From Oceanimonas pelagia (lineage in GTDB: Bacteria; Pseudomonadota; Gammaproteobacteria; Enterobacterales; Aeromonadaceae): a stretch of DNA of 64,000 nucleotides. The stretch lies in NCBI RefSeq assembly GCF_030849025.1, contig NZ_CP118224.1, positions 1,658,001 to 1,722,000 on the forward strand, in the 5' to 3' direction. Each line of letters begins with the position of its first letter. Position 1 is the stretch's first letter. This document shows positions 1 through 64,000 of this stretch, piece after piece. The position numbers were made by a program, and so were the translations under genes. A model generated the notes under the pieces. That model worked only from the letters and a program-made list of their open reading frames with translations. It did not search any database and had not been told where the DNA came from.

Positions 1-215
1 TCGTCGCTCATCACCCGGTTGATCTGCTCCTGCACCTGGCCCTTGGGGCCGCTCAGATCGATATAGGGCGCGGTATGATCCTGAAACACACGAAACTCGT
101 TGCCGAGCAGCACATCCACGGTCACACCACTGATCCGCTCCGCCGGCGGCTCGGGCACGATTTGAATGCGGCCATCGGCCAGATACTGCTTGATGTCCCG
201 ATCGCAAAGACGCAT
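1..215 (-). CDS. dcd: dCTP deaminase (partial, N-terminal part)
   Basis: The first 71 codons of dCTP deaminase are visible; the rest lies beyond the window edge. The enzyme deaminates dCTP to dUTP in the cytoplasm and so feeds thymidylate synthesis. The protein begins [17 protein letters not shown] and continues through [13 protein letters not shown], which is typical of the bacterial Dcd trimer. The ATG at 215 is preceded by a strong AAGGAG site. It lies just downstream of apbC on the same strand, a neighbourhood known from enteric bacteria. The catalytic residues are outside the window. Confidence 0.9.
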
Positions 216-318
216 GAAAACTCCTTAAACCGAACAGGCTCCGTCGTACAGGACGTCCCGAAGCCCAGAAGAAGACACGGCGCCGGCCTGGCCCGCGCCG
301 CAAGAAAACCATTGGTCA

Positions 319-1392
319 TTATACCTGTCGGGTATAAAGGGTGGTGGGTACCGCCTTGCCGGAAAAATACAACCCGGCGGCCAGACGGGCGGCCATGGCC
401 AGGTAAAGACCGGCCATTTCCCCTTCGGGCTCGGCCGCCACCACCGGGGTGCCGGCATCCATTTGCCGGCACAAAGTCGCACTCAGGGGCATTTGCCCCA
501 GCAGGGGCACACCGTGCTCGCTGCACAGGTGCTCACCGCCCCCTTCGCCAAACAGGCTTTCCCTGTGGCCACACTGGCCGCACTGGTGGTAACTCATGTT
601 TTCAATCACCCCCAGCACCGGAATATTAACCTTGCCAAACATATTGATGCCCTTCACCGCATCGGCCAGGGCCACGTTCTGGGGCGTGGTCACCACCACC
701 GCCGCCGTGGTGGGCACCTGCTGGGCAATGGTGAGCTGAATGTCGCCGGTACCCGGCGGCAGGTCCACCACCAGGTAGTCGAGCTCGCCCCAGCGGGTTT
801 CCCGCAATATCTGCGACAACGCCTTGCTGGCCATGGGGCCGCGCCACACGGTGGCGTCATCGGCGCCGACCAGAAAACCAATGCTGTTGGCCTTGATACC
901 ATGGGCCTCAACCGGAAGCATGGTCTTGCCGTCGTCGCTGGCCGGGCGCTCGCCGGCCACCCCCAGCATCAGCGGAATGGAAGGGCCGTACACATCGGCG
1001 TCGAGCAGGCCCACCCGGGCCCCCAAATGGTTCAGCGCCAGCGCCAGGTTCACCGCCGTGGTGGACTTGCCCACCCCGCCCTTGCCCGACGACACCGCAA
1101 TAATGTTGCGTACGCCGGCCACCGCCGGCGCGTTGTTGGCATGGGCCAGGGTGGCCACCTCGGTGTGCAATTGCCAGTTCACGCTCTGTACGCCGGCCAG
1201 GGCACACAGCTCGGCATTCAGGGTCTGAAGTTCGTCGGTGAGAGTGCCTTGCGCAAAGGGCAGCATCAGCGAAACATGCAGCGCATCGCCGCGCCGTTCA
1301 ATGTTGCGCACCACACCGGCAGACACCAGATCATGGGGCCAGTGTCTGGGCGAAAAACGGCCCAGACGCTGCCGAATTGGTTCAATATTCAT
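319..1392 (-). CDS. apbC: Iron-sulfur cluster carrier ATPase ApbC (Mrp)
   Basis: This 357-residue P-loop protein of the Mrp/NBP35 family binds and transfers Fe-S clusters in the cytoplasm. It has an N-terminal MIP18-like domain (about residues 1-85). The ATPase domain follows, with the deviant Walker A GKGGVGKST near residue 105. The paired cysteines CGQCG, expected to hold the bridging cluster, lie in the segment after NMSYHQ near residue 270. It is divergent from metG and followed by dcd, matching enteric synteny. The length is normal for the family. Confidence 0.93.
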   Translation of the reverse strand: MNIEPIRQRLGRFSPRHWPHDLVSAGVVRNIERRGDALHVSLMLPFAQGTLTDELQTLNAELCALAGVQSVNWQLHTEVATLAHANNAPAVAGVRNIIAVSSGKGGVGKSTTAVNLALALNHLGARVGLLDADVYGPSIPLMLGVAGERPASDDGKTMLPVEAHGIKANSIGFLVGADDATVWRGPMASKALSQILRETRWGELDYLVVDLPPGTGDIQLTIAQQVPTTAAVVVTTPQNVALADAVKGINMFGKVNIPVLGVIENMSYHQCGQCGHRESLFGEGGGEHLCSEHGVPLLGQMPLSATLCRQMDAGTPVVAAEPEGEMAGLYLAMAARLAAGLYFSGKAVPTTLYTRQV

Positions 1393-1532
1393 TCACTTGC
1401 GTCCACGTGAGGGAATGCCTGCACTTTAGCAAAAGCGCAAGGAGGGGAAAACGCCGTTGAAGAGTGTATATGAGAAAAAACTCGGGTAACATGCAGGGTC
1501 CCGTCAACCCGACTCAACAAATAATGGAAATT

Positions 1533-3563
1533 ATGGCTACCGATCCACGTAAGATTCTCGTTACCTGCGCCCTGCCCTATGCCAACGGTTCAATTCACCT
1601 TGGTCATATGCTGGAGCACATTCAGGCCGACATCTGGGTTCGCTACCAGCGAATGCGTGGCCATCAGGTCCATTTTATCTGCGCCGACGACGCCCACGGC
1701 ACCCCCATCATGCTCAAGGCCCAGCAGCTGGGCATCAGTGCCGAGCAAATGATTGCCGAGGTGCAGAAAGAGCACCAGCACGATTTCGCGCGCTTCAACA
1801 TCGGTTTCGACAACTACCACAGCACCCACAGCAACGAGAACCGGGAGCTGGCCACCTTGATCTACGGCCGGCTCAAGCAGAACGGCTTTATTCAGAGCCG
1901 CACCATTTCCCAGCTGTACGATCCCGAGCAGAACATGTTCCTGCCGGACCGCTTTGTAAAGGGCACCTGCCCGAGCTGCAAGGCGGAAGATCAGTACGGC
2001 GACAACTGCGAGTCCTGTGGCGCCACCTATACCCCGGCGGAGCTGATCAATCCCAAGTCCGCCGTATCCGGCGCCACCCCGGTGATGAAGGACACCGAGC
2101 ACTTTTTCTTCGATCTGCCCCAGTTCGACGGCATGCTCAAGGCCTGGACCCGCTCCGGCGCGCTGCAGGAAGAAATGGCCAACAAGCTGGAGGAATGGTT
2201 CGAATCCGGCCTGCAACAATGGGATATCACCCGCGACGCACCCTATTTCGGTTTTGAAATTCCCGATGCCCCGGGCAAGTATTTCTACGTCTGGCTCGAC
2301 GCCCCCATCGGCTACATGGGCTCGTTCAAGAACTACTGCGACAAGCGCGGCGATCTCAGCTTTGACGAATACTGGAGCCAGGACAGCACCGCCGAGCTGT
2401 ATCACTTTATCGGCAAGGACATCGTCTACTTCCACAGCCTGTTCTGGCCGGCCATGCTGGACGGCAGCGAGTTCCGCAAACCCAGCAACATTTTTGTGCA
2501 CGGCTATGTCACCGTCAACGGCGCCAAGATGTCCAAGTCCAAGGGCACCTTCATCAAGGCCGACACCTACCTCAACCACCTGGATCCCGAGTGCCTGCGC
2601 TACTACTACGCCGCCAAGCTGTCCAGCCGCATCGACGATCTCGACCTGAATCTGGACGACTTTGTCGCCCGGGTGAATGCCGACGTGGTCAACAAGCTGG
2701 TCAACCTGGCGTCGCGCAACGCCGGCTTCATCGCCAAACGCTTTGACGGCCAGCTTGCCGCCGAGTGCGCCGAGCCCGCGCTCTACGCCGAATTTGCCGG
2801 CGCCGCCGAACGCATCGGCGAGTTTTACGAGCAGCGGGAATTCGGCCGCGCCATTCGCGAGATCATGGCCCTGGCCGACAAGGCCAACCGCTATGTGGAC
2901 GACAAGGCCCCCTGGGTTATCGCCAGGGAAGAAGGCAAGGACGCCGAGCTGCAGGCCATCTGCTCCTTGGGGCTAAACCTGTTCCGGGTGCTGATGACCT
3001 ACCTCAAGCCGGTGATGCCGCAACTGGCCGAACGCGCCGAGGCTTTCCTCAACACCGAGCTGGCCTGGAACGCCGTGGCCACCCCACTGACCAATCATAC
3101 CGTCAACAAGTTCAAGGCCCTGTTCAGCCGCATCGAGGCCGACAAGGTTGCCGCCATGGTGGAAGCCTCCAAGGAAGACCTGGCCGCAGAGCAGGCCAAA
3201 GTGGTCACCGGCCCGCTGGCGGACGATCCCATCGGCGACACCATCTCCTTTGACGACTTCGCCAGGGTGGACCTGCGGGTGGCGCTGATCAAGAAGGCGG
3301 AAGCCGTGCCCCAGGCCGACAAGCTGCTGCGCCTGCAACTGGATCTGGGCGGTGAAACCCGTCAGGTGTTCGCCGGCATCAAGTCTGCCTACAACCCGGA
3401 AGATCTGGAAGGCAAGCTCACCGTGATGGTGGCCAACCTGGCGCCGCGCAAAATGCGCTTTGGCATGAGCGAAGGCATGGTGCTGGCCGCCGGCCCCGGT
3501 GGCAAGGATCTGTGGATCCTGGAGCCTCACGACGGCGCCCAGCCGGGCATGCGGATTAAATAA
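1533..3563 (+). CDS. metG: Methionyl-tRNA synthetase
   Basis: This class I aminoacyl-tRNA synthetase charges tRNA-Met and initiator tRNA in the cytoplasm. I chose the ATG at 1533 ([18 protein letters not shown]) because it aligns with the known MetG start; upstream in-frame ATGs at 1464 and later would add a non-conserved tail. The result is 676 residues, close to E. coli's 677. The HIGH-type motif appears as HLGH, zinc-knuckle cysteines occur as CPSC and CESC, and the KMSKS loop is present as KMSKSKG. A C-terminal EMAP-like tRNA-binding domain covers roughly the last 105 residues. It is divergent from apbC. Confidence 0.97.
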
Positions 3564-3566
3564 ATT

Positions 3567-3637
3567 TGTAGGCCCGAATTTATTCGGGCAAACATTCCAA
3601 TATGCGGCATTGTTGCCCCGTTAAAACGGGGCCTACA
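3567..3637. repeat. Cruciform-type intergenic repeat after metG
   Basis: TGTAGGC (3567-3573) and GCCTACA (3631-3637) form an outer inverted repeat. They enclose two further hairpins, GCCCGAATTTATTCGGGC and CCCCGTTAAAACGGGG. The whole can fold as a three-way junction. The architecture resembles REP-like dispersed palindromes of proteobacteria, but no second copy was noticed in this window. Confidence 0.55.
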
Positions 3638-3646
3638 CTCCAAATA

Positions 3647-3677
3647 CAAAAAGCCCGGCAATCGCCGGGCTTCTCTT
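3647..3677. terminator. Bidirectional intrinsic terminator between metG and sdaA
   Basis: A GCCCGGC-AATC-GCCGGGC hairpin is flanked by an A-run on one side and a T-rich tract on the other. It can therefore stop transcription from both convergent genes, metG and sdaA. The T-tract is better in the sdaA direction. Confidence 0.8.
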
Positions 3678-3710
3678 TACGCTTCACGCCTTACCCCTCG
3701 CGGGCTGGCA

Positions 3711-5093
<1,383 letters not shown>

Positions 5094-5163
5094 GGCAAAC
5101 TCCAAACACTACTCGCTTAGGAACCGCGACGCGCACAGGCTGTCGCTCAACTATTATTGAACG

Positions 5164-5192
5164 ATTGTAGGTTTATTTGAGTTTTAACCCAA
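5164..5192 (-). promoter_or_regulatory. Candidate sigma-70 promoter for sdaA
   Basis: On the minus strand, TTGGGT and TACAAT are separated by 17 bases, about 70 bases before the sdaA start. The -35 is poor and the -10 is good. A near-palindrome TTAACACGTTAA lies just upstream at about 5201-5212 and could be an operator. Confidence 0.35.
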
Positions 5193-5248
5193 CAACAATT
5201 TAACACGTTAAAAAAATGTAACGCAGGAACTGTGATGGCGATCGCCGC

Positions 5249-5812
5249 TCAGCGTGCCACCTGGTGAGCAAACTGGTGGATCACGGCGGCGGTAATGCCC
5301 CACACCCACAGGCCGCGCCAGCGAATAAACACCACCCGGTGCAATTTGCCCCGCCGGTGCTGGCTCAATACATGGTGATGGCGCAGATCCAGCAGGTAAT
5401 CGAGCGGCACCCGGTAAAGTTCATCCACCTCATCGGGATTCAGTACAAACTCGGGCTGGCCTTCCACCAGTCCCACAAAGGGCGTGAGCGCAAAGCCGGA
5501 AATGGTGTATTGGGCCCTGAGCCGCGCCAGCAGCCGGCAGCGTTCCGGCGGCAGGCCGATTTCTTCCTCGCTTTCGCGCAGGGCGGTGTGCCACAGGCTG
5601 GCATCGCCTTTGTCCACCCGGCCACCGGGAAAGCTTACCTGCCCCGGATGCTGGCGCAGATGCCGGCTGCGCCGGGTGAGTACCAGCTCCAGGCCCTGCT
5701 CCCCTTCCAGCACCGGCATCAGCACCGCCGCCGGCCGGGCATGGGCCGGCCAGCCATCATCGGGCCGGGGCGGCAGCAGGTTAAGGCGGGTGATCAGCTC
5801 GTCCAGGGTCAC
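5249..5812 (-). CDS. nudL: Nudix hydrolase, CoA pyrophosphatase type (NudL-like)
   Basis: This 187-residue Nudix-fold protein probably cleaves CoA or related dinucleotides. The Nudix box is present as a GG(R)-x-E-x-REx2EEIG pattern: FPGGRVDKGD, then ALRESEEEIGL. The preceding LTRRSRHLRQHPGQVSFPGG stretch is the signature of the NudL/CoAse subfamily. I chose the GTG at 5812 because it overlaps the pabB stop codon (GTGA), indicating translational coupling, and gives the family N-terminus VTLDELITRL. The pabB-nudL-sdaA order is conserved in enteric bacteria. Substrate is inferred from family. Confidence 0.88.
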   Translation of the reverse strand: MTLDELITRLNLLPPRPDDGWPAHARPAAVLMPVLEGEQGLELVLTRRSRHLRQHPGQVSFPGGRVDKGDASLWHTALRESEEEIGLPPERCRLLARLRAQYTISGFALTPFVGLVEGQPEFVLNPDEVDELYRVPLDYLLDLRHHHVLSQHRRGKLHRVVFIRWRGLWVWGITAAVIHQFAHQVAR

Positions 5813-7185
5813 AGCTTCTCCAGCACCGGCAAAATGCGGCCCAGCTTGTCGAACAGCTCCTGATATTCGGCATCCTGCCCGGAGTCGGCCACCACCCCTC
5901 CGCCGGCCCAGCAATACAGCCGGCCCTGCTCTGCCAGCAGGGTGCGAATGGTGATGCTGGTGTCCATGCGACCGTGAACGCTGAGGTAACCCATGCTGCC
6001 GCAGTAGCCGTGGCGACGGTGGGGCTCCAGCTCCTCGATGATTTCCATGGCCCGCACCTTGGGCGCCCCGGTAATGGAGCCGCCGGGAAAGGTGGCCGCC
6101 AGCAGATCGGTGCCGTCCAGGCCACTCTTCAGCTCGCCGGTAATGGTGGACACCAGATGATGCACCGCCGGAAACGACTCGACGGCAAACAGCGACGGCA
6201 CCTTCACCGTGCCCGGCACACACACCCGGCCGATGTCGTTGCGCAGCAGGTCCACTATCATCAGGTTCTCGGATCTGTCCTTGGGCGCCGCGGCCAGCTC
6301 TTCGGCCAGTTGCCGGTCTTCCCGCTCGTTGCTGCCTCGGGGCCGGGTGCCCTTAATGGGCTTGGTTTCCACCCGGCGACCGTCGAGGGCGATAAAACGT
6401 TCCGGCGACAGGCTGAGCACGGTGCTGTCGGGCAATGGCATAAAGGCGGAAAAGGGGGCGCGGTTGTGCTCGCTCAGCCGGCAATAAGCGGCCCAGGCAT
6501 CGCCCTCAAAGGGGGCATTAAAGCGCACCGTCAAATTAATTTGATAACAGTCGCCGGCGGCCAGGTACTCCTGCACCCGGTTAAAGTTGGCACCGTACTG
6601 CTCGCGGCTCTGGTTGGCCTGCCAGGGCCCGGTGAGATGAAACGGTGCACCGGGCGCGGCGGCAAGCCCGCGCCACCAGGCCAGCCTTTGCCGCAGCGCC
6701 TGCTCGTCACCCAGCACCAGCAGATGGGCCTGCTCACGTTCACGGTCAATCACCCAGGCCCAGTCGTAAATACCTACCGCCATGTCGGGGGTGGACAGTT
6801 CGTTGATGGCACGCTCGGGCATGCGCTCCAGCCGGCGGCCCAGATCGTAACCAAACAGGCCCAGGGCACCGCCGGCAAAGGGCAGATGGGCATGCTCTTC
6901 GGGCAGACTCACCTCTCCCAGCAACCGCTGCTGCCAGGTTTTGAGCAGGGCAAAGGGGCACTCACCGCTGTGCTCAGTGCCATCGGGATGGGTAATGGTG
7001 GTCTTCTCGCCTCTGGTGACCAGCGTACCGACAGGGTGGGCGCTGAGTATGTGATAACGGCTGTCGCCGGCCAGCGGCGAGGCCGACTCCAGCAACACCG
7101 CCCAGGGGGTGCTGGCCAGGGGGGAAAAGAAGTCGCGCACCGGGCCGGAAAAGGGCTCGCTGTGTATGTGCAAAGGCAGTCCCAT
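5809..7185 (-). CDS. pabB: Aminodeoxychorismate synthase component I
   Basis: PabB converts chorismate plus ammonia, supplied by PabA, into 4-amino-4-deoxychorismate for folate synthesis. The 458-residue protein has the anthranilate-synthase-I N-domain and the chorismate-binding C-domain. Family motifs visible include PIKGTRPRG (with the lysine typical of PabB), DLLRNDIGRVC, and FPGGSITGAPK. It overlaps the following Nudix gene by four bases. No pabA is seen here. Confidence 0.94.
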   Translation of the reverse strand: MGLPLHIHSEPFSGPVRDFFSPLASTPWAVLLESASPLAGDSRYHILSAHPVGTLVTRGEKTTITHPDGTEHSGECPFALLKTWQQRLLGEVSLPEEHAHLPFAGGALGLFGYDLGRRLERMPERAINELSTPDMAVGIYDWAWVIDREREQAHLLVLGDEQALRQRLAWWRGLAAAPGAPFHLTGPWQANQSREQYGANFNRVQEYLAAGDCYQINLTVRFNAPFEGDAWAAYCRLSEHNRAPFSAFMPLPDSTVLSLSPERFIALDGRRVETKPIKGTRPRGSNEREDRQLAEELAAAPKDRSENLMIVDLLRNDIGRVCVPGTVKVPSLFAVESFPAVHHLVSTITGELKSGLDGTDLLAATFPGGSITGAPKVRAMEIIEELEPHRRHGYCGSMGYLSVHGRMDTSITIRTLLAEQGRLYCWAGGGVVADSGQDAEYQELFDKLGRILPVLEKL

Positions 7186-7310
7186 TTATGTAATCCACTC
7201 GACAGTTTTGGCATTCCGCCCCGGGCCAGACTGGTCAGCCGGGGGCGGCAAAGCGTATCATGGCGCCGATTATAACAATACAGAGCCAGCCGATAACCCA
7301 TGAGGAAGCC

Positions 7311-8831
7311 ATGAGCATTATCAAAAAGCAGGACTTTATCGACTCCGTTGCTGACGCCCTTCAATATATCTCCTACTACCACCCGCTGGATTTCGTGAAA
7401 GCGCTGGAAAAGGCCTACGAAAAAGAGCAGAGCCAGGCCGCCAAGGACGCCATCGCACAAATTCTGATCAACTCGCGCATGTCCGCCGAAGGCCACCGCC
7501 CCCTGTGCCAGGACACCGGCATTGTGACCTGTTTTGTGAAAATCGGCATGCAGGTGCAGTGGGATTCCGACATGACGGTGCAGGAAATGGTGGATGAAGG
7601 CGTGCGCCGCGCCTACTCCAACCCCGACAATCCGCTGCGCGCCAGCATCGTCGCCGACCCTGCCGGTGCCCGTAAAAACACCAAGGACAATGCCCCCGCC
7701 GTGGTGCATATCGACATGGTGCCCGGCGATCATGTGGAAGTGGCCATCGCCGCCAAGGGCGGCGGCTCCGAGAACAAGTCCAAGATGGTGATGCTCAATC
7801 CGTCCGACGACGTGGTGGAGTGGGTGCTGAAAACCCTGCCCACCATGGGGGCCGGCTGGTGTCCGCCGGGCATGCTGGGTATCGGCATCGGTGGCACCGC
7901 CGAAAAGGCCGCGGTGCTGGCCAAGGAGTCCCTGATGGATCCGGTGGACATTCACGAGCTGATCGAGCGTGGCGCCGAAACCACCGAAGATAAACTGCGC
8001 CTGGAAATCTTTGAAAAGGCCAACAAGCTGGGCATTGGCGCTCAGGGCCTGGGCGGCCTGACAACCGTGGTGGACGTCAAGATCAAGACCGCCCCCACCC
8101 ATGCCGCGTCCAAGCCGGTGGTGATGATCCCCAACTGCGCCGCCACCCGCCATGTGCACTTCCACCTGGACGGCTCCGGCCCCGCCGAGCTGACGCCGCC
8201 GAAACTGGAAGACTGGCCGCAAGTGACCTGGGAAGTGGGCGAAAACGTGCGCCGGGTCAACCTGGACACCGTCACCCGCGACGACATTGCCGAGTGGAAA
8301 ATGGGCGAGACCCTGCTGCTCTCCGGCAAGCTGCTTACCGGCCGGGATGCGGCCCACAAGCGCATTCAGGACATGCTGAATAAAGGCGAAAAACTGCCGG
8401 TGGACTTCAAGGACCGCTTTATCTACTACGTGGGTCCGGTAGACGCCATTGGCGACGAAGCCGTAGGCCCCGCCGGTCCCACCACCTCCACCCGCATGGA
8501 CAAGTTCACCGACATGATGCTGGAGCAGACCGGCCTGATGGGCATGGTGGGCAAGGCCGAGCGCGGCCCGGCCACCGTGAGCTCCATTCGCGATCACAAG
8601 GCGGTGTATCTGATGGCGGTGGGCGGCGCCGCCTACCTGGTGGCCAAGGCGGTGAAGAAGGCCCGGGTGCTGGCCTTTGAAGACCTGGGGATGGAAGCCA
8701 TCTACGAATTCGAGGTGGAAGACATGCCGGTGACCGTGGCCGTAGACAGCGAGGGCAACAACGCCCACGAAGCCGGCCCCGCCATCTGGAAAGCCAGAAT
8801 CGAAGAGCTGGACGCCACCCTTAAGGGCTAA
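7311..8831 (+). CDS. fumA: Class I fumarate hydratase (iron-sulfur)
   Basis: It hydrates fumarate to malate in the TCA cycle using an oxygen-sensitive 4Fe-4S cluster. The 506-residue chain has the N-terminal alpha domain with the cluster motif CQDTGIVTCF near residue 68. A C-terminal beta domain contains GPAGPTTSTRMDKF and GMVGKAERGP. I chose the ATG at 7311 (MSIIKKQDFI), which has a GAGGAA ribosome site and matches the family start. The symbol is by family; it resembles the short Vibrio/Aeromonas class I type rather than strictly E. coli FumA. Confidence 0.93.
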   Translation: MSIIKKQDFIDSVADALQYISYYHPLDFVKALEKAYEKEQSQAAKDAIAQILINSRMSAEGHRPLCQDTGIVTCFVKIGMQVQWDSDMTVQEMVDEGVRRAYSNPDNPLRASIVADPAGARKNTKDNAPAVVHIDMVPGDHVEVAIAAKGGGSENKSKMVMLNPSDDVVEWVLKTLPTMGAGWCPPGMLGIGIGGTAEKAAVLAKESLMDPVDIHELIERGAETTEDKLRLEIFEKANKLGIGAQGLGGLTTVVDVKIKTAPTHAASKPVVMIPNCAATRHVHFHLDGSGPAELTPPKLEDWPQVTWEVGENVRRVNLDTVTRDDIAEWKMGETLLLSGKLLTGRDAAHKRIQDMLNKGEKLPVDFKDRFIYYVGPVDAIGDEAVGPAGPTTSTRMDKFTDMMLEQTGLMGMVGKAERGPATVSSIRDHKAVYLMAVGGAAYLVAKAVKKARVLAFEDLGMEAIYEFEVEDMPVTVAVDSEGNNAHEAGPAIWKARIEELDATLKG

Positions 8832-8842
8832 AGCTGATGCAG

Positions 8843-8870
8843 ATGCCGGCCCCGAGCCGGCATTTTCTTT
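8843..8870 (+). terminator. Intrinsic terminator after fumarase
   Basis: A perfect ATGCCGGC/GCCGGCAT stem with a five-base loop is followed by TTTCTTT, twelve bases after the fumarase stop. Confidence 0.85.
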
Positions 8871-8945
8871 ACACCTCGCTCCCCCGTACCCGCGAGCGTA
8901 TCTGAAAATCTGGCCCGGTGTCGGTCCGGCCCCTCCCCCGGATTG

Positions 8946-9218
8946 TCAGCCGGTCTCAAACCCGTGCCCCCCTCTGGGCGCAATTTCTTCTTCCTGCAAG
9001 CCGGTCACATGGGCGGTATCCGGCCCGGTTCGCAACCAGGCCAGCAATTGCCGCACCGCCGCGCTGTCGCCTTCCGCCAACACCTCTACCCGGCCATCGG
9101 GCAGGTTACGGGCGTAGCCGTGCACCCCCAGCCGTTCGGCCTCGCACTGGGTATAATAGCGAAAGCTCACCCCCTGCACCCGGCCGCTGACCCAGATTTT
9201 TTTGGCAATCATGGTCAT
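8946..9218 (-). CDS. acyP: Acylphosphatase
   Basis: This small 90-residue cytoplasmic enzyme hydrolyses acyl phosphates. The signature GRVQGVSFRYY supplies the catalytic arginine; the catalytic asparagine lies in YARNLPDGRVEV. It begins MTMIAKKIWV; a second ATG two codons in is equally possible. It is divergent from rlmI, a pairing seen in several gammaproteobacteria. Confidence 0.92.
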   Translation of the reverse strand: MTMIAKKIWVSGRVQGVSFRYYTQCEAERLGVHGYARNLPDGRVEVLAEGDSAAVRQLLAWLRTGPDTAHVTGLQEEEIAPRGGHGFETG

Positions 9219-9235
9219 TTTTTCTCGCCTCCCCT

Positions 9236-9264
9236 TTGTGTTTTATGCTCGTCACTTCTAGAAT
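9236..9264 (+). promoter_or_regulatory. Candidate sigma-70 promoter for rlmI
   Basis: TTGTGT and TAGAAT are separated by exactly 17 bases, ending 34 bases before the rlmI start, in the gap between the divergent acyP and rlmI genes. Confidence 0.55.
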
Positions 9265-9297
9265 TATGCCCCTTTTTTCAAGCAATCGGCCCAGCCT

Positions 9298-10491
9298 ATG
9301 ACCTCCTCTATAACCCTAGTTGCCGGACGGGAAAAATCCCTTCTGCGCCGCCATCCCTGGGTGTTTTCCCGTGCCGTCGACAAGGTGCAGGGTCAGCCCA
9401 ATGCCGGCGACACCGTCGATATTCTGAGCCACAACGGCCAGTGGCTGGGCCGGGGCTTTTACTCGCCCCAGTCCCAGATCCGCGCCCGGGTGTGGACCTT
9501 TGACCGCCATGAAATGATCGACGATGCCTTCTTTCTGCGTCGCCTGGAGCGCGCCAGGGCCGGCCGCGAAGACATGATCAATGAGCAGGGGCTCACCGGT
9601 TACCGGCTGTGCGCCGCCGAGTCCGACGGCCTGCCCGGGGTCACCATCGACGTGTACGCCAATGTGGTGGTGTGCCAGCTGCTCAGCACCGGCGCCGAAC
9701 GCTGGCGCAAGGCCATTGTGGCCGCCCTCACGCAACTGTATCCGGACGCCTGCATCTATGAGCGCTCCGACGTGGCGGTGCGCAAGAAGGAAGGCCTGAA
9801 GGAGCGCAAGGGCCTGCTGGCCGGCACCCTGCCCGCACAACCGGTAGTGATCGAGGAAAACAACGGTGTGCGCATTCTGGTGGACGTGGAAACCGGCCAT
9901 AAAACCGGCTTTTACCTGGATCAGCGCGACAACCGCCGTATTGCCGGCCGTTACTGCCGGGGCAAGCGGGTGCTGAACTGCTTCAGCTACACCGGCACCT
10001 TTGGCGTGTATGCCCTCAGGGGCGGCGCCAGCGAGGTGGTGAACGCCGATGTGTCCGAGTCGGCGCTGGCGCTGGCCAAGCAAAACGCCGAGCTGAACCG
10101 GCTGGATCTGAGCCGGGCCCGCTTTGAGCAGGCCGACGTGTTCAAACTGCTGCGGGAATACCGGGAGCAGGGCGAAAGCTTTGACGTGATAGTGCTGGAT
10201 CCGCCCAAGTTCGCCGAAAGCAAGGCCCAGCTCAACGGTGCCTGCCGCGGCTACAAGGACATCAACATGCTGGCGTTTCAGCTGCTCAATCCGGGCGGTG
10301 TGCTGCTCACCTTCTCCTGCTCCGGGCTGATGACCTCGGATCTGTTCCAGAAAATCGTGGCCGACGCCGCCCTCGATGCCGGCCGCAACGCCCAGATCCT
10401 GGAGCGCCTGAACCAGGCCGCCGATCATCCCATCGGCACCGCCTATCCGGAGGGCCACTACCTCAAGGGCCTGGTGGTGCGGGCCTGGTAA
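9298..10491 (+). CDS. rlmI: 23S rRNA (cytosine(1962)-C(5))-methyltransferase
   Basis: This SAM-dependent enzyme makes m5C1962 in 23S rRNA. The 397-residue protein begins with a PUA domain ([20 protein letters not shown]), followed by a linker domain and a Rossmann methyltransferase domain. SAM-binding motif I is [17 protein letters not shown] and the catalytic-type loop is [10 protein letters not shown]. The start is the first ATG after the promoter. Length and order of domains match RlmI (YccW). Confidence 0.92.
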
Positions 10492-10572
10492 GGCACACCC
10501 GGTGAAGCGGATGCGGAAAGCGACCAGAAAGAGTAGAATGGGCGCTTTCCGTTAGTCACCAAGGAAGCTCGA

Positions 10573-11610
10573 GTGGAACCCATTCGCCTGACCCAATACA
10601 GCCACGGCGCCGGCTGCGGCTGCAAGATTTCCCCCAAGATCCTCGACACCATACTGCACAGCCAGCTGCCCGGTTTTCACGACCCCCGTCTGGTGGTGGG
10701 CAACGCCAGCCGCGATGATGCCGCCGTGGTCGACATTGGCAACGGCATGGGCATTATCTCCACCACCGACTTCTTCATGCCCATCGTCGACGATCCTTTC
10801 ACCTTTGGCCGCATTGCCGCCACCAACGCCATCAGCGACATCTACGCCATGGGCGGCACCCCTGTGGTGGCCATTGCCATTCTCGGCTGGCCGGTGAACA
10901 CCCTGGCGCCGGAAGTGGCGCAGCGAGTGATCGACGGCGGCCGCCAGGCCTGCCATGACGCCGGCATCTCCCTCGCGGGCGGCCACAGCATCGATGCGCC
11001 CGAGCCCATCTTCGGCCTGGCGGTCACCGGCCAGATCCCGCTCGACCAGGTCAAGCGCAACGACACCGCCGCCGCCGGCGATGTACTGTTCCTGACCAAA
11101 CCGCTGGGCATTGGCGTGCTCTCCACCGCCCAGAAAAAGGGTGTGCTGCGGGAAGAAGACAGCCAGCTGGCACCCGAGGTGATGTGCCGGCTGAACAAGC
11201 CCGGTCAGGACTTTGCCACACTGGAAGGCGTGAGCGCCATGACCGACGTCACCGGCTTTGGCCTGCTCGGCCACCTGCTGGAGGTATGCGAAGGCGCCGA
11301 TGTGAGCGCCCGCCTCAACATGGCGGATATTCCCCTGTTGCCCAACCTGGACCACTACCTGCAGGCCGGCGCCGTACCCGGCGGCACCCTGCGCAACTTC
11401 GACGCCTACGGCCACAAGCTGGCGCCGCTCACTCGGCGCCAGCAGCACATTCTGTGCGATCCGCAAACCAGCGGCGGCCTGCTGGTGGCGGTGCGCCCCG
11501 AGGCCATCGATGATTTCCTGACCGTGGCTGCGCGCCATGATCTGAGCCTCTCCCCCATTGGCGAGCTGGTGCCCGCCGGCGAGCACCGCATTGAGGTTGT
11601 GGATGCCTGA
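10573..11610 (+). CDS. selD: Selenide, water dikinase (selenophosphate synthetase), cysteine form
   Basis: SelD makes selenophosphate from selenide and ATP, the selenium donor for SelU and for selenocysteine. The 345-residue protein starts at a GTG (10573) preceded by AAGGAAG. The active-site loop is HGAGCGCK with Cys17 at the position that is selenocysteine in some homologues; here the codon is TGC, so no recoding is needed. ATP-binding aspartates lie in [11 protein letters not shown] and the glycine-rich loop in [12 protein letters not shown]. It overlaps selU by eight bases. Confidence 0.96.
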
Positions 11611-12688
11611 GCTGGAAACCGATCTCGACCGGCTGCTGGCAGAAGACGTGCCCATGCTGGACCTGCGCGCACCGGTGGAGTTTATTCAGGGCGCCTTTCC
11701 CGCCGCCACCAACCTGCCGCTGATGACCGATGACGAACGGGCGCAGGTTGGCACCTGCTACAAGCAGCAGGGCCAGCAGGCGGCCATTGAGCTGGGTCAC
11801 CGGCTGGTGGCCGGTGACGTGCGCGAGGCGCGCATGCAGGGCTGGCTGAACTGGCTCGACGAACACTCGAACGGCGTAATTTACTGTTTTCGCGGCGGCC
11901 TGCGCAGCCAGACGGTGCAGCAATGGCTGCAGGATGCCGGCCGCCCGGTGGCCAGAGTCAAGGGCGGCTACAAGGCGCTGCGCCGCCGGTTGCTTGAGGA
12001 GATTGAACGGGGCTTTGCCTGCCCCGGCTTTGTGCTCACCGGCCTCACCGGCAGCGGCAAGACCGACTGGCTGGCGCGCAGCCCGCTGTCGCTGGATCTG
12101 GAAGGCTATGCCCACCATCGCGGCTCCAGCTTTGGCCACTGGGGCGAGCCCCAGCCCACTCCCATCAACTTTGAAAACCGGCTGGCCATTGCCCGGCTCA
12201 AACAGCGCCAGGCCGGCATTCACGGCTGGCTGGTGGAAGACGAAAGCGCCATGATCGGCCGTTGCCCGGTGCCCCTGCCCCTGTATGAGCGCATGCAGCA
12301 AGTGCCGTTGTTGTTGCTGGAGGTGCCCTTTGAGCAGCGGGTGCGGCAAATTCGTCACGATTACGTGGAGACCATGCAGCGCCACTTTAACGACGATTTT
12401 GACCGGCTGGAGCACTACCTGCAGGACAGCCTCAAACGACTGTACAAGCGTTTGGGCGACCGGGAATGGCGCCGGCTGTCGGAAGTGGTAAGCGACGCCG
12501 TGCGCCAGCAACAGGCCGGGTTTGGCTGCGGTGCCCACGAAGAGTGGATCGCCACCCTGCTGGGCAGCTATTACGACCCCATTTACGCCCGCCACCAGGC
12601 CGCCAAGGAAGACCGTATCGTCAAGCGGGGCGAGGCCGAAGAGCTGGCCGAGTGGCTGGCCCGGCAGCCCGAAGCACAGATTTCATAA
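11603..12688 (+). CDS. selU: tRNA 2-selenouridine synthase
   Basis: SelU (MnmH/YbbB) replaces sulfur by selenium at wobble 2-thiouridine of tRNAs for Lys, Glu and Gln, using selenophosphate. The 361-residue protein has an N-terminal rhodanese domain with the active cysteine in YCFRGGLRS near residue 95. A C-terminal P-loop domain follows with [11 protein letters not shown] chose the ATG at 11603 ([10 protein letters not shown]), which overlaps the end of selD and gives the family start. Coupling to selD fits its dependence on selenophosphate. Confidence 0.95.
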
Positions 12689-12716
12689 CCCGAATGATTA
12701 TGTTAAAGGAAACCTC

Positions 12717-13349
12717 ATGCTGAACCGTATCACCCTGCCGGTGACGCCCTTTATGCAGAACTGCAGCCTGGTGTGGTGCTCTGCCACCCACAAGGCGGCG
12801 CTGATTGATCCCGGCGGGGAAACCGAACGCCTGCTGGCGGCCATTGCCGAGCGCCAGCTCACCCTTGAGCGCATTATTCTCACCCACGGCCATCTCGATC
12901 ATGTGGGCGCCACCGGTGAGCTGATGGCCCGCACCGGGGTGCCGGTGGACGGCCCCGGCGAGGAAGATGCCTACTGGATAGACGGCCTGCCCCGGCAGGC
13001 GCAGATGTTTGGCTTTGATCCGGTGCCGGGCTTTACCCCGGATCGCTGGCTGAGCGCCGGCGACACCGTCGCCGTGGGTGAAGAGCGGCTGAAAGTCTTC
13101 CACTGCCCCGGCCATACCCCGGGCCATATGGTGCTGGTGCATGAAGGCCAGCGGCTGGCCTTTGTGGGCGACGTGCTGTTTCAGGGCAGCATCGGCCGCA
13201 CCGATTTTCCCGGCGGCAACCATGAGCAGCTGATCCACAGCATCAAGCACACCCTGCTGCCGCTGGGCGACGACATCACCTTTGTACCCGGCCACGGCCC
13301 GGAAAGCACCTTTGGTTTTGAGCGCCTGCATAACCCGTTCTTGCGTTAA
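12717..13349 (+). CDS. Metallo-beta-lactamase-fold hydrolase (YcbL/glyoxalase II-like)
   Basis: This 210-residue MBL-fold protein has the metal motif THGHLDHVG, the downstream histidine [16 protein letters not shown] with the bridging aspartate, and PGHGPEST. It resembles E. coli YcbL and type II glyoxalase II, which hydrolyse S-lactoylglutathione; the true substrate is unknown. It begins [12 protein letters not shown] after an AAGGAAA site, 28 bases after selU, so it is probably co-transcribed. Confidence 0.82.
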
Positions 13350-13420
13350 TCCCCGGCACCCGTGCGCGGGCGTGTTCCTCTCCCCCTTTTCGCTGTTCCG
13401 ATAACGAGAAAAACAAACGG

Positions 13421-15262
13421 ATGAAAATAAAACACAAACTCGCGCTCAACACCCTGGTGGTGATGGTCGCCATGGGCATTCTGTTCACCCTGTTTATCCA
13501 TACCCTGAACACCATCAAAACCCTGAACCATGGCAAGGTGCTGGCCATGACCCTCGGCAACGACATGCTCAGCCTGCGCAGGGAAGAAAAAGACTTTATG
13601 GCGCGAAAGGATCTCACCTACCTGAGCCAGTTTCAGCAGCAACTGGCGCAAACCCGTGATCACCTGTCCGAGCTGCGCACCCTGCTTGCACAGCAGCAAC
13701 TGCCCCTCGACGCCCTTGCCCTGCTGGATCAGCGCTTTGGCCAGTACGGCCAGGATTTTGAAGCCCTGGTCGCCGCCTACCGGACCCTGGGGCTGGACCA
13801 CGAGTCGGGGCTGGAAGGCGAGCTGCGCCGGGCGGTGCATCAGGTAGAAGCCGAACTCAATCGGTACGGTGCCGACCCCATCCTGGTAACCCTGCTGCAG
13901 CTGCGCCGGGCCGAAAAGGACTTTATGCTGCGCCACGACGCCCGTTACGTGGACAAGTTCAACGCTCTGCACCAGCAACTGCTGACCCAGCTTGATGTCC
14001 TGGGCCTGCCGCACACCGAGGCGGCCAGCTACCGGCAGCGCTTTCTGGCCTATGCCGAGGGCCTGCAACGGTTGGGCCTGAACAACGAGCAGGGGCTGCA
14101 GCTGGCCATGCGCCAGACCATTCAGGGTACCGAAAGCCTGCTGGACAGCACCCTGGCCGACATCGAACAGCAGTTGCAGGCCTATATTGAGCGGGCCCGG
14201 CATACCGCACTGCTGGTGTTTCTACTGATGCTGCTCACCAGCACCACCGTGGCCGTGCTGATTGGCCGTTCCATTTTTCGTCCTATCGAACAGATCCGCG
14301 ACGCGGTACTGCGCATTCATCACAGCCGGGATCTGGGGCTGCGCCTCGACACCGGCAGCCGGGATGAACTGGCCGACGTGGCCACCGCCCTCAACACCCT
14401 GCTCAGCGGGTTTCGCGAGGTGATCCAGCAGGTTAATCTGGCGGTACACACCATGAACCAGACCACCTCGCTGCTGTCGGCCAACGCGGCCGCCACCACC
14501 ACCGACATAGAACGCCAGCACCAGGAGACCGAGCAGGTCGCCACCGCCGTCACCGAAATGGTCAGCACCATAGACGACATTGCCCGCAATACCGACAACA
14601 CCGCCCTCAAGGCGGGCCAGGCCAACAGCAGTGCCGCCGAGGGCCAGCAGCAGGTGCAGGGCACCATCAGCCGCATTCGCCGCCTGGCCGGCCAGCTTGA
14701 AGACTCGGTAGGCAGCATTGAAGAGCTGTCGCGTCAGAGCGAAACCATTGGCAACGTCCTGCAGGTGATTCGGGATATTGCCGATCAGACCAACCTGCTG
14801 GCGCTCAATGCTGCCATCGAGGCGGCCCGGGCCGGCGAGCAGGGCCGGGGGTTTGCCGTGGTGGCCGATGAGGTGCGGGCCCTGGCCGCCCGTACTCAGG
14901 AAGCCACCCAGGAAATTGCCACCATCATCGGCTCGCTGCAGGGCAAGACCGACGCCATGGTGCAGATCATCTACCAAAGCCGGGAAGAAGGGCTGGAAAG
15001 CAGTCAGCAGGCCCAGCAGGCGGAAACCGTGCTGAACGAGATTACGCGGGAAGTGACCGAAATCTCGGACATGGCCACCCAGATCGCCGCCGCCATCGAA
15101 CAACAGAGCAGCGTGGCCAACGAAATTGGCCGCAACGTGGTGGTGATTCGGGACATTACCGACAGCACGGTGCAGTCGGTGCGCGAAAATTCCCGCGCCA
15201 GCCAGGACATTGCCGAGCAGGCGCAAAACCTGCAACGGGTGGTGGCGGTGTTTCGTACCTGA
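13421..15262 (+). CDS. Methyl-accepting chemotaxis protein, HBM sensor type
   Basis: This 613-residue inner-membrane chemoreceptor has a first membrane helix at about residues 10-30. A long all-helical periplasmic sensor follows, then a second helix near 262-284, a HAMP segment ([12 protein letters not shown]), and the cytoplasmic signalling domain. The tip hairpin reads [21 protein letters not shown] and [14 protein letters not shown]. The sensor repeats [13 protein letters not shown] and [13 protein letters not shown], the hallmark of the two-module HBM fold known in McpS-like receptors for organic acids. No C-terminal CheR-docking pentapeptide is visible. The ligand cannot be told. Confidence 0.9.
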
Positions 15263-15386
15263 GCCCCCCAGCACAGGCGGAGCAAGATACATACCGCACC
15301 GGCTCTCCTCCCCGCCTTCGTGACCACAGAAAAGCGAAGCTGGGTCAGCGGTCTGAAGGGCACACCAGTGCAGCACCGTTTTTCGG

Positions 15387-16265
15387 TCAGGCGGTCAGCC
15401 GGGTGCGCAGGAACGCCAGGGTACGCGACCAGGCCAGCTCCGCCGCCTCGGGGTGGTAACGGGGGGTGGAGTCATTGTGAAAGCCGTGCTGCGTGCCGGC
15501 ATACTGGTGCATTTCAAACTCGATGCCGCCGGCCTGCAACGCCTCCCGGTAAGCGGGCCAGGCGCTGTTGACCCGTTCATCCTGCTCCGCCAGCTGAATG
15601 AGCAGCGCCCCCTTGATATCGGACACCCGGGACAGATCCGGCGGCAGGCCGTAGAAGGGCACGGCGGCACGCACCGACTCCGGCAGGCGGGCGGCCAGGG
15701 TATTGGCAACAAAGCCGCCGAAGCAAAAGCCAATCACCCCAATGCCCTGCCCCGGCTGATCCAGCAGGCGGGCGGCGGCGGTGAAATCGGCCAGGATGTT
15801 GTCGGTCTCCAGTTGCTGCTGCAGGGCCCGGCCATCGTCGTCGTTGCCCGGGTAACCGCCCAGCGATGCCAGGGCGTCGGGGGCAAAGGCCACGAAGCCG
15901 GCCTTGGCCAGGCGCCGGGCCACGTCCTCGATATAGGGGTTCAGGCCGCGGTTTTCGTGCACCACCAGCACCCGACCCAGCACCTCGCCGGTGGGCTCAA
16001 CCCGGTAACCGCGCCCCTGGCCGTGGCCGTCGGGGGAGTCAAAAACGAGATAACGGGCGCGAATGGCCGGATCGGTAAAGGACACCTGCTGGGCCTGGGC
16101 ATAATCGGGCATCAGGGCCTCAAACAGGGCGGTGGCGGTCAGACCGCCCACCGCCAGCCGGGCCAGCCCGCTCATGAACTGGCGCCTGTCTATCTGGCCG
16201 TGGGCGTAACGGTCGTACAGACCAAAGGCGGCGGAAGGAATGCGGGGAGAATTCGGCCTGGACAT
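15387..16265 (-). CDS. Dienelactone hydrolase family protein, Tat-exported
   Basis: This 292-residue alpha/beta hydrolase has the nucleophile motif GFCFGG (cysteine), an acid in QDERVN and histidine in TQHGFHND. That Cys-Asp-His triad is typical of dienelactone hydrolases. The N-terminus has a twin-arginine signal, DRRQFMSGLARLAVGG, followed by a hydrophobic stretch and AQA, so export to the periplasm by Tat is predicted. I chose the ATG at 16265 because of its AGGAG site. The substrate is unknown. Confidence 0.85.
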   Translation of the reverse strand: MSRPNSPRIPSAAFGLYDRYAHGQIDRRQFMSGLARLAVGGLTATALFEALMPDYAQAQQVSFTDPAIRARYLVFDSPDGHGQGRGYRVEPTGEVLGRVLVVHENRGLNPYIEDVARRLAKAGFVAFAPDALASLGGYPGNDDDGRALQQQLETDNILADFTAAARLLDQPGQGIGVIGFCFGGFVANTLAARLPESVRAAVPFYGLPPDLSRVSDIKGALLIQLAEQDERVNSAWPAYREALQAGGIEFEMHQYAGTQHGFHNDSTPRYHPEAAELAWSRTLAFLRTRLTA

Positions 16266-16307
16266 GATCGGGGCTCCTGGATGCAAAACAGCCCTCGAAG
16301 TATAGGC

Positions 16308-16916
16308 TCAGTCGTCCCGGTCGTCGTCTTCCCCTTCGTCCGTGAGCACCACCGGCGCCACCGCCGGCGCCAGCACCCCAACGGCCGCCAGCAGCTTGCG
16401 CCGGGGCTGCCAGTTGGCCACAAAGCCGAAGCGGTAGCGGTTTTCGCCCAGGGCAAAGCGCTCCTCGGCCTGGGTTGCCAGGGTCTGGTGTACCTGGGCC
16501 AGCTCCTGCTCACTCAGCTCAAGATCCAGGGTAAAGGCGATAATGGCACCGTCGTGGCCCGGCAGCTTGCCCTTGTTCACCGCCTTTACCCGCTCCCGCG
16601 GCAGGCTCACCGCCTGCCTGCTGTGACCGTTCACCAGATACAGCCGGTCGGCGTCGAACGCCAGGTTGATCAAGCGCTGCCGGCTCCAGCTGGCCGGCCA
16701 CAGGCTGACCAGCAGCAGCACACCGCCAAACACCAGCCCCACATAGTGCATCAGCTCAAAACCCTGGCGACCATCGAGCAGCGACCAGATCACCGCCGTG
16801 AGGCTGGCCAGCAGCACCGCCCCCTGCGTGGCATAAAAACGAAAGGCGGGCGGTTGCAGCACATACTCAAGGGGCTGCTGCAAAAGCTGTGGCACGGTCA
16901 GGCGCTGCATGGTCAT
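16308..16916 (-). CDS. Uncharacterised membrane protein
   Basis: I do not recognise this 202-residue protein. Two hydrophobic segments near residues 30-46 and 56-72 suggest a membrane hairpin. The following soluble part has LPRERVKAVNKGKLPGHDG and a conserved-looking FALGENRYRFGF. The tail is very acidic (TDEGEDDDRDD), preceded by a hydrophobic alanine-rich patch. Codon use and GC match the neighbours, so it is probably genuine. It lies 42 bases upstream of the hydrolase gene on the same strand and may share its transcript. Confidence 0.65.
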   Translation of the reverse strand: MTMQRLTVPQLLQQPLEYVLQPPAFRFYATQGAVLLASLTAVIWSLLDGRQGFELMHYVGLVFGGVLLLVSLWPASWSRQRLINLAFDADRLYLVNGHSRQAVSLPRERVKAVNKGKLPGHDGAIIAFTLDLELSEQELAQVHQTLATQAEERFALGENRYRFGFVANWQPRRKLLAAVGVLAPAVAPVVLTDEGEDDDRDD

Positions 16917-16987
16917 TATGGTGTTCCGGGCATGTCAAAAACCGCTACCCTAGCAAAAAACCGTCTGGGCATAAATAATGGTGCCAT

Positions 16988-20771
<3,784 letters not shown>

Positions 20772-20841
20772 AGACGGGGGGCCGGGGCACAACGCTCCTT
20801 CCCCTCGCCGGCACAGAAGCAGGGTAACCGCCGCCAGCCTA

Positions 20842-22620
20842 TTAATTCAGCACTTCGCCTTCCGGTCTGCCGGCGGCCAGATCCAGCAGGGGCCAGATCT
20901 CATCTACCGGCATGGGTTTGTAGTAGTAATAGCCCTGCACCCTGAGCGGACCAAAGTCTTTCAGCAAAGCCAGCTGCTCCGCCTGCTCCACCCCTTCCAC
21001 CACCAGGCTGAGAGACAGCTGCCGGGCCAGCGCCATGATGGTGCACAGCAGGATCTGCGCCCGTTCATGCTCACAGGCTTCCACCATGAAACTGCGGTCG
21101 ATCTTGAGCTCGTCCAGCGGAAAGCGATGCAGGCACGACAAAGCCGAATAACCGGTGCCAAAATCGTCCAGCGACAGCGCAAAACCGCACTCCCGCAGCT
21201 GTTGCAGCATGTTCACACCGGCCTCTATCTGCTCCATCATGGTGGACTCGGTCACTTCCAGCCGCAGTTGCCGGGGGCGCAGACCGTAGGCGCTGACGGT
21301 GCTCATCAGCCAGTCACCGAAGTCGGGCTGACTGAACTGCTGCGCTCCCAGATTCACCGAGACCACCGGCGGCGCCAGCCCCCGTCTTTGCCAGGCAGAC
21401 ACCTGGGCACACACCTGCTCAATGACCCAGCGATCCAGCCGCACCGACAGGCCACTTTGCTCGGCCACCGGAATAAACTCCACCGGCGACAGTCTCCCCA
21501 GACGGGGATGGGTCCAGCGCAGCAGGGCCTCCAGCCCCACAATGGTTTCGTCACTGGAGCACACCTGGGGCTGATAATGCAGGCTGATGCCCTGGGCCTC
21601 ACCGGTGCTGAGCATGTGGCTGAGGCTGTGCTCAATAATCAGCTCGCGATGGTGCAGCTCGTGCTGGCGCTGATCCACAAACTGAAAGCGGTTGCGCCCT
21701 TCCCGCTTGGCCATGGCGTGAGCATATTCCGCCGCCTGCAGCAGATTTTCGGGCTCTCGTGCATCCCGCGGATACACGGCAATGCCGATGCTGGGTTGCA
21801 GGCAAACGATGTTTTTATCCGCCAGCACCATGGGCTGGGCCAGCAAATTCAGCAGCTTGTCGGCCAGTTGCGCCATGGTGGCGTCTTCCGCCTTGCTGTG
21901 GCGCAGCACCGCGAAGACATCCCCCTGCAGCCGCACCAGGGTGTCGGCCTCGTCCACCGCCGCCTGCAACGTGCGCGCCTGCTGGCGCAGCACATCGTCG
22001 CCCCAGGTCATGCCAAGCTGTTCGTTAACCGGCTTGAGACGGCCGATATCAAGCACCATCAGGCCCACGCGAATCTTGTTACGCTGAGCCTCGGCCAGGG
22101 CCTGCTCGAGCCGGGTAGCCAGCAACTGGCGATTGCCCAGCTGGGTGAGCGGATCCTTGAAGGTAAAGGGTGTGCGGTCCTGCTCAAGGCTGCGCTGGCC
22201 GCTGAGATCGTGGCCAATGGCCACCCTGTGGGTGACTTCGCCCCGTGCATTGGTAAGGCTGTTGATGCTGAGCCACTGCAGGTACACCTCACCGGATTTA
22301 CGACGATTCCATACCTGACCGCTCCAGCTGCCATGTTGCAGCAATTGCTGCCACATTTGCCGGTAAAAGTCGGGATCGTGCCGGGCCGACTGCATTAACC
22401 GCGGAGTTTTGCCCAGTACCTCCTCGGCGCTGTAGCCGGTGATTTGAGTAAAGGCCGGGTTGACCCGCTCGATGATGCCGTTGGCATTGGTAACGATGAT
22501 GGATTCCAGGGCGTTGTCGAACACATGCTGCAACAACTGCCGCTTGAACTTGAGGTTGTGCTCCAGCGTAAAGGCATCCATGCCTGGCACCACCACTGAC
22601 GTAGACTGTTCTTCGCGCAC
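20842..22620 (-). CDS. PAS-GGDEF(degenerate)-EAL cyclic-di-GMP phosphodiesterase
   Basis: This 592-residue cytoplasmic signalling protein has, in order, a PAS domain (AFTQITGYSAEEVLGKTPR), a GGDEF-fold domain and an EAL domain. The GGDEF active site is degenerate: RLQGDVF stands where a GGDEF is expected, so cyclase activity is unlikely. The EAL domain keeps EALLRW, LDDFGTGYS, LKIDRSFM and VEGVE, so it should hydrolyse c-di-GMP. I chose the GTG at 22620 because AAGGA lies eight bases upstream; an in-frame GTG at 22722 and an ATG at 22581 are alternatives. It follows mshQ by 127 bases on the same strand. Confidence 0.88.
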   Translation of the reverse strand: MREEQSTSVVVPGMDAFTLEHNLKFKRQLLQHVFDNALESIIVTNANGIIERVNPAFTQITGYSAEEVLGKTPRLMQSARHDPDFYRQMWQQLLQHGSWSGQVWNRRKSGEVYLQWLSINSLTNARGEVTHRVAIGHDLSGQRSLEQDRTPFTFKDPLTQLGNRQLLATRLEQALAEAQRNKIRVGLMVLDIGRLKPVNEQLGMTWGDDVLRQQARTLQAAVDEADTLVRLQGDVFAVLRHSKAEDATMAQLADKLLNLLAQPMVLADKNIVCLQPSIGIAVYPRDAREPENLLQAAEYAHAMAKREGRNRFQFVDQRQHELHHRELIIEHSLSHMLSTGEAQGISLHYQPQVCSSDETIVGLEALLRWTHPRLGRLSPVEFIPVAEQSGLSVRLDRWVIEQVCAQVSAWQRRGLAPPVVSVNLGAQQFSQPDFGDWLMSTVSAYGLRPRQLRLEVTESTMMEQIEAGVNMLQQLRECGFALSLDDFGTGYSALSCLHRFPLDELKIDRSFMVEACEHERAQILLCTIMALARQLSLSLVVEGVEQAEQLALLKDFGPLRVQGYYYYKPMPVDEIWPLLDLAAGRPEGEVLN

Positions 22621-22747
22621 TGTGGGTATCCTTACCGTTTGATTGTTATTGTTTATGTCGTTGTATGATAATTTTTTGTAAACAAAAACTGAAACATTAT
22701 TGTCACAATTTTGCACCCTCACACCCGTGAAGTTGCAAACCTTATCG

Positions 22748-24784
22748 TTAACGTGTGACCTCGCGCCGGTTAAAGGTACGATCGCTGGCCCGCAACCTGG
22801 GGTTGCTGAGTATGTCCAGCATGGCGGACGGGTTGGTCAGCTCACCAGCCTTCTCCTGATCGGCGGGCTTCAGCCAGGCGGGCAAGTTCTCAATAGTCAC
22901 TTCGATGTTTTTTTGTTCGCTGCTATAAGGAGCAACATCAATCACCTTTTTATTACCAGACTTCACAGACAAGCCCGGGAAACTGGTGCCGTCTGGCAAA
23001 CTCCCCTTCGGAAGGTCGCCGTCCGACAAACTGTAGTCAGTATCACCGTCTTCCTTCAGGGAGTTCAGATCATCGCCATAGTAGTGCAGCGTGCTGGCCA
23101 TGGTGCCCGCCTCTCCCACTTTTATCTCGGTGTCCATCAGGGTGATAAAGCCAAAGCGCAGGGTGTCCTTGTCTTCGGGATCCTGCGTGTTACCCAGCGT
23201 GGTTTGTGCCGCTGTACCCCGAGTTTCATCGTGATTGGTGATGGTGAGATTAACTGGCAGATCGAGATCCGTTTCCGGGAACGGCGTGATCTTGTTGAAC
23301 TTGATCTTGCTGGTATCAAAGCTGATAACATGCTTGCCGGCTTCATTCTCGGCAAAAGTCGGGACCACTACGCCCACATCAAGATCGTCACTCAATTCAA
23401 GCGAAGTGTTGCCTTTCAGGCCACCGGCAAACTCACCGCTGTAACTGGGCAGTTCTTTACCATTAACATCCAGCCCCACCAGGGTAAAAGATGGTTTGGT
23501 CAGGAACTCTACACCGGGCTTGCCTGCGTAAACTACATCACCATCTATATCACCGCTATGGGTTTCAATTACTTCAAGAGAGGCAGGTACGGTGCGGCCC
23601 AGAATGGCGGTATCACCATTAATCAACAATGCGCAATCATCATCTGGATCATCAGCACAGGTTGGGGATACATAAGCCTCAATCAAAGCCACATTCTTTA
23701 TATATCCTTCACCCTCATCTTCACTATCGGTTTTAAAAACAACAACACCTTGGTCATCAAATTTAATTTCCGTTTGTTCAAACTCTCTAATCAGATTTAA
23801 ACCTGCATTCAACTCACGTATTTTTATACAGCCCGGCTCATCATCTTCTTTACAGTCAATCTCAATCTCAAGATCATCAACATTCTGATTTTTTATTGCT
23901 ATACCATCGGCATCATAAGCCTGTAGCTTGAGTGATAACTTTTCACCTGCTTTACCGATGACAGGGCATGTATTTTCATGAATATTATATTCAAAACCGT
24001 TAGCATCGTAACAAAATACTTCAGCAGGCTCTGTTACCCATGCCAATTTATAAGGCACATATATTAGGTCAAGCTTGATATGAACCTTTTGCCCCTCACC
24101 ATCAATCTCTTTCAGATCAAACTCTATTTCGCCTACACGATTATAGTAAAGCGTATTGGGAAAGGTGAACTTATCACCTTTTTTCAACAGCTTACCAGAC
24201 TGATCTCGCAGCTCGACATTTTTATTATCATCCTCCCCTTTAACGTTCTCTATTATCAGAGAGAGTCCATTTATTTCTTCATTATCTATGCGAATACCCG
24301 CTTCTTCAGAGCTAAAACCAACATAACCAACCAAATCCATGTCTACAGAAATATCTTCTGGCCTATCATCATCTTCAGAATCACCATCAGAGCAGAACTT
24401 ACAACTTGGATTTAACACACCCTTGATATAACACTTAAGGCCAGGCTCTCTACTAGGTTGAGGCGTAGTGCTTTTACCTTTTAAACTAAGCCTTAACGGA
24501 TAACATGTTCCCTCATTAGCATTGTAAGCTTCACTATCTTTACCATTACTCACGTTTTTGAAGTAGATTTCATTCCCTTCATTATTATTATCTTTTGTTA
24601 TCTTCACTTTAGTTTTATTACTTTTATATAAATTAGTACAACTTTCATCCTCACAGGAAAGTAAAGTCATCACCTCTTCATCAGGATTATAATCAAGACG
24701 ATAATGATCCACCTCTCCTTTCTTTCCTGCATATGATAAAAGGGGAATCAGAGCTATCAGAAAAATCCAATTACGGTTAATCAT
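22748..24784 (-). CDS. mshQ: MSHA biogenesis protein MshQ-like (short form)
   Basis: This 678-residue exported protein is the last msh gene and overlaps mshP by four bases. It has a signal peptide (NWIFLIALIPLLSYAG) and an N-terminal part with many cysteines and acidic stretches. A C-terminal part resembles the MshQ/DUF6701 tail (DTLRFGFITLMDTEIKVG, then LPAWL and a final NPSA...RREV motif). MshQ proteins usually exceed 1000 residues and carry a LamG-like domain, which I do not see. The first half of the gene is visibly AT-rich compared with its 3' part and neighbours. Assignment rests mainly on position and the C-terminus. Confidence 0.75.
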   Translation of the reverse strand: MINRNWIFLIALIPLLSYAGKKGEVDHYRLDYNPDEEVMTLLSCEDESCTNLYKSNKTKVKITKDNNNEGNEIYFKNVSNGKDSEAYNANEGTCYPLRLSLKGKSTTPQPSREPGLKCYIKGVLNPSCKFCSDGDSEDDDRPEDISVDMDLVGYVGFSSEEAGIRIDNEEINGLSLIIENVKGEDDNKNVELRDQSGKLLKKGDKFTFPNTLYYNRVGEIEFDLKEIDGEGQKVHIKLDLIYVPYKLAWVTEPAEVFCYDANGFEYNIHENTCPVIGKAGEKLSLKLQAYDADGIAIKNQNVDDLEIEIDCKEDDEPGCIKIRELNAGLNLIREFEQTEIKFDDQGVVVFKTDSEDEGEGYIKNVALIEAYVSPTCADDPDDDCALLINGDTAILGRTVPASLEVIETHSGDIDGDVVYAGKPGVEFLTKPSFTLVGLDVNGKELPSYSGEFAGGLKGNTSLELSDDLDVGVVVPTFAENEAGKHVISFDTSKIKFNKITPFPETDLDLPVNLTITNHDETRGTAAQTTLGNTQDPEDKDTLRFGFITLMDTEIKVGEAGTMASTLHYYGDDLNSLKEDGDTDYSLSDGDLPKGSLPDGTSFPGLSVKSGNKKVIDVAPYSSEQKNIEVTIENLPAWLKPADQEKAGELTNPSAMLDILSNPRLRASDRTFNRREVTR

Positions 24785-25155
24785 TCAATCACCTCAACTC
24801 CAATATTGCGGACCACGGTCAGACCGCTGCCGGTACAGGTGCCGGTCGCAATGACGCGAACCTGTGTAACACCGTCATTGATTGTGGGCACCGAACCGCT
24901 TGCTTTTCCTTCACAGCCGGCAATGGTGGTGGAAACGGCGGCAGAGTTGCCGAAGGAGCCGAGCAGGTCGTATACCTTGCGCTCCAGCACGGCTTCAGCG
25001 GCCAGCCGGGCCTTCAGGGCCTGGACTTCATACACCAGCTGCCGGCTGCTCTGGCCCGAGAGAGTGACCGTGGCGGCCATCAGGCCGGAGAGGATCAGCA
25101 TAATAAAAATAACACTCAGCAACATGCTGCCGGTCTGTAAAGGGCTAAGGCGCAT
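24781..25155 (-). CDS. mshP: MSHA biogenesis protein MshP
   Basis: This 124-residue pilin-accessory protein resembles PilX-type minor pilins. A short basic leader (MRLSPLQTGS) precedes a hydrophobic helix (MLLSVIFIMLILSGLMAATV) without a classical FTLIE motif. A small domain with one cysteine pair (GC...TCTG) follows. It overlaps mshO and mshQ, fitting the conserved O-P-Q order. Confidence 0.83.
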   Translation of the reverse strand: MRLSPLQTGSMLLSVIFIMLILSGLMAATVTLSGQSSRQLVYEVQALKARLAAEAVLERKVYDLLGSFGNSAAVSTTIAGCEGKASGSVPTINDGVTQVRVIATGTCTGSGLTVVRNIGVEVIE

Positions 25156-25894
25156 AAGTCACCTGCAACTGGCCGGGTAACACCAGGTCGCCGTCTCGCG
25201 TGGTCACTGTAAGCTCCATTCGAATCAATTGATCGGACTCATCGTAGCCCAGAAATACCGTGTCTCCTGTGATCTCCGTCAACATCAGACTGGCTTTTCC
25301 CCACTCTTCGCCGGGACTTTTTACTTCACGGTAAAGGTCATTATTACGCTGACAGTAACGCACCTGCTCACCCTTGAGCAGGGTATAGCGCTGACCATAG
25401 CCGGCACGACTGAAATGAACTGAACCCAAGGCATCGTGAAAGCCGATGCTGGTGGGTGCAGGATCCTGATCGGTAAAAGGGTAAACGTCCTCAGGCTGCT
25501 CGTCGGGGTATTCACTCCAAATGCTGCCGCTGTCCGGTCGAATGGCCATAAAGGCGTTCTCTATCTTCTCTCCCTGCAAACTAAGCGGTATGACAAACGT
25601 CGCCGTGCCGGTTTTTACCGAATCCGGGAGCCCCAGATAAGTGCCGGCGGCCAGGGCCGGTACAAAGGCAAGACAACCATCCTTTATATACACGCTGGGG
25701 CCATAGGCAACGGCCAGTTCACGGCGCAGGCGCTCCATGGCAAAGCGGGCGCCGGCGAGGGCCTGGGCACGTTCGGCGCTGCCCATATAGCTCTCGGCCA
25801 TTTGCGCCACAAAGCGGGTGCCGAATACGGCGCTGATGCCAATCAGCACCATGACGATCACCAGCTCCAGCAGGGTAAAACCACGCGCCTTCAT
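25145..25894 (-). CDS. mshO: MSHA minor pilin MshO
   Basis: This 249-residue minor pilin of the MSHA type IV pilus has the type III prepilin signal KARGFTLLELVIVMVLIGIS with Glu5 after the cleavage site. The globular domain includes SIGFHDALGSVHFSRAGY and ends VLPGQLQVTYAP. It overlaps mshD by four bases and mshP by eleven, so translation is probably coupled. Confidence 0.88.
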   Translation of the reverse strand: MKARGFTLLELVIVMVLIGISAVFGTRFVAQMAESYMGSAERAQALAGARFAMERLRRELAVAYGPSVYIKDGCLAFVPALAAGTYLGLPDSVKTGTATFVIPLSLQGEKIENAFMAIRPDSGSIWSEYPDEQPEDVYPFTDQDPAPTSIGFHDALGSVHFSRAGYGQRYTLLKGEQVRYCQRNNDLYREVKSPGEEWGKASLMLTEITGDTVFLGYDESDQLIRMELTVTTRDGDLVLPGQLQVTYAP

Positions 25895-26421
25895 CGAATG
25901 TTGTACCTGTGCAGGGTAAAGGAAAGATCGGAGCCGTTTTGATCTGCTATGGTGATCACAACCTTTTTAAAGGATGTGCCGGCACTATCGTCTTCGGATG
26001 TAACGCAGGTTGCCACCCGATAGCGACGATAGAGCTGAGGGCTGGCCAGTTTCAGATTTTCTTCATTGGCCAGCTCATCACCATCAATAGCATTTTCATC
26101 ACACCAGAGGTTGAAATCATCGACATGTTTAAAGGAATTAAGACCACTGTGTTCCTCTGCTGTCGCGCTATTTACACAACCGGTATCCTCATCAATATCA
26201 CAACGAATTTGTAACCGTGGATTATTGGCAGCATCGTATTTTACCGCCAGCACCTGTTCGGCCAGGGCTTCCGCCAGCGCCACGGCGCGAAACTGAAATA
26301 CCGGATCCAGCTGGCGCGGCTGACTCAAAAAGAACAAGCCCGCCCCCACCAGCACGATGGCCAGTATCGCCAGCCCCACCACGTATTCCAGCAGGCTGAG
26401 CCCAGCGTTACGGCGCAACAT
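25891..26421 (-). CDS. mshD: MSHA minor pilin MshD
   Basis: This 176-residue minor pilin has the class III prepilin leader RRNAGLSLLEYVVGLAILAI with Glu5. The globular part has four cysteines (CDID, GCVN, WCDEN, TCVTSE), likely forming disulfides in the periplasm. It overlaps mshC by fourteen bases. Parts of the globular domain are more AT-rich than neighbouring genes, as expected for surface-exposed pilins under diversifying pressure. Confidence 0.85.
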   Translation of the reverse strand: MLRRNAGLSLLEYVVGLAILAIVLVGAGLFFLSQPRQLDPVFQFRAVALAEALAEQVLAVKYDAANNPRLQIRCDIDEDTGCVNSATAEEHSGLNSFKHVDDFNLWCDENAIDGDELANEENLKLASPQLYRRYRVATCVTSEDDSAGTSFKKVVITIADQNGSDLSFTLHRYNIR

Positions 26422-26947
26422 GAATATAGCCCTCGGGTTCTATCAATACGGTTTGCCCGCCAAGGGTAATTTGCAGGGTATTGTCCAGTGGCTGCTCCCC
26501 CGCACCACTGTTCACGAAAGGACGCCCCAAACGGCTGGACTCACTGAGATAATCAGGGTCGCCGGCCGCTTCGCCAAACTGCAGGGTAAAAGGCAGGGTT
26601 TGATTTGAAGACACCGGCTGGTTGACTCCCAGCCAGAGGTTGGGATCCGGGCTGTTCATATCTGCCAGCAGGCTCGTACTGCGGCAATCACTGGAAATGG
26701 TCACACCTTCGGGGGTCACCGCAATGACGCCACAGCGGTCTGTGCCGGTGCCGCCTTGCAGCGCCTGTGGATCGTTCATCGCCCTGAGCTGGGCCAGCCG
26801 CAACAAGCCCGCCAGGTTGCGGGCCTGCAACGAACCGTCAAAGTCGCTGCCCACCGGCAGGCGAGGAATGGCCACGGCGGCGAGAATACCCACCAGCACC
26901 AGCACGGCGACCAGTTCAATCAGAGTAAAGCCGTTATGCCGCTTCAT
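26408..26947 (-). CDS. mshC: MSHA minor pilin MshC
   Basis: This 179-residue minor pilin has the prepilin signal KRHNGFTLIELVAVLVLVGI and a GspH-like globular domain containing DRCGVIAVTPEGVTISSDCR, whose two cysteines may pair. It lies 45 bases after mshA, beyond a strong terminator, so its expression should be lower than that of the major pilin. Confidence 0.87.
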   Translation of the reverse strand: MKRHNGFTLIELVAVLVLVGILAAVAIPRLPVGSDFDGSLQARNLAGLLRLAQLRAMNDPQALQGGTGTDRCGVIAVTPEGVTISSDCRSTSLLADMNSPDPNLWLGVNQPVSSNQTLPFTLQFGEAAGDPDYLSESSRLGRPFVNSGAGEQPLDNTLQITLGGQTVLIEPEGYIHVAP

Positions 26948-26960
26948 AAGATTAAGGCGT

Positions 26961-26986
26961 TAAAAAAGGCGGCCGAAGCCGCCTTT
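26961..26986 (-). terminator. Intrinsic terminator/attenuator between mshA and mshC
   Basis: On the minus strand a perfect nine-base stem AAAGGCGGC/GCCGCCTTT with the stable TTCG tetraloop is followed by a T-run. It begins seven bases after the mshA stop. It should let mshA accumulate as a short abundant transcript while limiting the downstream minor pilins. Confidence 0.88.
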
Positions 26987-26992
26987 GGTCTC

Positions 26993-27478
26993 TTAACACT
27001 TATCATCTACTATAGCGATAGTGGGCCGCTTACCGAAACTATCAGGCTCAGTGTAAGTAACTTTACAATTTTCAGCACGGTTAGCTGGATAAATTTCGAA
27101 AACACCGTCATCAGTAACATTCGTATTGTAAGTAGCATCAAAGTCCAAAAGTGACTTTATACCAGTATCTTCTTCTGCTGTAGGGTAACCGTACACAATG
27201 CTTACTGTTACCTCTTCACCTGCATCGTTATATTTTAATTCCACAGGTGCATCATCAGCATCTGCGTCTCGACCTTGATTATCCAACCCTTGTATTATCG
27301 CTTTAGAGTTTGCCAGTGTCGAAGCTGTCTCCATGGAGCTCTTTAAGGCTTTCAAGTTTGCGCTATACGCATCACCCTGCAGGTTCAAAAAACGCGGCGC
27401 AGCCACGGCGCCCAGAATGCCGAGAATAACAATTACAATAACCAGTTCGATCAGGGTAAAACCCGCTGCTCTTTTCAT
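26993..27478 (-). CDS. mshA: MSHA major pilin MshA
   Basis: This 161-residue type IV pilin has the class III leader KRAAGFTLIELVIVIVILGI, cleaved before Phe, with Glu5. The helix continues AAPRFLNLQGDAYSANL, characteristic of MshA. A C-terminal disulfide loop is likely between the cysteines in ENCKV and DDKC. The globular region is AT-rich against the surrounding genes. Only one pilin gene stands here, where other genomes carry mshB and mshA side by side. Its own leader region and a terminator flank it, consistent with the major subunit. Confidence 0.88.
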   Translation of the reverse strand: MKRAAGFTLIELVIVIVILGILGAVAAPRFLNLQGDAYSANLKALKSSMETASTLANSKAIIQGLDNQGRDADADDAPVELKYNDAGEEVTVSIVYGYPTAEEDTGIKSLLDFDATYNTNVTDDGVFEIYPANRAENCKVTYTEPDSFGKRPTIAIVDDKC

Positions 27479-27519
27479 CTTGATCCCTTGTTTTTTACGT
27501 TACCAGCCTGTTGTGAAAA

Positions 27520-27538
27520 GTTGAGCATTTTACTCAAC
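27520..27538. repeat. Inverted repeat in the mshA leader
   Basis: GTTGAG and CTCAAC flank a seven-base AT-rich loop, about 40-60 bases before the mshA start. It could be an RNA hairpin in the leader or an operator. There is no T-tract, so it does not look like a terminator. Confidence 0.4.
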
Positions 27539-27575
27539 AAATTCAATAAACTACCGGGTCAAATCTTACCGTTCC

Positions 27576-27591
27576 GGCAGGTTTCATTCCA
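27576..27591 (-). promoter_or_regulatory. Candidate sigma-54 promoter upstream of mshA
   Basis: On the minus strand TGGAATGAAACCTGCC keeps the GG and GC of a -24/-12 promoter with the required ten-base separation. It would place the start of transcription about 85 bases before the mshA ATG. Several type IV major pilin genes are sigma-54 dependent; for MSHA this is inference only. Confidence 0.35.
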
Positions 27592-27634
27592 GCCCTTTTT
27601 GTATAAAAACCGGTCATGCATGCCGGAATGCACA

Positions 27635-28858
27635 TTAACCGCCTTTTACAATGTTTACCATGTCCCACATGGGAGTGAAAATGCCCAGCGCCAGCACCAG
27701 CACCATGGCGGCGATGGCGGTGATCAGTATGGGCTCGATGCGGGAAGACAGGTTGGCAATGTCGTAGTCCACTTCTTCTTCGTAAAAGCGGCCCGCTTCC
27801 ATCACCATTTCATCCACCCGGCCGGTTTCTTCGCCTACCCGGAACATCTGCAAAATCAAAGGGGTAAACACACCGATGTGCTCGGCCACCGCCGACAGGC
27901 TGTCGCCGGAGGTGAGTCCTTCCTCCATACGGTGAATGGCCCTGGTGAGGAAGGCGTTGTCGGTGGCGCTGCCGGCCAGACGCAGTACCCGGGTGATGGG
28001 CACGCCGGCGGAAAGCATCATGGCGAAGCTGCGGCAAAAACGCGCCAGCAGAATGCGCTTGATAAGCGGCCCCACAATGGGAATGCGCAGCAGGGCATGG
28101 TGCCAGCGCAGCCGGCCCGTTGGCGTGCGCACATACCACATAAAGCCGCCGGCAAGGGCCAGCACCCCGGCCACCACCAGGCCGAAGTAATGGGTGAAAA
28201 AGTAGGAGCTGCCAATCAGAAAACGGGTGGTTAACGGCAAGTCTGCGCCCAGTTTGGCAAAAATGCCGCTGAAGGCCGGGATCACATAGAGATTGATAAT
28301 GGTCATGGCCGCCACCATGGCGATGGTCACAAACATGGGATAGCGAATGGCAGCCTTGATGCGCCGGCGGGTATCCAGCTCCAGCTGGTAGTAATGAGCC
28401 AGCTGTAAAAAGGCCTGTTCCAGCTGGCCGGTGCTTTCGCCCACTTCCACCAGCGACACAAACAGGCTGTTGAACAAATGCGGGTGAGCCGCCAGGGCGT
28501 TGGCCAGGGTCTGGCCCTGATTCAGGGACTGAGCCACCTCGTCGAGGGCTTCCTTCAGCACCCGCACGTCCGTGGTGTCCCGCAGCCCTTCCACAATGCG
28601 CAGAATGGGAATGCCCGCCCGGGTAAGCGAGGCAAACTGGCGGCTTAAAATCAGCAGCGCCTCGGGCCTGATGCCACCCTTTAAAAACTGACGCAGCGTG
28701 AGCCAGGTTTTGGTGCCGGAGCGGGTTTCCTTCATTTCCACCGGAATAAGCCCGGCCTGGGCCAGGCTGGCAGCCGCGCTTTCCCGGCTCGGCGCCTCCA
28801 TGCGGCCTTCGCTGAGCTGGCCCTGGCGGTCCCGGGCCTTGTACTGATAAAAGGCCAT
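27635..28858 (-). CDS. mshG: MSHA pilus inner-membrane platform protein MshG
   Basis: This 407-residue PilC/GspF family protein anchors the pilus assembly motor in the inner membrane. It starts MAFYQYKARDRQGQLSEGRM, the classical PilC N-terminus. It has two T2SSF domains, each followed by membrane helices (near 170-195, 220-240 and 375-400). The ATG at 28858 overlaps the mshE stop (TGATG); I prefer it to an in-frame start four codons earlier. Confidence 0.92.
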   Translation of the reverse strand: MAFYQYKARDRQGQLSEGRMEAPSRESAAASLAQAGLIPVEMKETRSGTKTWLTLRQFLKGGIRPEALLILSRQFASLTRAGIPILRIVEGLRDTTDVRVLKEALDEVAQSLNQGQTLANALAAHPHLFNSLFVSLVEVGESTGQLEQAFLQLAHYYQLELDTRRRIKAAIRYPMFVTIAMVAAMTIINLYVIPAFSGIFAKLGADLPLTTRFLIGSSYFFTHYFGLVVAGVLALAGGFMWYVRTPTGRLRWHHALLRIPIVGPLIKRILLARFCRSFAMMLSAGVPITRVLRLAGSATDNAFLTRAIHRMEEGLTSGDSLSAVAEHIGVFTPLILQMFRVGEETGRVDEMVMEAGRFYEEEVDYDIANLSSRIEPILITAIAAMVLVLALGIFTPMWDMVNIVKGG

Positions 28859-30555
28859 CACTCCACCCACTCGGACAGACGCAGCACTTCCGATACCGCA
28901 ATGGTGCCCTGCAACGCCTGTTCCAGGGCCGCCTGGGCCAGGGTCGCAAAGCCGGGCTGCCGTGCCACCTCGGCCTCAAAGGCTTCAATCTGCTGGCGGC
29001 GTAACGCATCGGCCATGGCCTGGTTCACTTCCAGCCATTCAAACACACCAATCCGCCCCTTGTAGCCGGTGTGGTTGCAGCTGGCGCAGCCTTCGCCCCG
29101 GTAAAAACGGCCATGCTCCGCCTGCGGATTCAGGTGCATCAGAAACTGGCGCTCACCCTCGTCGGGCTGGTGGGGCACCTTGCAGTATTCGCAGATTTTG
29201 CGCACCAGCCGCTGAGCCAGCACGGCTTTCAGGGTGCTGGCCACCAGGTAGCCGGGCACCCCCATGTCCATCAGCCGTACCGCCGAGCTGGGCGCGTCGT
29301 TGGTATGCAGGGTAGACAGCACCAGGTGGCCGGTAAGGGCGCCGCGCATGGCGATTTCGGCGGTTTCCTGATCACGCATTTCACCGATCAGCAACACGTC
29401 GGGATCCTGACGCAGGCTGGTGCGCAGAATGCGGGCAAAGGTCAGCCCCACCTTGCTGTTCACCTGCACCTGGTTCACCCGGGGAAGACGATATTCCACC
29501 GGATCCTCGGCGGTAATGATTTTGCGGTCGGGGGTATTGAGCTCGGACAGGGCGCCGTAAAGGGTGGTGGTTTTACCGCTGCCGGTGGGACCGGTCACCA
29601 GAATAATGCCGTTGGGGCTGGCCAGTTTGCGCCGGAACGCCGCCAGCAGCTCCGCGGGCATGCCCGCCTGGGCCAGGGTGCGGGTGCCGCCGGACTGATC
29701 CAGCAGCCGCAGCACCACCGCCTCGCCATATTGCACCGGCATGGTGGCCATGCGCACGTCCACCGGGTTATTCCTGATGGTGAGTTCAAAGCGGCCGTCC
29801 TGGGGCAGGCGCCGCTCGGAGATGTCCAGCCCGGCCATGAGCTTTAACCGCGACACCAGCGCCGGGGCAATGGCCACTTCCTTGAGCTCGGTTTCCTGCA
29901 ACAGGCCGTCCACCCGCATGCGCAGGCGAATCACCTTGTGATCGGGCTCAATATGAATATCCGAGGCGCCCACCTGCAGGGCGTCTTCAAACAGGGAGTT
30001 GAGCAGCCGGGCCACGGTGGCATCGCTGTCTTCCAGGCCGGCGGTTTCTATCACGCTGCGGCTGGGAGCATGCTCCTCCGAAAGCTGGCCGGCCAGGTTG
30101 GCAATGTCGTCGGTACGCCGGTAAAGCTGATCATACAAGGCCAGCATCTGGCTGTGGGGGGCCACCGCCAGGTGCACCTCGCGGGGAGCCAGCAGGTTGC
30201 TGATGGCATCCTGAGTGTCAAGATCGGCGGGATCGGCCAGCACTACTGTGGCCTGGGTGTCGTCAGCGTCGATCACCAGCGCCCGGTAACGCCGGGCATA
30301 GACTTCCGACAGCAGCTTCACCGCCTGGGGCTTGATCTCGGTCTTGTTGAGATCCAGCAGCGGGATCACCAGCTGCTCGGCCACAAAGCCCAGCAGCTCC
30401 AGCTCGGTGAGCATGCCCATCTGCACCAGCACGGCGCCCAGGCGGCCCCCTTCCTGGCGCTGGCGCTGCAGCACTGTGTCCAGCTGGGCTTCAGTGATTA
30501 CGCCATGATCAATCAGCAGCTCGCCCAGGCGTTTAGTGAGTTTGCGTTGTGCCAT
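28858..30555 (-). CDS. mshE: MSHA pilus extension ATPase MshE, c-di-GMP-binding type
   Basis: This 565-residue secretion ATPase powers pilus extension. Its N-terminal MshEN domain carries two complete copies of the c-di-GMP motif: residues 9-32 (RLG...G...L...Q) and residues 38-61, separated by five residues as in known MshEN folds. The ATPase part has Walker A GPTGSGKTTTLYG, Walker B-region LLIGEMRDQETAEIA and STLHTND. A zinc tetracysteine is present (CEYC and CASCNHTGYKGR). The start overlaps the end of mshN by 23 bases. Confidence 0.94.
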   Translation of the reverse strand: MAQRKLTKRLGELLIDHGVITEAQLDTVLQRQRQEGGRLGAVLVQMGMLTELELLGFVAEQLVIPLLDLNKTEIKPQAVKLLSEVYARRYRALVIDADDTQATVVLADPADLDTQDAISNLLAPREVHLAVAPHSQMLALYDQLYRRTDDIANLAGQLSEEHAPSRSVIETAGLEDSDATVARLLNSLFEDALQVGASDIHIEPDHKVIRLRMRVDGLLQETELKEVAIAPALVSRLKLMAGLDISERRLPQDGRFELTIRNNPVDVRMATMPVQYGEAVVLRLLDQSGGTRTLAQAGMPAELLAAFRRKLASPNGIILVTGPTGSGKTTTLYGALSELNTPDRKIITAEDPVEYRLPRVNQVQVNSKVGLTFARILRTSLRQDPDVLLIGEMRDQETAEIAMRGALTGHLVLSTLHTNDAPSSAVRLMDMGVPGYLVASTLKAVLAQRLVRKICEYCKVPHQPDEGERQFLMHLNPQAEHGRFYRGEGCASCNHTGYKGRIGVFEWLEVNQAMADALRRQQIEAFEAEVARQPGFATLAQAALEQALQGTIAVSEVLRLSEWVE

Positions 30556-31264
30556 GTTGCTCCAGTTGCTGGTTTACAAATTGCAGCGAGGCCACGCCCA
30601 GATCCACACTGGCCCGGGCCTGCTCAAAGGCAGCGGTAAAGTCCTGCCCCAGGCGGCGCTGGCACAGCCCCAGGCCCAGCCACCAGGGGCCGCTGTCCTG
30701 CACGGCCAGCAGCCGGTGATAAAGGGCGATGGCCGCCTCACACTGGTTGCTGCGCCGGCCGGCTTCGGCCTTGAGACCGTAATAATCCAGATGCTCGGCC
30801 AATGACGGCGTGGCGCCGTCCAGTACCTTCCAGGCCGCGGCATGGCGGCGTTCGCTGGCCAGAATGCGTGCCAGAGTCAGCCGCAGCTCGGCCTGCGCGG
30901 GCGCCAGCGCCAGTCCCTGCTGCAGCAGCGCCCTGGCCTGGGCCAGGGCGCCCCGGCCATATTGCAGAGAAGCCAGCTTCAACCGCACCGAATGGGCGTC
31001 GGGGTACTCGGCCAGCAGGCTCAGCAGGCGTTGCTCGGCGCCGGCCCAGTCGCCGGCGGCCAGGGCCAGCTCGGACGCCTTCTGGCCTTCCGCCAGCCGC
31101 TCGGCCCGGCTGGGCGTGACTTCGCTGATGGCCAGCTCGCTGGCCGCCGGCGGAGTGGCCATGATCTCGGCCCAGACCGGATCCTGCCAGTCGGGCTGCT
31201 CTTCCTGAGCCACGGCCGGTGCTCCCAGCAACACCAGCCATAGCAGGCCACTGACCTTTTTCAT
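30533..31264 (-). CDS. mshN: MSHA biogenesis TPR protein MshN
   Basis: This 243-residue periplasmic or membrane-anchored protein has an N-terminal hydrophobic signal (SGLLWLVLLGAPAVAQ). A helical TPR-like region follows (YPDAHSVRLKLASLQYGRG; GLALAPAQAELRLTLARIL). It is shorter than MshN of Vibrio, which also has a longer linker. The ATG shares a base with the mshL stop (TAATG), so no mshM gene intervenes. Confidence 0.8.
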   Translation of the reverse strand: MKKVSGLLWLVLLGAPAVAQEEQPDWQDPVWAEIMATPPAASELAISEVTPSRAERLAEGQKASELALAAGDWAGAEQRLLSLLAEYPDAHSVRLKLASLQYGRGALAQARALLQQGLALAPAQAELRLTLARILASERRHAAAWKVLDGATPSLAEHLDYYGLKAEAGRRSNQCEAAIALYHRLLAVQDSGPWWLGLGLCQRRLGQDFTAAFEQARASVDLGVASLQFVNQQLEQHGTTQTH

Positions 31265-32853
31265 TATCTGACTCCGCTGTGCAGTTCATCGAGTGACGAT
31301 GGCGGATACCATTTTTCCAGCAAATCCCGCGAGCGTTGCAGCTCGGTTTGCCAGGTGTTGGCCGCCACCACCACCGGGCGCAGCATAATCACCAGCTCGC
31401 TCTTCTGGGTGGCCAGGTTACGGTTCTTGAACAGGTTACCCAGCACCGGGATCTGGCTTATCAGCGGCACGGCGGTTTCCTGCTGGGTTTGTTTCTCCTG
31501 CATCAGGCCACCGATAATAATCACCTCGCCAGACGCGGCTTCCACTACGGTGTCCGATTCCCGCACCGTGCTTCTGGCCAGCGGCAGGCGCAGCTCACCA
31601 CTGCCAAAATCGATGCTTTTGCTGCTGTCTTCCACCTGGCTCACCGCCGGATGAATATGCAGCAATACCCGGTTGTCGTCGGCAATCTGGGGCGTTACAT
31701 CCAGGGAAATACCGGAAAAAAACGGGCTCAGCTCAATGTCGGGCGTGGTTTCCGACACCCCGCTGGTATTGGTGGTGGTCAGTGAAAAATCGGTAACAAA
31801 ATACTCGTCGGTGCCCACCTTGATCACCGCCTTCTGGTTATTGCTGGTGGTCACCCTGGGATTGGACAGGGTATTGACCTCACCCTGGGTCTGCAGCAGG
31901 TTGATCACCGCATCGAAGTTGCCGTCGGTGTAGGTAAACACGGCCCCGCCCCCCAGCAACTCCGACAGCGGGCTTAAAAAGCCGCCGTAGGGGTAGCTCT
32001 GGCCGGTGGCCAGTTGCCCCTTGCGGCTGTTGGCGCTCAGGTTATTCCACTCAATGCCCTGCTCGTAGCCGTCGTTCAGCTCCACTTCCACAATGCGCGC
32101 TTCCAGGATCACCTGACGCTTGAGCTGACGCTCGGCCCGAGTGAGAAAGTCGTCCACCAGCGCCAGCTCGTCGGGGGCGGCGCGCACCGTCACCAGCCCG
32201 GCCTGGGGGTTGGTTACCACCACCCGGCCTTCCTCGTCGCCAATCAGCCGGCCGAGGGCGCTTTCCAGATCGGCCCAGAAATCGTTGCTCGACTCGGTGT
32301 TGATGCGGGTGGCGCTGGTCTGGCCGCCGCCGTCTTCGCCGCTGGCCAGGCTGCTGCCACTGATGGCGGTCTGAGACTGACCGTTACGGGACAGCATCAG
32401 GTAATTGACGTTAAAGGTGCGGGTGCGCACGCCGTTGGGAAACACCTGATACACGCCGCCGCGGCGCTCAATGCCGTAGCCGTAAAGGCCGGAAATGGCG
32501 TCAAGGATCTCCGGCAGGGTCACCCGGCGCAGGTTGAGGGTAATGGTGCCGGCCACCTCCGGATGCACCGCAATGCTCACCTGGTGCTGGCTGCCCAGGG
32601 CGGCAAAAAATTCCCGGGCGTCCACGTCCCGGGCGGAAATATCGAAACGACGCAGCGGCGCGGCCTGGCTGGCCGCAAGTGGCCGACCCGAGCTCAGCAG
32701 CTCCTGCTCCACCGCCGCCGGCACCACGTCGGGACGGGCCCGCAGCGCCTCGTCGAGGGCGTCCTTGGGCAGGGTGCCGTCGGGGGCATGCACGCAGGCC
32801 GCCAGGCCGGCGCAGATAAAGGCCAGGGTAAGGGGTCGTATCATCCGTTTCAT
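31264..32853 (-). CDS. mshL: MSHA outer-membrane secretin MshL
   Basis: This 529-residue lipoprotein secretin forms the outer-membrane pore for the pilus. The signal ends in the lipobox GLAAC near residue 20. A secretin N-terminal (STN) domain follows (ISARDVDAREFFAALG, ITLNLRRVTLPEILDAI). The C-terminal secretin core has VPLISQIPVLGNLFKNR and the ending SELVIMLRPVVV. It overlaps mshK by four bases. Confidence 0.93.
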   Translation of the reverse strand: MKRMIRPLTLAFICAGLAACVHAPDGTLPKDALDEALRARPDVVPAAVEQELLSSGRPLAASQAAPLRRFDISARDVDAREFFAALGSQHQVSIAVHPEVAGTITLNLRRVTLPEILDAISGLYGYGIERRGGVYQVFPNGVRTRTFNVNYLMLSRNGQSQTAISGSSLASGEDGGGQTSATRINTESSNDFWADLESALGRLIGDEEGRVVVTNPQAGLVTVRAAPDELALVDDFLTRAERQLKRQVILEARIVEVELNDGYEQGIEWNNLSANSRKGQLATGQSYPYGGFLSPLSELLGGGAVFTYTDGNFDAVINLLQTQGEVNTLSNPRVTTSNNQKAVIKVGTDEYFVTDFSLTTTNTSGVSETTPDIELSPFFSGISLDVTPQIADDNRVLLHIHPAVSQVEDSSKSIDFGSGELRLPLARSTVRESDTVVEAASGEVIIIGGLMQEKQTQQETAVPLISQIPVLGNLFKNRNLATQKSELVIMLRPVVVAANTWQTELQRSRDLLEKWYPPSSLDELHSGVR

Positions 32854-33176
32854 TGAATATCCGTGTTGTCAAAAGTGGGAAACAGGCTCAGCTCCAGGCG
32901 TTTGCCCTGCCCTTCCAGCACTACCCGCCCGGTGCCGATGTGCACCAGGCGATAGCCGCCGATGGTGTCGCCCTGCACGTAGCGACGACCGTCGAGAATG
33001 GCGCTGGGCCGGCCGCCGCTGAAAATGGCCTGCAGCCGGGGCCCGGCAGCGGCTTCAATACGCTGCTCTCCCATGCCGGTTGCCGGCTGGCTCAGGCCGG
33101 CAAGGGGCCGGGTAGGATCCTGCAGACTGCCGGCGGCACTCAGCAGGGTAAAAACCAGGGCACTGGCATTAACCAC
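32850..33176 (-). CDS. mshK: MSHA biogenesis protein MshK
   Basis: This 108-residue small exported protein has a PilP-like layout. A hydrophobic N-terminal signal precedes DPTRPL, and then comes a compact domain with AIFSGGRPSAILDGRRYVQGD and a VLEGQGKRLELSLFP ending. It starts at a GTG inside the end of mshJ and overlaps mshL by four bases. It probably acts in the periplasm near the secretin. Confidence 0.82.
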   Translation of the reverse strand: MVNASALVFTLLSAAGSLQDPTRPLAGLSQPATGMGEQRIEAAAGPRLQAIFSGGRPSAILDGRRYVQGDTIGGYRLVHIGTGRVVLEGQGKRLELSLFPTFDNTDIQ

Positions 33177-33813
33177 GGATCAGCTCCTTGTGTTGACTGA
33201 TGGTAAAAAACTCCAGCCGAATATGACCGGTGGGATATTGCTCCAGTTCAAAACTCAGGCTTTGCCAGAAAATGCGCCCGTGCAGACTTTCCAGCCGCTT
33301 TACGTAATCCAGCAGTTGCAGATAACTGCCGGACAGCTCCAGCGCCAGGCCGTGACGATACAGTCGCTGGTCGCCGTCCTGGCCCTGGGCCATGGGCTCG
33401 GCGGGCAGATTGACAAGCCCCTGCAGGGTGAGGCCACTGCCCTGATCCAGCACCGACAGCAGCAAACCGGCCATTTGCTCCGGCCCCACCAGGGTGCGCA
33501 TGCGTTGATCCACGTTCTCATTCAGCCGGCTGAGCTGACGGTTCAGCCGGGCAATGCGCGGGCCCTGATCATTGGCCTTGAGCTCGGCAATGCGCCGGTT
33601 AATCTCCTCTACCAGTCCCTCTTGTCCGTCCAGCTCCCGTTGCAACCGCTGTTGCTCGGCCTGAAGCGCGGTGGCGCTGGCCTGCACCGTCTGTTCAAAC
33701 AGGGTCAGCCCCAGCCAGACCGCCAGCGCCCAGCCGGCCGCCACCAGCAGCCAGCGCTCACGCTTGGGACGGGCCATAAAACGCTCGTTCAGCAAGGCAA
33801 GGCGCTGCTTCAT
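33169..33813 (-). CDS. mshJ: MSHA biogenesis protein MshJ (PilO-like)
   Basis: This 214-residue bitopic inner-membrane protein has a basic cytoplasmic start, one membrane helix (WLLVAAGWALAVWLGLTLFE), a long coiled coil (about 50-110) and a small globular domain ending FFTISQHKELIRG. The architecture is that of PilO-type alignment proteins linking platform and secretin. It overlaps the previous gene by four bases. Confidence 0.86.
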   Translation of the reverse strand: MKQRLALLNERFMARPKRERWLLVAAGWALAVWLGLTLFEQTVQASATALQAEQQRLQRELDGQEGLVEEINRRIAELKANDQGPRIARLNRQLSRLNENVDQRMRTLVGPEQMAGLLLSVLDQGSGLTLQGLVNLPAEPMAQGQDGDQRLYRHGLALELSGSYLQLLDYVKRLESLHGRIFWQSLSFELEQYPTGHIRLEFFTISQHKELIRG

Positions 33814-34388
33814 TGGGTTACTCCGTCGCTGTGCAGGCTGAAGGTCAAACCGCCGGGATCACGACGATGAATATTCAGCTTGCCGAACTCGCGCCGGGCC
33901 AGGCTGTCCTGCCCGTCAAAGCCCAGTATCCAGGCCGGCACGGCGGCGGCATCGCTGGCCTCGCCGGTGAGGGTCATGGCCCGCCCCTGCAGCTGCACGC
34001 CGGTCAACGACACTCTGCTCCAGGGCACCCGGGCCAGATCTTCCAGGGTATCGGCATAAGACACCAGCTCGTCCTGACTCAGCAGCCCCAGCAACTGCCG
34101 GCGGGTGCGAATGTCCCGCTCAAGGCGCTGCCGTTCGCCGTCGTCCTGGCGCTGATTAAGCAGGGCCAGGCTTTGCTGCAGTTGCGCCACATTCCCCCGA
34201 GCAGCGGTCAGTTGCTGCTCCAGGCTGCGGTTGGCCGTGCTCAGCCGGTGGTTGACATAGCTCTGCCAGCCAAAGGCCGTGCTCCACAGCAGCACCAGCG
34301 CCAGCAGCCCCAGGCCAAAGTGGCCCAGGGTGGGCAGATCCCGCACCGGCCTGAGGGTGGCCTGATAAAACTCGATACGGGTTTTCAC
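33810..34388 (-). CDS. mshI2: MSHA biogenesis protein MshI2 (PilN-like)
   Basis: This 192-residue bitopic protein has a short cytoplasmic tail (MKTRIEFYQATLRPVRD), a membrane helix (HFGLGLLALVLLWSTAF), a coiled coil and a C-terminal ferredoxin-like domain. This matches PilN/GspL C-terminal proteins, called MshI2 in some annotations. It overlaps mshI and mshJ by four bases each. Together MshI and MshI2 replace the PilM-PilN pair. Confidence 0.82.
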   Translation of the reverse strand: MKTRIEFYQATLRPVRDLPTLGHFGLGLLALVLLWSTAFGWQSYVNHRLSTANRSLEQQLTAARGNVAQLQQSLALLNQRQDDGERQRLERDIRTRRQLLGLLSQDELVSYADTLEDLARVPWSRVSLTGVQLQGRAMTLTGEASDAAAVPAWILGFDGQDSLARREFGKLNIHRRDPGGLTFSLHSDGVTQ

Positions 34389-35242
34389 AGGCTATCCTCC
34401 CGCAACATGCCCAGGGCCGGCAGGCTCACCGGCGACAGGTGCTCGTTGCTGAGGGAGTCGGGCTGAATATCAAACACCTGGCCGATGGCGGTCTGCACCG
34501 CCGGGGTAACCCGGGCCGGCAGGGCCAGAAACCACTGATTGGGGGCGTTCAGCTTGAGCTGGCCGGTGGCGTAGTCGATGCTGCGCTGCAGCTCCAGCAG
34601 CAGGTTGTCGAACACGAACTGATCCACCGCCATGGTGTCGTCATCCAGAGCCTGGAAACCGCGAATGGTACGGGAAAAATGCCACTGACGCTGATGAACA
34701 AAGGTCATGGTCAGCTCCTGACCGGGCACCTTGTGCAGCACCAGGCCACGCTGCTCCGGCGCCAGCAGGTTGCACATGGCCAGCTCGTCCACGCCCATGG
34801 TCTCGATCTCGCACAGGGGCGAGACAGCCCTGACCAGCTCCGCCAGCTGGGCGCGACGGCTGTAATACACGGCAATGCGCTCAGTGCCCTGGGGCCCGGC
34901 GGGCAAGTCGATATAGTCAAACAGCAGTTGCTCCACCGGCTCGTCTACCAGCTCACGCATGCACCAGGGCAGGGCCTGGGCCAGCTCGTCATCGGGCATG
35001 GCCGGCTTGTCGAGCTGCACCTGGCGATAAAACGGCCGCCCCAGCGCCAGACGCAAGCGCCGGCCCTGCCACTGCTGCGCTTCTATCAGGGCGGCCAGGG
35101 CGGCGGCCGGCTGCTCACCGCCGGCCAGGGGGCGCTCCACCACCTGCTGCGGGTATTGTTCCTCCACCCCGTAAAGCGCCCCCTGGGCAAGGTAAACCCC
35201 CACCGCCGTGGTGCTGCGGGCAGACTTGAACCATTTGAACAT
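34385..35242 (-). CDS. mshI: MSHA biogenesis protein MshI (PilM-like)
   Basis: This 285-residue protein is the first gene of the msh operon. It begins MFKWFKS and has an actin-like/PilM-type fold with SARSTTAVGVYLAQGALYGVE. Later segments are SIDYATGQL and WFLALPARVTPAVQ. It is expected on the cytoplasmic face of the inner membrane as part of the alignment complex. An AAGGG-type site precedes the ATG and a good promoter lies 35 bases upstream. Confidence 0.87.
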   Translation of the reverse strand: MFKWFKSARSTTAVGVYLAQGALYGVEEQYPQQVVERPLAGGEQPAAALAALIEAQQWQGRRLRLALGRPFYRQVQLDKPAMPDDELAQALPWCMRELVDEPVEQLLFDYIDLPAGPQGTERIAVYYSRRAQLAELVRAVSPLCEIETMGVDELAMCNLLAPEQRGLVLHKVPGQELTMTFVHQRQWHFSRTIRGFQALDDDTMAVDQFVFDNLLLELQRSIDYATGQLKLNAPNQWFLALPARVTPAVQTAIGQVFDIQPDSLSNEHLSPVSLPALGMLREDSL

Positions 35243-35276
35243 TCAGGCCCTTTCTTCGGTGAAAAAAGAAAAAGCC

Positions 35277-35305
35277 AGTATAAACAGTTAAAACCGGTTA
35301 ATGAA
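35277..35305 (-). promoter_or_regulatory. Candidate sigma-70 promoter of the msh operon
   Basis: On the minus strand TTCATT and TATACT are separated by 17 bases, with the -10 ending 34 bases before mshI. It lies just after the terminator of the upstream symporter operon, so it would be the main operon promoter. Confidence 0.5.
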
Positions 35306-35330
35306 CATGGGCTTGCATAAAGCAGAAATA

Positions 35331-35353
35331 AAAAAGGGACGCTGATGCGTCCC
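35331..35353 (-). terminator. Intrinsic terminator of the sodium:solute symporter operon
   Basis: On the minus strand GGGACGC-ATCA-GCGTCCC is followed by TTTTTT, 22 bases after the symporter stop. It separates this operon from the msh promoter. Confidence 0.88.
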
Positions 35354-35374
35354 TGTTATTTTCATTGATGTGGA

Positions 35375-37075
35375 TCAATGGCTGTGTGCTTCGCCGGCGC
35401 CCTTGGGAAAGCGAATGCTTTCCACCAGCTCCTGCACTTCCTGCGGGGTTTCCGTGGTCAGTTTGGCCACCACCAGCGATACCGCCAGGTTTACCAGCAT
35501 ACCCAGGGTACCGATGCCTTCCGGCGAAATACCAAACCACCAGTTTTCGGGAACACTGGCCGCCGGATTAATGAACTTGAAGTAAATGATGTAGGCGGCG
35601 GTAAACACAATGCCGCTCACCATACCGGCAATAGCGCCTTCCTTGTTCATTTTCTTGTAGAAAATGCCGAGCACAATGGCCGGGAAGAAGGACGCCGCCG
35701 CCAGACCAAAGGCGAAGGCCACCACCTGGGCCACAAAGCCCGGCGGGTTGATGCCGAGATAACCGGCCCCGAATACCGCCACCGCGGCGGCGATACGCGC
35801 AGCCAGCAGCTCCTGCTTGTCGGTCATGTCGGGCTTGAGGCCCTTCTTGAGCAGGTCATGGGCAATGGAGGTGGAGATCACCAGCAGCAGGCCGGCCGCG
35901 GTCGACAGCGCCGCCGCCAGGCCACCGGCCGCCAGCAGGGCCACCACCCAGTTGGGCAAACGACCGATCTCGGGACTGGCCAGCACGATGATGTCGGGGC
36001 TGATGGTCATTTCGTTGCGCTCGTCACCGGCATAGAACATGCGGCCGTCACCGTTCTTGTCTTCCCACTGTACCAGGCCGGTTTTCTCCCAGTTTGCCAC
36101 CCAGGCCGGGGCCTGTTCGGCGATCACGCCCTGGCCGTCGGCACCGTTAAGGCCGTCGATCATGTTGGCGCGGGCAAAGGCGGCCACGGCGGGCGCGGTG
36201 GTATACAGGAAGGAGATGAACAGCAGCGCCCAGCCGGCGGAAATGCGGGCGTCTCGCACCTTGGGCACGGTGAAGAAGCGAATGATCACGTGAGGCAGGC
36301 CGGCGGTACCCACCATGAGCGCGGCGGTAATGAAGAACACGTCAATACCGGACTTCTTGCCCGAGGTATATTCGGTAAAGCCCAGCTCCCGGGACAGGCC
36401 GTCGAGCTTGTCGAGCAGGTAAACGCCGTCGGAGGTCTCACCGATAAAGCCCAGCTGGGGCACAGGGGTGCCGGTTACCAGCAGGGAAACAAAGATGGCC
36501 GGCACCAGGAAGGCGAAGATCAGCACGCAATACTGGGCCACCTGAGTGTAGGTAATGCCCTTCATGCCGCCCATGACCGCGTAGAAGAACACGATGCACA
36601 TGCCGATGATCACACCCAGGTTGATGTCCACTTCCAGAAAGCGGGAGAACACCACGCCCACGCCGCGCATCTGGCCCGCCACATAGGTGAAGGACACGAA
36701 GATGGCACAGAACACCGCCACCATGCGGGCGGTCTGGGAATAGTAGCGATCGCCGATAAAGTCGGGCACGGTGAACTTGCCGAACTTGCGCAGGTAAGGC
36801 GCCAGACACAGTGCCAGCAGCACATAACCGCCGGTCCAGCCCATCAGGTAAACGCCACCGTCATAGCCGGCAAACGAGATGATGCCGGCCATGGAAATAA
36901 AGGAGGCCGCCGACATCCAGTCGGCCGCCGTGGCCATGCCGTTGGCCACCGGATGCACACCACCGCCGGCCACATAAAACTCACCGGTGCTGGCGGCCCG
37001 AGCCCAGATGGCAATGCCGATATAAAGTGCGAAGCTGAGCCCCACCAGAATAAATGTCCAGGTTTGAATATCCAT
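35375..37075 (-). CDS. Sodium:solute symporter, large subunit (VC_2705/ActP-like family)
   Basis: This 566-residue SSS-family permease has about 13 membrane helices. It shows FYVAGGGVHPVANGMATAADWMS, GMKGITYTQVAQY and FTVPKVRDAR, typical of the acetate/monocarboxylate branch. A soluble insertion (residues about 310-360) is present. It pairs with the small DUF4212 subunit 12 bases upstream, the usual arrangement of this two-component family. The substrate is probably a short-chain carboxylate, by analogy only. Confidence 0.88.
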   Translation of the reverse strand: MDIQTWTFILVGLSFALYIGIAIWARAASTGEFYVAGGGVHPVANGMATAADWMSAASFISMAGIISFAGYDGGVYLMGWTGGYVLLALCLAPYLRKFGKFTVPDFIGDRYYSQTARMVAVFCAIFVSFTYVAGQMRGVGVVFSRFLEVDINLGVIIGMCIVFFYAVMGGMKGITYTQVAQYCVLIFAFLVPAIFVSLLVTGTPVPQLGFIGETSDGVYLLDKLDGLSRELGFTEYTSGKKSGIDVFFITAALMVGTAGLPHVIIRFFTVPKVRDARISAGWALLFISFLYTTAPAVAAFARANMIDGLNGADGQGVIAEQAPAWVANWEKTGLVQWEDKNGDGRMFYAGDERNEMTISPDIIVLASPEIGRLPNWVVALLAAGGLAAALSTAAGLLLVISTSIAHDLLKKGLKPDMTDKQELLAARIAAAVAVFGAGYLGINPPGFVAQVVAFAFGLAAASFFPAIVLGIFYKKMNKEGAIAGMVSGIVFTAAYIIYFKFINPAASVPENWWFGISPEGIGTLGMLVNLAVSLVVAKLTTETPQEVQELVESIRFPKGAGEAHSH

Positions 37076-37087
37076 TTCCCGCCCCTT

Positions 37088-37354
37088 TTACGCTTCGTCT
37101 ACGTTGTATTTCTTGTCGAGCACATTCATTCGCCACACATAGACGAAAATGAGCACCACAAACACATAAATGGATCCTTGCTGGGAAAACCAGAAACCCA
37201 GCTTGGCGCCACCAATGGTGAAGGCATTGAGCACATCCACCAGCACAATGCCAAACAGGTAGGAAACCGTGAACCAGATGGCCAGCAAGATGCCCATCAG
37301 CCGCAGGTTTTCTTTCCAGTACGCCTTTTGTTTTTCCTGACTTTCGAACGCCAT
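37088..37354 (-). CDS. DUF4212 small subunit of sodium:solute symporter
   Basis: This 88-residue membrane protein has two helices (LRLMGILLAIWFTVSYLFGI and FVVLIFVYVWRMNVLDKKYN). It contains GGAKLGFWFSQQGSIYVFV, the signature of the small subunit associated with this permease family. A GGAGAGAAAG ribosome site precedes the ATG. It is the first gene of the two-gene operon. Confidence 0.9.
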   Translation of the reverse strand: MAFESQEKQKAYWKENLRLMGILLAIWFTVSYLFGIVLVDVLNAFTIGGAKLGFWFSQQGSIYVFVVLIFVYVWRMNVLDKKYNVDEA

Positions 37355-37443
37355 TCTTTCTCTCCTTGAATAGCCGAATACGGTTCGAAAATAACAGTAG
37401 CGCGAAGCGGGGCGGTTGAAACTTAGACTTTGGTATTAACAGG

Positions 37444-37459
37444 TCATTAACATTAATGA
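37444..37459. promoter_or_regulatory. Palindrome upstream of the symporter operon
   Basis: TCATTAA-CA-TTAATGA is a perfect inverted repeat with a two-base centre, about 90 bases before the DUF4212 start and within AT-rich DNA. It is a plausible operator; the regulator is unknown. Confidence 0.4.
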
Positions 37460-37508
37460 AACAAACGTAGCCGGCGCGGCGGGCACCGCATCGACACAAG
37501 AAAAGGAT

Positions 37509-38390
37509 TCAAAAGAAACTCAATGTAATGTAAACCACCACGGGAATAATGACCACTGCCATGACATTGCCAAGCAGTACGATGCTGGCCATTTTGTCGG
37601 GCTGGCAGCGGTATTGTTCACACAGCAGGTAATTGAGCACCGCCGGCGGCAGCATCACCGACAAGGCGAGCAATTGCAGCCATTCGGGCCGGAGCGGCAG
37701 CCACCCCGCCACCAGGGCAAAGGCCACCGCCCCCGCCAGCAGATAAGCCAGGTTCACCCGCAACGCCAGCCCCAGATTGCCCACCTCGCCCACCGACAAC
37801 CGCACGCCCAGGGCAAACAGCATCAGCGGCACCGCCATCTGTCCCAGCAGATCGGCGCTGGTATAGACAAAGTCGGGCAGCACAGACTTGTGCTCCGCCA
37901 GCAGCACCCCGGCCACCGCCGCCCACACGATGGGATTTTTCAGCCACTGCCAGCGCCCCGCCTCGCGGGAGAGAATAAACAGTCCCAGGGAAAAGTGCAG
38001 CAGGTTGGACAACACAAACAGCACAATGATGGCACCAAGCTGGTCTTCGCCGTAAGCCAGCATCATCAGCGGAATACCGATGTTGCCGGTGTTGCGGAAC
38101 ATGCCCGCCAGCACCAGGGTGCGCCGTTCCAGGCCGTGAAAGCGGAACAGGGCAAGCAGCAGCCCCGGCAGGATAATGCACAGGGCGCCGGCCAGGATCA
38201 GCGGCCAGCTGTCGGCCAGGGAAACGGGGTTGTGGATCAGGGCGGAGAACACCAGCGCCGGGCAGAACACCGCCACATTGGCCAGGTTGACAAAGCCCAT
38301 GTCGGGGTTGCGCTGGCGCCGGCCAAACACATAACCGACCGCCACCACGGCAAACACCGGCAACACGATATTGAGCAGGGTAAGCAGCAT
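37509..38390 (-). CDS. AEC-family transporter
   Basis: This 293-residue membrane protein of the auxin-efflux-carrier family has about ten helices. The family pattern is visible in the first half as FRNTGNIGIPLMML. The second half mirrors it with AVPLMLFALGVRLS and SVMLPPAVLNYLL. Such proteins carry organic acids or amino acids; the substrate is not evident. I chose the ATG at 38390 because the longer frame would run back through the dadA terminator. Confidence 0.85.
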   Translation of the reverse strand: MLLTLLNIVLPVFAVVAVGYVFGRRQRNPDMGFVNLANVAVFCPALVFSALIHNPVSLADSWPLILAGALCIILPGLLLALFRFHGLERRTLVLAGMFRNTGNIGIPLMMLAYGEDQLGAIIVLFVLSNLLHFSLGLFILSREAGRWQWLKNPIVWAAVAGVLLAEHKSVLPDFVYTSADLLGQMAVPLMLFALGVRLSVGEVGNLGLALRVNLAYLLAGAVAFALVAGWLPLRPEWLQLLALSVMLPPAVLNYLLCEQYRCQPDKMASIVLLGNVMAVVIIPVVVYITLSFF

Positions 38391-38432
38391 AAAACGAAAA
38401 CGCCAAAAGACGGCATAGTGCGTCTTTTGGCG
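38391..38432 (-). terminator. Intrinsic terminator after dadA
   Basis: A perfect twelve-base stem (CGCCAAAAGACG/CGTCTTTTGGCG) with an eight-base loop is followed on the minus strand by TTTTCGTTTT. It ends directly at the AEC gene start, so that gene may depend on read-through or on an internal promoter. Confidence 0.85.
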
Positions 38433-38477
38433 TACGGTGTCCAGACGGAACATGCCGGGCCTGGCCCGGCATCTTGC

Positions 38478-39731
38478 TTAACCGTAGCGGCTGAAAGCCA
38501 GGCCGTCGCTGTCGATGTCCGGCTGCTTGCCGGAGATCAGGTCGGCAATCAGGGCACCGGAGCCCGCGCCCATGGTCCAGCCCAGGGTGCCGTGGCCGGT
38601 GTTCAGCCACAGGTTCTTGTAGCGGGTGCCACCGATGATGGGGGTGCCGTCCGGGGTCATGGGGCGGAAACCGGTCCAGAACTCGGCCTCTTCCATCTTG
38701 CCCCCCTTCGGGAACAGGCTGCTCACCGAGTGGGCAATGGTCTCGCGGCGGGCGGCAGGCAGATCCTTGTTGAAATCGGCCAGCTCCGCGGTGCCGGCGG
38801 CACGAATACGGTTTTCAAAACGGGTAATGGCCACCTTGTAGGTCTCGTCCATCACGGTGGACTGGGGCGCGTCTTCGTCCTTGTTCACTTCAATGGTCAG
38901 AGAGTAGCCCTTCACCGGGTAAATGGGCAGGCTGATGCCGAGCGGGGTCAGCAGGAAGGGCGAATAGCTGCCCATGCACACCAGCACCTGATCGGCGGTT
39001 TCCAGACCGTGATCGGTCTGCACGCCACGAATTTCGTCGCCGTCGCGCACCAGCGCCTTGATCTCGGTGTTGAACTTGAACACCACGCCCTTTTCCTGGC
39101 ACTTTCTCGCCAGCGCCTTGGTGAACAGGTTGCAGTCGCCGGTCTGATCATCGGGAAAGTGCAGTCCGCCCACCAGCTTGTCCTGCACTCGCGCCAGGGC
39201 CGGCTCGCGGGCGATACACTCGGCCACATTGAGCATGGTGTGCTTCACGCCAAACTCCTGCAGCACCTTGATGTCCTTGGCGGCATCGGCCACCTGCTTC
39301 TCGGTGCGGAATACCTGCAACAGGCCCTTGCGGCGACCTTCAAAGGGCAGGTTCAGCTCGTCCTGCAGGGCGTTGATGCACTGACGGCTGTACTCGGACA
39401 CCCGCACCATGCGCGACTTGTTGATGCTGTAGGACTTTTCGTTACAGTTGGCCAGCATGGACAGCATAAACTTCCACTGCGCCGGATTGGTGCCGGGACG
39501 AACCTTCAGCGGGGCGTGGGCCTGAAACATCCACTTCATCGCCTTTACCGGAATACCGGGGGCGGCCCAGGGCGACGACATCCCAAAGGACAGCTGACCG
39601 GCGTTGGCAAAGCTGGTTTCTTCCGCCGCATCGGGCTGGCGATCCAGCACCACCACTTCATGCCCCTGTTGGGCCAGATACCAGGCGCTGGTCACGCCGA
39701 CAACACCACTACCCAGAACCAAAACTTTCAT
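38478..39731 (-). CDS. dadA: D-amino acid dehydrogenase, small subunit
   Basis: This 417-residue FAD enzyme oxidises D-alanine and other D-amino acids to 2-oxo acids at the inner membrane. The dinucleotide motif VLGSGVVGVTSAWYLAQQG is at the start. SFANAGQLSFGMSSPWAAPG and GHGTLGWTMGAGSG near the end are DadA signatures. I chose the ATG at 39731 because AGGTGA lies six bases upstream. No alanine racemase dadX follows. The long leader holds a CRP-like site, a hairpin and an inverted repeat. Confidence 0.94.
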   Translation of the reverse strand: MKVLVLGSGVVGVTSAWYLAQQGHEVVVLDRQPDAAEETSFANAGQLSFGMSSPWAAPGIPVKAMKWMFQAHAPLKVRPGTNPAQWKFMLSMLANCNEKSYSINKSRMVRVSEYSRQCINALQDELNLPFEGRRKGLLQVFRTEKQVADAAKDIKVLQEFGVKHTMLNVAECIAREPALARVQDKLVGGLHFPDDQTGDCNLFTKALARKCQEKGVVFKFNTEIKALVRDGDEIRGVQTDHGLETADQVLVCMGSYSPFLLTPLGISLPIYPVKGYSLTIEVNKDEDAPQSTVMDETYKVAITRFENRIRAAGTAELADFNKDLPAARRETIAHSVSSLFPKGGKMEEAEFWTGFRPMTPDGTPIIGGTRYKNLWLNTGHGTLGWTMGAGSGALIADLISGKQPDIDSDGLAFSRYG

Positions 39732-39763
39732 AACGCTCACCTATGAGAATGCCTTTTGGGCGA

Positions 39764-39783
39764 GAATATCGTCCAAAATATTC
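39764..39783. promoter_or_regulatory. Inverted repeat in the dadA leader
   Basis: GAATAT and ATATTC flank eight bases, about 33-52 bases before the dadA start. The size and AT content suit an Lrp/AsnC-family operator, and dadA is Lrp-regulated in E. coli; the match here is by symmetry only. Confidence 0.4.
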
Positions 39784-39807
39784 AAAAAATCCAGATGAAT
39801 TAAACAC

Positions 39808-39849
39808 AGAAAAACCCGTCACCAGCCTGTAAAAAAGGCCGGTGACGGG
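39808..39849 (-). terminator. Terminator or attenuator between the histidine kinase gene and dadA
   Basis: The arms CCCGTCACC and GGTGACGGG enclose a partly paired loop and are followed on the minus strand by TTTTTCTG. It can end the kinase transcript. A promoter at the CRP-like site further upstream would also have to read through it before reaching dadA. Confidence 0.75.
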
Positions 39850-39955
39850 CAGTAACGGAAAGGGACTAGAGGTTAATCTGCCGCGGGTTTAAGCATAAGA
39901 ATAAAGTTTCAATAAAAAAACAAAAATCAGAATTTAATACCAATCAACATCAAGC

Positions 39956-39971
39956 TGTGATGAGCATCACA
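39956..39971. promoter_or_regulatory. CRP-type binding site upstream of dadA
   Basis: TGTGA-TGAGCA-TCACA matches the CRP core consensus perfectly. It lies 225 bases before dadA and just after the kinase stop. CRP activation of dadA is known in E. coli. AT-rich DNA follows on the dadA side and contains several possible -10 elements. Confidence 0.65.
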
Positions 39972-39982
39972 AACCGGAAAAG

Positions 39983-42670
39983 TCAGCCTGCGTCATGGCG
40001 TTCCAGGGCCTTGTCGAGGGCGCCCTGCAACTCCGCCAGCCGGGCATGAGGCAGCGCCTGCTGCCGCTCGGGCCAGTGCCGGGCCTGCTCGGCCTGCTCG
40101 GCCAGGACCATTTCCCCGTCGGCCCGGGCACAGTGCGCCAGCTCGGCCAGCAGGCCGGCGGCCTCGCCCCAGTTGCCCTCGGCCTGGGCCGCCTGCAGCA
40201 GCCACAACTGATCACGGCAGGCGGGCAGCCCGGCGGCCTGTGGCGGTGCCAAGGGCGCTGGCGCCGGCACGCTGCCGGCCTGTGCCAGCGCGGTGCCGGG
40301 CCGGCCACATTGCTCCGCCAGCGCCTGGTAAAGATCATTGCGGTTGACCGGCTTGGACACATAGGCATTCATGCCCGAGCCATAGCTGCTTTCCCGATCG
40401 CTGCGCATGGCACTGGCGGTGAGGGCGATGATGGGCACATCGTGATGACGCTGCAGCCGGCGGATCTGGCGGGTGGCTTCAAGGCCATCGAGAATGGGCA
40501 TCTGCAGGTCCATCAGAATGGCGTCAAAGGCCTGGCGGGACACCAGCTCCACCGCCTGACGGCCGTTGTCGGCCAGGATCACGGAGACCCCCACCCGGGC
40601 CAGATATTCGATAATCAGTTGCTGGTTGAGCCGGTTATCTTCCGCCAGCAGCACCTGGCGGCCGCACAGCCGCCGGCGGTAATGCTCGGTATCGGTGTCG
40701 GCCGGGGCCGGTGTGGCGGGAGCCGGCGCCGGATTAAGCAGGCGCGCCAGACAGGCCGACAGCCGGATCCAGGTCACCGGCTTGGACACATATTCTTCAA
40801 GGCCCAGCGCCCGCATCTGCGCCGCCGGACGATCCCGGCCAAAGGCGCTGACCACCACCACGGGCAGGGCTTCAAGGTGAGGCTGCTGGCGAATGAAGCG
40901 GGCCAGCTCAAGGCCGTTTTCCCGCCCCAGGCAACAGTCGATCAGCACGGCCGCCAGCTCGCTGCCCCGGTGTTGCAGCAGCCCCCGGGCGGCCTCAATG
41001 TTCATGGCGGTATACACCACAAAACCGGCGCGCCTGAGCATGCCGCTCATCACCTCCAGCGCCTGGGGGTTGTCCTCCACCACCAGCACTTTCAGCCCCG
41101 GCTCAAACACCGGGGCAAAGTCGGGCTTGTCGTCGCGGGCCGGGCGCAGCGGCAGGGTCACGCGGAAGGTGGAGCCCCGCCCCGGCACGCTGTGCACCTG
41201 AATGCTGCCGCCCATCAGCTCCACCAGGTGCCGGCAAATACTGAGCCCCAGGCCGCTGCCGCCATATTTGCGGGTGGTGCTGGCATCCACCTGGGTAAAG
41301 GACTGAAACAGCTGCTCCTGCTGCTCGGGCACAATGCCGATGCCGGTGTCGCGCACGGCAACACACAGCCGGGGCTCGGCCTCGTCGGTAACCGAAATGC
41401 TGACCACCACCTCGCCCCGCTCGGTGAACTTGAGGGCGTTGCTGACCAGGTTGGTCAGCACCTGCCCCAGGCGCAGGGGATCGCCCTGCAGCCGGTCGGG
41501 CACGTTCGGTGCCTTGTTGATAATGACCTCCAGCTGTTTCTGCTCCGACATGTCGGCAAACAGCCCCGCCAGCCGCTCCAGCTGCTCGTTCAGATCAAAG
41601 GCAATGTCTTCCAGCTCCAGCTTGCCGGCTTCCACCTTGGTCAGATCGAGAATGTCGTTGATCAGCAGCAACAGGTTGTCGGAAGACAGCTGGATCTTGG
41701 ACAGATAGTCACTCTGGCGGGCGTCGAGGGCGGTTTGCTGCAACAGCGACACAAAGCCGATGATGGCGTTCATGGGGGTGCGGATTTCATGGCTCATGTT
41801 GGCCAGAAAATCGGTCTTGGCCTGGGCCAGGGCACGGGCGCTGCGGCTGGCCTGGCGCCATTTTCGGTTGTTGAGGTAAAGCAGGCCCCCGCCGGCGCAC
41901 AGCAGCCCCAGCACCAGCATCAGCGCCAGTGCCAGCAGGCGATCCCGGCTGTGCTCGGTATGCTGGCGCCAGCCGGCAATCCAGTCATAAAAGTCGGCGA
42001 TATTGGTATCGGCAAAACGGTGGCGCAGACGAATCAGCTGGCGCAGGTTGGCGGTGTAAATGCCCTGGGCGTAAAGGGCTTCCTTCAGCCGTGGCGTGGA
42101 AGCCGTGCGCTGGCGCAGGGCACCCGCTTCCCGCTCCAGCCCGCGCACAAACAGCGGATTGGTGGTGTACAGATACAGCCGGCTGTGCTGCAGCAGTTGC
42201 TGCAGGCCCGGGCCGGCCTCGGCCGCCGGCACCCGGCCCACCGCGTCGGCAAACACCGCCAGGCTGTGGCGGGCGTGCAGCTCGGCCTCCTGCAACTGCT
42301 GCAGGGTTTCAAGGTAGTCGTCGGGGTGCTGATCCCCGGTGAGGGTGGCCAGCCTGGCCATGTTCGACTGGCTGACCTGTTGCTGAAAGCGCGACAACAG
42401 CAGGCTCAGCCGGCGCACCTTGTCATCCAGCAACACCGCCCCTTCGGCGTCGGGCATCATCACCTGGCGGTGAATATGGTAGAGCTCGTCGACGATGGGC
42501 TCGGCATGACGCAACAGCTGACGTCCGTCCTCATACTGGCGATAGAGCCCGTGGCCATGGCCGAACAGCAGCGCCAGCGCCGCCGCCAGCAATGGCAACC
42601 ACAGCCAGCGGCGTTTTTGACTACGGGCATCGGGTTTTGCGGGCGCCATCATCTCTTGTATTCGCCTCAT
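39983..42670 (-). CDS. Hybrid sensor histidine kinase with two receiver domains
   Basis: This 895-residue membrane kinase has helices near residues 22-38 and 245-266 enclosing a helical periplasmic sensor. HisKA follows (phospho-acceptor His294 in [11 protein letters not shown]), then HATPase ([27 protein letters not shown]). A first receiver reads LKVLVVEDN with aspartate in VLIDCCLG. A second reads [12 protein letters not shown] with aspartate in LMDLQMP and YVSKPV. The C-terminal 75 residues look like a shortened, degenerate Hpt domain ([10 protein letters not shown]). ATGs at 42652 and 42649 are alternative starts. The signal is unknown. Confidence 0.88.
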
Positions 42671-42733
42671 GGTGGTATAGTTCGCTCGAATTCTGACAAT
42701 TCAAAACCAAAACAACAACATAACAGGAAAATC

Positions 42734-44098
42734 ATGTTCGACCATGTTTCGCAGCCGGCCCTGCCGGGAGCCCGTACGGGCGTGTTAGTGCTTTGTTTGC
42801 TGGCGCTGCCGGCGCTGATGTTTACCCTGCCGTTCGAGCCCGGGGTGAATAAGGGGCTGGCACTGCTGCTGGTGATTGCCGCCCTCTGGCTCACGGAAGC
42901 GGTGCATATTACCATTACTGCCCTGCTGGTGCCCCTGCTGGCGGTGCTGCTGGGCGTGCTCGATACCGGCGCCGCCCTCGGCAACTTTGCCAACCCCATT
43001 ATCTTTTTGTTCCTGGGCGGCTTTGCCCTGGCCGCCGCCATGCGCTGTCAGGGGCTGGACCGGCTGGTGGCCGGGCGCATTCTGCAGCTGGCCCGGGGCC
43101 GGCTGCTGGCCGCCGTGCTGCTGCTGTTTGCCACCTCGGCGTTTCTTTCCATGTGGATAAGCAACACCGCCACCGCCGCCATGATGCTGCCTCTGGCCCT
43201 GGGCCTGCTGCGCTGCCTGGATGCCGAGCGGCACGCCTCCACCTATGTGTTTGTGCTGCTGGGCGTGGCCTACAGCGCCAACATCGGCGGCATCGCCACC
43301 CTGGTGGGCAGTCCGCCCAACGCCATTGCCGCCGCCGAAACCGGCATGGGCTTTACCGACTGGATGGCCATTGGCCTGCCCGTTGCCCTGTTGCTGCTAC
43401 CGGTGGCCATCGCGGTGCTGTGGCTGCTGTTTCGCCCCCAGCTGAACGAGCAGGTGGAGATCGCCGACGACAGCCTGAGCTGGAACTCCGGCCGCCTGAT
43501 CACCCTGGGCATTTTTCTGCTCACCGTGTGCCTGTGGATCTTCTCGGCCCCCATTTCGGCGGCGCTGGGCCGGCTGCCGGCCTTTGACACCCTGGTGGCG
43601 CTGCTGGCCATTATTCTCATCGGCATGACCCGGGTGGCCGGCTGGAAGGACATAGAGCATCAGGCCGACTGGGGCGTGCTGCTGCTGTTTGGCGGCGGTC
43701 TCACGTTAAGCCACATTCTCAAGGAAACCGGCACCAGCCTGTTTCTGGCCAGCCACCTGGCGGAAGGCCTGGCCAGTGCCGGCCCCTGGCTGATTTTGCT
43801 GGCCATTACCGCCTTCGTGGTGTTTCTCACCGAGCTGGCCTCCAATACCGCCAGCGCTGCCCTGCTGATCCCGGTGTTCACCGCGGTGGCCGAGGGCCTG
43901 GGGCTGTCACCGGTGGCGGTGGCGGCGCTGATCGCGGTGTCGGCATCCTGTGCCTTTATGCTGCCGGTAGCCACCCCGCCCAACGCCATTGTGTTCGGCT
44001 CGGGGTTTGTGCCCCAGCGGCAGATGATGAAGGCGGGCTTCGTCATCAACCTGGGCTGCATCGCCCTGCTCACCGCCTGGTTTGGCCTGACCGGCTGA
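42734..44098 (+). CDS. SLC13/DASS-family sodium-coupled anion transporter
   Basis: This 454-residue membrane carrier has the two pseudo-symmetric substrate/sodium motifs of the DASS family. These are [15 protein letters not shown] with [15 protein letters not shown] in the first half and [15 protein letters not shown] with [16 protein letters not shown] in the second. It likely imports di- or tricarboxylates or sulfate; the substrate is not resolved. The ATG at 42734 has an AGGAAA site. It is divergent from the hybrid kinase, 63 bases apart, so the kinase might sense the same class of compound. Confidence 0.88.
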
Positions 44099-44103
44099 GA
44101 TCA

Positions 44104-44136
44104 AAAAAAGCCGCTGACTGACAGCGGCTTTTTTGT
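44104..44136. terminator. Bidirectional terminator after the SLC13 gene
   Basis: AAAAGCCGCT and AGCGGCTTTT arms flank a seven-base loop with A- and T-runs on either side. It serves the convergent SLC13 and DUF1127 genes. Confidence 0.88.
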
Positions 44137-44154
44137 GAGGCGCATTCCCTGCGA

Positions 44155-44364
44155 TTATTGTTGCCAGAACGGCTTGCTGACCTCCTGAAAACGGTCGGCT
44201 TCGTTCAGGCCAATATCCTTCAGCAAATAGGGGGGCAGTTCGGCCAGCTCACGACGGGAGCGGCTGCGGTGCAGCCAGAGGCCAAGGGTGGCCAGCAGGC
44301 CGGTGGAACGCTGGGTGGTGCCGCGGGCCAGGGTGGCCGGACGGGAAGAACAATGCGTGGTCAT
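44155..44364 (-). CDS. DUF1127 (YjiS-like) small protein
   Basis: This 69-residue basic protein carries the C-terminal DUF1127 pattern: RRELAELPPYLLKDIGLNEAD. Members of the family affect phosphate, RNA turnover or envelope traits in various bacteria, with no single established role. I chose the ATG at 44364 because it has a near-perfect AGGAGG site seven bases upstream; the longer frame has none. Confidence 0.82.
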   Translation of the reverse strand: MTTHCSSRPATLARGTTQRSTGLLATLGLWLHRSRSRRELAELPPYLLKDIGLNEADRFQEVSKPFWQQ

Positions 44365-44940
44365 GGTGCGCCTCCTGAATGATGAATGCGCGCACAGCAT
44401 AGGGGCCGCCTTGCCCGTGCTCAATTGACTTTTCTTGTGCAGTAAAATAAAAAAAACTAATGGCAGATTACGCACAAACTGTCAGAAAACACGTATTTAA
44501 CCATCACTTTTCAATCGACTAACACCACCAACGCAGCTTAACCCATAAGAAAAACTGATCATTGAATGCTTACGGGTATTTTGTGAATTTTTATGCCAAC
44601 ACTGTGCATTTATGCTTTGATTATGCGCTAAGGCGCCTACAAATACTGCATAATCATCAAACAGCCTTGTCTCCTGCCGGATTGTGCGCGGCTTAATGGT
44701 TTTTATCAAAATGCAAAAAACACGATTTCGCTGGCTCACCGGCAATAACAAAGAAGATCACACCAAATTAACAACACGATGTTGTTGATCATTCCAAACC
44801 TTACTCATAAACCGCGAATATATAAGGCATAAATCCTTCGAGACAGCAGATCGGCGCGTTGATTTTGCCCCCGCCTCCCCCTACCCTGCCGCCGGCAAAA
44901 CTATCCTGTAGTTATATTTTCTGATTGATGAGGCTTCGTT
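44365..44940. other. Long AT-rich intergenic region between DUF1127 and NSS genes
   Basis: This 576-base stretch separates divergent genes and is clearly more AT-rich than its surroundings. It contains a perfect AACAACA-CGA-TGTTGTT inverted repeat at 44770-44786, flanked by GATC sequences. An 84-codon open frame on the minus strand has no ribosome site or recognisable product. It probably holds both promoters; a small RNA is possible but I cannot support one. Confidence 0.5.
44770..44786. promoter_or_regulatory. Perfect inverted repeat, candidate operator for the NSS transporter
   Basis: AACAACA and TGTTGTT flank a three-base centre, about 155 bases before the NSS gene start. Symmetry suggests a dimeric repressor site; the regulator is unknown. 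Confidence 0.4.
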
Positions 44941-46416
44941 ATGAAACGAGAACAATGGGGTTCTCGCACCGGCTTTATTCTGGCCGCGGTCGGCTCCGCC
45001 GTCGGCCTGGGTAACATCTGGCGCTTCCCCTACATGGCTTACGAGAACGGCGGTGGCGCCTTCTTCATTCCCTACCTGTTTGCCATGCTGACCGCCGGCA
45101 TTCCCTTCATGATCCTGGAGTTTACCCTGGGTCAGAAGTACCGCGCCGGCGCTCCCGGCACCCTGCGCCAGCTGAATGCCCGCTTTGAATGGCTGGGCTG
45201 GTTCCAGGTGATGATCTGCGCGGTGATCGCCTTTTATTACGTGGTGGTCATCGCCTGGGCCATTTCCTATGCCTGGTTTGCCCTGGATCAGAGCTGGGGC
45301 GAAGACAGCAACGGCTTCTTCTTTGGCGAGTTTCTCGGCCTGGGCGACAACTCGCCGTCCAGCCTGGGCGGCATTCAGACCCACTTGCTACTGCCACTGG
45401 TACTGGCCTGGGCCGCCAGCTTCTTTGCCACCTACCGGGGCGTAAAGGGCGGTATTGAAAAAATCAACAAGGTGCTGATGCCGCTGCTGTTCCTGCTGGT
45501 GCTGATACTGATCGGCCGCATTCTGTTCCTGCCCGGTGCCCTGAACGGCATCAACTGGATGTTTGCCCCCGACTTCAGCAAGATCTGGGATCTCAAGGTA
45601 TGGTCCGCCGCCTATGGCCAGATCTTCTTCACCCTCAGTGTGGGCTTTGCCATCATGCTGTCTTACGCCAGCTACCTGCCGGAAAAGTCCGACATCAACA
45701 ACAACGCCTTTATGACGGTGCTGATGAACTGCGGCTTTTCCATGCTGGCCGGCATCATGATCTTCGGCGCCCTGGGTTACATGGCCGAGATCCAGGACAA
45801 GGCGCTGACCGAGGTGGTGAGCTCGGGCGTGGGCCTGGCCTTTGTCACCCTGCCCACCGCCATTAACCTGCTGCCCGCCCCCGGCATCATGGGCCCCATG
45901 TTCTTCCTGGCACTGGTCTTTGCCGGCATCAGCTCGCACATCTCCATTGCCGAGGCGGTCACCACCGGCCTGATGGGCAAAACCGGCTGGAGCCGGCAGA
46001 AAACCGCCACCCTCTTCTGTGGCACCGGCTTTGTGGTGAGCCTGCTGTTCATTACCGAAGGCGGTCTGCTGCTGCTGGATCTGGTGGATCACTTCATCAA
46101 CAACATGGCGCTGCTGGGCTCCTGCCTGCTGGAGCTGTTCCTGGTGGGCTGGCTGTGCAAGCTGTCCGATTATCAGCAACGGGCCAATGCGCTGTCGGAA
46201 TTCAGCATCGGCATCTGGTGGCAGCTGTGCATCAAGTTCGTGTCCATCGCCATGCTGGCGGTGATCCTGTTCAACAACATCGTCGGCGCCTTCAGGGAAA
46301 ACTACGGTGGCTACAGCGATAATGAAATTCTGTTTATCGGCTGGGGCATGATTGCGGTGATGCTGGTGGTGGCCATTGTCATCAACGCCAACAGCAAACA
46401 GGAGGTGAAAGCATGA
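44941..46416 (+). CDS. Neurotransmitter:sodium symporter (NSS) amino-acid transporter
   Basis: This 491-residue LeuT-fold sodium symporter begins MKREQWGSRTGFILAAVGSA, followed by the VGLGNIWRFPYMAYENGGGAF signature of TM1 with the sodium and substrate sites. About 12 helices follow. The stop overlaps the start of a MetS-type small membrane subunit, so the pair is likely a methionine/alanine importer like MetPS of Corynebacterium. Substrate is by analogy. Confidence 0.92.
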   Translation: MKREQWGSRTGFILAAVGSAVGLGNIWRFPYMAYENGGGAFFIPYLFAMLTAGIPFMILEFTLGQKYRAGAPGTLRQLNARFEWLGWFQVMICAVIAFYYVVVIAWAISYAWFALDQSWGEDSNGFFFGEFLGLGDNSPSSLGGIQTHLLLPLVLAWAASFFATYRGVKGGIEKINKVLMPLLFLLVLILIGRILFLPGALNGINWMFAPDFSKIWDLKVWSAAYGQIFFTLSVGFAIMLSYASYLPEKSDINNNAFMTVLMNCGFSMLAGIMIFGALGYMAEIQDKALTEVVSSGVGLAFVTLPTAINLLPAPGIMGPMFFLALVFAGISSHISIAEAVTTGLMGKTGWSRQKTATLFCGTGFVVSLLFITEGGLLLLDLVDHFINNMALLGSCLLELFLVGWLCKLSDYQQRANALSEFSIGIWWQLCIKFVSIAMLAVILFNNIVGAFRENYGGYSDNEILFIGWGMIAVMLVVAIVINANSKQEVKA

Positions 46417-46511
46417 CGACCGGCGCCATTATCATGATGCTGATAGGACTCGGCATCACCTGGGGCGGAGCCGCCCTGTGCATTCGCCGGGCCATGAAGG
46501 CCAGGCAGTAA
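46413..46511 (+). CDS. MetS-type small subunit of the NSS transporter
   Basis: This 32-residue peptide, MTTGAIIMMLIGLGITWGG then AALCIRRAMKARQ, is a single membrane helix with a basic tail. It fits the MetS family of short partners of NSS transporters. Its ATG overlaps the transporter stop (ATGA) and a GGAGGTGAAA ribosome site lies inside the transporter gene. It is easily missed by gene finders. Confidence 0.85.
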   Translation: MTTGAIIMMLIGLGITWGGAALCIRRAMKARQ

Positions 46512-46516
46512 AGCAG

Positions 46517-46538
46517 GAGGCAGCCCATGGGCTGCCTC
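46517..46538. repeat. Perfect palindrome after the MetS-type gene
   Basis: GAGGCAGCCC and its complement meet as GAGGCAGCCCA-TGGGCTGCCTC, a 22-base perfect palindrome without a T-run. It may stabilise the 3' end of the transcript just before the terminator. Confidence 0.5.
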
Positions 46539-46542
46539 TCAG

Positions 46543-46587
46543 TAAAAAGGGGCGGAGTCATTTTGAAAAGACTCCGCCCCTTTTTTT
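46543..46587. terminator. Strong bidirectional terminator
   Basis: AAAAAGGGGCGGAGT and ACTCCGCCCCTTTTT arms with a 12-base loop end both the NSS-MetS operon and the convergent RloA-like gene. Confidence 0.9.
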
Positions 46588-47107
46588 ACGGTGCTGCGGG
46601 CGCGAACCTGGGCTGCACAAAGCGGCGGGACGGATCGATCAACACATCGTCGTTCATGAACTCCCGGCCCAGCAGCACCGGATACAGCATGCGGGTCCGA
46701 TCCTTGAGAGTAAACTCCACCTGCTTTTCCAGATCGCCCACCTGCACCGGCAGCAGCACAACCGGACGGCGATCCGCTTTCTTGCTGTTGGCCTGACGAA
46801 TTTTCACATAGCGGCTGAGGGGGGCTTCCAGACGAGATGAATGACGGTCGTGAAGAAAGCGAAACCGGATCCAGGCTTCACCGTCCCGTTCAAATTCCTC
46901 AATGTCGGTGGCCGACATCGACGAGGTCTTGGCCCCTGAATCAATGCGCGCCTTGACGCTGTCGCTCAGCGCCGGCAACCATAACCACTCCACCCGGCCC
47001 AACAGCCATTTATCATCAATTTTCACATTTTCCCCTTTGGCCGCCTGGGCAGCAAATGCAGGCAGCAGTACCAAAGTCAGTAACATTACCCTAAAAACAC
47101 GTTTCAT
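46586..47107 (-). CDS. RloA-like retropepsin-fold protein (putative zinc/aspartic protease family PF05618)
   Basis: This 173-residue exported protein has a signal peptide (VMLLTLVLLPAFAAQA) and the conserved ARIDSGAKTSSMSA loop, which resembles the DTGA catalytic loop of aspartic proteases. Late motifs are VEFTLKDRTRMLYPVLLGREFM. The family was first called ATP-dependent zinc protease and later linked to retropepsin-like peptidases beside RimK-type ligases. The ATG at 47107 has a GGGGAG site. Protease activity is not proven from sequence. Confidence 0.82.
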   Translation of the reverse strand: MKRVFRVMLLTLVLLPAFAAQAAKGENVKIDDKWLLGRVEWLWLPALSDSVKARIDSGAKTSSMSATDIEEFERDGEAWIRFRFLHDRHSSRLEAPLSRYVKIRQANSKKADRRPVVLLPVQVGDLEKQVEFTLKDRTRMLYPVLLGREFMNDDVLIDPSRRFVQPRFAPAAP

Positions 47108-47251
47108 CGGCACTCCCCGTGCGTCAGCCATGGTCGCGTGCATTCTACTCGGGTCCGAACAGCCCTGAAAATGGGGCAAACAACAAAATTTTGCTGAACA
47201 TTGCATGGCGCCGGGAGTATGCTTGGCGGCTTTGATGCTGACGGACAACCG

Positions 47252-48031
47252 ATGAACTGGGATCCCGATTTTACCACGCGCAACGCCATTCTGGGCCAGC
47301 TTGCAGGTCTGGTGGCATTTGATGAGCCCGACTGGCCGTCCCTTGCCGGCCTGAATCGGCGGCTGGCCGCCGGGCTGCCGGTACGTTTTGTAAGTGAAGA
47401 GCACTTTACCGACCTCGCCTGCTACTACGAAGAAGCCGTGGCTCAAGGCGTCGTACCCACCCGCAGCGCCAACTGGCACGACTTTTTCGGCGCCGTGATC
47501 TGGCACCTGTTTCCCCGCACCAAGGCATGGCTGAACCAACGGCACATGGACGACATTCGCGCCCATGGCGCGCGCCAGCGCACCCCGCGCCGGGATCGCA
47601 TCACCCATTTCGACGAATGCGGCCTGGTGCTGGCGGTGCCCGAGGGCGACGATGCCGAGGCCCTGGCCCTGCTGCAGGCCCATGACTGGCACGGGCTGTT
47701 TCTGGACCGGCGGGCCCGCTGGGGCAACGACTGGCAGCCGTTCATCTTTGGCCACGCCCTCTACGAACAGGCGCTCGCACCCTTTATCGGCCTCACCGCC
47801 AAGGCGGTGGTACTGGCCCTGCCCGCCGGTTTTTTCACTCGCCCGCGCCATGAGCAGTACCCCCTGCTGGACCGGGCACTGTGTGCCCGGCTGCAGGATC
47901 AAGCCCTGTTCGACCGCCCCAGGCCGCTGCAGCCCTTGCCACTGCTGGGCATTCCGGGCTGGTGGCCGGCCAGCGAGCAGCCGGCCTTTTACGATAATAC
48001 CGATTACTTCCGGCCCCGCCGGCAAAGGTGA
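47252..48031 (+). CDS. DUF3025 family protein
   Basis: This 259-residue soluble protein has the family pattern NWHDFFGAVIWHLFPRTK, RDRITHFDECGLVL, WQPFIFGHALYEQAL and a GIPGWWP ending before YDNTDYFRP. No catalytic function is established. I chose the ATG at 47252 (MNWDPDF), which aligns with the usual family start; in-frame ATGs at 47201 and 47219 would extend it. It lies just upstream of lpxM. Confidence 0.8.
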   Translation: MNWDPDFTTRNAILGQLAGLVAFDEPDWPSLAGLNRRLAAGLPVRFVSEEHFTDLACYYEEAVAQGVVPTRSANWHDFFGAVIWHLFPRTKAWLNQRHMDDIRAHGARQRTPRRDRITHFDECGLVLAVPEGDDAEALALLQAHDWHGLFLDRRARWGNDWQPFIFGHALYEQALAPFIGLTAKAVVLALPAGFFTRPRHEQYPLLDRALCARLQDQALFDRPRPLQPLPLLGIPGWWPASEQPAFYDNTDYFRPRRQR

Positions 48032-48086
48032 TTTGCCCCGCGTTTTTTCATACACTTGGCGCCCTTGCAATCAAGAGGAAGACGTT

Positions 48087-49055
48087 ATGTCCGGGCACGA
48101 TCCCGTTTATGATGCACAGTTCAAATCCCGTTACCTGCACCCGCGCTACTGGCCGACCTGGCTGGCCATTGCCTCTTTGTGGCTGCTGGCCTGGCTGCCG
48201 GTGCGCATGCGCGACGCCCTGGCCGGCGCCTTTGCCCCGCTGCTGGTGAAGTTCGCCAAAAAGCAGTGCTATATCGCCCGCACCAACATTCGGCTGTGCT
48301 TTCCCACGCTCACCGAGGCCGAGGTTGAGCAAAGGTTGCTGCATTCCATTCGGGCCGGACTGATGACCTTTTTCGCCTATGGCGAGTGGACCGCGCGCTC
48401 GCCGGCCTACCTGCAGGGCCGCTTTCATCTGCAGGGCCGGGAGCATATCGACGCCTGCCTGGCCGAGAACAGGCAGATCATTTTCATGATCCCCCACACC
48501 TGGGCCATTGATGCCGGTGGCCTGTACCTGACCTCCCTGGGCCTGCCCATGTGCACCATGATGCACAGCGCCAAGAACGAAGTGTTCGACTGGTTCATCA
48601 ACCGCCAGCGGGCCCGTTTCAACGGCATTGTTTACGAGCGCGATGCCGGCATCAAGGCGGTGATCAAGACCATTCGCGACGGCAAGCATTTCTTTTACCT
48701 GCCGGACCAGGACCATGGCCGCGAGGCCAGTATTTTTGTGCCGTTTTTCGCCGAAATGAAGGCCACTCTGCCGGCCCTGCCCAAGCTGGTGAAACTGACC
48801 GGTGCCCGCGTGCTGCCGGTGCTGAGTATTTACAACACCGACGCCCACCGCTATGAGCTGGTGATTCGCCCGCCCATGGCGCCCTATCCCACGGCGGATC
48901 TCACCGCCGATACCCGGGCCATGAACGCCGAAATTGAAGCCCTGCTGAGCGACTGGCCCGAGCAGTACATGTGGTTTCTGAAATACTTTCAGACCCAGGT
49001 CGATAGTCGCGAGGGCCGCTACGAGGCTGGCATCCGCAAGATCCGGGGGCGCTGA
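48087..49055 (+). CDS. lpxM: Lipid A acyltransferase LpxM
   Basis: LpxM transfers the second secondary acyl chain (myristate in E. coli) to Kdo2-lipid A at the inner membrane. The 322-residue protein has the N-terminal membrane segment, the catalytic HX4D as HTWAID, YLPDQDHGREASIFVPFF and KATLPALPKLVK, which distinguish LpxM from LpxL. The ATG at 48087 follows AGAGGAA. The stop shares one base with the start of a 42-residue membrane peptide. Confidence 0.9.
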   Translation: MSGHDPVYDAQFKSRYLHPRYWPTWLAIASLWLLAWLPVRMRDALAGAFAPLLVKFAKKQCYIARTNIRLCFPTLTEAEVEQRLLHSIRAGLMTFFAYGEWTARSPAYLQGRFHLQGREHIDACLAENRQIIFMIPHTWAIDAGGLYLTSLGLPMCTMMHSAKNEVFDWFINRQRARFNGIVYERDAGIKAVIKTIRDGKHFFYLPDQDHGREASIFVPFFAEMKATLPALPKLVKLTGARVLPVLSIYNTDAHRYELVIRPPMAPYPTADLTADTRAMNAEIEALLSDWPEQYMWFLKYFQTQVDSREGRYEAGIRKIRGR

Positions 49056-49183
49056 TGGAGTGGCTGAACCATGCCTGGAACGCTGTCTGGAATTATGCCG
49101 GCCCGGTGGCCCTGGGCCTGCTTATTCTGTGGCTGGTGGCTAAAGCCGATGACTGGCTGGCGAAACGGGAAAAGCGGGACTAG
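49055..49183 (+). CDS. Small membrane protein coupled to lpxM
   Basis: This 42-residue peptide begins MEWLNHAWNAVWNYAG, has one helix (PVALGLLILWLVAKAD) and ends with a charged WLAKREKRD tail. The TGATG overlap with lpxM indicates translational coupling. I do not recognise a family. The amphipathic, tryptophan-rich start before a single membrane helix suits a partner of a membrane enzyme, but this is inference. Confidence 0.6.
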   Translation: MEWLNHAWNAVWNYAGPVALGLLILWLVAKADDWLAKREKRD

Positions 49184-49244
49184 GGAGGGACTGGGGACTG
49201 GCATGATTCAAATTCCCGGTCCCCGGGCCCTCACCCCCCGTTTT

Positions 49245-50036
49245 TTACGCCGGGAAGAACAAAAACTTGGCGCCCACCAGCAACAGAAACACCGCAAAGG
49301 CGCGCTTCAGTACCACCGCCGACAGCTTGTGCGCCAGAATGGCGCCCACCCGGGCAAAGGGCATGCTGGCCACGCTGATGCCGATCAGCGCCGGCAGATA
49401 GACATAGCCCCAGGCCTCATCCGGCAGGCTGCCATGATCCAGGCCGTGCACCACATAGCTCAGGGCCCCCACCAGGGCGATGGGAAAACCGCAGGCCGAC
49501 GACACCGCCACCGCCCGCTGCATGGGCACCGAGCACCAGCTTAAAAACGGCACCGTCAGCGAGCCGCCGCCAATGCCGAAAATGCCCGACGCCCAGCCAA
49601 TAAAGCCGCCCATGGCCACCTGCACCGGCTTGCCCGGCAGCTTGCCGCTGCCGCTCGGCATCAGGTTGAACAGCATCTGCGCCGCCATCAGCCAGGCAAA
49701 CAGACCGATCACCCGCTGCAACTGCAGCCCGGACATCTTATCGGCGGTGTACCCCCCCAGCCAGGCGCCAACCACTATGCCCGCCGACAGCATGGCCGCC
49801 AGCTTCCAGTCGATGGCCCGTCGCTGATGATGGGTGTGAATGGCGCTGAGCGAGGTAAACATGATGGTGGCCAGCGAGGTGCCCACCGCCATATGCGCCA
49901 CCAGCTCGCCGCCAATGCCCTGCAAATTGAAACTGAAAATCAGCACCGGCACGATAATCAGGCCGCCGCCCACCCCAAACAACCCCGCCAGGGTGCCGGC
50001 AAAGGCGCCCAGCACCATGTACATCAACCAGGTCAT
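49245..50036 (-). CDS. TauE/SafE family sulfite/organosulfonate exporter
   Basis: This 263-residue membrane protein has two repeated halves, each with the family glycine motif: AGLFGVGGGLIIVPVLIF near the N-terminus and ASGIFGIGGGSLTVPFL in the middle. About eight helices are expected. The family exports sulfite, sulfoacetate or similar anions; the substrate here is unknown. I chose the ATG at 50036 because AGGGAGAG lies directly upstream. Confidence 0.88.
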   Translation of the reverse strand: MTWLMYMVLGAFAGTLAGLFGVGGGLIIVPVLIFSFNLQGIGGELVAHMAVGTSLATIMFTSLSAIHTHHQRRAIDWKLAAMLSAGIVVGAWLGGYTADKMSGLQLQRVIGLFAWLMAAQMLFNLMPSGSGKLPGKPVQVAMGGFIGWASGIFGIGGGSLTVPFLSWCSVPMQRAVAVSSACGFPIALVGALSYVVHGLDHGSLPDEAWGYVYLPALIGISVASMPFARVGAILAHKLSAVVLKRAFAVFLLLVGAKFLFFPA

Positions 50037-50242
50037 GCTCTCTCCCTGAAATGTTAAAAGGCTCATAAGCTACCCAAGCCGGGTGCAAAGGGAAAGGGGG
50101 AAACGGCTTTTTAACAGATAAAACGCATGTTCAATGCTGAACCCGTATTCCTGCACGACGCGAAGGAACCACATGGCAGGCGCAGTTTATCCTTGCCCCT
50201 CTGTCCTTTCATGAAGGAGCGGAATCACGGAAATAACGCGCT

Positions 50243-51112
50243 TTAAATGGGGGCCCGCCCCAGGCTGATCACCACCCGCCGGTTGCTCTGGCGGCCCTCG
50301 GGAGTGCCGTTATCGGCAATGGGCCGGCGCTCGCCGTGGCCTTCCACCCGAATGCTGGTGTCGGGCAGGCCCAGCTCCAGGAAGCGGTCCTTGACGGCCT
50401 TGGCCCGCAGCAACGACAGCTGCTTGTTGTGAAACTCGGTGCCAAAGCTGTCGGTGTAGGTGTTGATCACCACCTCGCCAATATTGGGGTCGGCACGCAC
50501 ATAATCGGCGATCATCGCCAGCCGCTGGCGCGAATGGGGCGTCAGCTCGTCGGCGTTGTTGACGTAGTTGAGCACGCTGAAGGCGATGTCTTCAAAGCCG
50601 TACGGCAGCAGGTTGTGCTGGCAGTCAAGAAAGGCGGCGTAACGGGCGCGAAAGTTCACCGATGACAACCCCACCCCGGTGGTACGGTCTCCGGCGTACC
50701 AGTCGTCGAAATAAAAGGTGGGCCAGCGCCCCTGGCTGAGCTCGTCGAGCATGATCCAGGCGTTTTGCTGCTCCACCATGGCGTCGAACTGCTGGTAAAA
50801 GGTGACCTGGCTGATGGGCCGGGCCGCGCGGCCGGGCTGCCAGTAGGGCGACTCGCTTCTCAGTGCCGCCTGCCGGGTGCGGGGCATGGCCCTGAGCGGA
50901 CTCAGCTCAAAGACCAGGTTGACGTTCTTGCCGGCCCGGCTGACAAAGGCCCCGGTGCCAAAACCGGGAATGGTATGCTCCAGCCGGCACTCCACCGCCG
51001 AGTCGGCGGCCAGCCGCCAGCGGGAATGATCCAGACTCGCCACATAGGTACGCGGCTGGGCCCAGCTTACGCTGCTGAGCACCAGTCCCGTTACTGCCAT
51101 GAGTTTGCGCAC
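50243..51112 (-). CDS. motY: Sodium-type flagellar stator protein MotY
   Basis: This 289-residue periplasmic protein forms the T ring that holds PomAB stators around the sodium-driven polar flagellum. A signal peptide (MRKLMAVTGLVLSSVSWAQ) precedes the MotY N-domain (TYVASLDHSRW...CRLEHTIPGFG). A C-terminal OmpA-like peptidoglycan-binding domain follows (INTYTDSFGTEFHNKQLSLLRA and GHGERRPIADNGTPEGRQSNRR). I prefer the GTG at 51112 because AGAGG lies at the right distance; an ATG four codons later lacks one. Confidence 0.9.
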   Translation of the reverse strand: MRKLMAVTGLVLSSVSWAQPRTYVASLDHSRWRLAADSAVECRLEHTIPGFGTGAFVSRAGKNVNLVFELSPLRAMPRTRQAALRSESPYWQPGRAARPISQVTFYQQFDAMVEQQNAWIMLDELSQGRWPTFYFDDWYAGDRTTGVGLSSVNFRARYAAFLDCQHNLLPYGFEDIAFSVLNYVNNADELTPHSRQRLAMIADYVRADPNIGEVVINTYTDSFGTEFHNKQLSLLRAKAVKDRFLELGLPDTSIRVEGHGERRPIADNGTPEGRQSNRRVVISLGRAPI

Positions 51113-51167
51113 ACCCGCTGCCTCTTGTTACACCCTGACCGGTTTATCGGCGCCGGGGGCGCCAGCT

Positions 51168-52193
51168 TTAGCCATCAAAGGCCCGAACGCCGAATTTTTC
51201 TCCATGAGCCTGAATGTCGTGCAGCAACAGGGTCTTTTCTTCCGGCGACAGCCAGCAGGCCTCCACCCCGTTCATGGCAAGCCTGAGCAGTTCGCCGTCG
51301 CTCATGCCAAGGCCGTCCTGCAGGGCCTGGTAGTTGGCATTCATGTAGCCGCCGAAATAGGCCGGATCGTCCGAGTTCACGGTCACGCACAGGCCGGCCT
51401 GCAGCAGCTTCTGCATCGGATGCTCGGCCATGGCATTCACCACCCTGAGTCTGAGGTTCGACAAGGGGCACACGGTCAGCGGCACCCGGCGCTCGGCCAG
51501 CTCCGCCATCAGGGCATCATCCGCAATGGCCGCCACACCGTGATCGATGCGCTCCACCCCCAGCAGCTCCAGGGCATCGCGAATGTATTGCGGCGGCCCT
51601 TCCTCGCCGGCGTGGGCCACCAGCCGGTAACCCTGCTCCCGGGCCAGGGCATAGGCCCGGCGAAATTTCTCCGGCGGGTTGCCCCGCTCGGCGGAGTCGA
51701 GCCCCACGCCGGTGAGCCAGGCATGAAACGGCTCGGCCTGACGCAGGGTGTCGATGGCCGACGCTTCCGGCAGATGGCGCAGAAACGACATGATCAACCG
51801 GCTGCTCATGCCCCAGTCATGCCGGGCCTGCTCCAGCGCCCGGTGAATGCCGGTGATCACCACGGAAAACGGCACCCCCCTGTCGGTATGGGCCTGGGGA
51901 TCGAAAAAAATCTCGGTGTGGCGCACGTTTTCACGGTGGGCCCGTTGCAGATAGGCATGGGTCATGTCGAAAAAGTCCTGCTCGGTCTGCAGCACGCTCA
52001 TGCCCGCGTAATAGATATCCAGAAACGACTGAAGATCGTCAAAGTCGTAGGCCGCCCTCAGGGCGCTTTCATCGGCGTAATTCAGGGTGATACCATTGCG
52101 CCGGGCCAGGGCAAACACCAGCTCCGGCTCCAGGGAGCCTTCAATGTGAAGATGCAGCTCCACCTTGGGCAGTTGCTCGATAAATGCAGACAT
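51168..52193 (-). CDS. Adenine deaminase (adenosine deaminase family, type 2)
   Basis: This 341-residue zinc amidohydrolase has ELHLHIEGSLEPEL (metal histidines), HAGEEGPP, RIDHGVAA and TVNSDDPAYFGGY (catalytic aspartates). FFDPQAHTDRG and VGLDSAERGNPPEKF match the group that deaminates adenine to hypoxanthine in Pseudomonas and fungi rather than E. coli Add. It would serve purine salvage in the cytoplasm. A GGAGAGG site precedes the ATG. Substrate choice is inferred from subfamily motifs. Confidence 0.85.
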   Translation of the reverse strand: MSAFIEQLPKVELHLHIEGSLEPELVFALARRNGITLNYADESALRAAYDFDDLQSFLDIYYAGMSVLQTEQDFFDMTHAYLQRAHRENVRHTEIFFDPQAHTDRGVPFSVVITGIHRALEQARHDWGMSSRLIMSFLRHLPEASAIDTLRQAEPFHAWLTGVGLDSAERGNPPEKFRRAYALAREQGYRLVAHAGEEGPPQYIRDALELLGVERIDHGVAAIADDALMAELAERRVPLTVCPLSNLRLRVVNAMAEHPMQKLLQAGLCVTVNSDDPAYFGGYMNANYQALQDGLGMSDGELLRLAMNGVEACWLSPEEKTLLLHDIQAHGEKFGVRAFDG

Positions 52194-52315
52194 GGCACCT
52201 CTCCTTATTCTGCCGGCATGTTACTAAAGATAACAAAGAATCGCCGCCGACCGAGGTTCCAGTTGACTCAAATTTGAAAACCGTGATCCGCCCGTGACAT
52301 GGAGATGAACCCTGA

Positions 52316-52990
52316 ATGACCACCCTGATTAAACGCCTGCTCGGCTGGCTGGCCGTGCTGCTGTTGCTGGTGCCGCTGGCGCTGACCCTGGTGTACCGGT
52401 TTGTGCCGGTGCCGATCACCCCGCTGATGGTGATCCGGCTGTTTGAAGGCGAAAGCCTGCACAAGGACTGGCAGCCCGGCGCGCGCATTTCCAGCCAGCT
52501 GAAAATGGCGGTGATCGCCGCCGAAGACAACAAGTTCTGCCGCCACCGCGGCTTTGACTGGGACGCCCTCGGCGATGTGCTGAGCGAAGCCGCCGACGGT
52601 GGCCGGCTGCGCGGTGGCAGCACCATCAGCATGCAGACCGCCAAAAACCTGTATCTGTGGCCGGGGCGCAGTTACACCCGCAAGGCGCTGGAGGCGCTCT
52701 ATACCCCCATGCTGGAATGGCTGCTGCCCAAGGAGCGCATTCTCACCCTTTACCTCAACATCGCCGAGTTCGGCCCGGGCATCTACGGCGCCGAAGCGGC
52801 GGCACGGGCGTATTTTAATACCTCCGCTGCCCGCCTCAATCGTCACCAGGCCAGCCTGCTGGCGGCGGTGCTGCCCAACCCGCGGCGCTTTTCCGCCGGC
52901 CGCCCCTCGGCCCATGTGCAGCAAAGGGCCGCCGCCATTTCCCGGCGCATCAACGGCCTGGGCGGCTGGCTCGAGTGCACCGGCAAATGA
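52316..52990 (+). CDS. mtgA: Monofunctional biosynthetic peptidoglycan transglycosylase
   Basis: This 224-residue inner-membrane GT51 enzyme polymerises lipid II into glycan strands. One N-terminal helix ([20 protein letters not shown]) anchors the catalytic domain. That domain carries the GT51 motifs [15 protein letters not shown] (catalytic glutamate), [25 protein letters not shown] and [12 protein letters not shown]. The ATG at 52316 starts the anchor directly. Length matches E. coli MtgA. Confidence 0.94.
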
Positions 52991-53005
52991 CAAAAGCCGT
53001 TCCCG

Positions 53006-53023
53006 TGGTCATGAAACTGTCAT
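53006..53023 (+). promoter_or_regulatory. Pho-box-like sequence upstream of nagD
   Basis: TGGTCATGAAACTGTCAT matches 15 of 18 positions of the Pho box (two CTGTCAT heptamers 11 bases apart). A third, weaker heptamer follows at the same spacing. It ends 57 bases before nagD. The position of the matching -10 is unclear. Confidence 0.35.
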
Positions 53024-53080
53024 ATTCTGGCAACACAGTGGGAACCAGACCGGCCCAAGAATCCGGCACAAGGAGCACCA

Positions 53081-53833
53081 ATGCAAAAGAACAACCTTAT
53101 CTGCGATATCGACGGCGTTATCCTGCACAACAACGATCTCATTCCCGGTGCCGATGCCTTTGTGCGACGCGTACTGGAGCGGGACATGAACCTGCTGTTC
53201 CTCACCAATTACCCGGCACAGACGCCACGGGATCTGCAAAACCGTTTTTACTCGGCGGGCATCGAGGTGCCGGAAAGCTGCTTTTACACCTCGGCCATGG
53301 CCACCGCCGACTTTCTCAAGCGCCAGAGCGGTGAAAAGGCCTACGTCATCGGTGAAGGCGCGCTCATTCACGAGCTGTACAAGGCCGGTTTTACCATTAC
53401 CGACATCGATCCCGACTTTGTGGTGGTGGGCGAAACCCGCAACTACAACTGGAGCATGATCCAGATGGCGGCCCGCTTCGTGGCCGACGGCGCCCGCTTT
53501 ATCGCCACCAATCCGGACACCCACGGCCCCCAGATGCACCCGGCCTGCGGCGCCCTGTGCGCCCCCATTGAGCGCATGACCGGCAAAAAACCGTTTTACG
53601 TGGGCAAACCCAGCGCCTGGATAGTGCGCGCCGCCCTCAACCACATGGACGCCCATTCGGAAAACACCCTGATCGTGGGAGACAACCTGCGCACCGACAT
53701 TCTTGCCGGCTTTCAGGCGGGGCTGGAAACCGTGCTGGTGCTGACCGGGGTGAGTCAGGTGGCCGACATCGACAAAATGCCATTCCGGCCCCAGCACATC
53801 TACGCCTCCGCCGCCGATATCGATCTGTTCTGA
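53081..53833 (+). CDS. nagD: HAD-IIA phosphatase NagD (ribonucleotide monophosphatase)
   Basis: This 250-residue HAD enzyme, like E. coli NagD, probably dephosphorylates UMP and GMP. Motif I is CDIDGVILHNN, with the nucleophile and acid aspartates. Motif II is FLTNYPAQTP, and IVGDNLRTDILAG supplies the metal-binding aspartates. A C2a cap with ATNPDTHGP and YVGKPSAWIVRAAL lies between. It stands alone, not with nag genes. A Pho-box-like sequence lies upstream. Confidence 0.92.
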   Translation: MQKNNLICDIDGVILHNNDLIPGADAFVRRVLERDMNLLFLTNYPAQTPRDLQNRFYSAGIEVPESCFYTSAMATADFLKRQSGEKAYVIGEGALIHELYKAGFTITDIDPDFVVVGETRNYNWSMIQMAARFVADGARFIATNPDTHGPQMHPACGALCAPIERMTGKKPFYVGKPSAWIVRAALNHMDAHSENTLIVGDNLRTDILAGFQAGLETVLVLTGVSQVADIDKMPFRPQHIYASAADIDLF

Positions 53834-53935
53834 ACGGCAAAACCGGCTTCAAACTGGCCGCCTTTGTTGACAAGGTGCGGCCTGAACACCGACTATAGCC
53901 CCACCTCAGGAGCTGCAACCCATAACACGCCCATC

Positions 53936-55510
53936 ATGGATCCCGTTTTTATCGCTGTCGCCTTTGGCTGCGGCCTCATCGTTTATTTGATTGGCCTGCC
54001 GCCGCTCATCGGTTTTCTGGCCGCCGGCTTCGTGCTCAACGCCATGGGCTATGAGCCCAACGCCACCCTCGATACCCTCGCCAACCTGGGTGTGACCCTG
54101 CTGCTGTTCAGCATCGGGCTCAAACTCGATATCAAGACCCTGCTGCGCCGGGAGGTGTGGGGCACCGCCTGCGGGCACATCGTCTCGTCCACCGCACTGT
54201 TTACCCTGGTGCTGCTCGGCATCAAGACCCTGGGCTTTGCCCTGGCCCAGGAGCTGCACTGGCAGCAGGCCATGCTGATGGCCTTTGCCCTGAGTTTTTC
54301 CAGCACGGTGTTCGCGGTCAAGGTGCTGGAAGAGCGCAGCGACATGAACACCTTCTACGGTGTGGTCGCCATCGGGGTGCTGGTGATGCAGGATCTGTTT
54401 GCGGTGGCCTTTCTCAGCATTTCCGCCGGCAAGGTGCCGAGCCCCTGGGCGCTGTCGCTGTTGGTGCTGCTGCCGCTGCTGCGCCCGCTGTTCTGCCGCA
54501 TTCTGGAGCGGGCCGGCCACGGTGAGCTGCAAACCCTGTTCGCGGTGTTTCTGGCGCTGGTAGTGGGCTACTACGGCTTTCAGCTGGTGGGGCTCAAGGG
54601 GGATCTGGGCGCGCTGGTTATCGGCATGATGCTGGCTTCCCATTACAGCGCGGCGGAGCTGGCCAAGTCGTTCTTCAACATGAAAGAGCTGTTTCTGGTG
54701 GCCTTTTTTCTGAACATTGGCCTGAACGGCATGCCCACCCTGGATACCCTGTGGATTTCGCTGATCCTGCTGCTGGTGCTGCCGCTGAAAAGCGTCATCT
54801 ACTACAAGCTGTACAAGCGCAGCCACCTGCGCCCGCGCACCTCACTGCTGGCCACCCTGAGCCTGAGCAACTTTTCCGAGTTTGGCCTGATTGTGGCGGC
54901 GCTGGCGGCCCAGCAGGGCATGCTGAGCAACGACTGGGTGATCGTCGCGTCCATTGCCCTGGCCATTTCCTTTGTGGCCTCGGCGCCCCTCAACGCCAAC
55001 AACGAGAACATCTACCGCCGCTTTATGCACCGGCTCACGCCCCAGGATCCGGCCCTGCTGCACCCGGACGACATGCCCATTCAGCTGGGTGATGCCAATA
55101 TTCTGATCGTGGGCATGGGCCGCATCGGCCAGGGTGCCTACATGGAGCTGGAGAATGTGAACCCGCACAAGAAGCTGGTGGGCATCGACTCGGACGAGAA
55201 AAAGATTCCGCTGCTGAAGGAGCTCAACATCAATGTGATCAAGGGGGACGCCTCGGACTCGGACTTCTGGGACAAGGCCAACATCGGCAGCCAGCTGGAG
55301 TACATTTTTCTGGCCATGCCCAACCACGCCGGTAACCTTTACGCCCTGGAGCAGATCCGCCATGCCAACTTTCAGGGCCGGGTGGCGGCCATTATCCGTT
55401 ATCCGGAAGAAGGCGCCCAGCTGCGCGAGCTGGGCGCCGACGAGGTGTTCAATATCTACGAAGAAGCGGGCAGCGGCTTTGCCCGCCATGTGATTGAGCA
55501 CACGGGGTAA
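53936..55510 (+). CDS. CPA2-family cation:proton antiporter with TrkA-N domain (YbaL/KefB-like)
   Basis: This 524-residue inner-membrane protein has about 12 helices (residues 1-375) with AFALSFSSTVFAVKVLEE, GVVAIGVLVMQDLFAV (the ion-binding aspartate region) and LSLSNFSEFGLIV. A cytoplasmic RCK/TrkA-N nucleotide-binding domain follows (ANILIVGMGRIGQGAY, GIDSDEKKIPLL). It is probably a regulated K+ or Na+/H+ antiporter. The ATG at 53936 fits the family start, although the AGGAG upstream is too far away to serve it. Confidence 0.88.
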   Translation: MDPVFIAVAFGCGLIVYLIGLPPLIGFLAAGFVLNAMGYEPNATLDTLANLGVTLLLFSIGLKLDIKTLLRREVWGTACGHIVSSTALFTLVLLGIKTLGFALAQELHWQQAMLMAFALSFSSTVFAVKVLEERSDMNTFYGVVAIGVLVMQDLFAVAFLSISAGKVPSPWALSLLVLLPLLRPLFCRILERAGHGELQTLFAVFLALVVGYYGFQLVGLKGDLGALVIGMMLASHYSAAELAKSFFNMKELFLVAFFLNIGLNGMPTLDTLWISLILLLVLPLKSVIYYKLYKRSHLRPRTSLLATLSLSNFSEFGLIVAALAAQQGMLSNDWVIVASIALAISFVASAPLNANNENIYRRFMHRLTPQDPALLHPDDMPIQLGDANILIVGMGRIGQGAYMELENVNPHKKLVGIDSDEKKIPLLKELNINVIKGDASDSDFWDKANIGSQLEYIFLAMPNHAGNLYALEQIRHANFQGRVAAIIRYPEEGAQLRELGADEVFNIYEEAGSGFARHVIEHTG

Positions 55511-55514
55511 CTTC

Positions 55515-55589
55515 GTGAGAGGTGAGTGGTGAAAGGTGAGAGGTGAGACGAAAGTGACACTCCTCACTCTTCTCTCCTCCCCCCCTCAC
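55515..55589. repeat. Purine/pyrimidine repeat between convergent genes
   Basis: Several GTGAGAGGTGAG-like units form a purine-rich block (55515-55547) followed by a pyrimidine-rich block (about 55561-55589) that is its rough complement. It fills nearly the whole gap between the antiporter gene and psiE and could fold into an imperfect hairpin ending both transcripts. Confidence 0.55.
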
Positions 55590-55594
55590 TACAA

Positions 55595-55996
55595 TCAGTG
55601 CCCGCCCTCGTCCTTGTCGTAGGGGTATTTGGTGTGACCAAAGCGAATGGCGAGAATGGCCAGGGCCAGCACCAGGGCGGCGCCGGCCACAGTGATCAGC
55701 CGCCAGTTGTCCATGCCCTTCATGTCGAGGATCAGGTAGCGGGCCAGGGCCACAATGGCGATATAGAGCGGAATGCGAATGGGCAGCTTGCCCGAGCGCA
55801 GGTAAATGGCCACCATGGCCAGCACTTCCAGATAGATGAACATCAGCAGCAGATCCGCCAGCGCCACGTTGCGCGCCTGCCACATGGTGTTCACCTCCAG
55901 CGCCACCGCCACCACGGTGGCCATGGCCACGATAATCAGGCCAATATGCTGCATCACATCCAGCGCGCGGCTGCCCAGCATTCGCTTGTCACTCAT
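55595..55996 (-). CDS. psiE: PsiE-family phosphate-starvation-inducible membrane protein
   Basis: This 133-residue inner-membrane protein has four helices and the family motifs EVNTMW, LLLMFIYLEVLAMVAIYL, IRIPLYIAIVALARYLIL and a final KYPYDKDE. PsiE is induced by phosphate starvation in E. coli; its molecular role is unknown. The ATG has an AGGAGA site eight bases upstream. It is divergent from the SulP gene. Confidence 0.88.
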   Translation of the reverse strand: MSDKRMLGSRALDVMQHIGLIIVAMATVVAVALEVNTMWQARNVALADLLLMFIYLEVLAMVAIYLRSGKLPIRIPLYIAIVALARYLILDMKGMDNWRLITVAGAALVLALAILAIRFGHTKYPYDKDEGGH

Positions 55997-56031
55997 TTAG
56001 GTTCTCCTGTTGATTGCCATCGGTATCGGCC

Positions 56032-56060
56032 TTGTTCGACCCGGACCGGATCCCTATAAT
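56032..56060 (+). promoter_or_regulatory. Sigma-70 promoter for the SulP-USP operon
   Basis: TTGTTC and a perfect TATAAT are separated by exactly 17 bases. Transcription would start near 56067, leaving a leader of about 140 bases before the SulP gene. Confidence 0.7.
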
Positions 56061-56103
56061 ACCCGTTCTCAAAATCGCGACGCTTCTAATAAATGACGTT
56101 TTG

Positions 56104-56208
56104 ATGAAAAAACTGCATAACGTCAGCCCGCGACCCAATTCGGCTTTCGCACCCGCATTTTCATGCTTCCCGAAAGGCCATCGACCCACAATTCGGAAAC
56201 CGCAATGA
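56104..56208 (+). CDS. Possible leader peptide ahead of the SulP gene
   Basis: This 34-codon frame ([15 protein letters not shown] to the end RPTIRKPQ) lies wholly within the predicted leader of the SulP transcript. Its stop overlaps the SulP start as ATGA. It is basic, lacks a membrane segment and has only a poor ribosome site. The overlap suggests translational coupling or attenuation, but chance is possible. Confidence 0.3.
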
Positions 56209-57689
56209 TCTCCAAGCTCAAACAAACCTGGCTCTTTAACGTCAAGGGCGACGTGCTGGCCGGTCTGGTGGTGGCGCTCGCGCTGATCCCGGAAGCCATC
56301 GCCTTCTCCATCATCGCCGGCGTCGATCCCAAGATCGGCCTTTATGCGTCCTTCAGCATGGCGGTGGTGATCGCCTTTGCCGGCGGTCGCCCGGGCATGA
56401 TCTCCGCCGCCACCGGTGCCATGGCGCTGCTGATGGTGACCCTGGTGAAGGAGCACGGCCTGCAGTACCTGCTCGCCGCCACCCTGCTGTGCGGCCTGCT
56501 CCAGATAGTTATCGGCTACCTGCGCCTGGGCGAGCTGATGCGTTTTGTGTCCCGCTCGGTGGTAACCGGCTTCGTCAACGCCCTGGCCATTCTCATTTTC
56601 ATGGCCCAGCTGCCGGAGCTGACCAACGTCAGCTGGCACGTGTATGCCATGACCGCCGCCGGCCTGGGCATCATCTACCTGCTGCCACTGGTGCCCGGGG
56701 TGGGCAAGTTGCTGCCCTCACCGCTGGTGTGCATTGTCAGCCTCACCATCGTTGCCGTCGCCTTTGGCATTGACGTGCGCACCGTGGGCGACATGGGCGA
56801 GCTGCCCGATACCCTGCCGGTGTTCCTGTGGCCCGATGTACCGCTGAACCTGGACACCCTGGCCATTATCTTCCCCTATTCACTGTCGCTGGCGGTGGTG
56901 GGCCTGCTGGAGTCGATGATGACCGCCACCATCGTCGACGATCTCACCGACACCAAGAGCGACAAGAACCGCGAATGCAAGGGCCAGGGCCTCGCCAACA
57001 TCGCCACCGGCCTGCTCGGCGGCATGGCCGGCTGCGCCATGATCGGCCAGTCGGTGATCAACGTGAAGTCCGGCGGCCGCGGCCGGCTGTCCACCCTGGT
57101 GGCCGGGGTGGTGCTGCTCATTCTGGTGGTGTTCCTTGGCCCCTGGGTGTCGCAAATTCCCATGGCCGCCCTGGTGGCGGTGATGATCATGGTGTCGATC
57201 GGTACCTTCAGCTGGGCCTCCATTCGTGATCTCGGCACCCTGCCCAAAAGCAGCAGCCTGGTGATGATCGCCACCGTGGCGGTGGTGGTGTACAGCCACA
57301 ACCTGGCCTGGGGCGTGCTGGTGGGCGTGCTGCTCAGTGCCCTGTTCTTCGCCCACAAGGTGGGCCAGCTGCTGTATGTCGGCGCGGAAAAAACCGCCGA
57401 CGGCACCCGGGAATACCGGGTGGTGGGCCAGGTGTTCTTTACCTCGGCCGAGCAGTTTGTGGCCGCCTTTGACTTCAAGGAAGTGGTGGACAAGGTACGC
57501 ATCGATCTGAGCCGCGCCCACTTCTGGGACATTACCGCCATCAGCGCCCTCGACAAGGTGGTGATCACCTTCAAGCGGGAAGGCACAGAGGTGGAGATTA
57601 TTGGTCTGAATGAGGCCAGTGCCACCCTGGTGGATCGCTTTGCCGTGCATAATGATCCCCAGGCGGTCGAAAAGCTGATGGGCCACTAA
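56205..57689 (+). CDS. SulP-family inorganic anion transporter with STAS domain
   Basis: This 494-residue membrane protein has about 11-14 helices ([21 protein letters not shown] at the start, [15 protein letters not shown] and [20 protein letters not shown] in the middle). A C-terminal STAS domain has [21 protein letters not shown]. SulP proteins carry sulfate, bicarbonate or dicarboxylates; this short bacterial form could move bicarbonate or sulfate. I chose the ATG at 56205. A tandem universal stress protein follows 16 bases later. Confidence 0.9.
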
Positions 57690-57705
57690 CAGAGAGGGAA
57701 AGCAA

Positions 57706-58560
57706 ATGACCGAACACGTTCTGGCCTGTATCGACGGCTCCGGCCACGCGGCCACGGTATGCGACTGGGCCGGCTGGGCCAGCCAGCGCCTGCATGCGCC
57801 GCTGACCTTTGTGCATGTGCTCGACAAGGAAGCCACACCGGTGCAGGGCGATTTGAGCGGCAGCATCGGCCTGGGCAGCCAGGAACAGTTGCTGGCCGAG
57901 CTGGCCGAGCTGGATGCCCGCCGCGGCAAGCTGGCCAAGGAGCAGGGCCGGCTGATGCTGGCCGCGGCGCAGGAGCGCGCCCGGACCAGCGGCCTTGAAC
58001 ACACGCATACCCTGCAACGCCACGGTGCCCTGGTGGATACCCTGGTGGAACTTGAGCCCACCACCCGGCTGCTGGTGCTGGGTCGCCACGGCGAGGCGTC
58101 TGCCTCGGCCCATGCCCACCTGGGCAGCCATGTGGAGCAGGTGATCCGCGCCCTGCACCGGCCCATTCTGGTCACCCTGGGTGAGTATCACGCCCCGCAA
58201 AAAGTGATGCTGGCCTTTGACGGCAGTGCCACCACCCGCAAGGGCGTGGAAATGCTGGCCGCCAGCCCGCTGTTCAGGGGGCTGGAGCTGCATCTGGTGC
58301 TGGCCGGCGCCGACACCGACGACCACAGGGCCCAGCTGGAGTGGGCCCGCCAGCTGCTGGCCCAGGCCGGCCTCACCGCCGTGACCGCCATTGTGCCCGG
58401 CGAGGCGGACAAGGCGCTGACCGGTTACCAGCAGCAACAGGGCATGGATCTGATGATCATGGGCGCCTACGGCCACTCCCGCATTCGCCAGTGGCTGGTG
58501 GGCAGCACCACCACCGCCATGATCCGGGACGCCAGAGTACCGCTGCTGATCTTGCGCTAA
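57706..58560 (+). CDS. Tandem-domain universal stress protein
   Basis: This 284-residue cytoplasmic protein has two Usp domains. The first starts HVLACIDGSGHA and has a degenerate nucleotide loop (LGRHGEASASAHAHLGSHV). The second starts KVMLAFDGSATTR and keeps the ATP-binding pattern GAYGHSRIRQWLVGSTT. It follows the SulP gene by 16 bases, so it probably works with or responds to that transporter. Its stop overlaps the convergent mtnK stop. A paralogue begins near the window end. Confidence 0.9.
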   Translation: MTEHVLACIDGSGHAATVCDWAGWASQRLHAPLTFVHVLDKEATPVQGDLSGSIGLGSQEQLLAELAELDARRGKLAKEQGRLMLAAAQERARTSGLEHTHTLQRHGALVDTLVELEPTTRLLVLGRHGEASASAHAHLGSHVEQVIRALHRPILVTLGEYHAPQKVMLAFDGSATTRKGVEMLAASPLFRGLELHLVLAGADTDDHRAQLEWARQLLAQAGLTAVTAIVPGEADKALTGYQQQQGMDLMIMGAYGHSRIRQWLVGSTTTAMIRDARVPLLILR

Positions 58561-59825
58561 CGCCTTACTCGCTTCCACGCTCCGCGTGGGAGCGAGTCCA
58601 TTCCCTGATCCCCATTCCCGCTCACCGGCTCCCCCGCCGCCAGGCGCCTGAGCTCACCACACAGGCTGACCGGGCTCAGTGTAGCCGCCTCCAGGATCAA
58701 GCGCCGGCCCAGCCACAGCGCCTGACGCTGACAGTCCTGCCGCTGCGCCGGATCGGCAATGTCGTCGAGATCCGCCACATGGGCAATGCCAATGGTGCGC
58801 CGAATCATCTCGGTGCCGGCAAACCCCAGGCTGTCCCGCCATACCTGCTGCACCCACTCGCCGGCCACTCCGGGCTCGCCCAGCAGGGGCGCCGAGGTGG
58901 TCCTGGCGCGGGCCAGAAAGTCCTCGCTGAACGCCTTCCACAGCCGGCGCAGCTCCTCCACCCGGGCAAAGCGGGCCGCCTCGGCGGCGCCGGCGTCCCG
59001 CCAGCCGGACTGGGCGCAAAAGTTCAGCAACAGGTTGGCCATCACCAGACCCATGTCAAAGCCCATGGGGCCGTAAAAGCCGAACTCGGCGTCAAACACC
59101 CGGCATTCGCCCTCCCGCACAAACACCGAGCCGGTATGCAGATCGCCGTGCAGCAGGGCCTCGGCGTTACACTGAAAACGCAGCCGCAGGTGAGCCACCC
59201 TGTGTTTCAGCTCCCTGTCACGCCACAGCGCGGCGGCGTCGCTTTCAAGCCCGGGCGGCACCCGGTTGCGCTCACCGGGCCGGTAAGGATCGTGAAAAAA
59301 CACCGTGTCGGTGGTTGCACACAGCTCCGGGTTGGCCAGCCGCACCACCTCGGCCCGCTTGATGGCCGACGGCACCTGAAAGTCGGAAGTGCCATACAGT
59401 ACCCTTGCCAGGTGCTGCCCCAGGGCGGTTGCCACGCTTTCAGGCTCATCCGTCTCCAGCAGGGCCCGGCGCCATAGCTGCCAGTGGCTCAAATCCTCCA
59501 GCAGCAGGGCCGACAGCGTATCGTCATGATGCAACAACGCCAGGGTGCCGTGTGGACTCAGCTCGCCATGACGCAGCAGCACCCGCGCTTCCCGCGCCGC
59601 CCGCTGGCGGGTCAGCGGCCAGCCTTCGCCAATACAGCGAATGTAGGGCAGGGCCTGCTTGACGATCACTCCCTGCCCCTGCGGGTCGCTCACCCTGAAC
59701 ACCCGGTTGAGATTGCCGTCCCCCACCTCCTCGGCGCTCAGCGCCGCCCCGGCGGCAAAGCCCCGGTAGTGACGGCGGGCAAAGTCGATGGCGTCATTCA
59801 GGGTAAACTCGTGATAGGCCGTCAT
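58557..59825 (-). CDS. mtnK: S-methyl-5-thioribose kinase
   Basis: This 422-residue kinase phosphorylates methylthioribose in the methionine salvage pathway. It has an aminoglycoside-phosphotransferase-like fold with GDGNLNRVFRV (nucleotide loop), VIVKQALPYIR, LLHGDLHTGSVF (catalytic loop) and FDAEFGFYGPMGFD (metal motif). A GGAGGAA site precedes the ATG. The last 15 residues (GMDSLPRGAWKRVRR) come from a palindromic repeat rather than from the kinase domain. No other mtn gene is nearby. Confidence 0.92.
   Translation of the reverse strand: MTAYHEFTLNDAIDFARRHYRGFAAGAALSAEEVGDGNLNRVFRVSDPQGQGVIVKQALPYIRCIGEGWPLTRQRAAREARVLLRHGELSPHGTLALLHHDDTLSALLLEDLSHWQLWRRALLETDEPESVATALGQHLARVLYGTSDFQVPSAIKRAEVVRLANPELCATTDTVFFHDPYRPGERNRVPPGLESDAAALWRDRELKHRVAHLRLRFQCNAEALLHGDLHTGSVFVREGECRVFDAEFGFYGPMGFDMGLVMANLLLNFCAQSGWRDAGAAEAARFARVEELRRLWKAFSEDFLARARTTSAPLLGEPGVAGEWVQQVWRDSLGFAGTEMIRRTIGIAHVADLDDIADPAQRQDCQRQALWLGRRLILEAATLSPVSLCGELRRLAAGEPVSGNGDQGMDSLPRGAWKRVRR
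58568..58596. repeat. Dispersed-type palindromic repeat within the 3' end of mtnK
   Basis: CTCGCTTCCACG and CGTGGGAGCGAG flank a five-base loop with one G:T-type mismatch. The sequence resembles the widespread proteobacterial repeat whose chance translations read PRSAWERV or LPRGAWER. It may also act as the 3' hairpin of the convergent stress-protein gene. Confidence 0.65.
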
Positions 59826-59990
59826 GCCGTTCCTCCGCTGATGGTACTTTCCTTGTGGCTGTCTCCACTATAGATGCCGGCATTGAGCATGGGTCAAACG
59901 AACCATTTTCACCATTCCTGCTACCTTTTTGTAAGAAAGCGCCCGGCACACACCACTCATCAATACCAGCCATTGCCACGGAGTCCTGTG

Positions 59991-60953
59991 ATGCGAAACA
60001 TCCTGCCCCTGCTCGAGCAGACCGCCTTTCCGCCCCTTGTCCGCGACCGGACCGACACCCTGCAGGTGAACCTGGGTTACCGCTGCAACATGAAGTGTGC
60101 ACACTGCCATGTGGCCGCCGGCCCCCACCGCACCGAAATGATGGATGAGCAGACCCTGGCGCTGATCCCGCAGGTGCTGCAGGCCCGCGGCATTCACACG
60201 TTGGATCTCACCGGTGGCGCCCCCGAGCTGCACGGCGGCTTTCGCGACCTGGTGCGGCAGGCGTGCCGGCTGGGAGTCAGGGTGATCGACCGCTGCAACC
60301 TCACCGTACTGCTGGAGCCGGGGCAGGAAAACCTGGCCGCCTTTCTGGCGGAAAACCGGGTGGAGGTGGTGGCGTCCCTGCCCTGTTACGCCATGGAAAA
60401 CGTCGACCGGCAGCGCGGCAAGGGCAGCTTCGACAAAAGCATTGTCGCCCTGCAGCAGCTCAACCGACTGGGCTATGGCAAGCCCGGCTCGGAACTGGTG
60501 CTGAACCTGGTATACAACCCGCAGGGGCCCCGCCTGCCGCCCCCTCAGGCCGAACTGGAAGCCGCCTACCGGCACGAGCTGAAACGCCACTTCGACATCG
60601 AGTTCAACCAGCTGTTTGCCCTGGCCAACATGCCCATCAAACGCTTTGGCGATTCCCTTGTGAGCACCGGTCAGTTTCACGACTACATGCGCCTGCTGAC
60701 GAACAACTTCAGTGCCGCCAACCTGACCAGCGTCATGTGCCGGAACCTTGTCAGCGTGGACTGGCAGGGCTACCTGTATGACTGTGACTTTAACCAGCAG
60801 CTTGGCCTGCCCCTGTCCGGCCGGGGCCGGCCACACCTGCGGGAGCTGTTGCAACGGGATTACGCCGGCTGCCCCGTTCGCGTGGCCGGTCACTGCCATG
60901 GCTGCACCGCCGGTCAGGGCAGCAGTTGCGGTGGTGCCCTGGAGGAGCAGTAA
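59991..60953 (+). CDS. arsS: ArsS-type radical SAM/Cys-rich protein
   Basis: This 320-residue protein has the radical-SAM cluster motif CX3CX2C at Cys32, Cys36 and Cys39 (YRCNMKCAHCH), LDLTGGAPELH, and a C-terminal cysteine-rich domain HCHGCTAGQGSSCGGA. That layout defines the arsenosugar-biosynthesis ArsS family (rSAM/SeCys group). Some members have selenocysteine in the tail; all are Cys here. ArsS is thought to join the SAM ribosyl group to dimethylarsenite. The ATG at 59991 has a GGAG site. The stop overlaps the next start (TAATG). No arsM is visible. Confidence 0.87.
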   Translation: MRNILPLLEQTAFPPLVRDRTDTLQVNLGYRCNMKCAHCHVAAGPHRTEMMDEQTLALIPQVLQARGIHTLDLTGGAPELHGGFRDLVRQACRLGVRVIDRCNLTVLLEPGQENLAAFLAENRVEVVASLPCYAMENVDRQRGKGSFDKSIVALQQLNRLGYGKPGSELVLNLVYNPQGPRLPPPQAELEAAYRHELKRHFDIEFNQLFALANMPIKRFGDSLVSTGQFHDYMRLLTNNFSAANLTSVMCRNLVSVDWQGYLYDCDFNQQLGLPLSGRGRPHLRELLQRDYAGCPVRVAGHCHGCTAGQGSSCGGALEEQ

Positions 60954-61609
60954 TGAGCCTCAGCATTGTTATTCCTGCCCTGAACGAGGCTAGGGCCTTG
61001 CCCGCCACCCTGGCGACCCTGCCGAAGCAGGCCGAGGTCATCGTCGTGGATGGCAACAGCAGCGACGACACGGCTCGCCTGGCCAGGCGGTGGGGGGCCA
61101 CTCAGATCACCACGCCACCGGGACGGGCGCGACAAATGAACGCCGGCGCCGCCGCGGCACGGGGCGAATATCTGCTGTTTCTGCACGCCGACACCCTGCT
61201 GCCCGGCCAGACGGCACGACTTGTCACCACCGCCCTGCAACATCACCACTGGGGCCGCTTCGATGTGAGCCTGCAGGGCCGCCATCCCATGCTGGCAGTG
61301 ATCGGCGCCATGATGAACCTGCGCTCCCGGCTGACCGGCATTGCCACCGGCGATCAGGGCCTGTTTATGCGCCGAAGTGCCTTTATGGCGGTAGGCGGCT
61401 TTCCCGAACAACCGCTGATGGAAGACATAGCGCTCAGCAAACGGCTCAAGGAGTTGGGGCCGCCGGCCTGTTTGCGACAGCGGGTGATCACGTCGGGCCG
61501 GCGCTGGGAGAACCACGGCGTGTGGCGCACCATCTGGCTGATGTGGCGGCTGCGGTTTGCCTACTGGCGCGGCGCCGAGCCGCAGCGGCTGGCGGAGCGG
61601 TACCGGTGA
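60953..61609 (+). CDS. Family 2 glycosyltransferase, rSAM/selenodomain-associated (transferase 2)
   Basis: This 218-residue GT-A glycosyltransferase begins MSLSIVIPALNEARALPATL and has VVDGNSSDDTARLA, LFLHADTLLP (DXD-like) and GDQGLFMRRSAFMAVGGFP with MEDIALSKRL. It matches the group that accompanies ArsS-like radical SAM proteins. No membrane helix is evident. It is coupled to arsS by TAATG and to the next gene by GTGA. The sugar and acceptor are unknown. Confidence 0.87.
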   Translation: MSLSIVIPALNEARALPATLATLPKQAEVIVVDGNSSDDTARLARRWGATQITTPPGRARQMNAGAAAARGEYLLFLHADTLLPGQTARLVTTALQHHHWGRFDVSLQGRHPMLAVIGAMMNLRSRLTGIATGDQGLFMRRSAFMAVGGFPEQPLMEDIALSKRLKELGPPACLRQRVITSGRRWENHGVWRTIWLMWRLRFAYWRGAEPQRLAERYR

Positions 61610-62220
61610 ACACCCGCATGCTGGTGTTCGCCAAGGCGCCCCTGCCCGGCCAGGCCAAAACCCGGCTGGTTCCGACCCTGGGCGCCAAGGGCGCCGCCCG
61701 CCTGGCCCATGCCATGCTCAATACCACCCTGGCCCACGCCCTGGCCGCCGGACTTGGCCCGGTGGAATTGTGCATGAGCCCGGCCCCGGCACACCCCGAC
61801 TGGCGAGCCTGTCGCCTGCCGGCGGGCGTAGTGCAACGTGACCAGGGTGAAGGCGATTTGGGGGCACGCATGGCCCGGGCCGCCCGACGCGGCCTGGCAC
61901 GCAACGGGGCCGTGCTGCTGGTGGGCACCGACTGCCCGCAACTGAGCCCGGCCCTGCTGCACCAGGCGGCGACACGGCTGACGGATTGCGACGCGCTGCT
62001 GTACCCCACCCGGGACGGCGGCTACGCCCTGCTGGGCCTGCGCCGGTTTTCTGCCACCCTGTTCGAGCACATGCCCTGGAGCACCGACCGGGTGGCCGAG
62101 CTGACCCGCCGGCGGCTCACGGCCCTGGGCTGGTGCTGGCGTGAAGGGGAAACCCTGCTGGATATTGACGAGCCGGGGGATCTGTTTCAGTTGCCGGGAA
62201 GCTGGGTAACTCCATGCTGA
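61606..62220 (+). CDS. DUF2064 nucleotidyl/glycosyl transferase, rSAM/selenodomain-associated (transferase 1)
   Basis: This 204-residue GT-A-fold protein of the DUF2064 family has MLVFAKAPLPGQAKTRLVPT, QGEGDLGARMA, LLVGTDCPQLSP, YPTRDGGYALLGL and a LDIDEPGDL ending, resembling nucleotidyltransferases. The GTG at 61606 overlaps the previous stop; an ATG four codons later is possible. It overlaps the next gene by seven bases. It may activate a sugar for the glycosyltransferase; this is inference. Confidence 0.85.
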   Translation: MNTRMLVFAKAPLPGQAKTRLVPTLGAKGAARLAHAMLNTTLAHALAAGLGPVELCMSPAPAHPDWRACRLPAGVVQRDQGEGDLGARMARAARRGLARNGAVLLVGTDCPQLSPALLHQAATRLTDCDALLYPTRDGGYALLGLRRFSATLFEHMPWSTDRVAELTRRRLTALGWCWREGETLLDIDEPGDLFQLPGSWVTPC

Positions 62221-63014
62221 ACGAATTTGAACCCTGGCTGCGGCTGGGCAGCTTTGCCGGCCTGTTGCTGTTGTTTCTGCTGTGGGAGCACTACGCGCCC
62301 CGCCGGCCACAGCGGCAACGGCGCGGACCGCGCTGGCTGCGGCACCTGGCCCTGGCCGGCCTCAACACCCTGCTGGTGCGTGCCCTGTTTCCCCTGGCTG
62401 CGGTGGGAGCGGCACTGCTGGCGGCGGAGCGGAACTGGGGAGTACTGGCCTGGCTCGCCCTGCCCGACTGGCTGGCCCTGCCACTAACGGTGCTGTTGCT
62501 GGACTTGCTCATTTACTGGCAGCACCGGCTGTTTCACCGGGTGCCGCTGCTGTGGCGGCTGCACCGGATGCACCATACCGATACCGAGCTGGATGCCACC
62601 ACAGGGGTGCGCTTTCATCCGCTGGAAATCCTGCTGTCCATGGCAATCAAGCTGGCAGGGGTATTGCTGCTGGGAGCTTCCCCGCTGGCGGTGCTGGTGT
62701 TTGAAGTGCTGCTCAATGCCACCTCTCTGTTCAACCATGCCAATATCCATCTGCCCGCCAAGGTGGACGCGGTACTGCGGCGGCTGCTGGTTACCCCGGA
62801 CATGCACCGGGTGCATCATTCGGTTTACCCGCAGGAAACCGACAGCAACTTTGGCTTCAACCTCAGCTGCTGGGATCGCTGGCTGGGCAGCTACCGGGCC
62901 CGGCCTCGGGATGGCCACCGGCACATGCGGCTGGGGCTCAAGGAATTTCGCGCTCCCGAAGAGCGGGGCCTGCTGCGCCTGCTCACCCAGCCCTTTCGCC
63001 GCACCGGCATATGA
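62214..63014 (+). CDS. Fatty acid hydroxylase/sterol desaturase family membrane protein
   Basis: This 266-residue membrane di-iron enzyme has the family histidine clusters HRLFH, HRMHH, a middle HANIH and HRVHHS. At least four hydrophobic segments are present (FAGLLLLFLLWEH, TLLVRALFPLAAVGAALLA, LPLTVLLLDLLIYW, LAGVLLLGASPLAVLVFEVL). Such enzymes hydroxylate or desaturate lipids. Overlap with the preceding gene places it in the ArsS operon, hinting that the product is a lipid or is lipid-attached. It ends the operon. Confidence 0.88.
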   Translation: MLNEFEPWLRLGSFAGLLLLFLLWEHYAPRRPQRQRRGPRWLRHLALAGLNTLLVRALFPLAAVGAALLAAERNWGVLAWLALPDWLALPLTVLLLDLLIYWQHRLFHRVPLLWRLHRMHHTDTELDATTGVRFHPLEILLSMAIKLAGVLLLGASPLAVLVFEVLLNATSLFNHANIHLPAKVDAVLRRLLVTPDMHRVHHSVYPQETDSNFGFNLSCWDRWLGSYRARPRDGHRHMRLGLKEFRAPEERGLLRLLTQPFRRTGI

Positions 63015-63017
63015 ACA

Positions 63018-63042
63018 CAAAAAAGGAGCCCCTGGCCCCTTT
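63018..63042 (-). terminator. Terminator of the small secreted protein gene
   Basis: On the minus strand AAAGGGGCC and GGCTCCTTT arms (one mismatch, three-base loop) are followed by TTTGTG. It lies 32 bases after the stop of the small gene and directly after the hydroxylase stop on the other strand. Confidence 0.65.
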
Positions 63043-63073
63043 GGTTATGTTCGAGTGAGTGACGTGACGAAGA

Positions 63074-63265
63074 TCAGGGCTGACAGAAACCGGGCAGTTT
63101 CTTGCCCTGTTTTTTCATCATTCTGCACTGACGGTTATCCACACCGTCCCCACGGGATGAAAACGTATCGGCAAACGGCTGGCTGGCCGTGGCGGCCTGG
63201 GTATGAAGCGGCAACATGCTCAGCGCAAACACGGCGGCAAGCATGACTGACATGACGGTCTTCAT
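63074..63265 (-). CDS. Small secreted protein of unknown function
   Basis: This 63-residue precursor has a clear signal peptide (MKTVMSVMLAAVFALSMLPL, cleavage likely after TQA). The mature peptide is about 38 residues, with two cysteines in RQCRMMKKQGKKLPGFCQP that could form one disulfide loop. A GGAGA site precedes the ATG. It has its own terminator, so it is probably a separate transcript. I do not recognise a family. Confidence 0.6.
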   Translation of the reverse strand: MKTVMSVMLAAVFALSMLPLHTQAATASQPFADTFSSRGDGVDNRQCRMMKKQGKKLPGFCQP

Positions 63266-63582
63266 GGTACATCTCCTGCTCAAGACCCGCGCCTTGCCCG
63301 GGAACCAAAACCGGGCGGCACGAGTGGCCTTCTGGCACATCCTGAACGCCGGAAAATCCGGCGTCTACTCCATAAGGGTTGACCGGCATCAAGATTATTA
63401 CAATTTTTTTCACGTTTTTTTTGCTTTTTTCGTTGACCTATGCCAAACGAGTCGTTCCGCGCCACAAAGCCCCTTTCAAAAGGCACCGGCGGTACTTCTC
63501 CCGCCTGCAAACTGTGTTAGAGTGCAGACCATAAAGCCCCCGCAATTCTTTTTCGCATCAATTACCTATCAGGATAAAAAAG
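63266..63582. other. Intergenic region between divergent genes
   Basis: This 317-base region lies between the small secreted protein and the second universal stress protein. It contains a perfect CGCCGG-AAAAT-CCGGCG hairpin at 63347-63363, in the leader of the minus-strand gene, and an AT-rich stretch with long T-runs around 63400-63430. A weak promoter-like TTAGAG occurs near 63519 for the plus-strand gene. I see no gene in it. Confidence 0.45.
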
Positions 63583-64000
63583 ATGAGCACCAATGTACTG
63601 GCCGGTATCGACGGTTCCAAACACACCGCCTGCGTTTGCGATTATGCGGCCTGGGCTGCCCAACAGCTGTCCGCCTCCCTGGTGCTGCTGCACGTCATGC
63701 ACAAGCCCGAACCCACCATGCTGCTGAACATGGGGGCAGCTTCCACCCTCAGCGCCCAGGACAGTGTTCAGGCCGAACTGGCCGACCTCGACAAGAAACG
63801 GGCCGAGCTGGCCCGGGAGCAGAGCAAGCTGATCCTGGAGCAGGCCAGCAAGCATGTACAGCAGGCCGGCTATCCCGAGCCACGCACCATCTCCCGCGAA
63901 GGCCGGCTGGTGAACGTGCTGGAGCAGTATGACGACTATGCCGATCTGGTGGTGCTGGGCCGCCGGGGCAACAACGAGGACGACAGCCCGGAGCGCCTGG
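63583..64000 (+). CDS. Universal stress protein (partial, runs off the window)
   Basis: The first 139 codons of a second stress protein are visible. It begins MSTNVLAGIDGSKHTACVCD and continues AQDSVQAELADLDKKRAELA, closely parallel to the tandem protein at 57706-58560 (LACIDGSGHAATVCD, EQLLAELAELDARRG). It is therefore a paralogue and probably also tandem. An AGGATAAAAAAG sequence provides the ribosome site. The nucleotide loop LGRRGNNEDDSP appears degenerate, as in the first domain of its paralogue. Confidence 0.9.
   Translation, partial: MSTNVLAGIDGSKHTACVCDYAAWAAQQLSASLVLLHVMHKPEPTMLLNMGAASTLSAQDSVQAELADLDKKRAELAREQSKLILEQASKHVQQAGYPEPRTISREGRLVNVLEQYDDYADLVVLGRRGNNEDDSPERL

Follow-up and report, generated by a model that had tools for sequence, protein, structure and literature searches.

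We describe a five-gene divergent set in the window (the whole stretch of 64,000 nucleotides from Oceanimonas pelagia analyzed here), in which mtnK is encoded back to back with an arsS-glycosyltransferase-nucleotidyltransferase-hydroxylase operon (Table 1). The likely role of the set is to couple arsenic to ribose and to activate this sugar. Jointly with the order of steps proposed below, we assign a probability of about 50% to the reading that it makes and activates a 5-substituted ribose, most likely 5-deoxy-5-dimethylarsinoyl-ribose. The kinase may have been borrowed from methionine recycling, and it may supply a missing step of the poorly understood arsenosugar pathway. In the literature searched, we found no gene-level account of the conversion of the ArsS nucleoside into an arsenosugar, and the term "ArsS" is absent from the text of PMC12608789.

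TABLE 1 Features of the divergent arsS locus, in window positions
Feature	Position	Strand	Description
MtnK-type 5-methylthioribose kinase, divergent from arsS	58557..59825	-	TIGR01767; orphan (no mtnA found in genome)
Divergent intergenic region, 165 bp	59826..59990	.	Two conserved blocks; putative promoter function
ArsS radical SAM enzyme	59991..60953	+	320 aa, Cys-rich C terminus; TIGR04167, PF12345, PF04055
TIGR04283 family 2 glycosyltransferase (GT2)	60953..61609	+	218 aa; TIGR04283, PF00535
TIGR04282/DUF2064 protein, predicted sugar-1-phosphate nucleotidyltransferase	61606..62220	+	204 aa; profile match and fold neighbors
FA_hydroxylase/sterol desaturase family enzyme, membrane di-iron	62214..63014	+	266 aa; PF04116

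An earlier note had described a four-gene operon with overlaps at every junction, and the sequence and open reading frame list bear this out: the TAA stop of arsS shares one base with the ATG at 60953 (TAATG), the TGA stop of the GT2 gene shares four with the GTG at 61606 (GTGA), and the TGA ending the TIGR04282 gene at 62220 lies beyond the hydroxylase ATG at 62214, an overlap of seven bases. The hydroxylase stop codon ends at 63014. The four genes thus stand, but the boundaries drawn in that note omitted the divergent mtnK gene. The survey of exact gene order that it proposed found ArsS-GT2-TIGR04282-hydroxylase unbroken on one contig in 13 genomes of the genus (window included), and two further genomes, cut by a contig end, are consistent with it, so that the arrangement is not a product of chance. 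The arsS frame extends open upstream to an ATG at 59874, and the start at 59991 lies behind an ACGGAG box that four species share. When four species of the genus are aligned, two intergenic blocks prove conserved, candidates for a shared promoter or sigma factor motif: that at 59918-59938 is the same in all four and had no match in the further genus loci that were searched; that at 59863-59881 differs slightly in one. The annotated immediate neighbors are SulP, Usp, and MtnK, none of them a selenium gene.

The gene identities given earlier also held, with all four proteins scoring above their family cutoffs. ArsS reaches 451.8 bits against TIGR04167 (cutoff, 300), matching profile positions 2 to 303 of 303, and its translated frame shows the radical SAM motif CX3CX2C as CNMKCAHC. 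Selenium came into consideration through the "(seleno)protein" name; the window ArsS frame has Cys and no internal stop. TIGR04283 (279.7 bits; cutoff, 182) and TIGR04282 (192.1 bits; cutoff, 134) are likewise exceeded, so that the locus resembles the NCBIfam "arsenosugar biosynthesis" set in all three families. The invariant columns of the GT2, in an alignment of nine members, include D33, G34, S36, D38, H78, and D80. Unlike the NCBIfam naming, in which TIGR04282 is a glycosyltransferase, the fold neighbors of our AlphaFold model (pLDDT, 93.7) are mostly nucleotidyltransferases: the closest solved structures found by Foldseek were 3cgx, MM2497 (a probable nucleotidyltransferase), Rv2983, and 3-phospho-D-glycerate guanylyltransferase. 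The TIGR04282 protein is therefore best read, on this modeled fold, as a sugar-1-phosphate nucleotidyltransferase, which would mean renaming a widespread family; of the "two transferases" described before, the TIGR04283 GT2 stands, and the other has a nucleotidyltransferase-like fold.

The natural substrate of MtnK is methylthio-ribose, and MtnA is the methionine salvage enzyme that acts after it. The window MtnK scores 422.1 bits against TIGR01767 (cutoff, 275) and 253.6 bits against the methylthioribose kinase of PDB entry 2olc, and it carries the kinase motifs HGDLHTGS..DAE and RRTIGIAHV. Like the drdK-drdI-drdA (5-deoxyribose disposal) and mtnK-mtnA (methionine salvage) systems, the locus thus has an MtnK-type kinase for a 5-substituted ribose; unlike them, the genome has no MtnA-type isomerase that we could find (no TIGR00512 match at an E value of 0.001), and the kinase adjoins arsS. 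ArsS was found in 17 of the 23 genomes of the genus, and 15 of these carriers (window included; the same 15 that carry the hydroxylase) have mtnK at the arsS locus, directly adjoining arsS in 6 and separated from it by an ECF sigma gene in 9. TIGR00512 was unmatched in 21 of the 23 genomes, including all 15; the remaining 2 are ArsS carriers with mtnK beside mtnA, away from arsS, and in G012 both of these genes are split between frames. Among the six genomes without arsS, mtnK is absent in five and truncated in one (G016), which has no ArsS above the cutoff and lacks every other gene of the operon within the 11 kb surrounding the truncated copy. All 15 orphan kinases keep the motif HGDLHTGS...DAE and have frames open to at least residue 394. 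Kinases that had seemed broken in G009, G004, and G001 proved full length, the listed stops lying at match ends. In a tree excluding the broken G437 copy, the 15 orphans group with one truncated copy in a single clade (99/98), next to which stands the pair linked to mtnA. A comparison, excluding the truncated G016 copy, with ten other MtnKs, eight of which have no mtnA within about 1.5 kb and hence no established mtnA linkage, yielded one fixed difference (V142 for T), so that there is no sign of a retuned pocket and we dropped this idea.

In the proposed scheme, ArsS would put the 5'-deoxyadenosyl group of SAM onto dimethylarsenite, the activity ascribed to its family, as in the Synechocystis PCC 6803 pathway that leads through ArsM and ArsS to arsenosugars (Xue et al. 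2019 and Cheng et al. 2021, as cited in PMC8552651 and PMC12159101). Housekeeping MtnN, which the window genome encodes together with Udp and DeoD, would then strip off adenine to give free arseno-ribose; MtnK, judging from its known chemistry and orphan status, would phosphorylate C1; the TIGR04282 protein would convert the 1-phosphate into a nucleoside diphosphate (NDP) sugar; and the GT2 would move the sugar to an acceptor, e.g., glycerol or phosphatidylglycerol. In the last and weakest step, the hydroxylase would oxidize either the arsenosugar lipid itself or lipid of the membrane around it. For 5-deoxyadenosine, a phosphorylase and a nucleosidase plus kinase are alternative routes (PMC6079011), and in other clades methylthioadenosine phosphorylase (MtnP) would take the place of MtnN and MtnK. 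No MtnP occurs among the PF01048 matches of the window genome; elsewhere, it lies at most 33 bp from arsS on the same strand (L035, L172, and L186), 728 bp downstream of arsS (L150), divergently beside it (L049), on the opposite strand in 12 of 12 Psychrobacter loci, and, on one plasmid, roughly 6 kb away from arsS, where it forms a run with TIGR04283-TIGR04282. Taken together, the MtnP context elsewhere, the orphan MtnK here, and the TIGR04282 fold predict arseno-ribose-1-phosphate and then an NDP-arsenosugar as intermediates, a prediction directly assayable with few proteins. The scheme would help to account for the origin of arsenosugars, which are major arsenic forms in marine algae (PMC13197290).

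More tentatively, and as a possibility rather than an expectation, we suggest that a methionine salvage kinase was captured into the operon to make 5-deoxy-5-dimethylarsinoyl-ribose-1-phosphate and that the TIGR04282 protein converts this into an arsenic-bearing nucleotide sugar. An ArsM-less marine bacterium would in this way turn scavenged dimethylarsenic into glycosides, possibly in the form of hydroxylated glycolipids. In favor of the scheme are the prevalence of mtnK at arsS against the scarcity of mtnA in the genus, the intact motif and frame of every orphan kinase, the truncated mtnK in the ArsS-less G016, and the MtnP genes beside arsS in other clades. Counting against it are the rarity of MtnK in the class (10/369) and its absence from all 80 class ArsS loci, the finding of MtnP at just 3 of these 80, the hydroxylase relatives without a link to ArsS, and the absence of a detectable ArsM, which leaves the dimethylarsenite without an accounted source. 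These neighbor counts use per-family bit thresholds of our own choosing, and the chance estimates are rough, assuming random placement; the larger neighbor clusters were listed and some of these annotated.

The orphan kinase could instead be a mere neighbor of a standard arsenosugar operon, disposing of 5-deoxyribose or methylthioribose from ArsS and polyamine metabolism. MtnK could serve in this way given that the MtnK-like DrdK acts on both sugars (PMC6079011), and the orphan kinases retain the canonical residues. However, such disposal requires an isomerase, MtnA or DrdI, and the genomes with mtnK at arsS lack a TIGR00512 match; moreover, in the six arsS-less genomes mtnK is absent or truncated although these have other radical-SAM-like matches, making this explanation unlikely. 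The other question is whether arsenic is the substrate at all. The locus resembles the Synechocystis PCC 6803 pathway in its ArsS family radical SAM enzyme, with an expected arsenic-adenosine nucleoside product, but differs in that no ArsM was found, the nucleotidyltransferase and GT2 frames overlap arsS, and MtnK and the hydroxylase are added. The best match of the window genome to the ArsM profile NF008823 reaches 61.8 bits (cutoff, 263) and scores as UbiE (471.4 bits; cutoff, 378); an Oceanobacter ArsM protein query gave at best 40 bits across the 23 genus genomes, its best match in the window genome scoring as UbiG. This absence applies to ArsM as defined by profile and protein query; a methyltransferase of another kind may be present. 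Of the 80 ArsS genomes, 17 have no ArsM match at 1e-20. ArsS might thus adenosylate another nucleophile, e.g., a methylated selenium or sulfur species, the operon yielding the corresponding 5-substituted ribose glycoside, as would suit the natural substrate of MtnK and the TIGR03169 genes that occur near arsS in certain other loci. Selenoproteins, in addition, occur within the ArsS family (PMC13188914). We nevertheless consider a non-arsenic product quite improbable, as ArsS scores far above its family cutoff and dimethylarsenic could come from outside the cell by uptake. Should ArsM-less genomes really give rise to arsenosugars, these bacteria would also recycle methylarsenic from the environment.

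The hydroxylase (PF04116, 105.7 bits; cutoff, 31) belongs, like the ornithine-lipid hydroxylase OlsE, to the FA_hydroxylase superfamily of membrane di-iron enzymes, but at 86.1 bits against the OlsE model NF052566 (cutoff, 475) it is not a member, and we ruled out this identity. Its AlphaFold model, built from five sequences, is poor (pLDDT, 60.1). The His motifs HRLFH..LHRMHH and HRVHH are retained in 35 of the 36 ArsS-locus relatives listed, the 36th (L141) being a partial frame; a supposedly broken copy in G006 is full length, with the listed stop at the match end. The earlier view of the hydroxylase as a real ArsS partner, which unlinked genes in close relatives would have weakened, is upheld by its linkage in 15 of the 17 genus carriers (it is missing from G012 and G021), the close hydroxylase being in none of the six genomes without ArsS, and at 20 of 80 ArsS loci from other families in the class, on the arsS strand in all 20. 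One possible, if doubtful, extension is that the GT2 glycosylates phosphatidylglycerol and the hydroxylase completes an arsenosugar phospholipid (the earlier note's view minus selenium). The overlapping frames, a Thiodictyon plasmid with GT2-hydroxylase-arsS-TIGR04282 as one run, a related Pseudoalteromonas hydroxylase downstream of a CDP-alcohol phosphatidyltransferase, and the detection of arsenosugar phospholipids in a cultured alga (PMC7345539) are consistent with it, whereas no hydroxylase lies in the fetched stretch at 60 of the 80 class loci or at any of 12 Psychrobacter loci. Relatives with 54 to 58% identity also occur in plasmid metal islands, which speaks against it; the hydroxylase may instead be a general metal-stress enzyme of membrane lipids that joined the operon for coregulation and leaves the arsenical untouched. 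Outside ArsS runs, 6 of the 10 plasmid stretches read around relatives of the hydroxylase are copper, mercury, or cation-efflux islands (with copper/heavy-metal ATPase, multicopper oxidase, CDF, mer genes, cupredoxin, ArsR/SmtB regulators, and VTT proteins), and none of 52 ArsS-bearing plasmid records, a comparison of plasmids only, comes from the six metal-island genera. This, too, we regard as conceivable without favoring it, as the frame overlap and the same order in all 15 genus members with the hydroxylase suggest a tighter role. Since the hydroxylase recurs beside ArsS, yet has relatives in metal islands on plasmids without detected ArsS, a lipid product is plausible, and the earlier suggestion that the hydroxylase on its own indicates an arsenosugar lipid is not supported.

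A first hydroxylase tree (36 ArsS-linked sequences and 11 genus paralogues; L032 and L033, duplicates of L068 and L066, and the partial L141 omitted) assigned the ArsS-linked sequences to the same side of a single branch (90/92). With plasmid homologues included, these nested among the ArsS-linked ones (6 label changes, with 0% of 200 bootstrap trees showing one) in a tree with many weak branches, and we abandoned the notion of an ArsS-specific subfamily. This second tree also omits L062, L064, L069, L071, L072, L074, L203, and L204; of the eleven genus paralogues it keeps two, L205 and L206, without the other nine. As a separate observation, the TIGR03169 protein found near arsS in some other loci, including G012 and G021, is an oxidoreductase of the family named "N-terminal to SelD."

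The earlier note had described a translationally coupled unit of an ArsS-type radical SAM protein, two transferases and a lipid hydroxylase, and the sequence and ORF list bear out its four reading frames and all three junction overlaps, with each product scoring above the curated cut-off of its family. The O. pelagia genome is a single contig of 3.59 Mb, and ArsS (TIGR04167) passed its cut-off in 17 of 120 relatives, every one of them within the Oceanimonas genus set of 23 genomes (the window's own included, and some of them drafts). The survey of gene order that the note had proposed found ArsS, GT2, TIGR04282 and hydroxylase unbroken on a single contig in 13 genus genomes, window included, while in G015 and G018 the operon is cut by a contig end and the remaining part is consistent with this order. 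The operon is thus a real, conserved unit whose type is known, extended here by the hydroxylase and a kinase. No publication on this gene set was found among the literature results examined on arsenosugars, ArsS and the companion families, with subscription journals mostly outside the scope. Of the flanking genes, those for an 88-amino-acid protein with a signal-like N terminus (no Pfam match at 0.001) and for a SulP-type transporter with a Usp-domain gene (upstream) recur at this locus in the three nearest relatives; for the remaining loci of the genus, the latter pair was not found within the stretch retrieved.

Features discussed, with profile scores and cut-offs in bits (window coordinates unless a fetched locus, L, is named)
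Feature	Position	Strand	Score	Cut-off	Source
SulP-type transporter and Usp-domain gene	56163-58560				
mtnK	58557-59825	-	422.1	275	
arsS	59991-60953	+	451.8	300	NCBIfam
TIGR04283 GT2	60953-61609	+	279.7	182	NCBIfam
TIGR04282 gene	61606-62220	+	192.1	134	NCBIfam
Hydroxylase (FA_hydroxylase)	62214-63014	+	105.7	31	Pfam
88-aa protein	63074-63340	-			
mtnK remnant, G016	L202:5549-6382				
Pseudoalteromonas plasmid run	L242:1-6498				

The kinase, a methylthioribose kinase (MtnK) encoded divergently 165 bp upstream of the operon and outside the four-gene finding, is the new point and the most testable one. Each of the 17 ArsS carriers has a homologue, which in G012 is split, whereas among the six non-carriers G016 has a truncated mtnK and the other five have none. 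In 15 of the 17 carriers, window included, mtnK lies divergently at the arsS locus, directly adjoining arsS in 6 and separated from it by an ECF σ factor gene in 9 (L061, L062, L064, L065, L067 and L072 to L075); the window lacks the σ factor gene there. The enzyme required next in methionine salvage, MtnA (TIGR00512), was found in only 2 of the 23 genus genomes, G021 and, as two frames, G012, which are exactly the carriers whose mtnK adjoins mtnA and not arsS. The 15 orphan kinases, from genomes where no mtnA was found, form one clade with the G016 copy (support 99/98) next to the G021/G012 pair, and all 15 keep the HGDLHTGS and DAE motifs and a frame reaching residue 394 or further. The G016 remnant aligns only over about residues 1 to 227, with no ArsS over cut-off in that genome and no other gene of the unit within 11 kb around it, and is likely a relic of a lost operon. 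Taken together, this genus pattern suggests that mtnK relocated to arsS once and has been retained with it since. Counting against the generality of the pairing, few genomes of the class have MtnK (10 of 369), and it was found at arsS in none of 80 class loci, 12 Psychrobacter loci or 10 other named loci.

A kinase would act on free arseno-ribose released from the ArsS nucleoside. Three G000 (window genome) proteins were retrieved with PF01048, scoring as MtnN (TIGR01704, 302 bits versus a cut-off of 73.8), uridine phosphorylase and DeoD, and none scores as MtnP. Elsewhere MtnP is found near arsS, at 3/80 class, 2/10 other named and 12/12 Psychrobacter loci: at L035, L172 and L186 it lies on the same strand within 33 bp (between ORF ends), at L150 728 bp downstream (ORF ends), at L049 divergently, and in Psychrobacter 1.5 to 6.8 kb away on the opposite strand. 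On a Burkholderia glumae plasmid (L238), MtnP, TIGR04283 and TIGR04282 form one run some 6 kb away from arsS; Burkholderia accounts for 47 of the 52 plasmid records with ArsS. MtnP and MtnK were seen together at none of the loci counted. According to PMC6079011, 5-deoxyadenosine reaches the same 1-phosphate through either a phosphorylase or a nucleosidase and a kinase, and the MtnK-like DrdK accepts both 5-deoxyribose and methylthioribose.

Although NCBIfam names TIGR04282 a glycosyltransferase, the predicted fold (pLDDT 93.7) resembles nucleotidyltransferases. Its best structural matches are 3cgx (titled "putative nucleotide-diphospho-sugar transferase"), MM2497, Rv2983 and 3-phospho-D-glycerate guanylyltransferase, followed by many sugar nucleotidyltransferases, and a single glycosyltransferase by name appears among the best 50 listed (rank 40). 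Given these matches, a sugar-1-phosphate would be consistent as its substrate.

For the activity of ArsS we rely on what PMC12159101 and PMC8552651 state and cite. ArsM was not found in G000: the best NF008823 match reaches 61.8 bits against a cut-off of 263 and scores as UbiE (471.4 bits). With an ArsM from Oceanobacter as query, the highest score in the 23 genus genomes was 40 bits, and the best match in G000 scores as UbiG. Among 80 class genomes with ArsS, NF008823 matched at 1e-20 in 63, of which 28 pass the cut-off, and gave no such match in 17, so absence of ArsM is a minority condition but not a unique one. Possible ways around it are dimethylarsenic uptake, an unrecognised methyltransferase or a different ArsS substrate.

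A close homologue of the hydroxylase (at least 64% identity to the window protein) occurs in 15 of 23 genus genomes, all of them ArsS carriers; G012 and G021 are the carriers without one. ArsS matches at 1e-50 occur in 183 of 369 class genomes, and among the 80 loci drawn from the matches listed (mostly one per family, longer contigs favoured), 20 have a hydroxylase within the fetched stretch, always on the arsS strand, and 60 have none; it occurs at 0/12 Psychrobacter and 2/10 other named loci. A relative lies within an ArsS run on a Thiodictyon plasmid. Plasmid relatives with 54 to 58% identity adjoin copper, mercury or cation-efflux genes in 6 of the 10 stretches examined outside ArsS runs. 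These six marine-plasmid metal islands (L234, L235, L236, L239, L240 and L244) often also hold VTT, DUF411 or ArsR/SmtB genes, and the plasmid records showed no ArsS for any of their six genera; the relatives there are perhaps a metal-stress lipid enzyme. In the tree the plasmid hydroxylases nest inside the ArsS-linked group, many branches being weakly supported. The enzyme is thus recurrent beside ArsS but not specific to it, and we read it as a predicted hydroxylase of membrane lipids linked to metal and metalloid stress; here it may act on the arsenosugar lipid or on the membrane itself. Arsenosugar phospholipids were detected in cultured Picocystis (PMC7345539). A Pseudoalteromonas plasmid run, with genes for a TVP38-FAD oxidoreductase, DUF547, an ABC transporter, a CDP-alcohol phosphatidyltransferase and then a hydroxylase relative, looks like an ArsS-free sister cluster.
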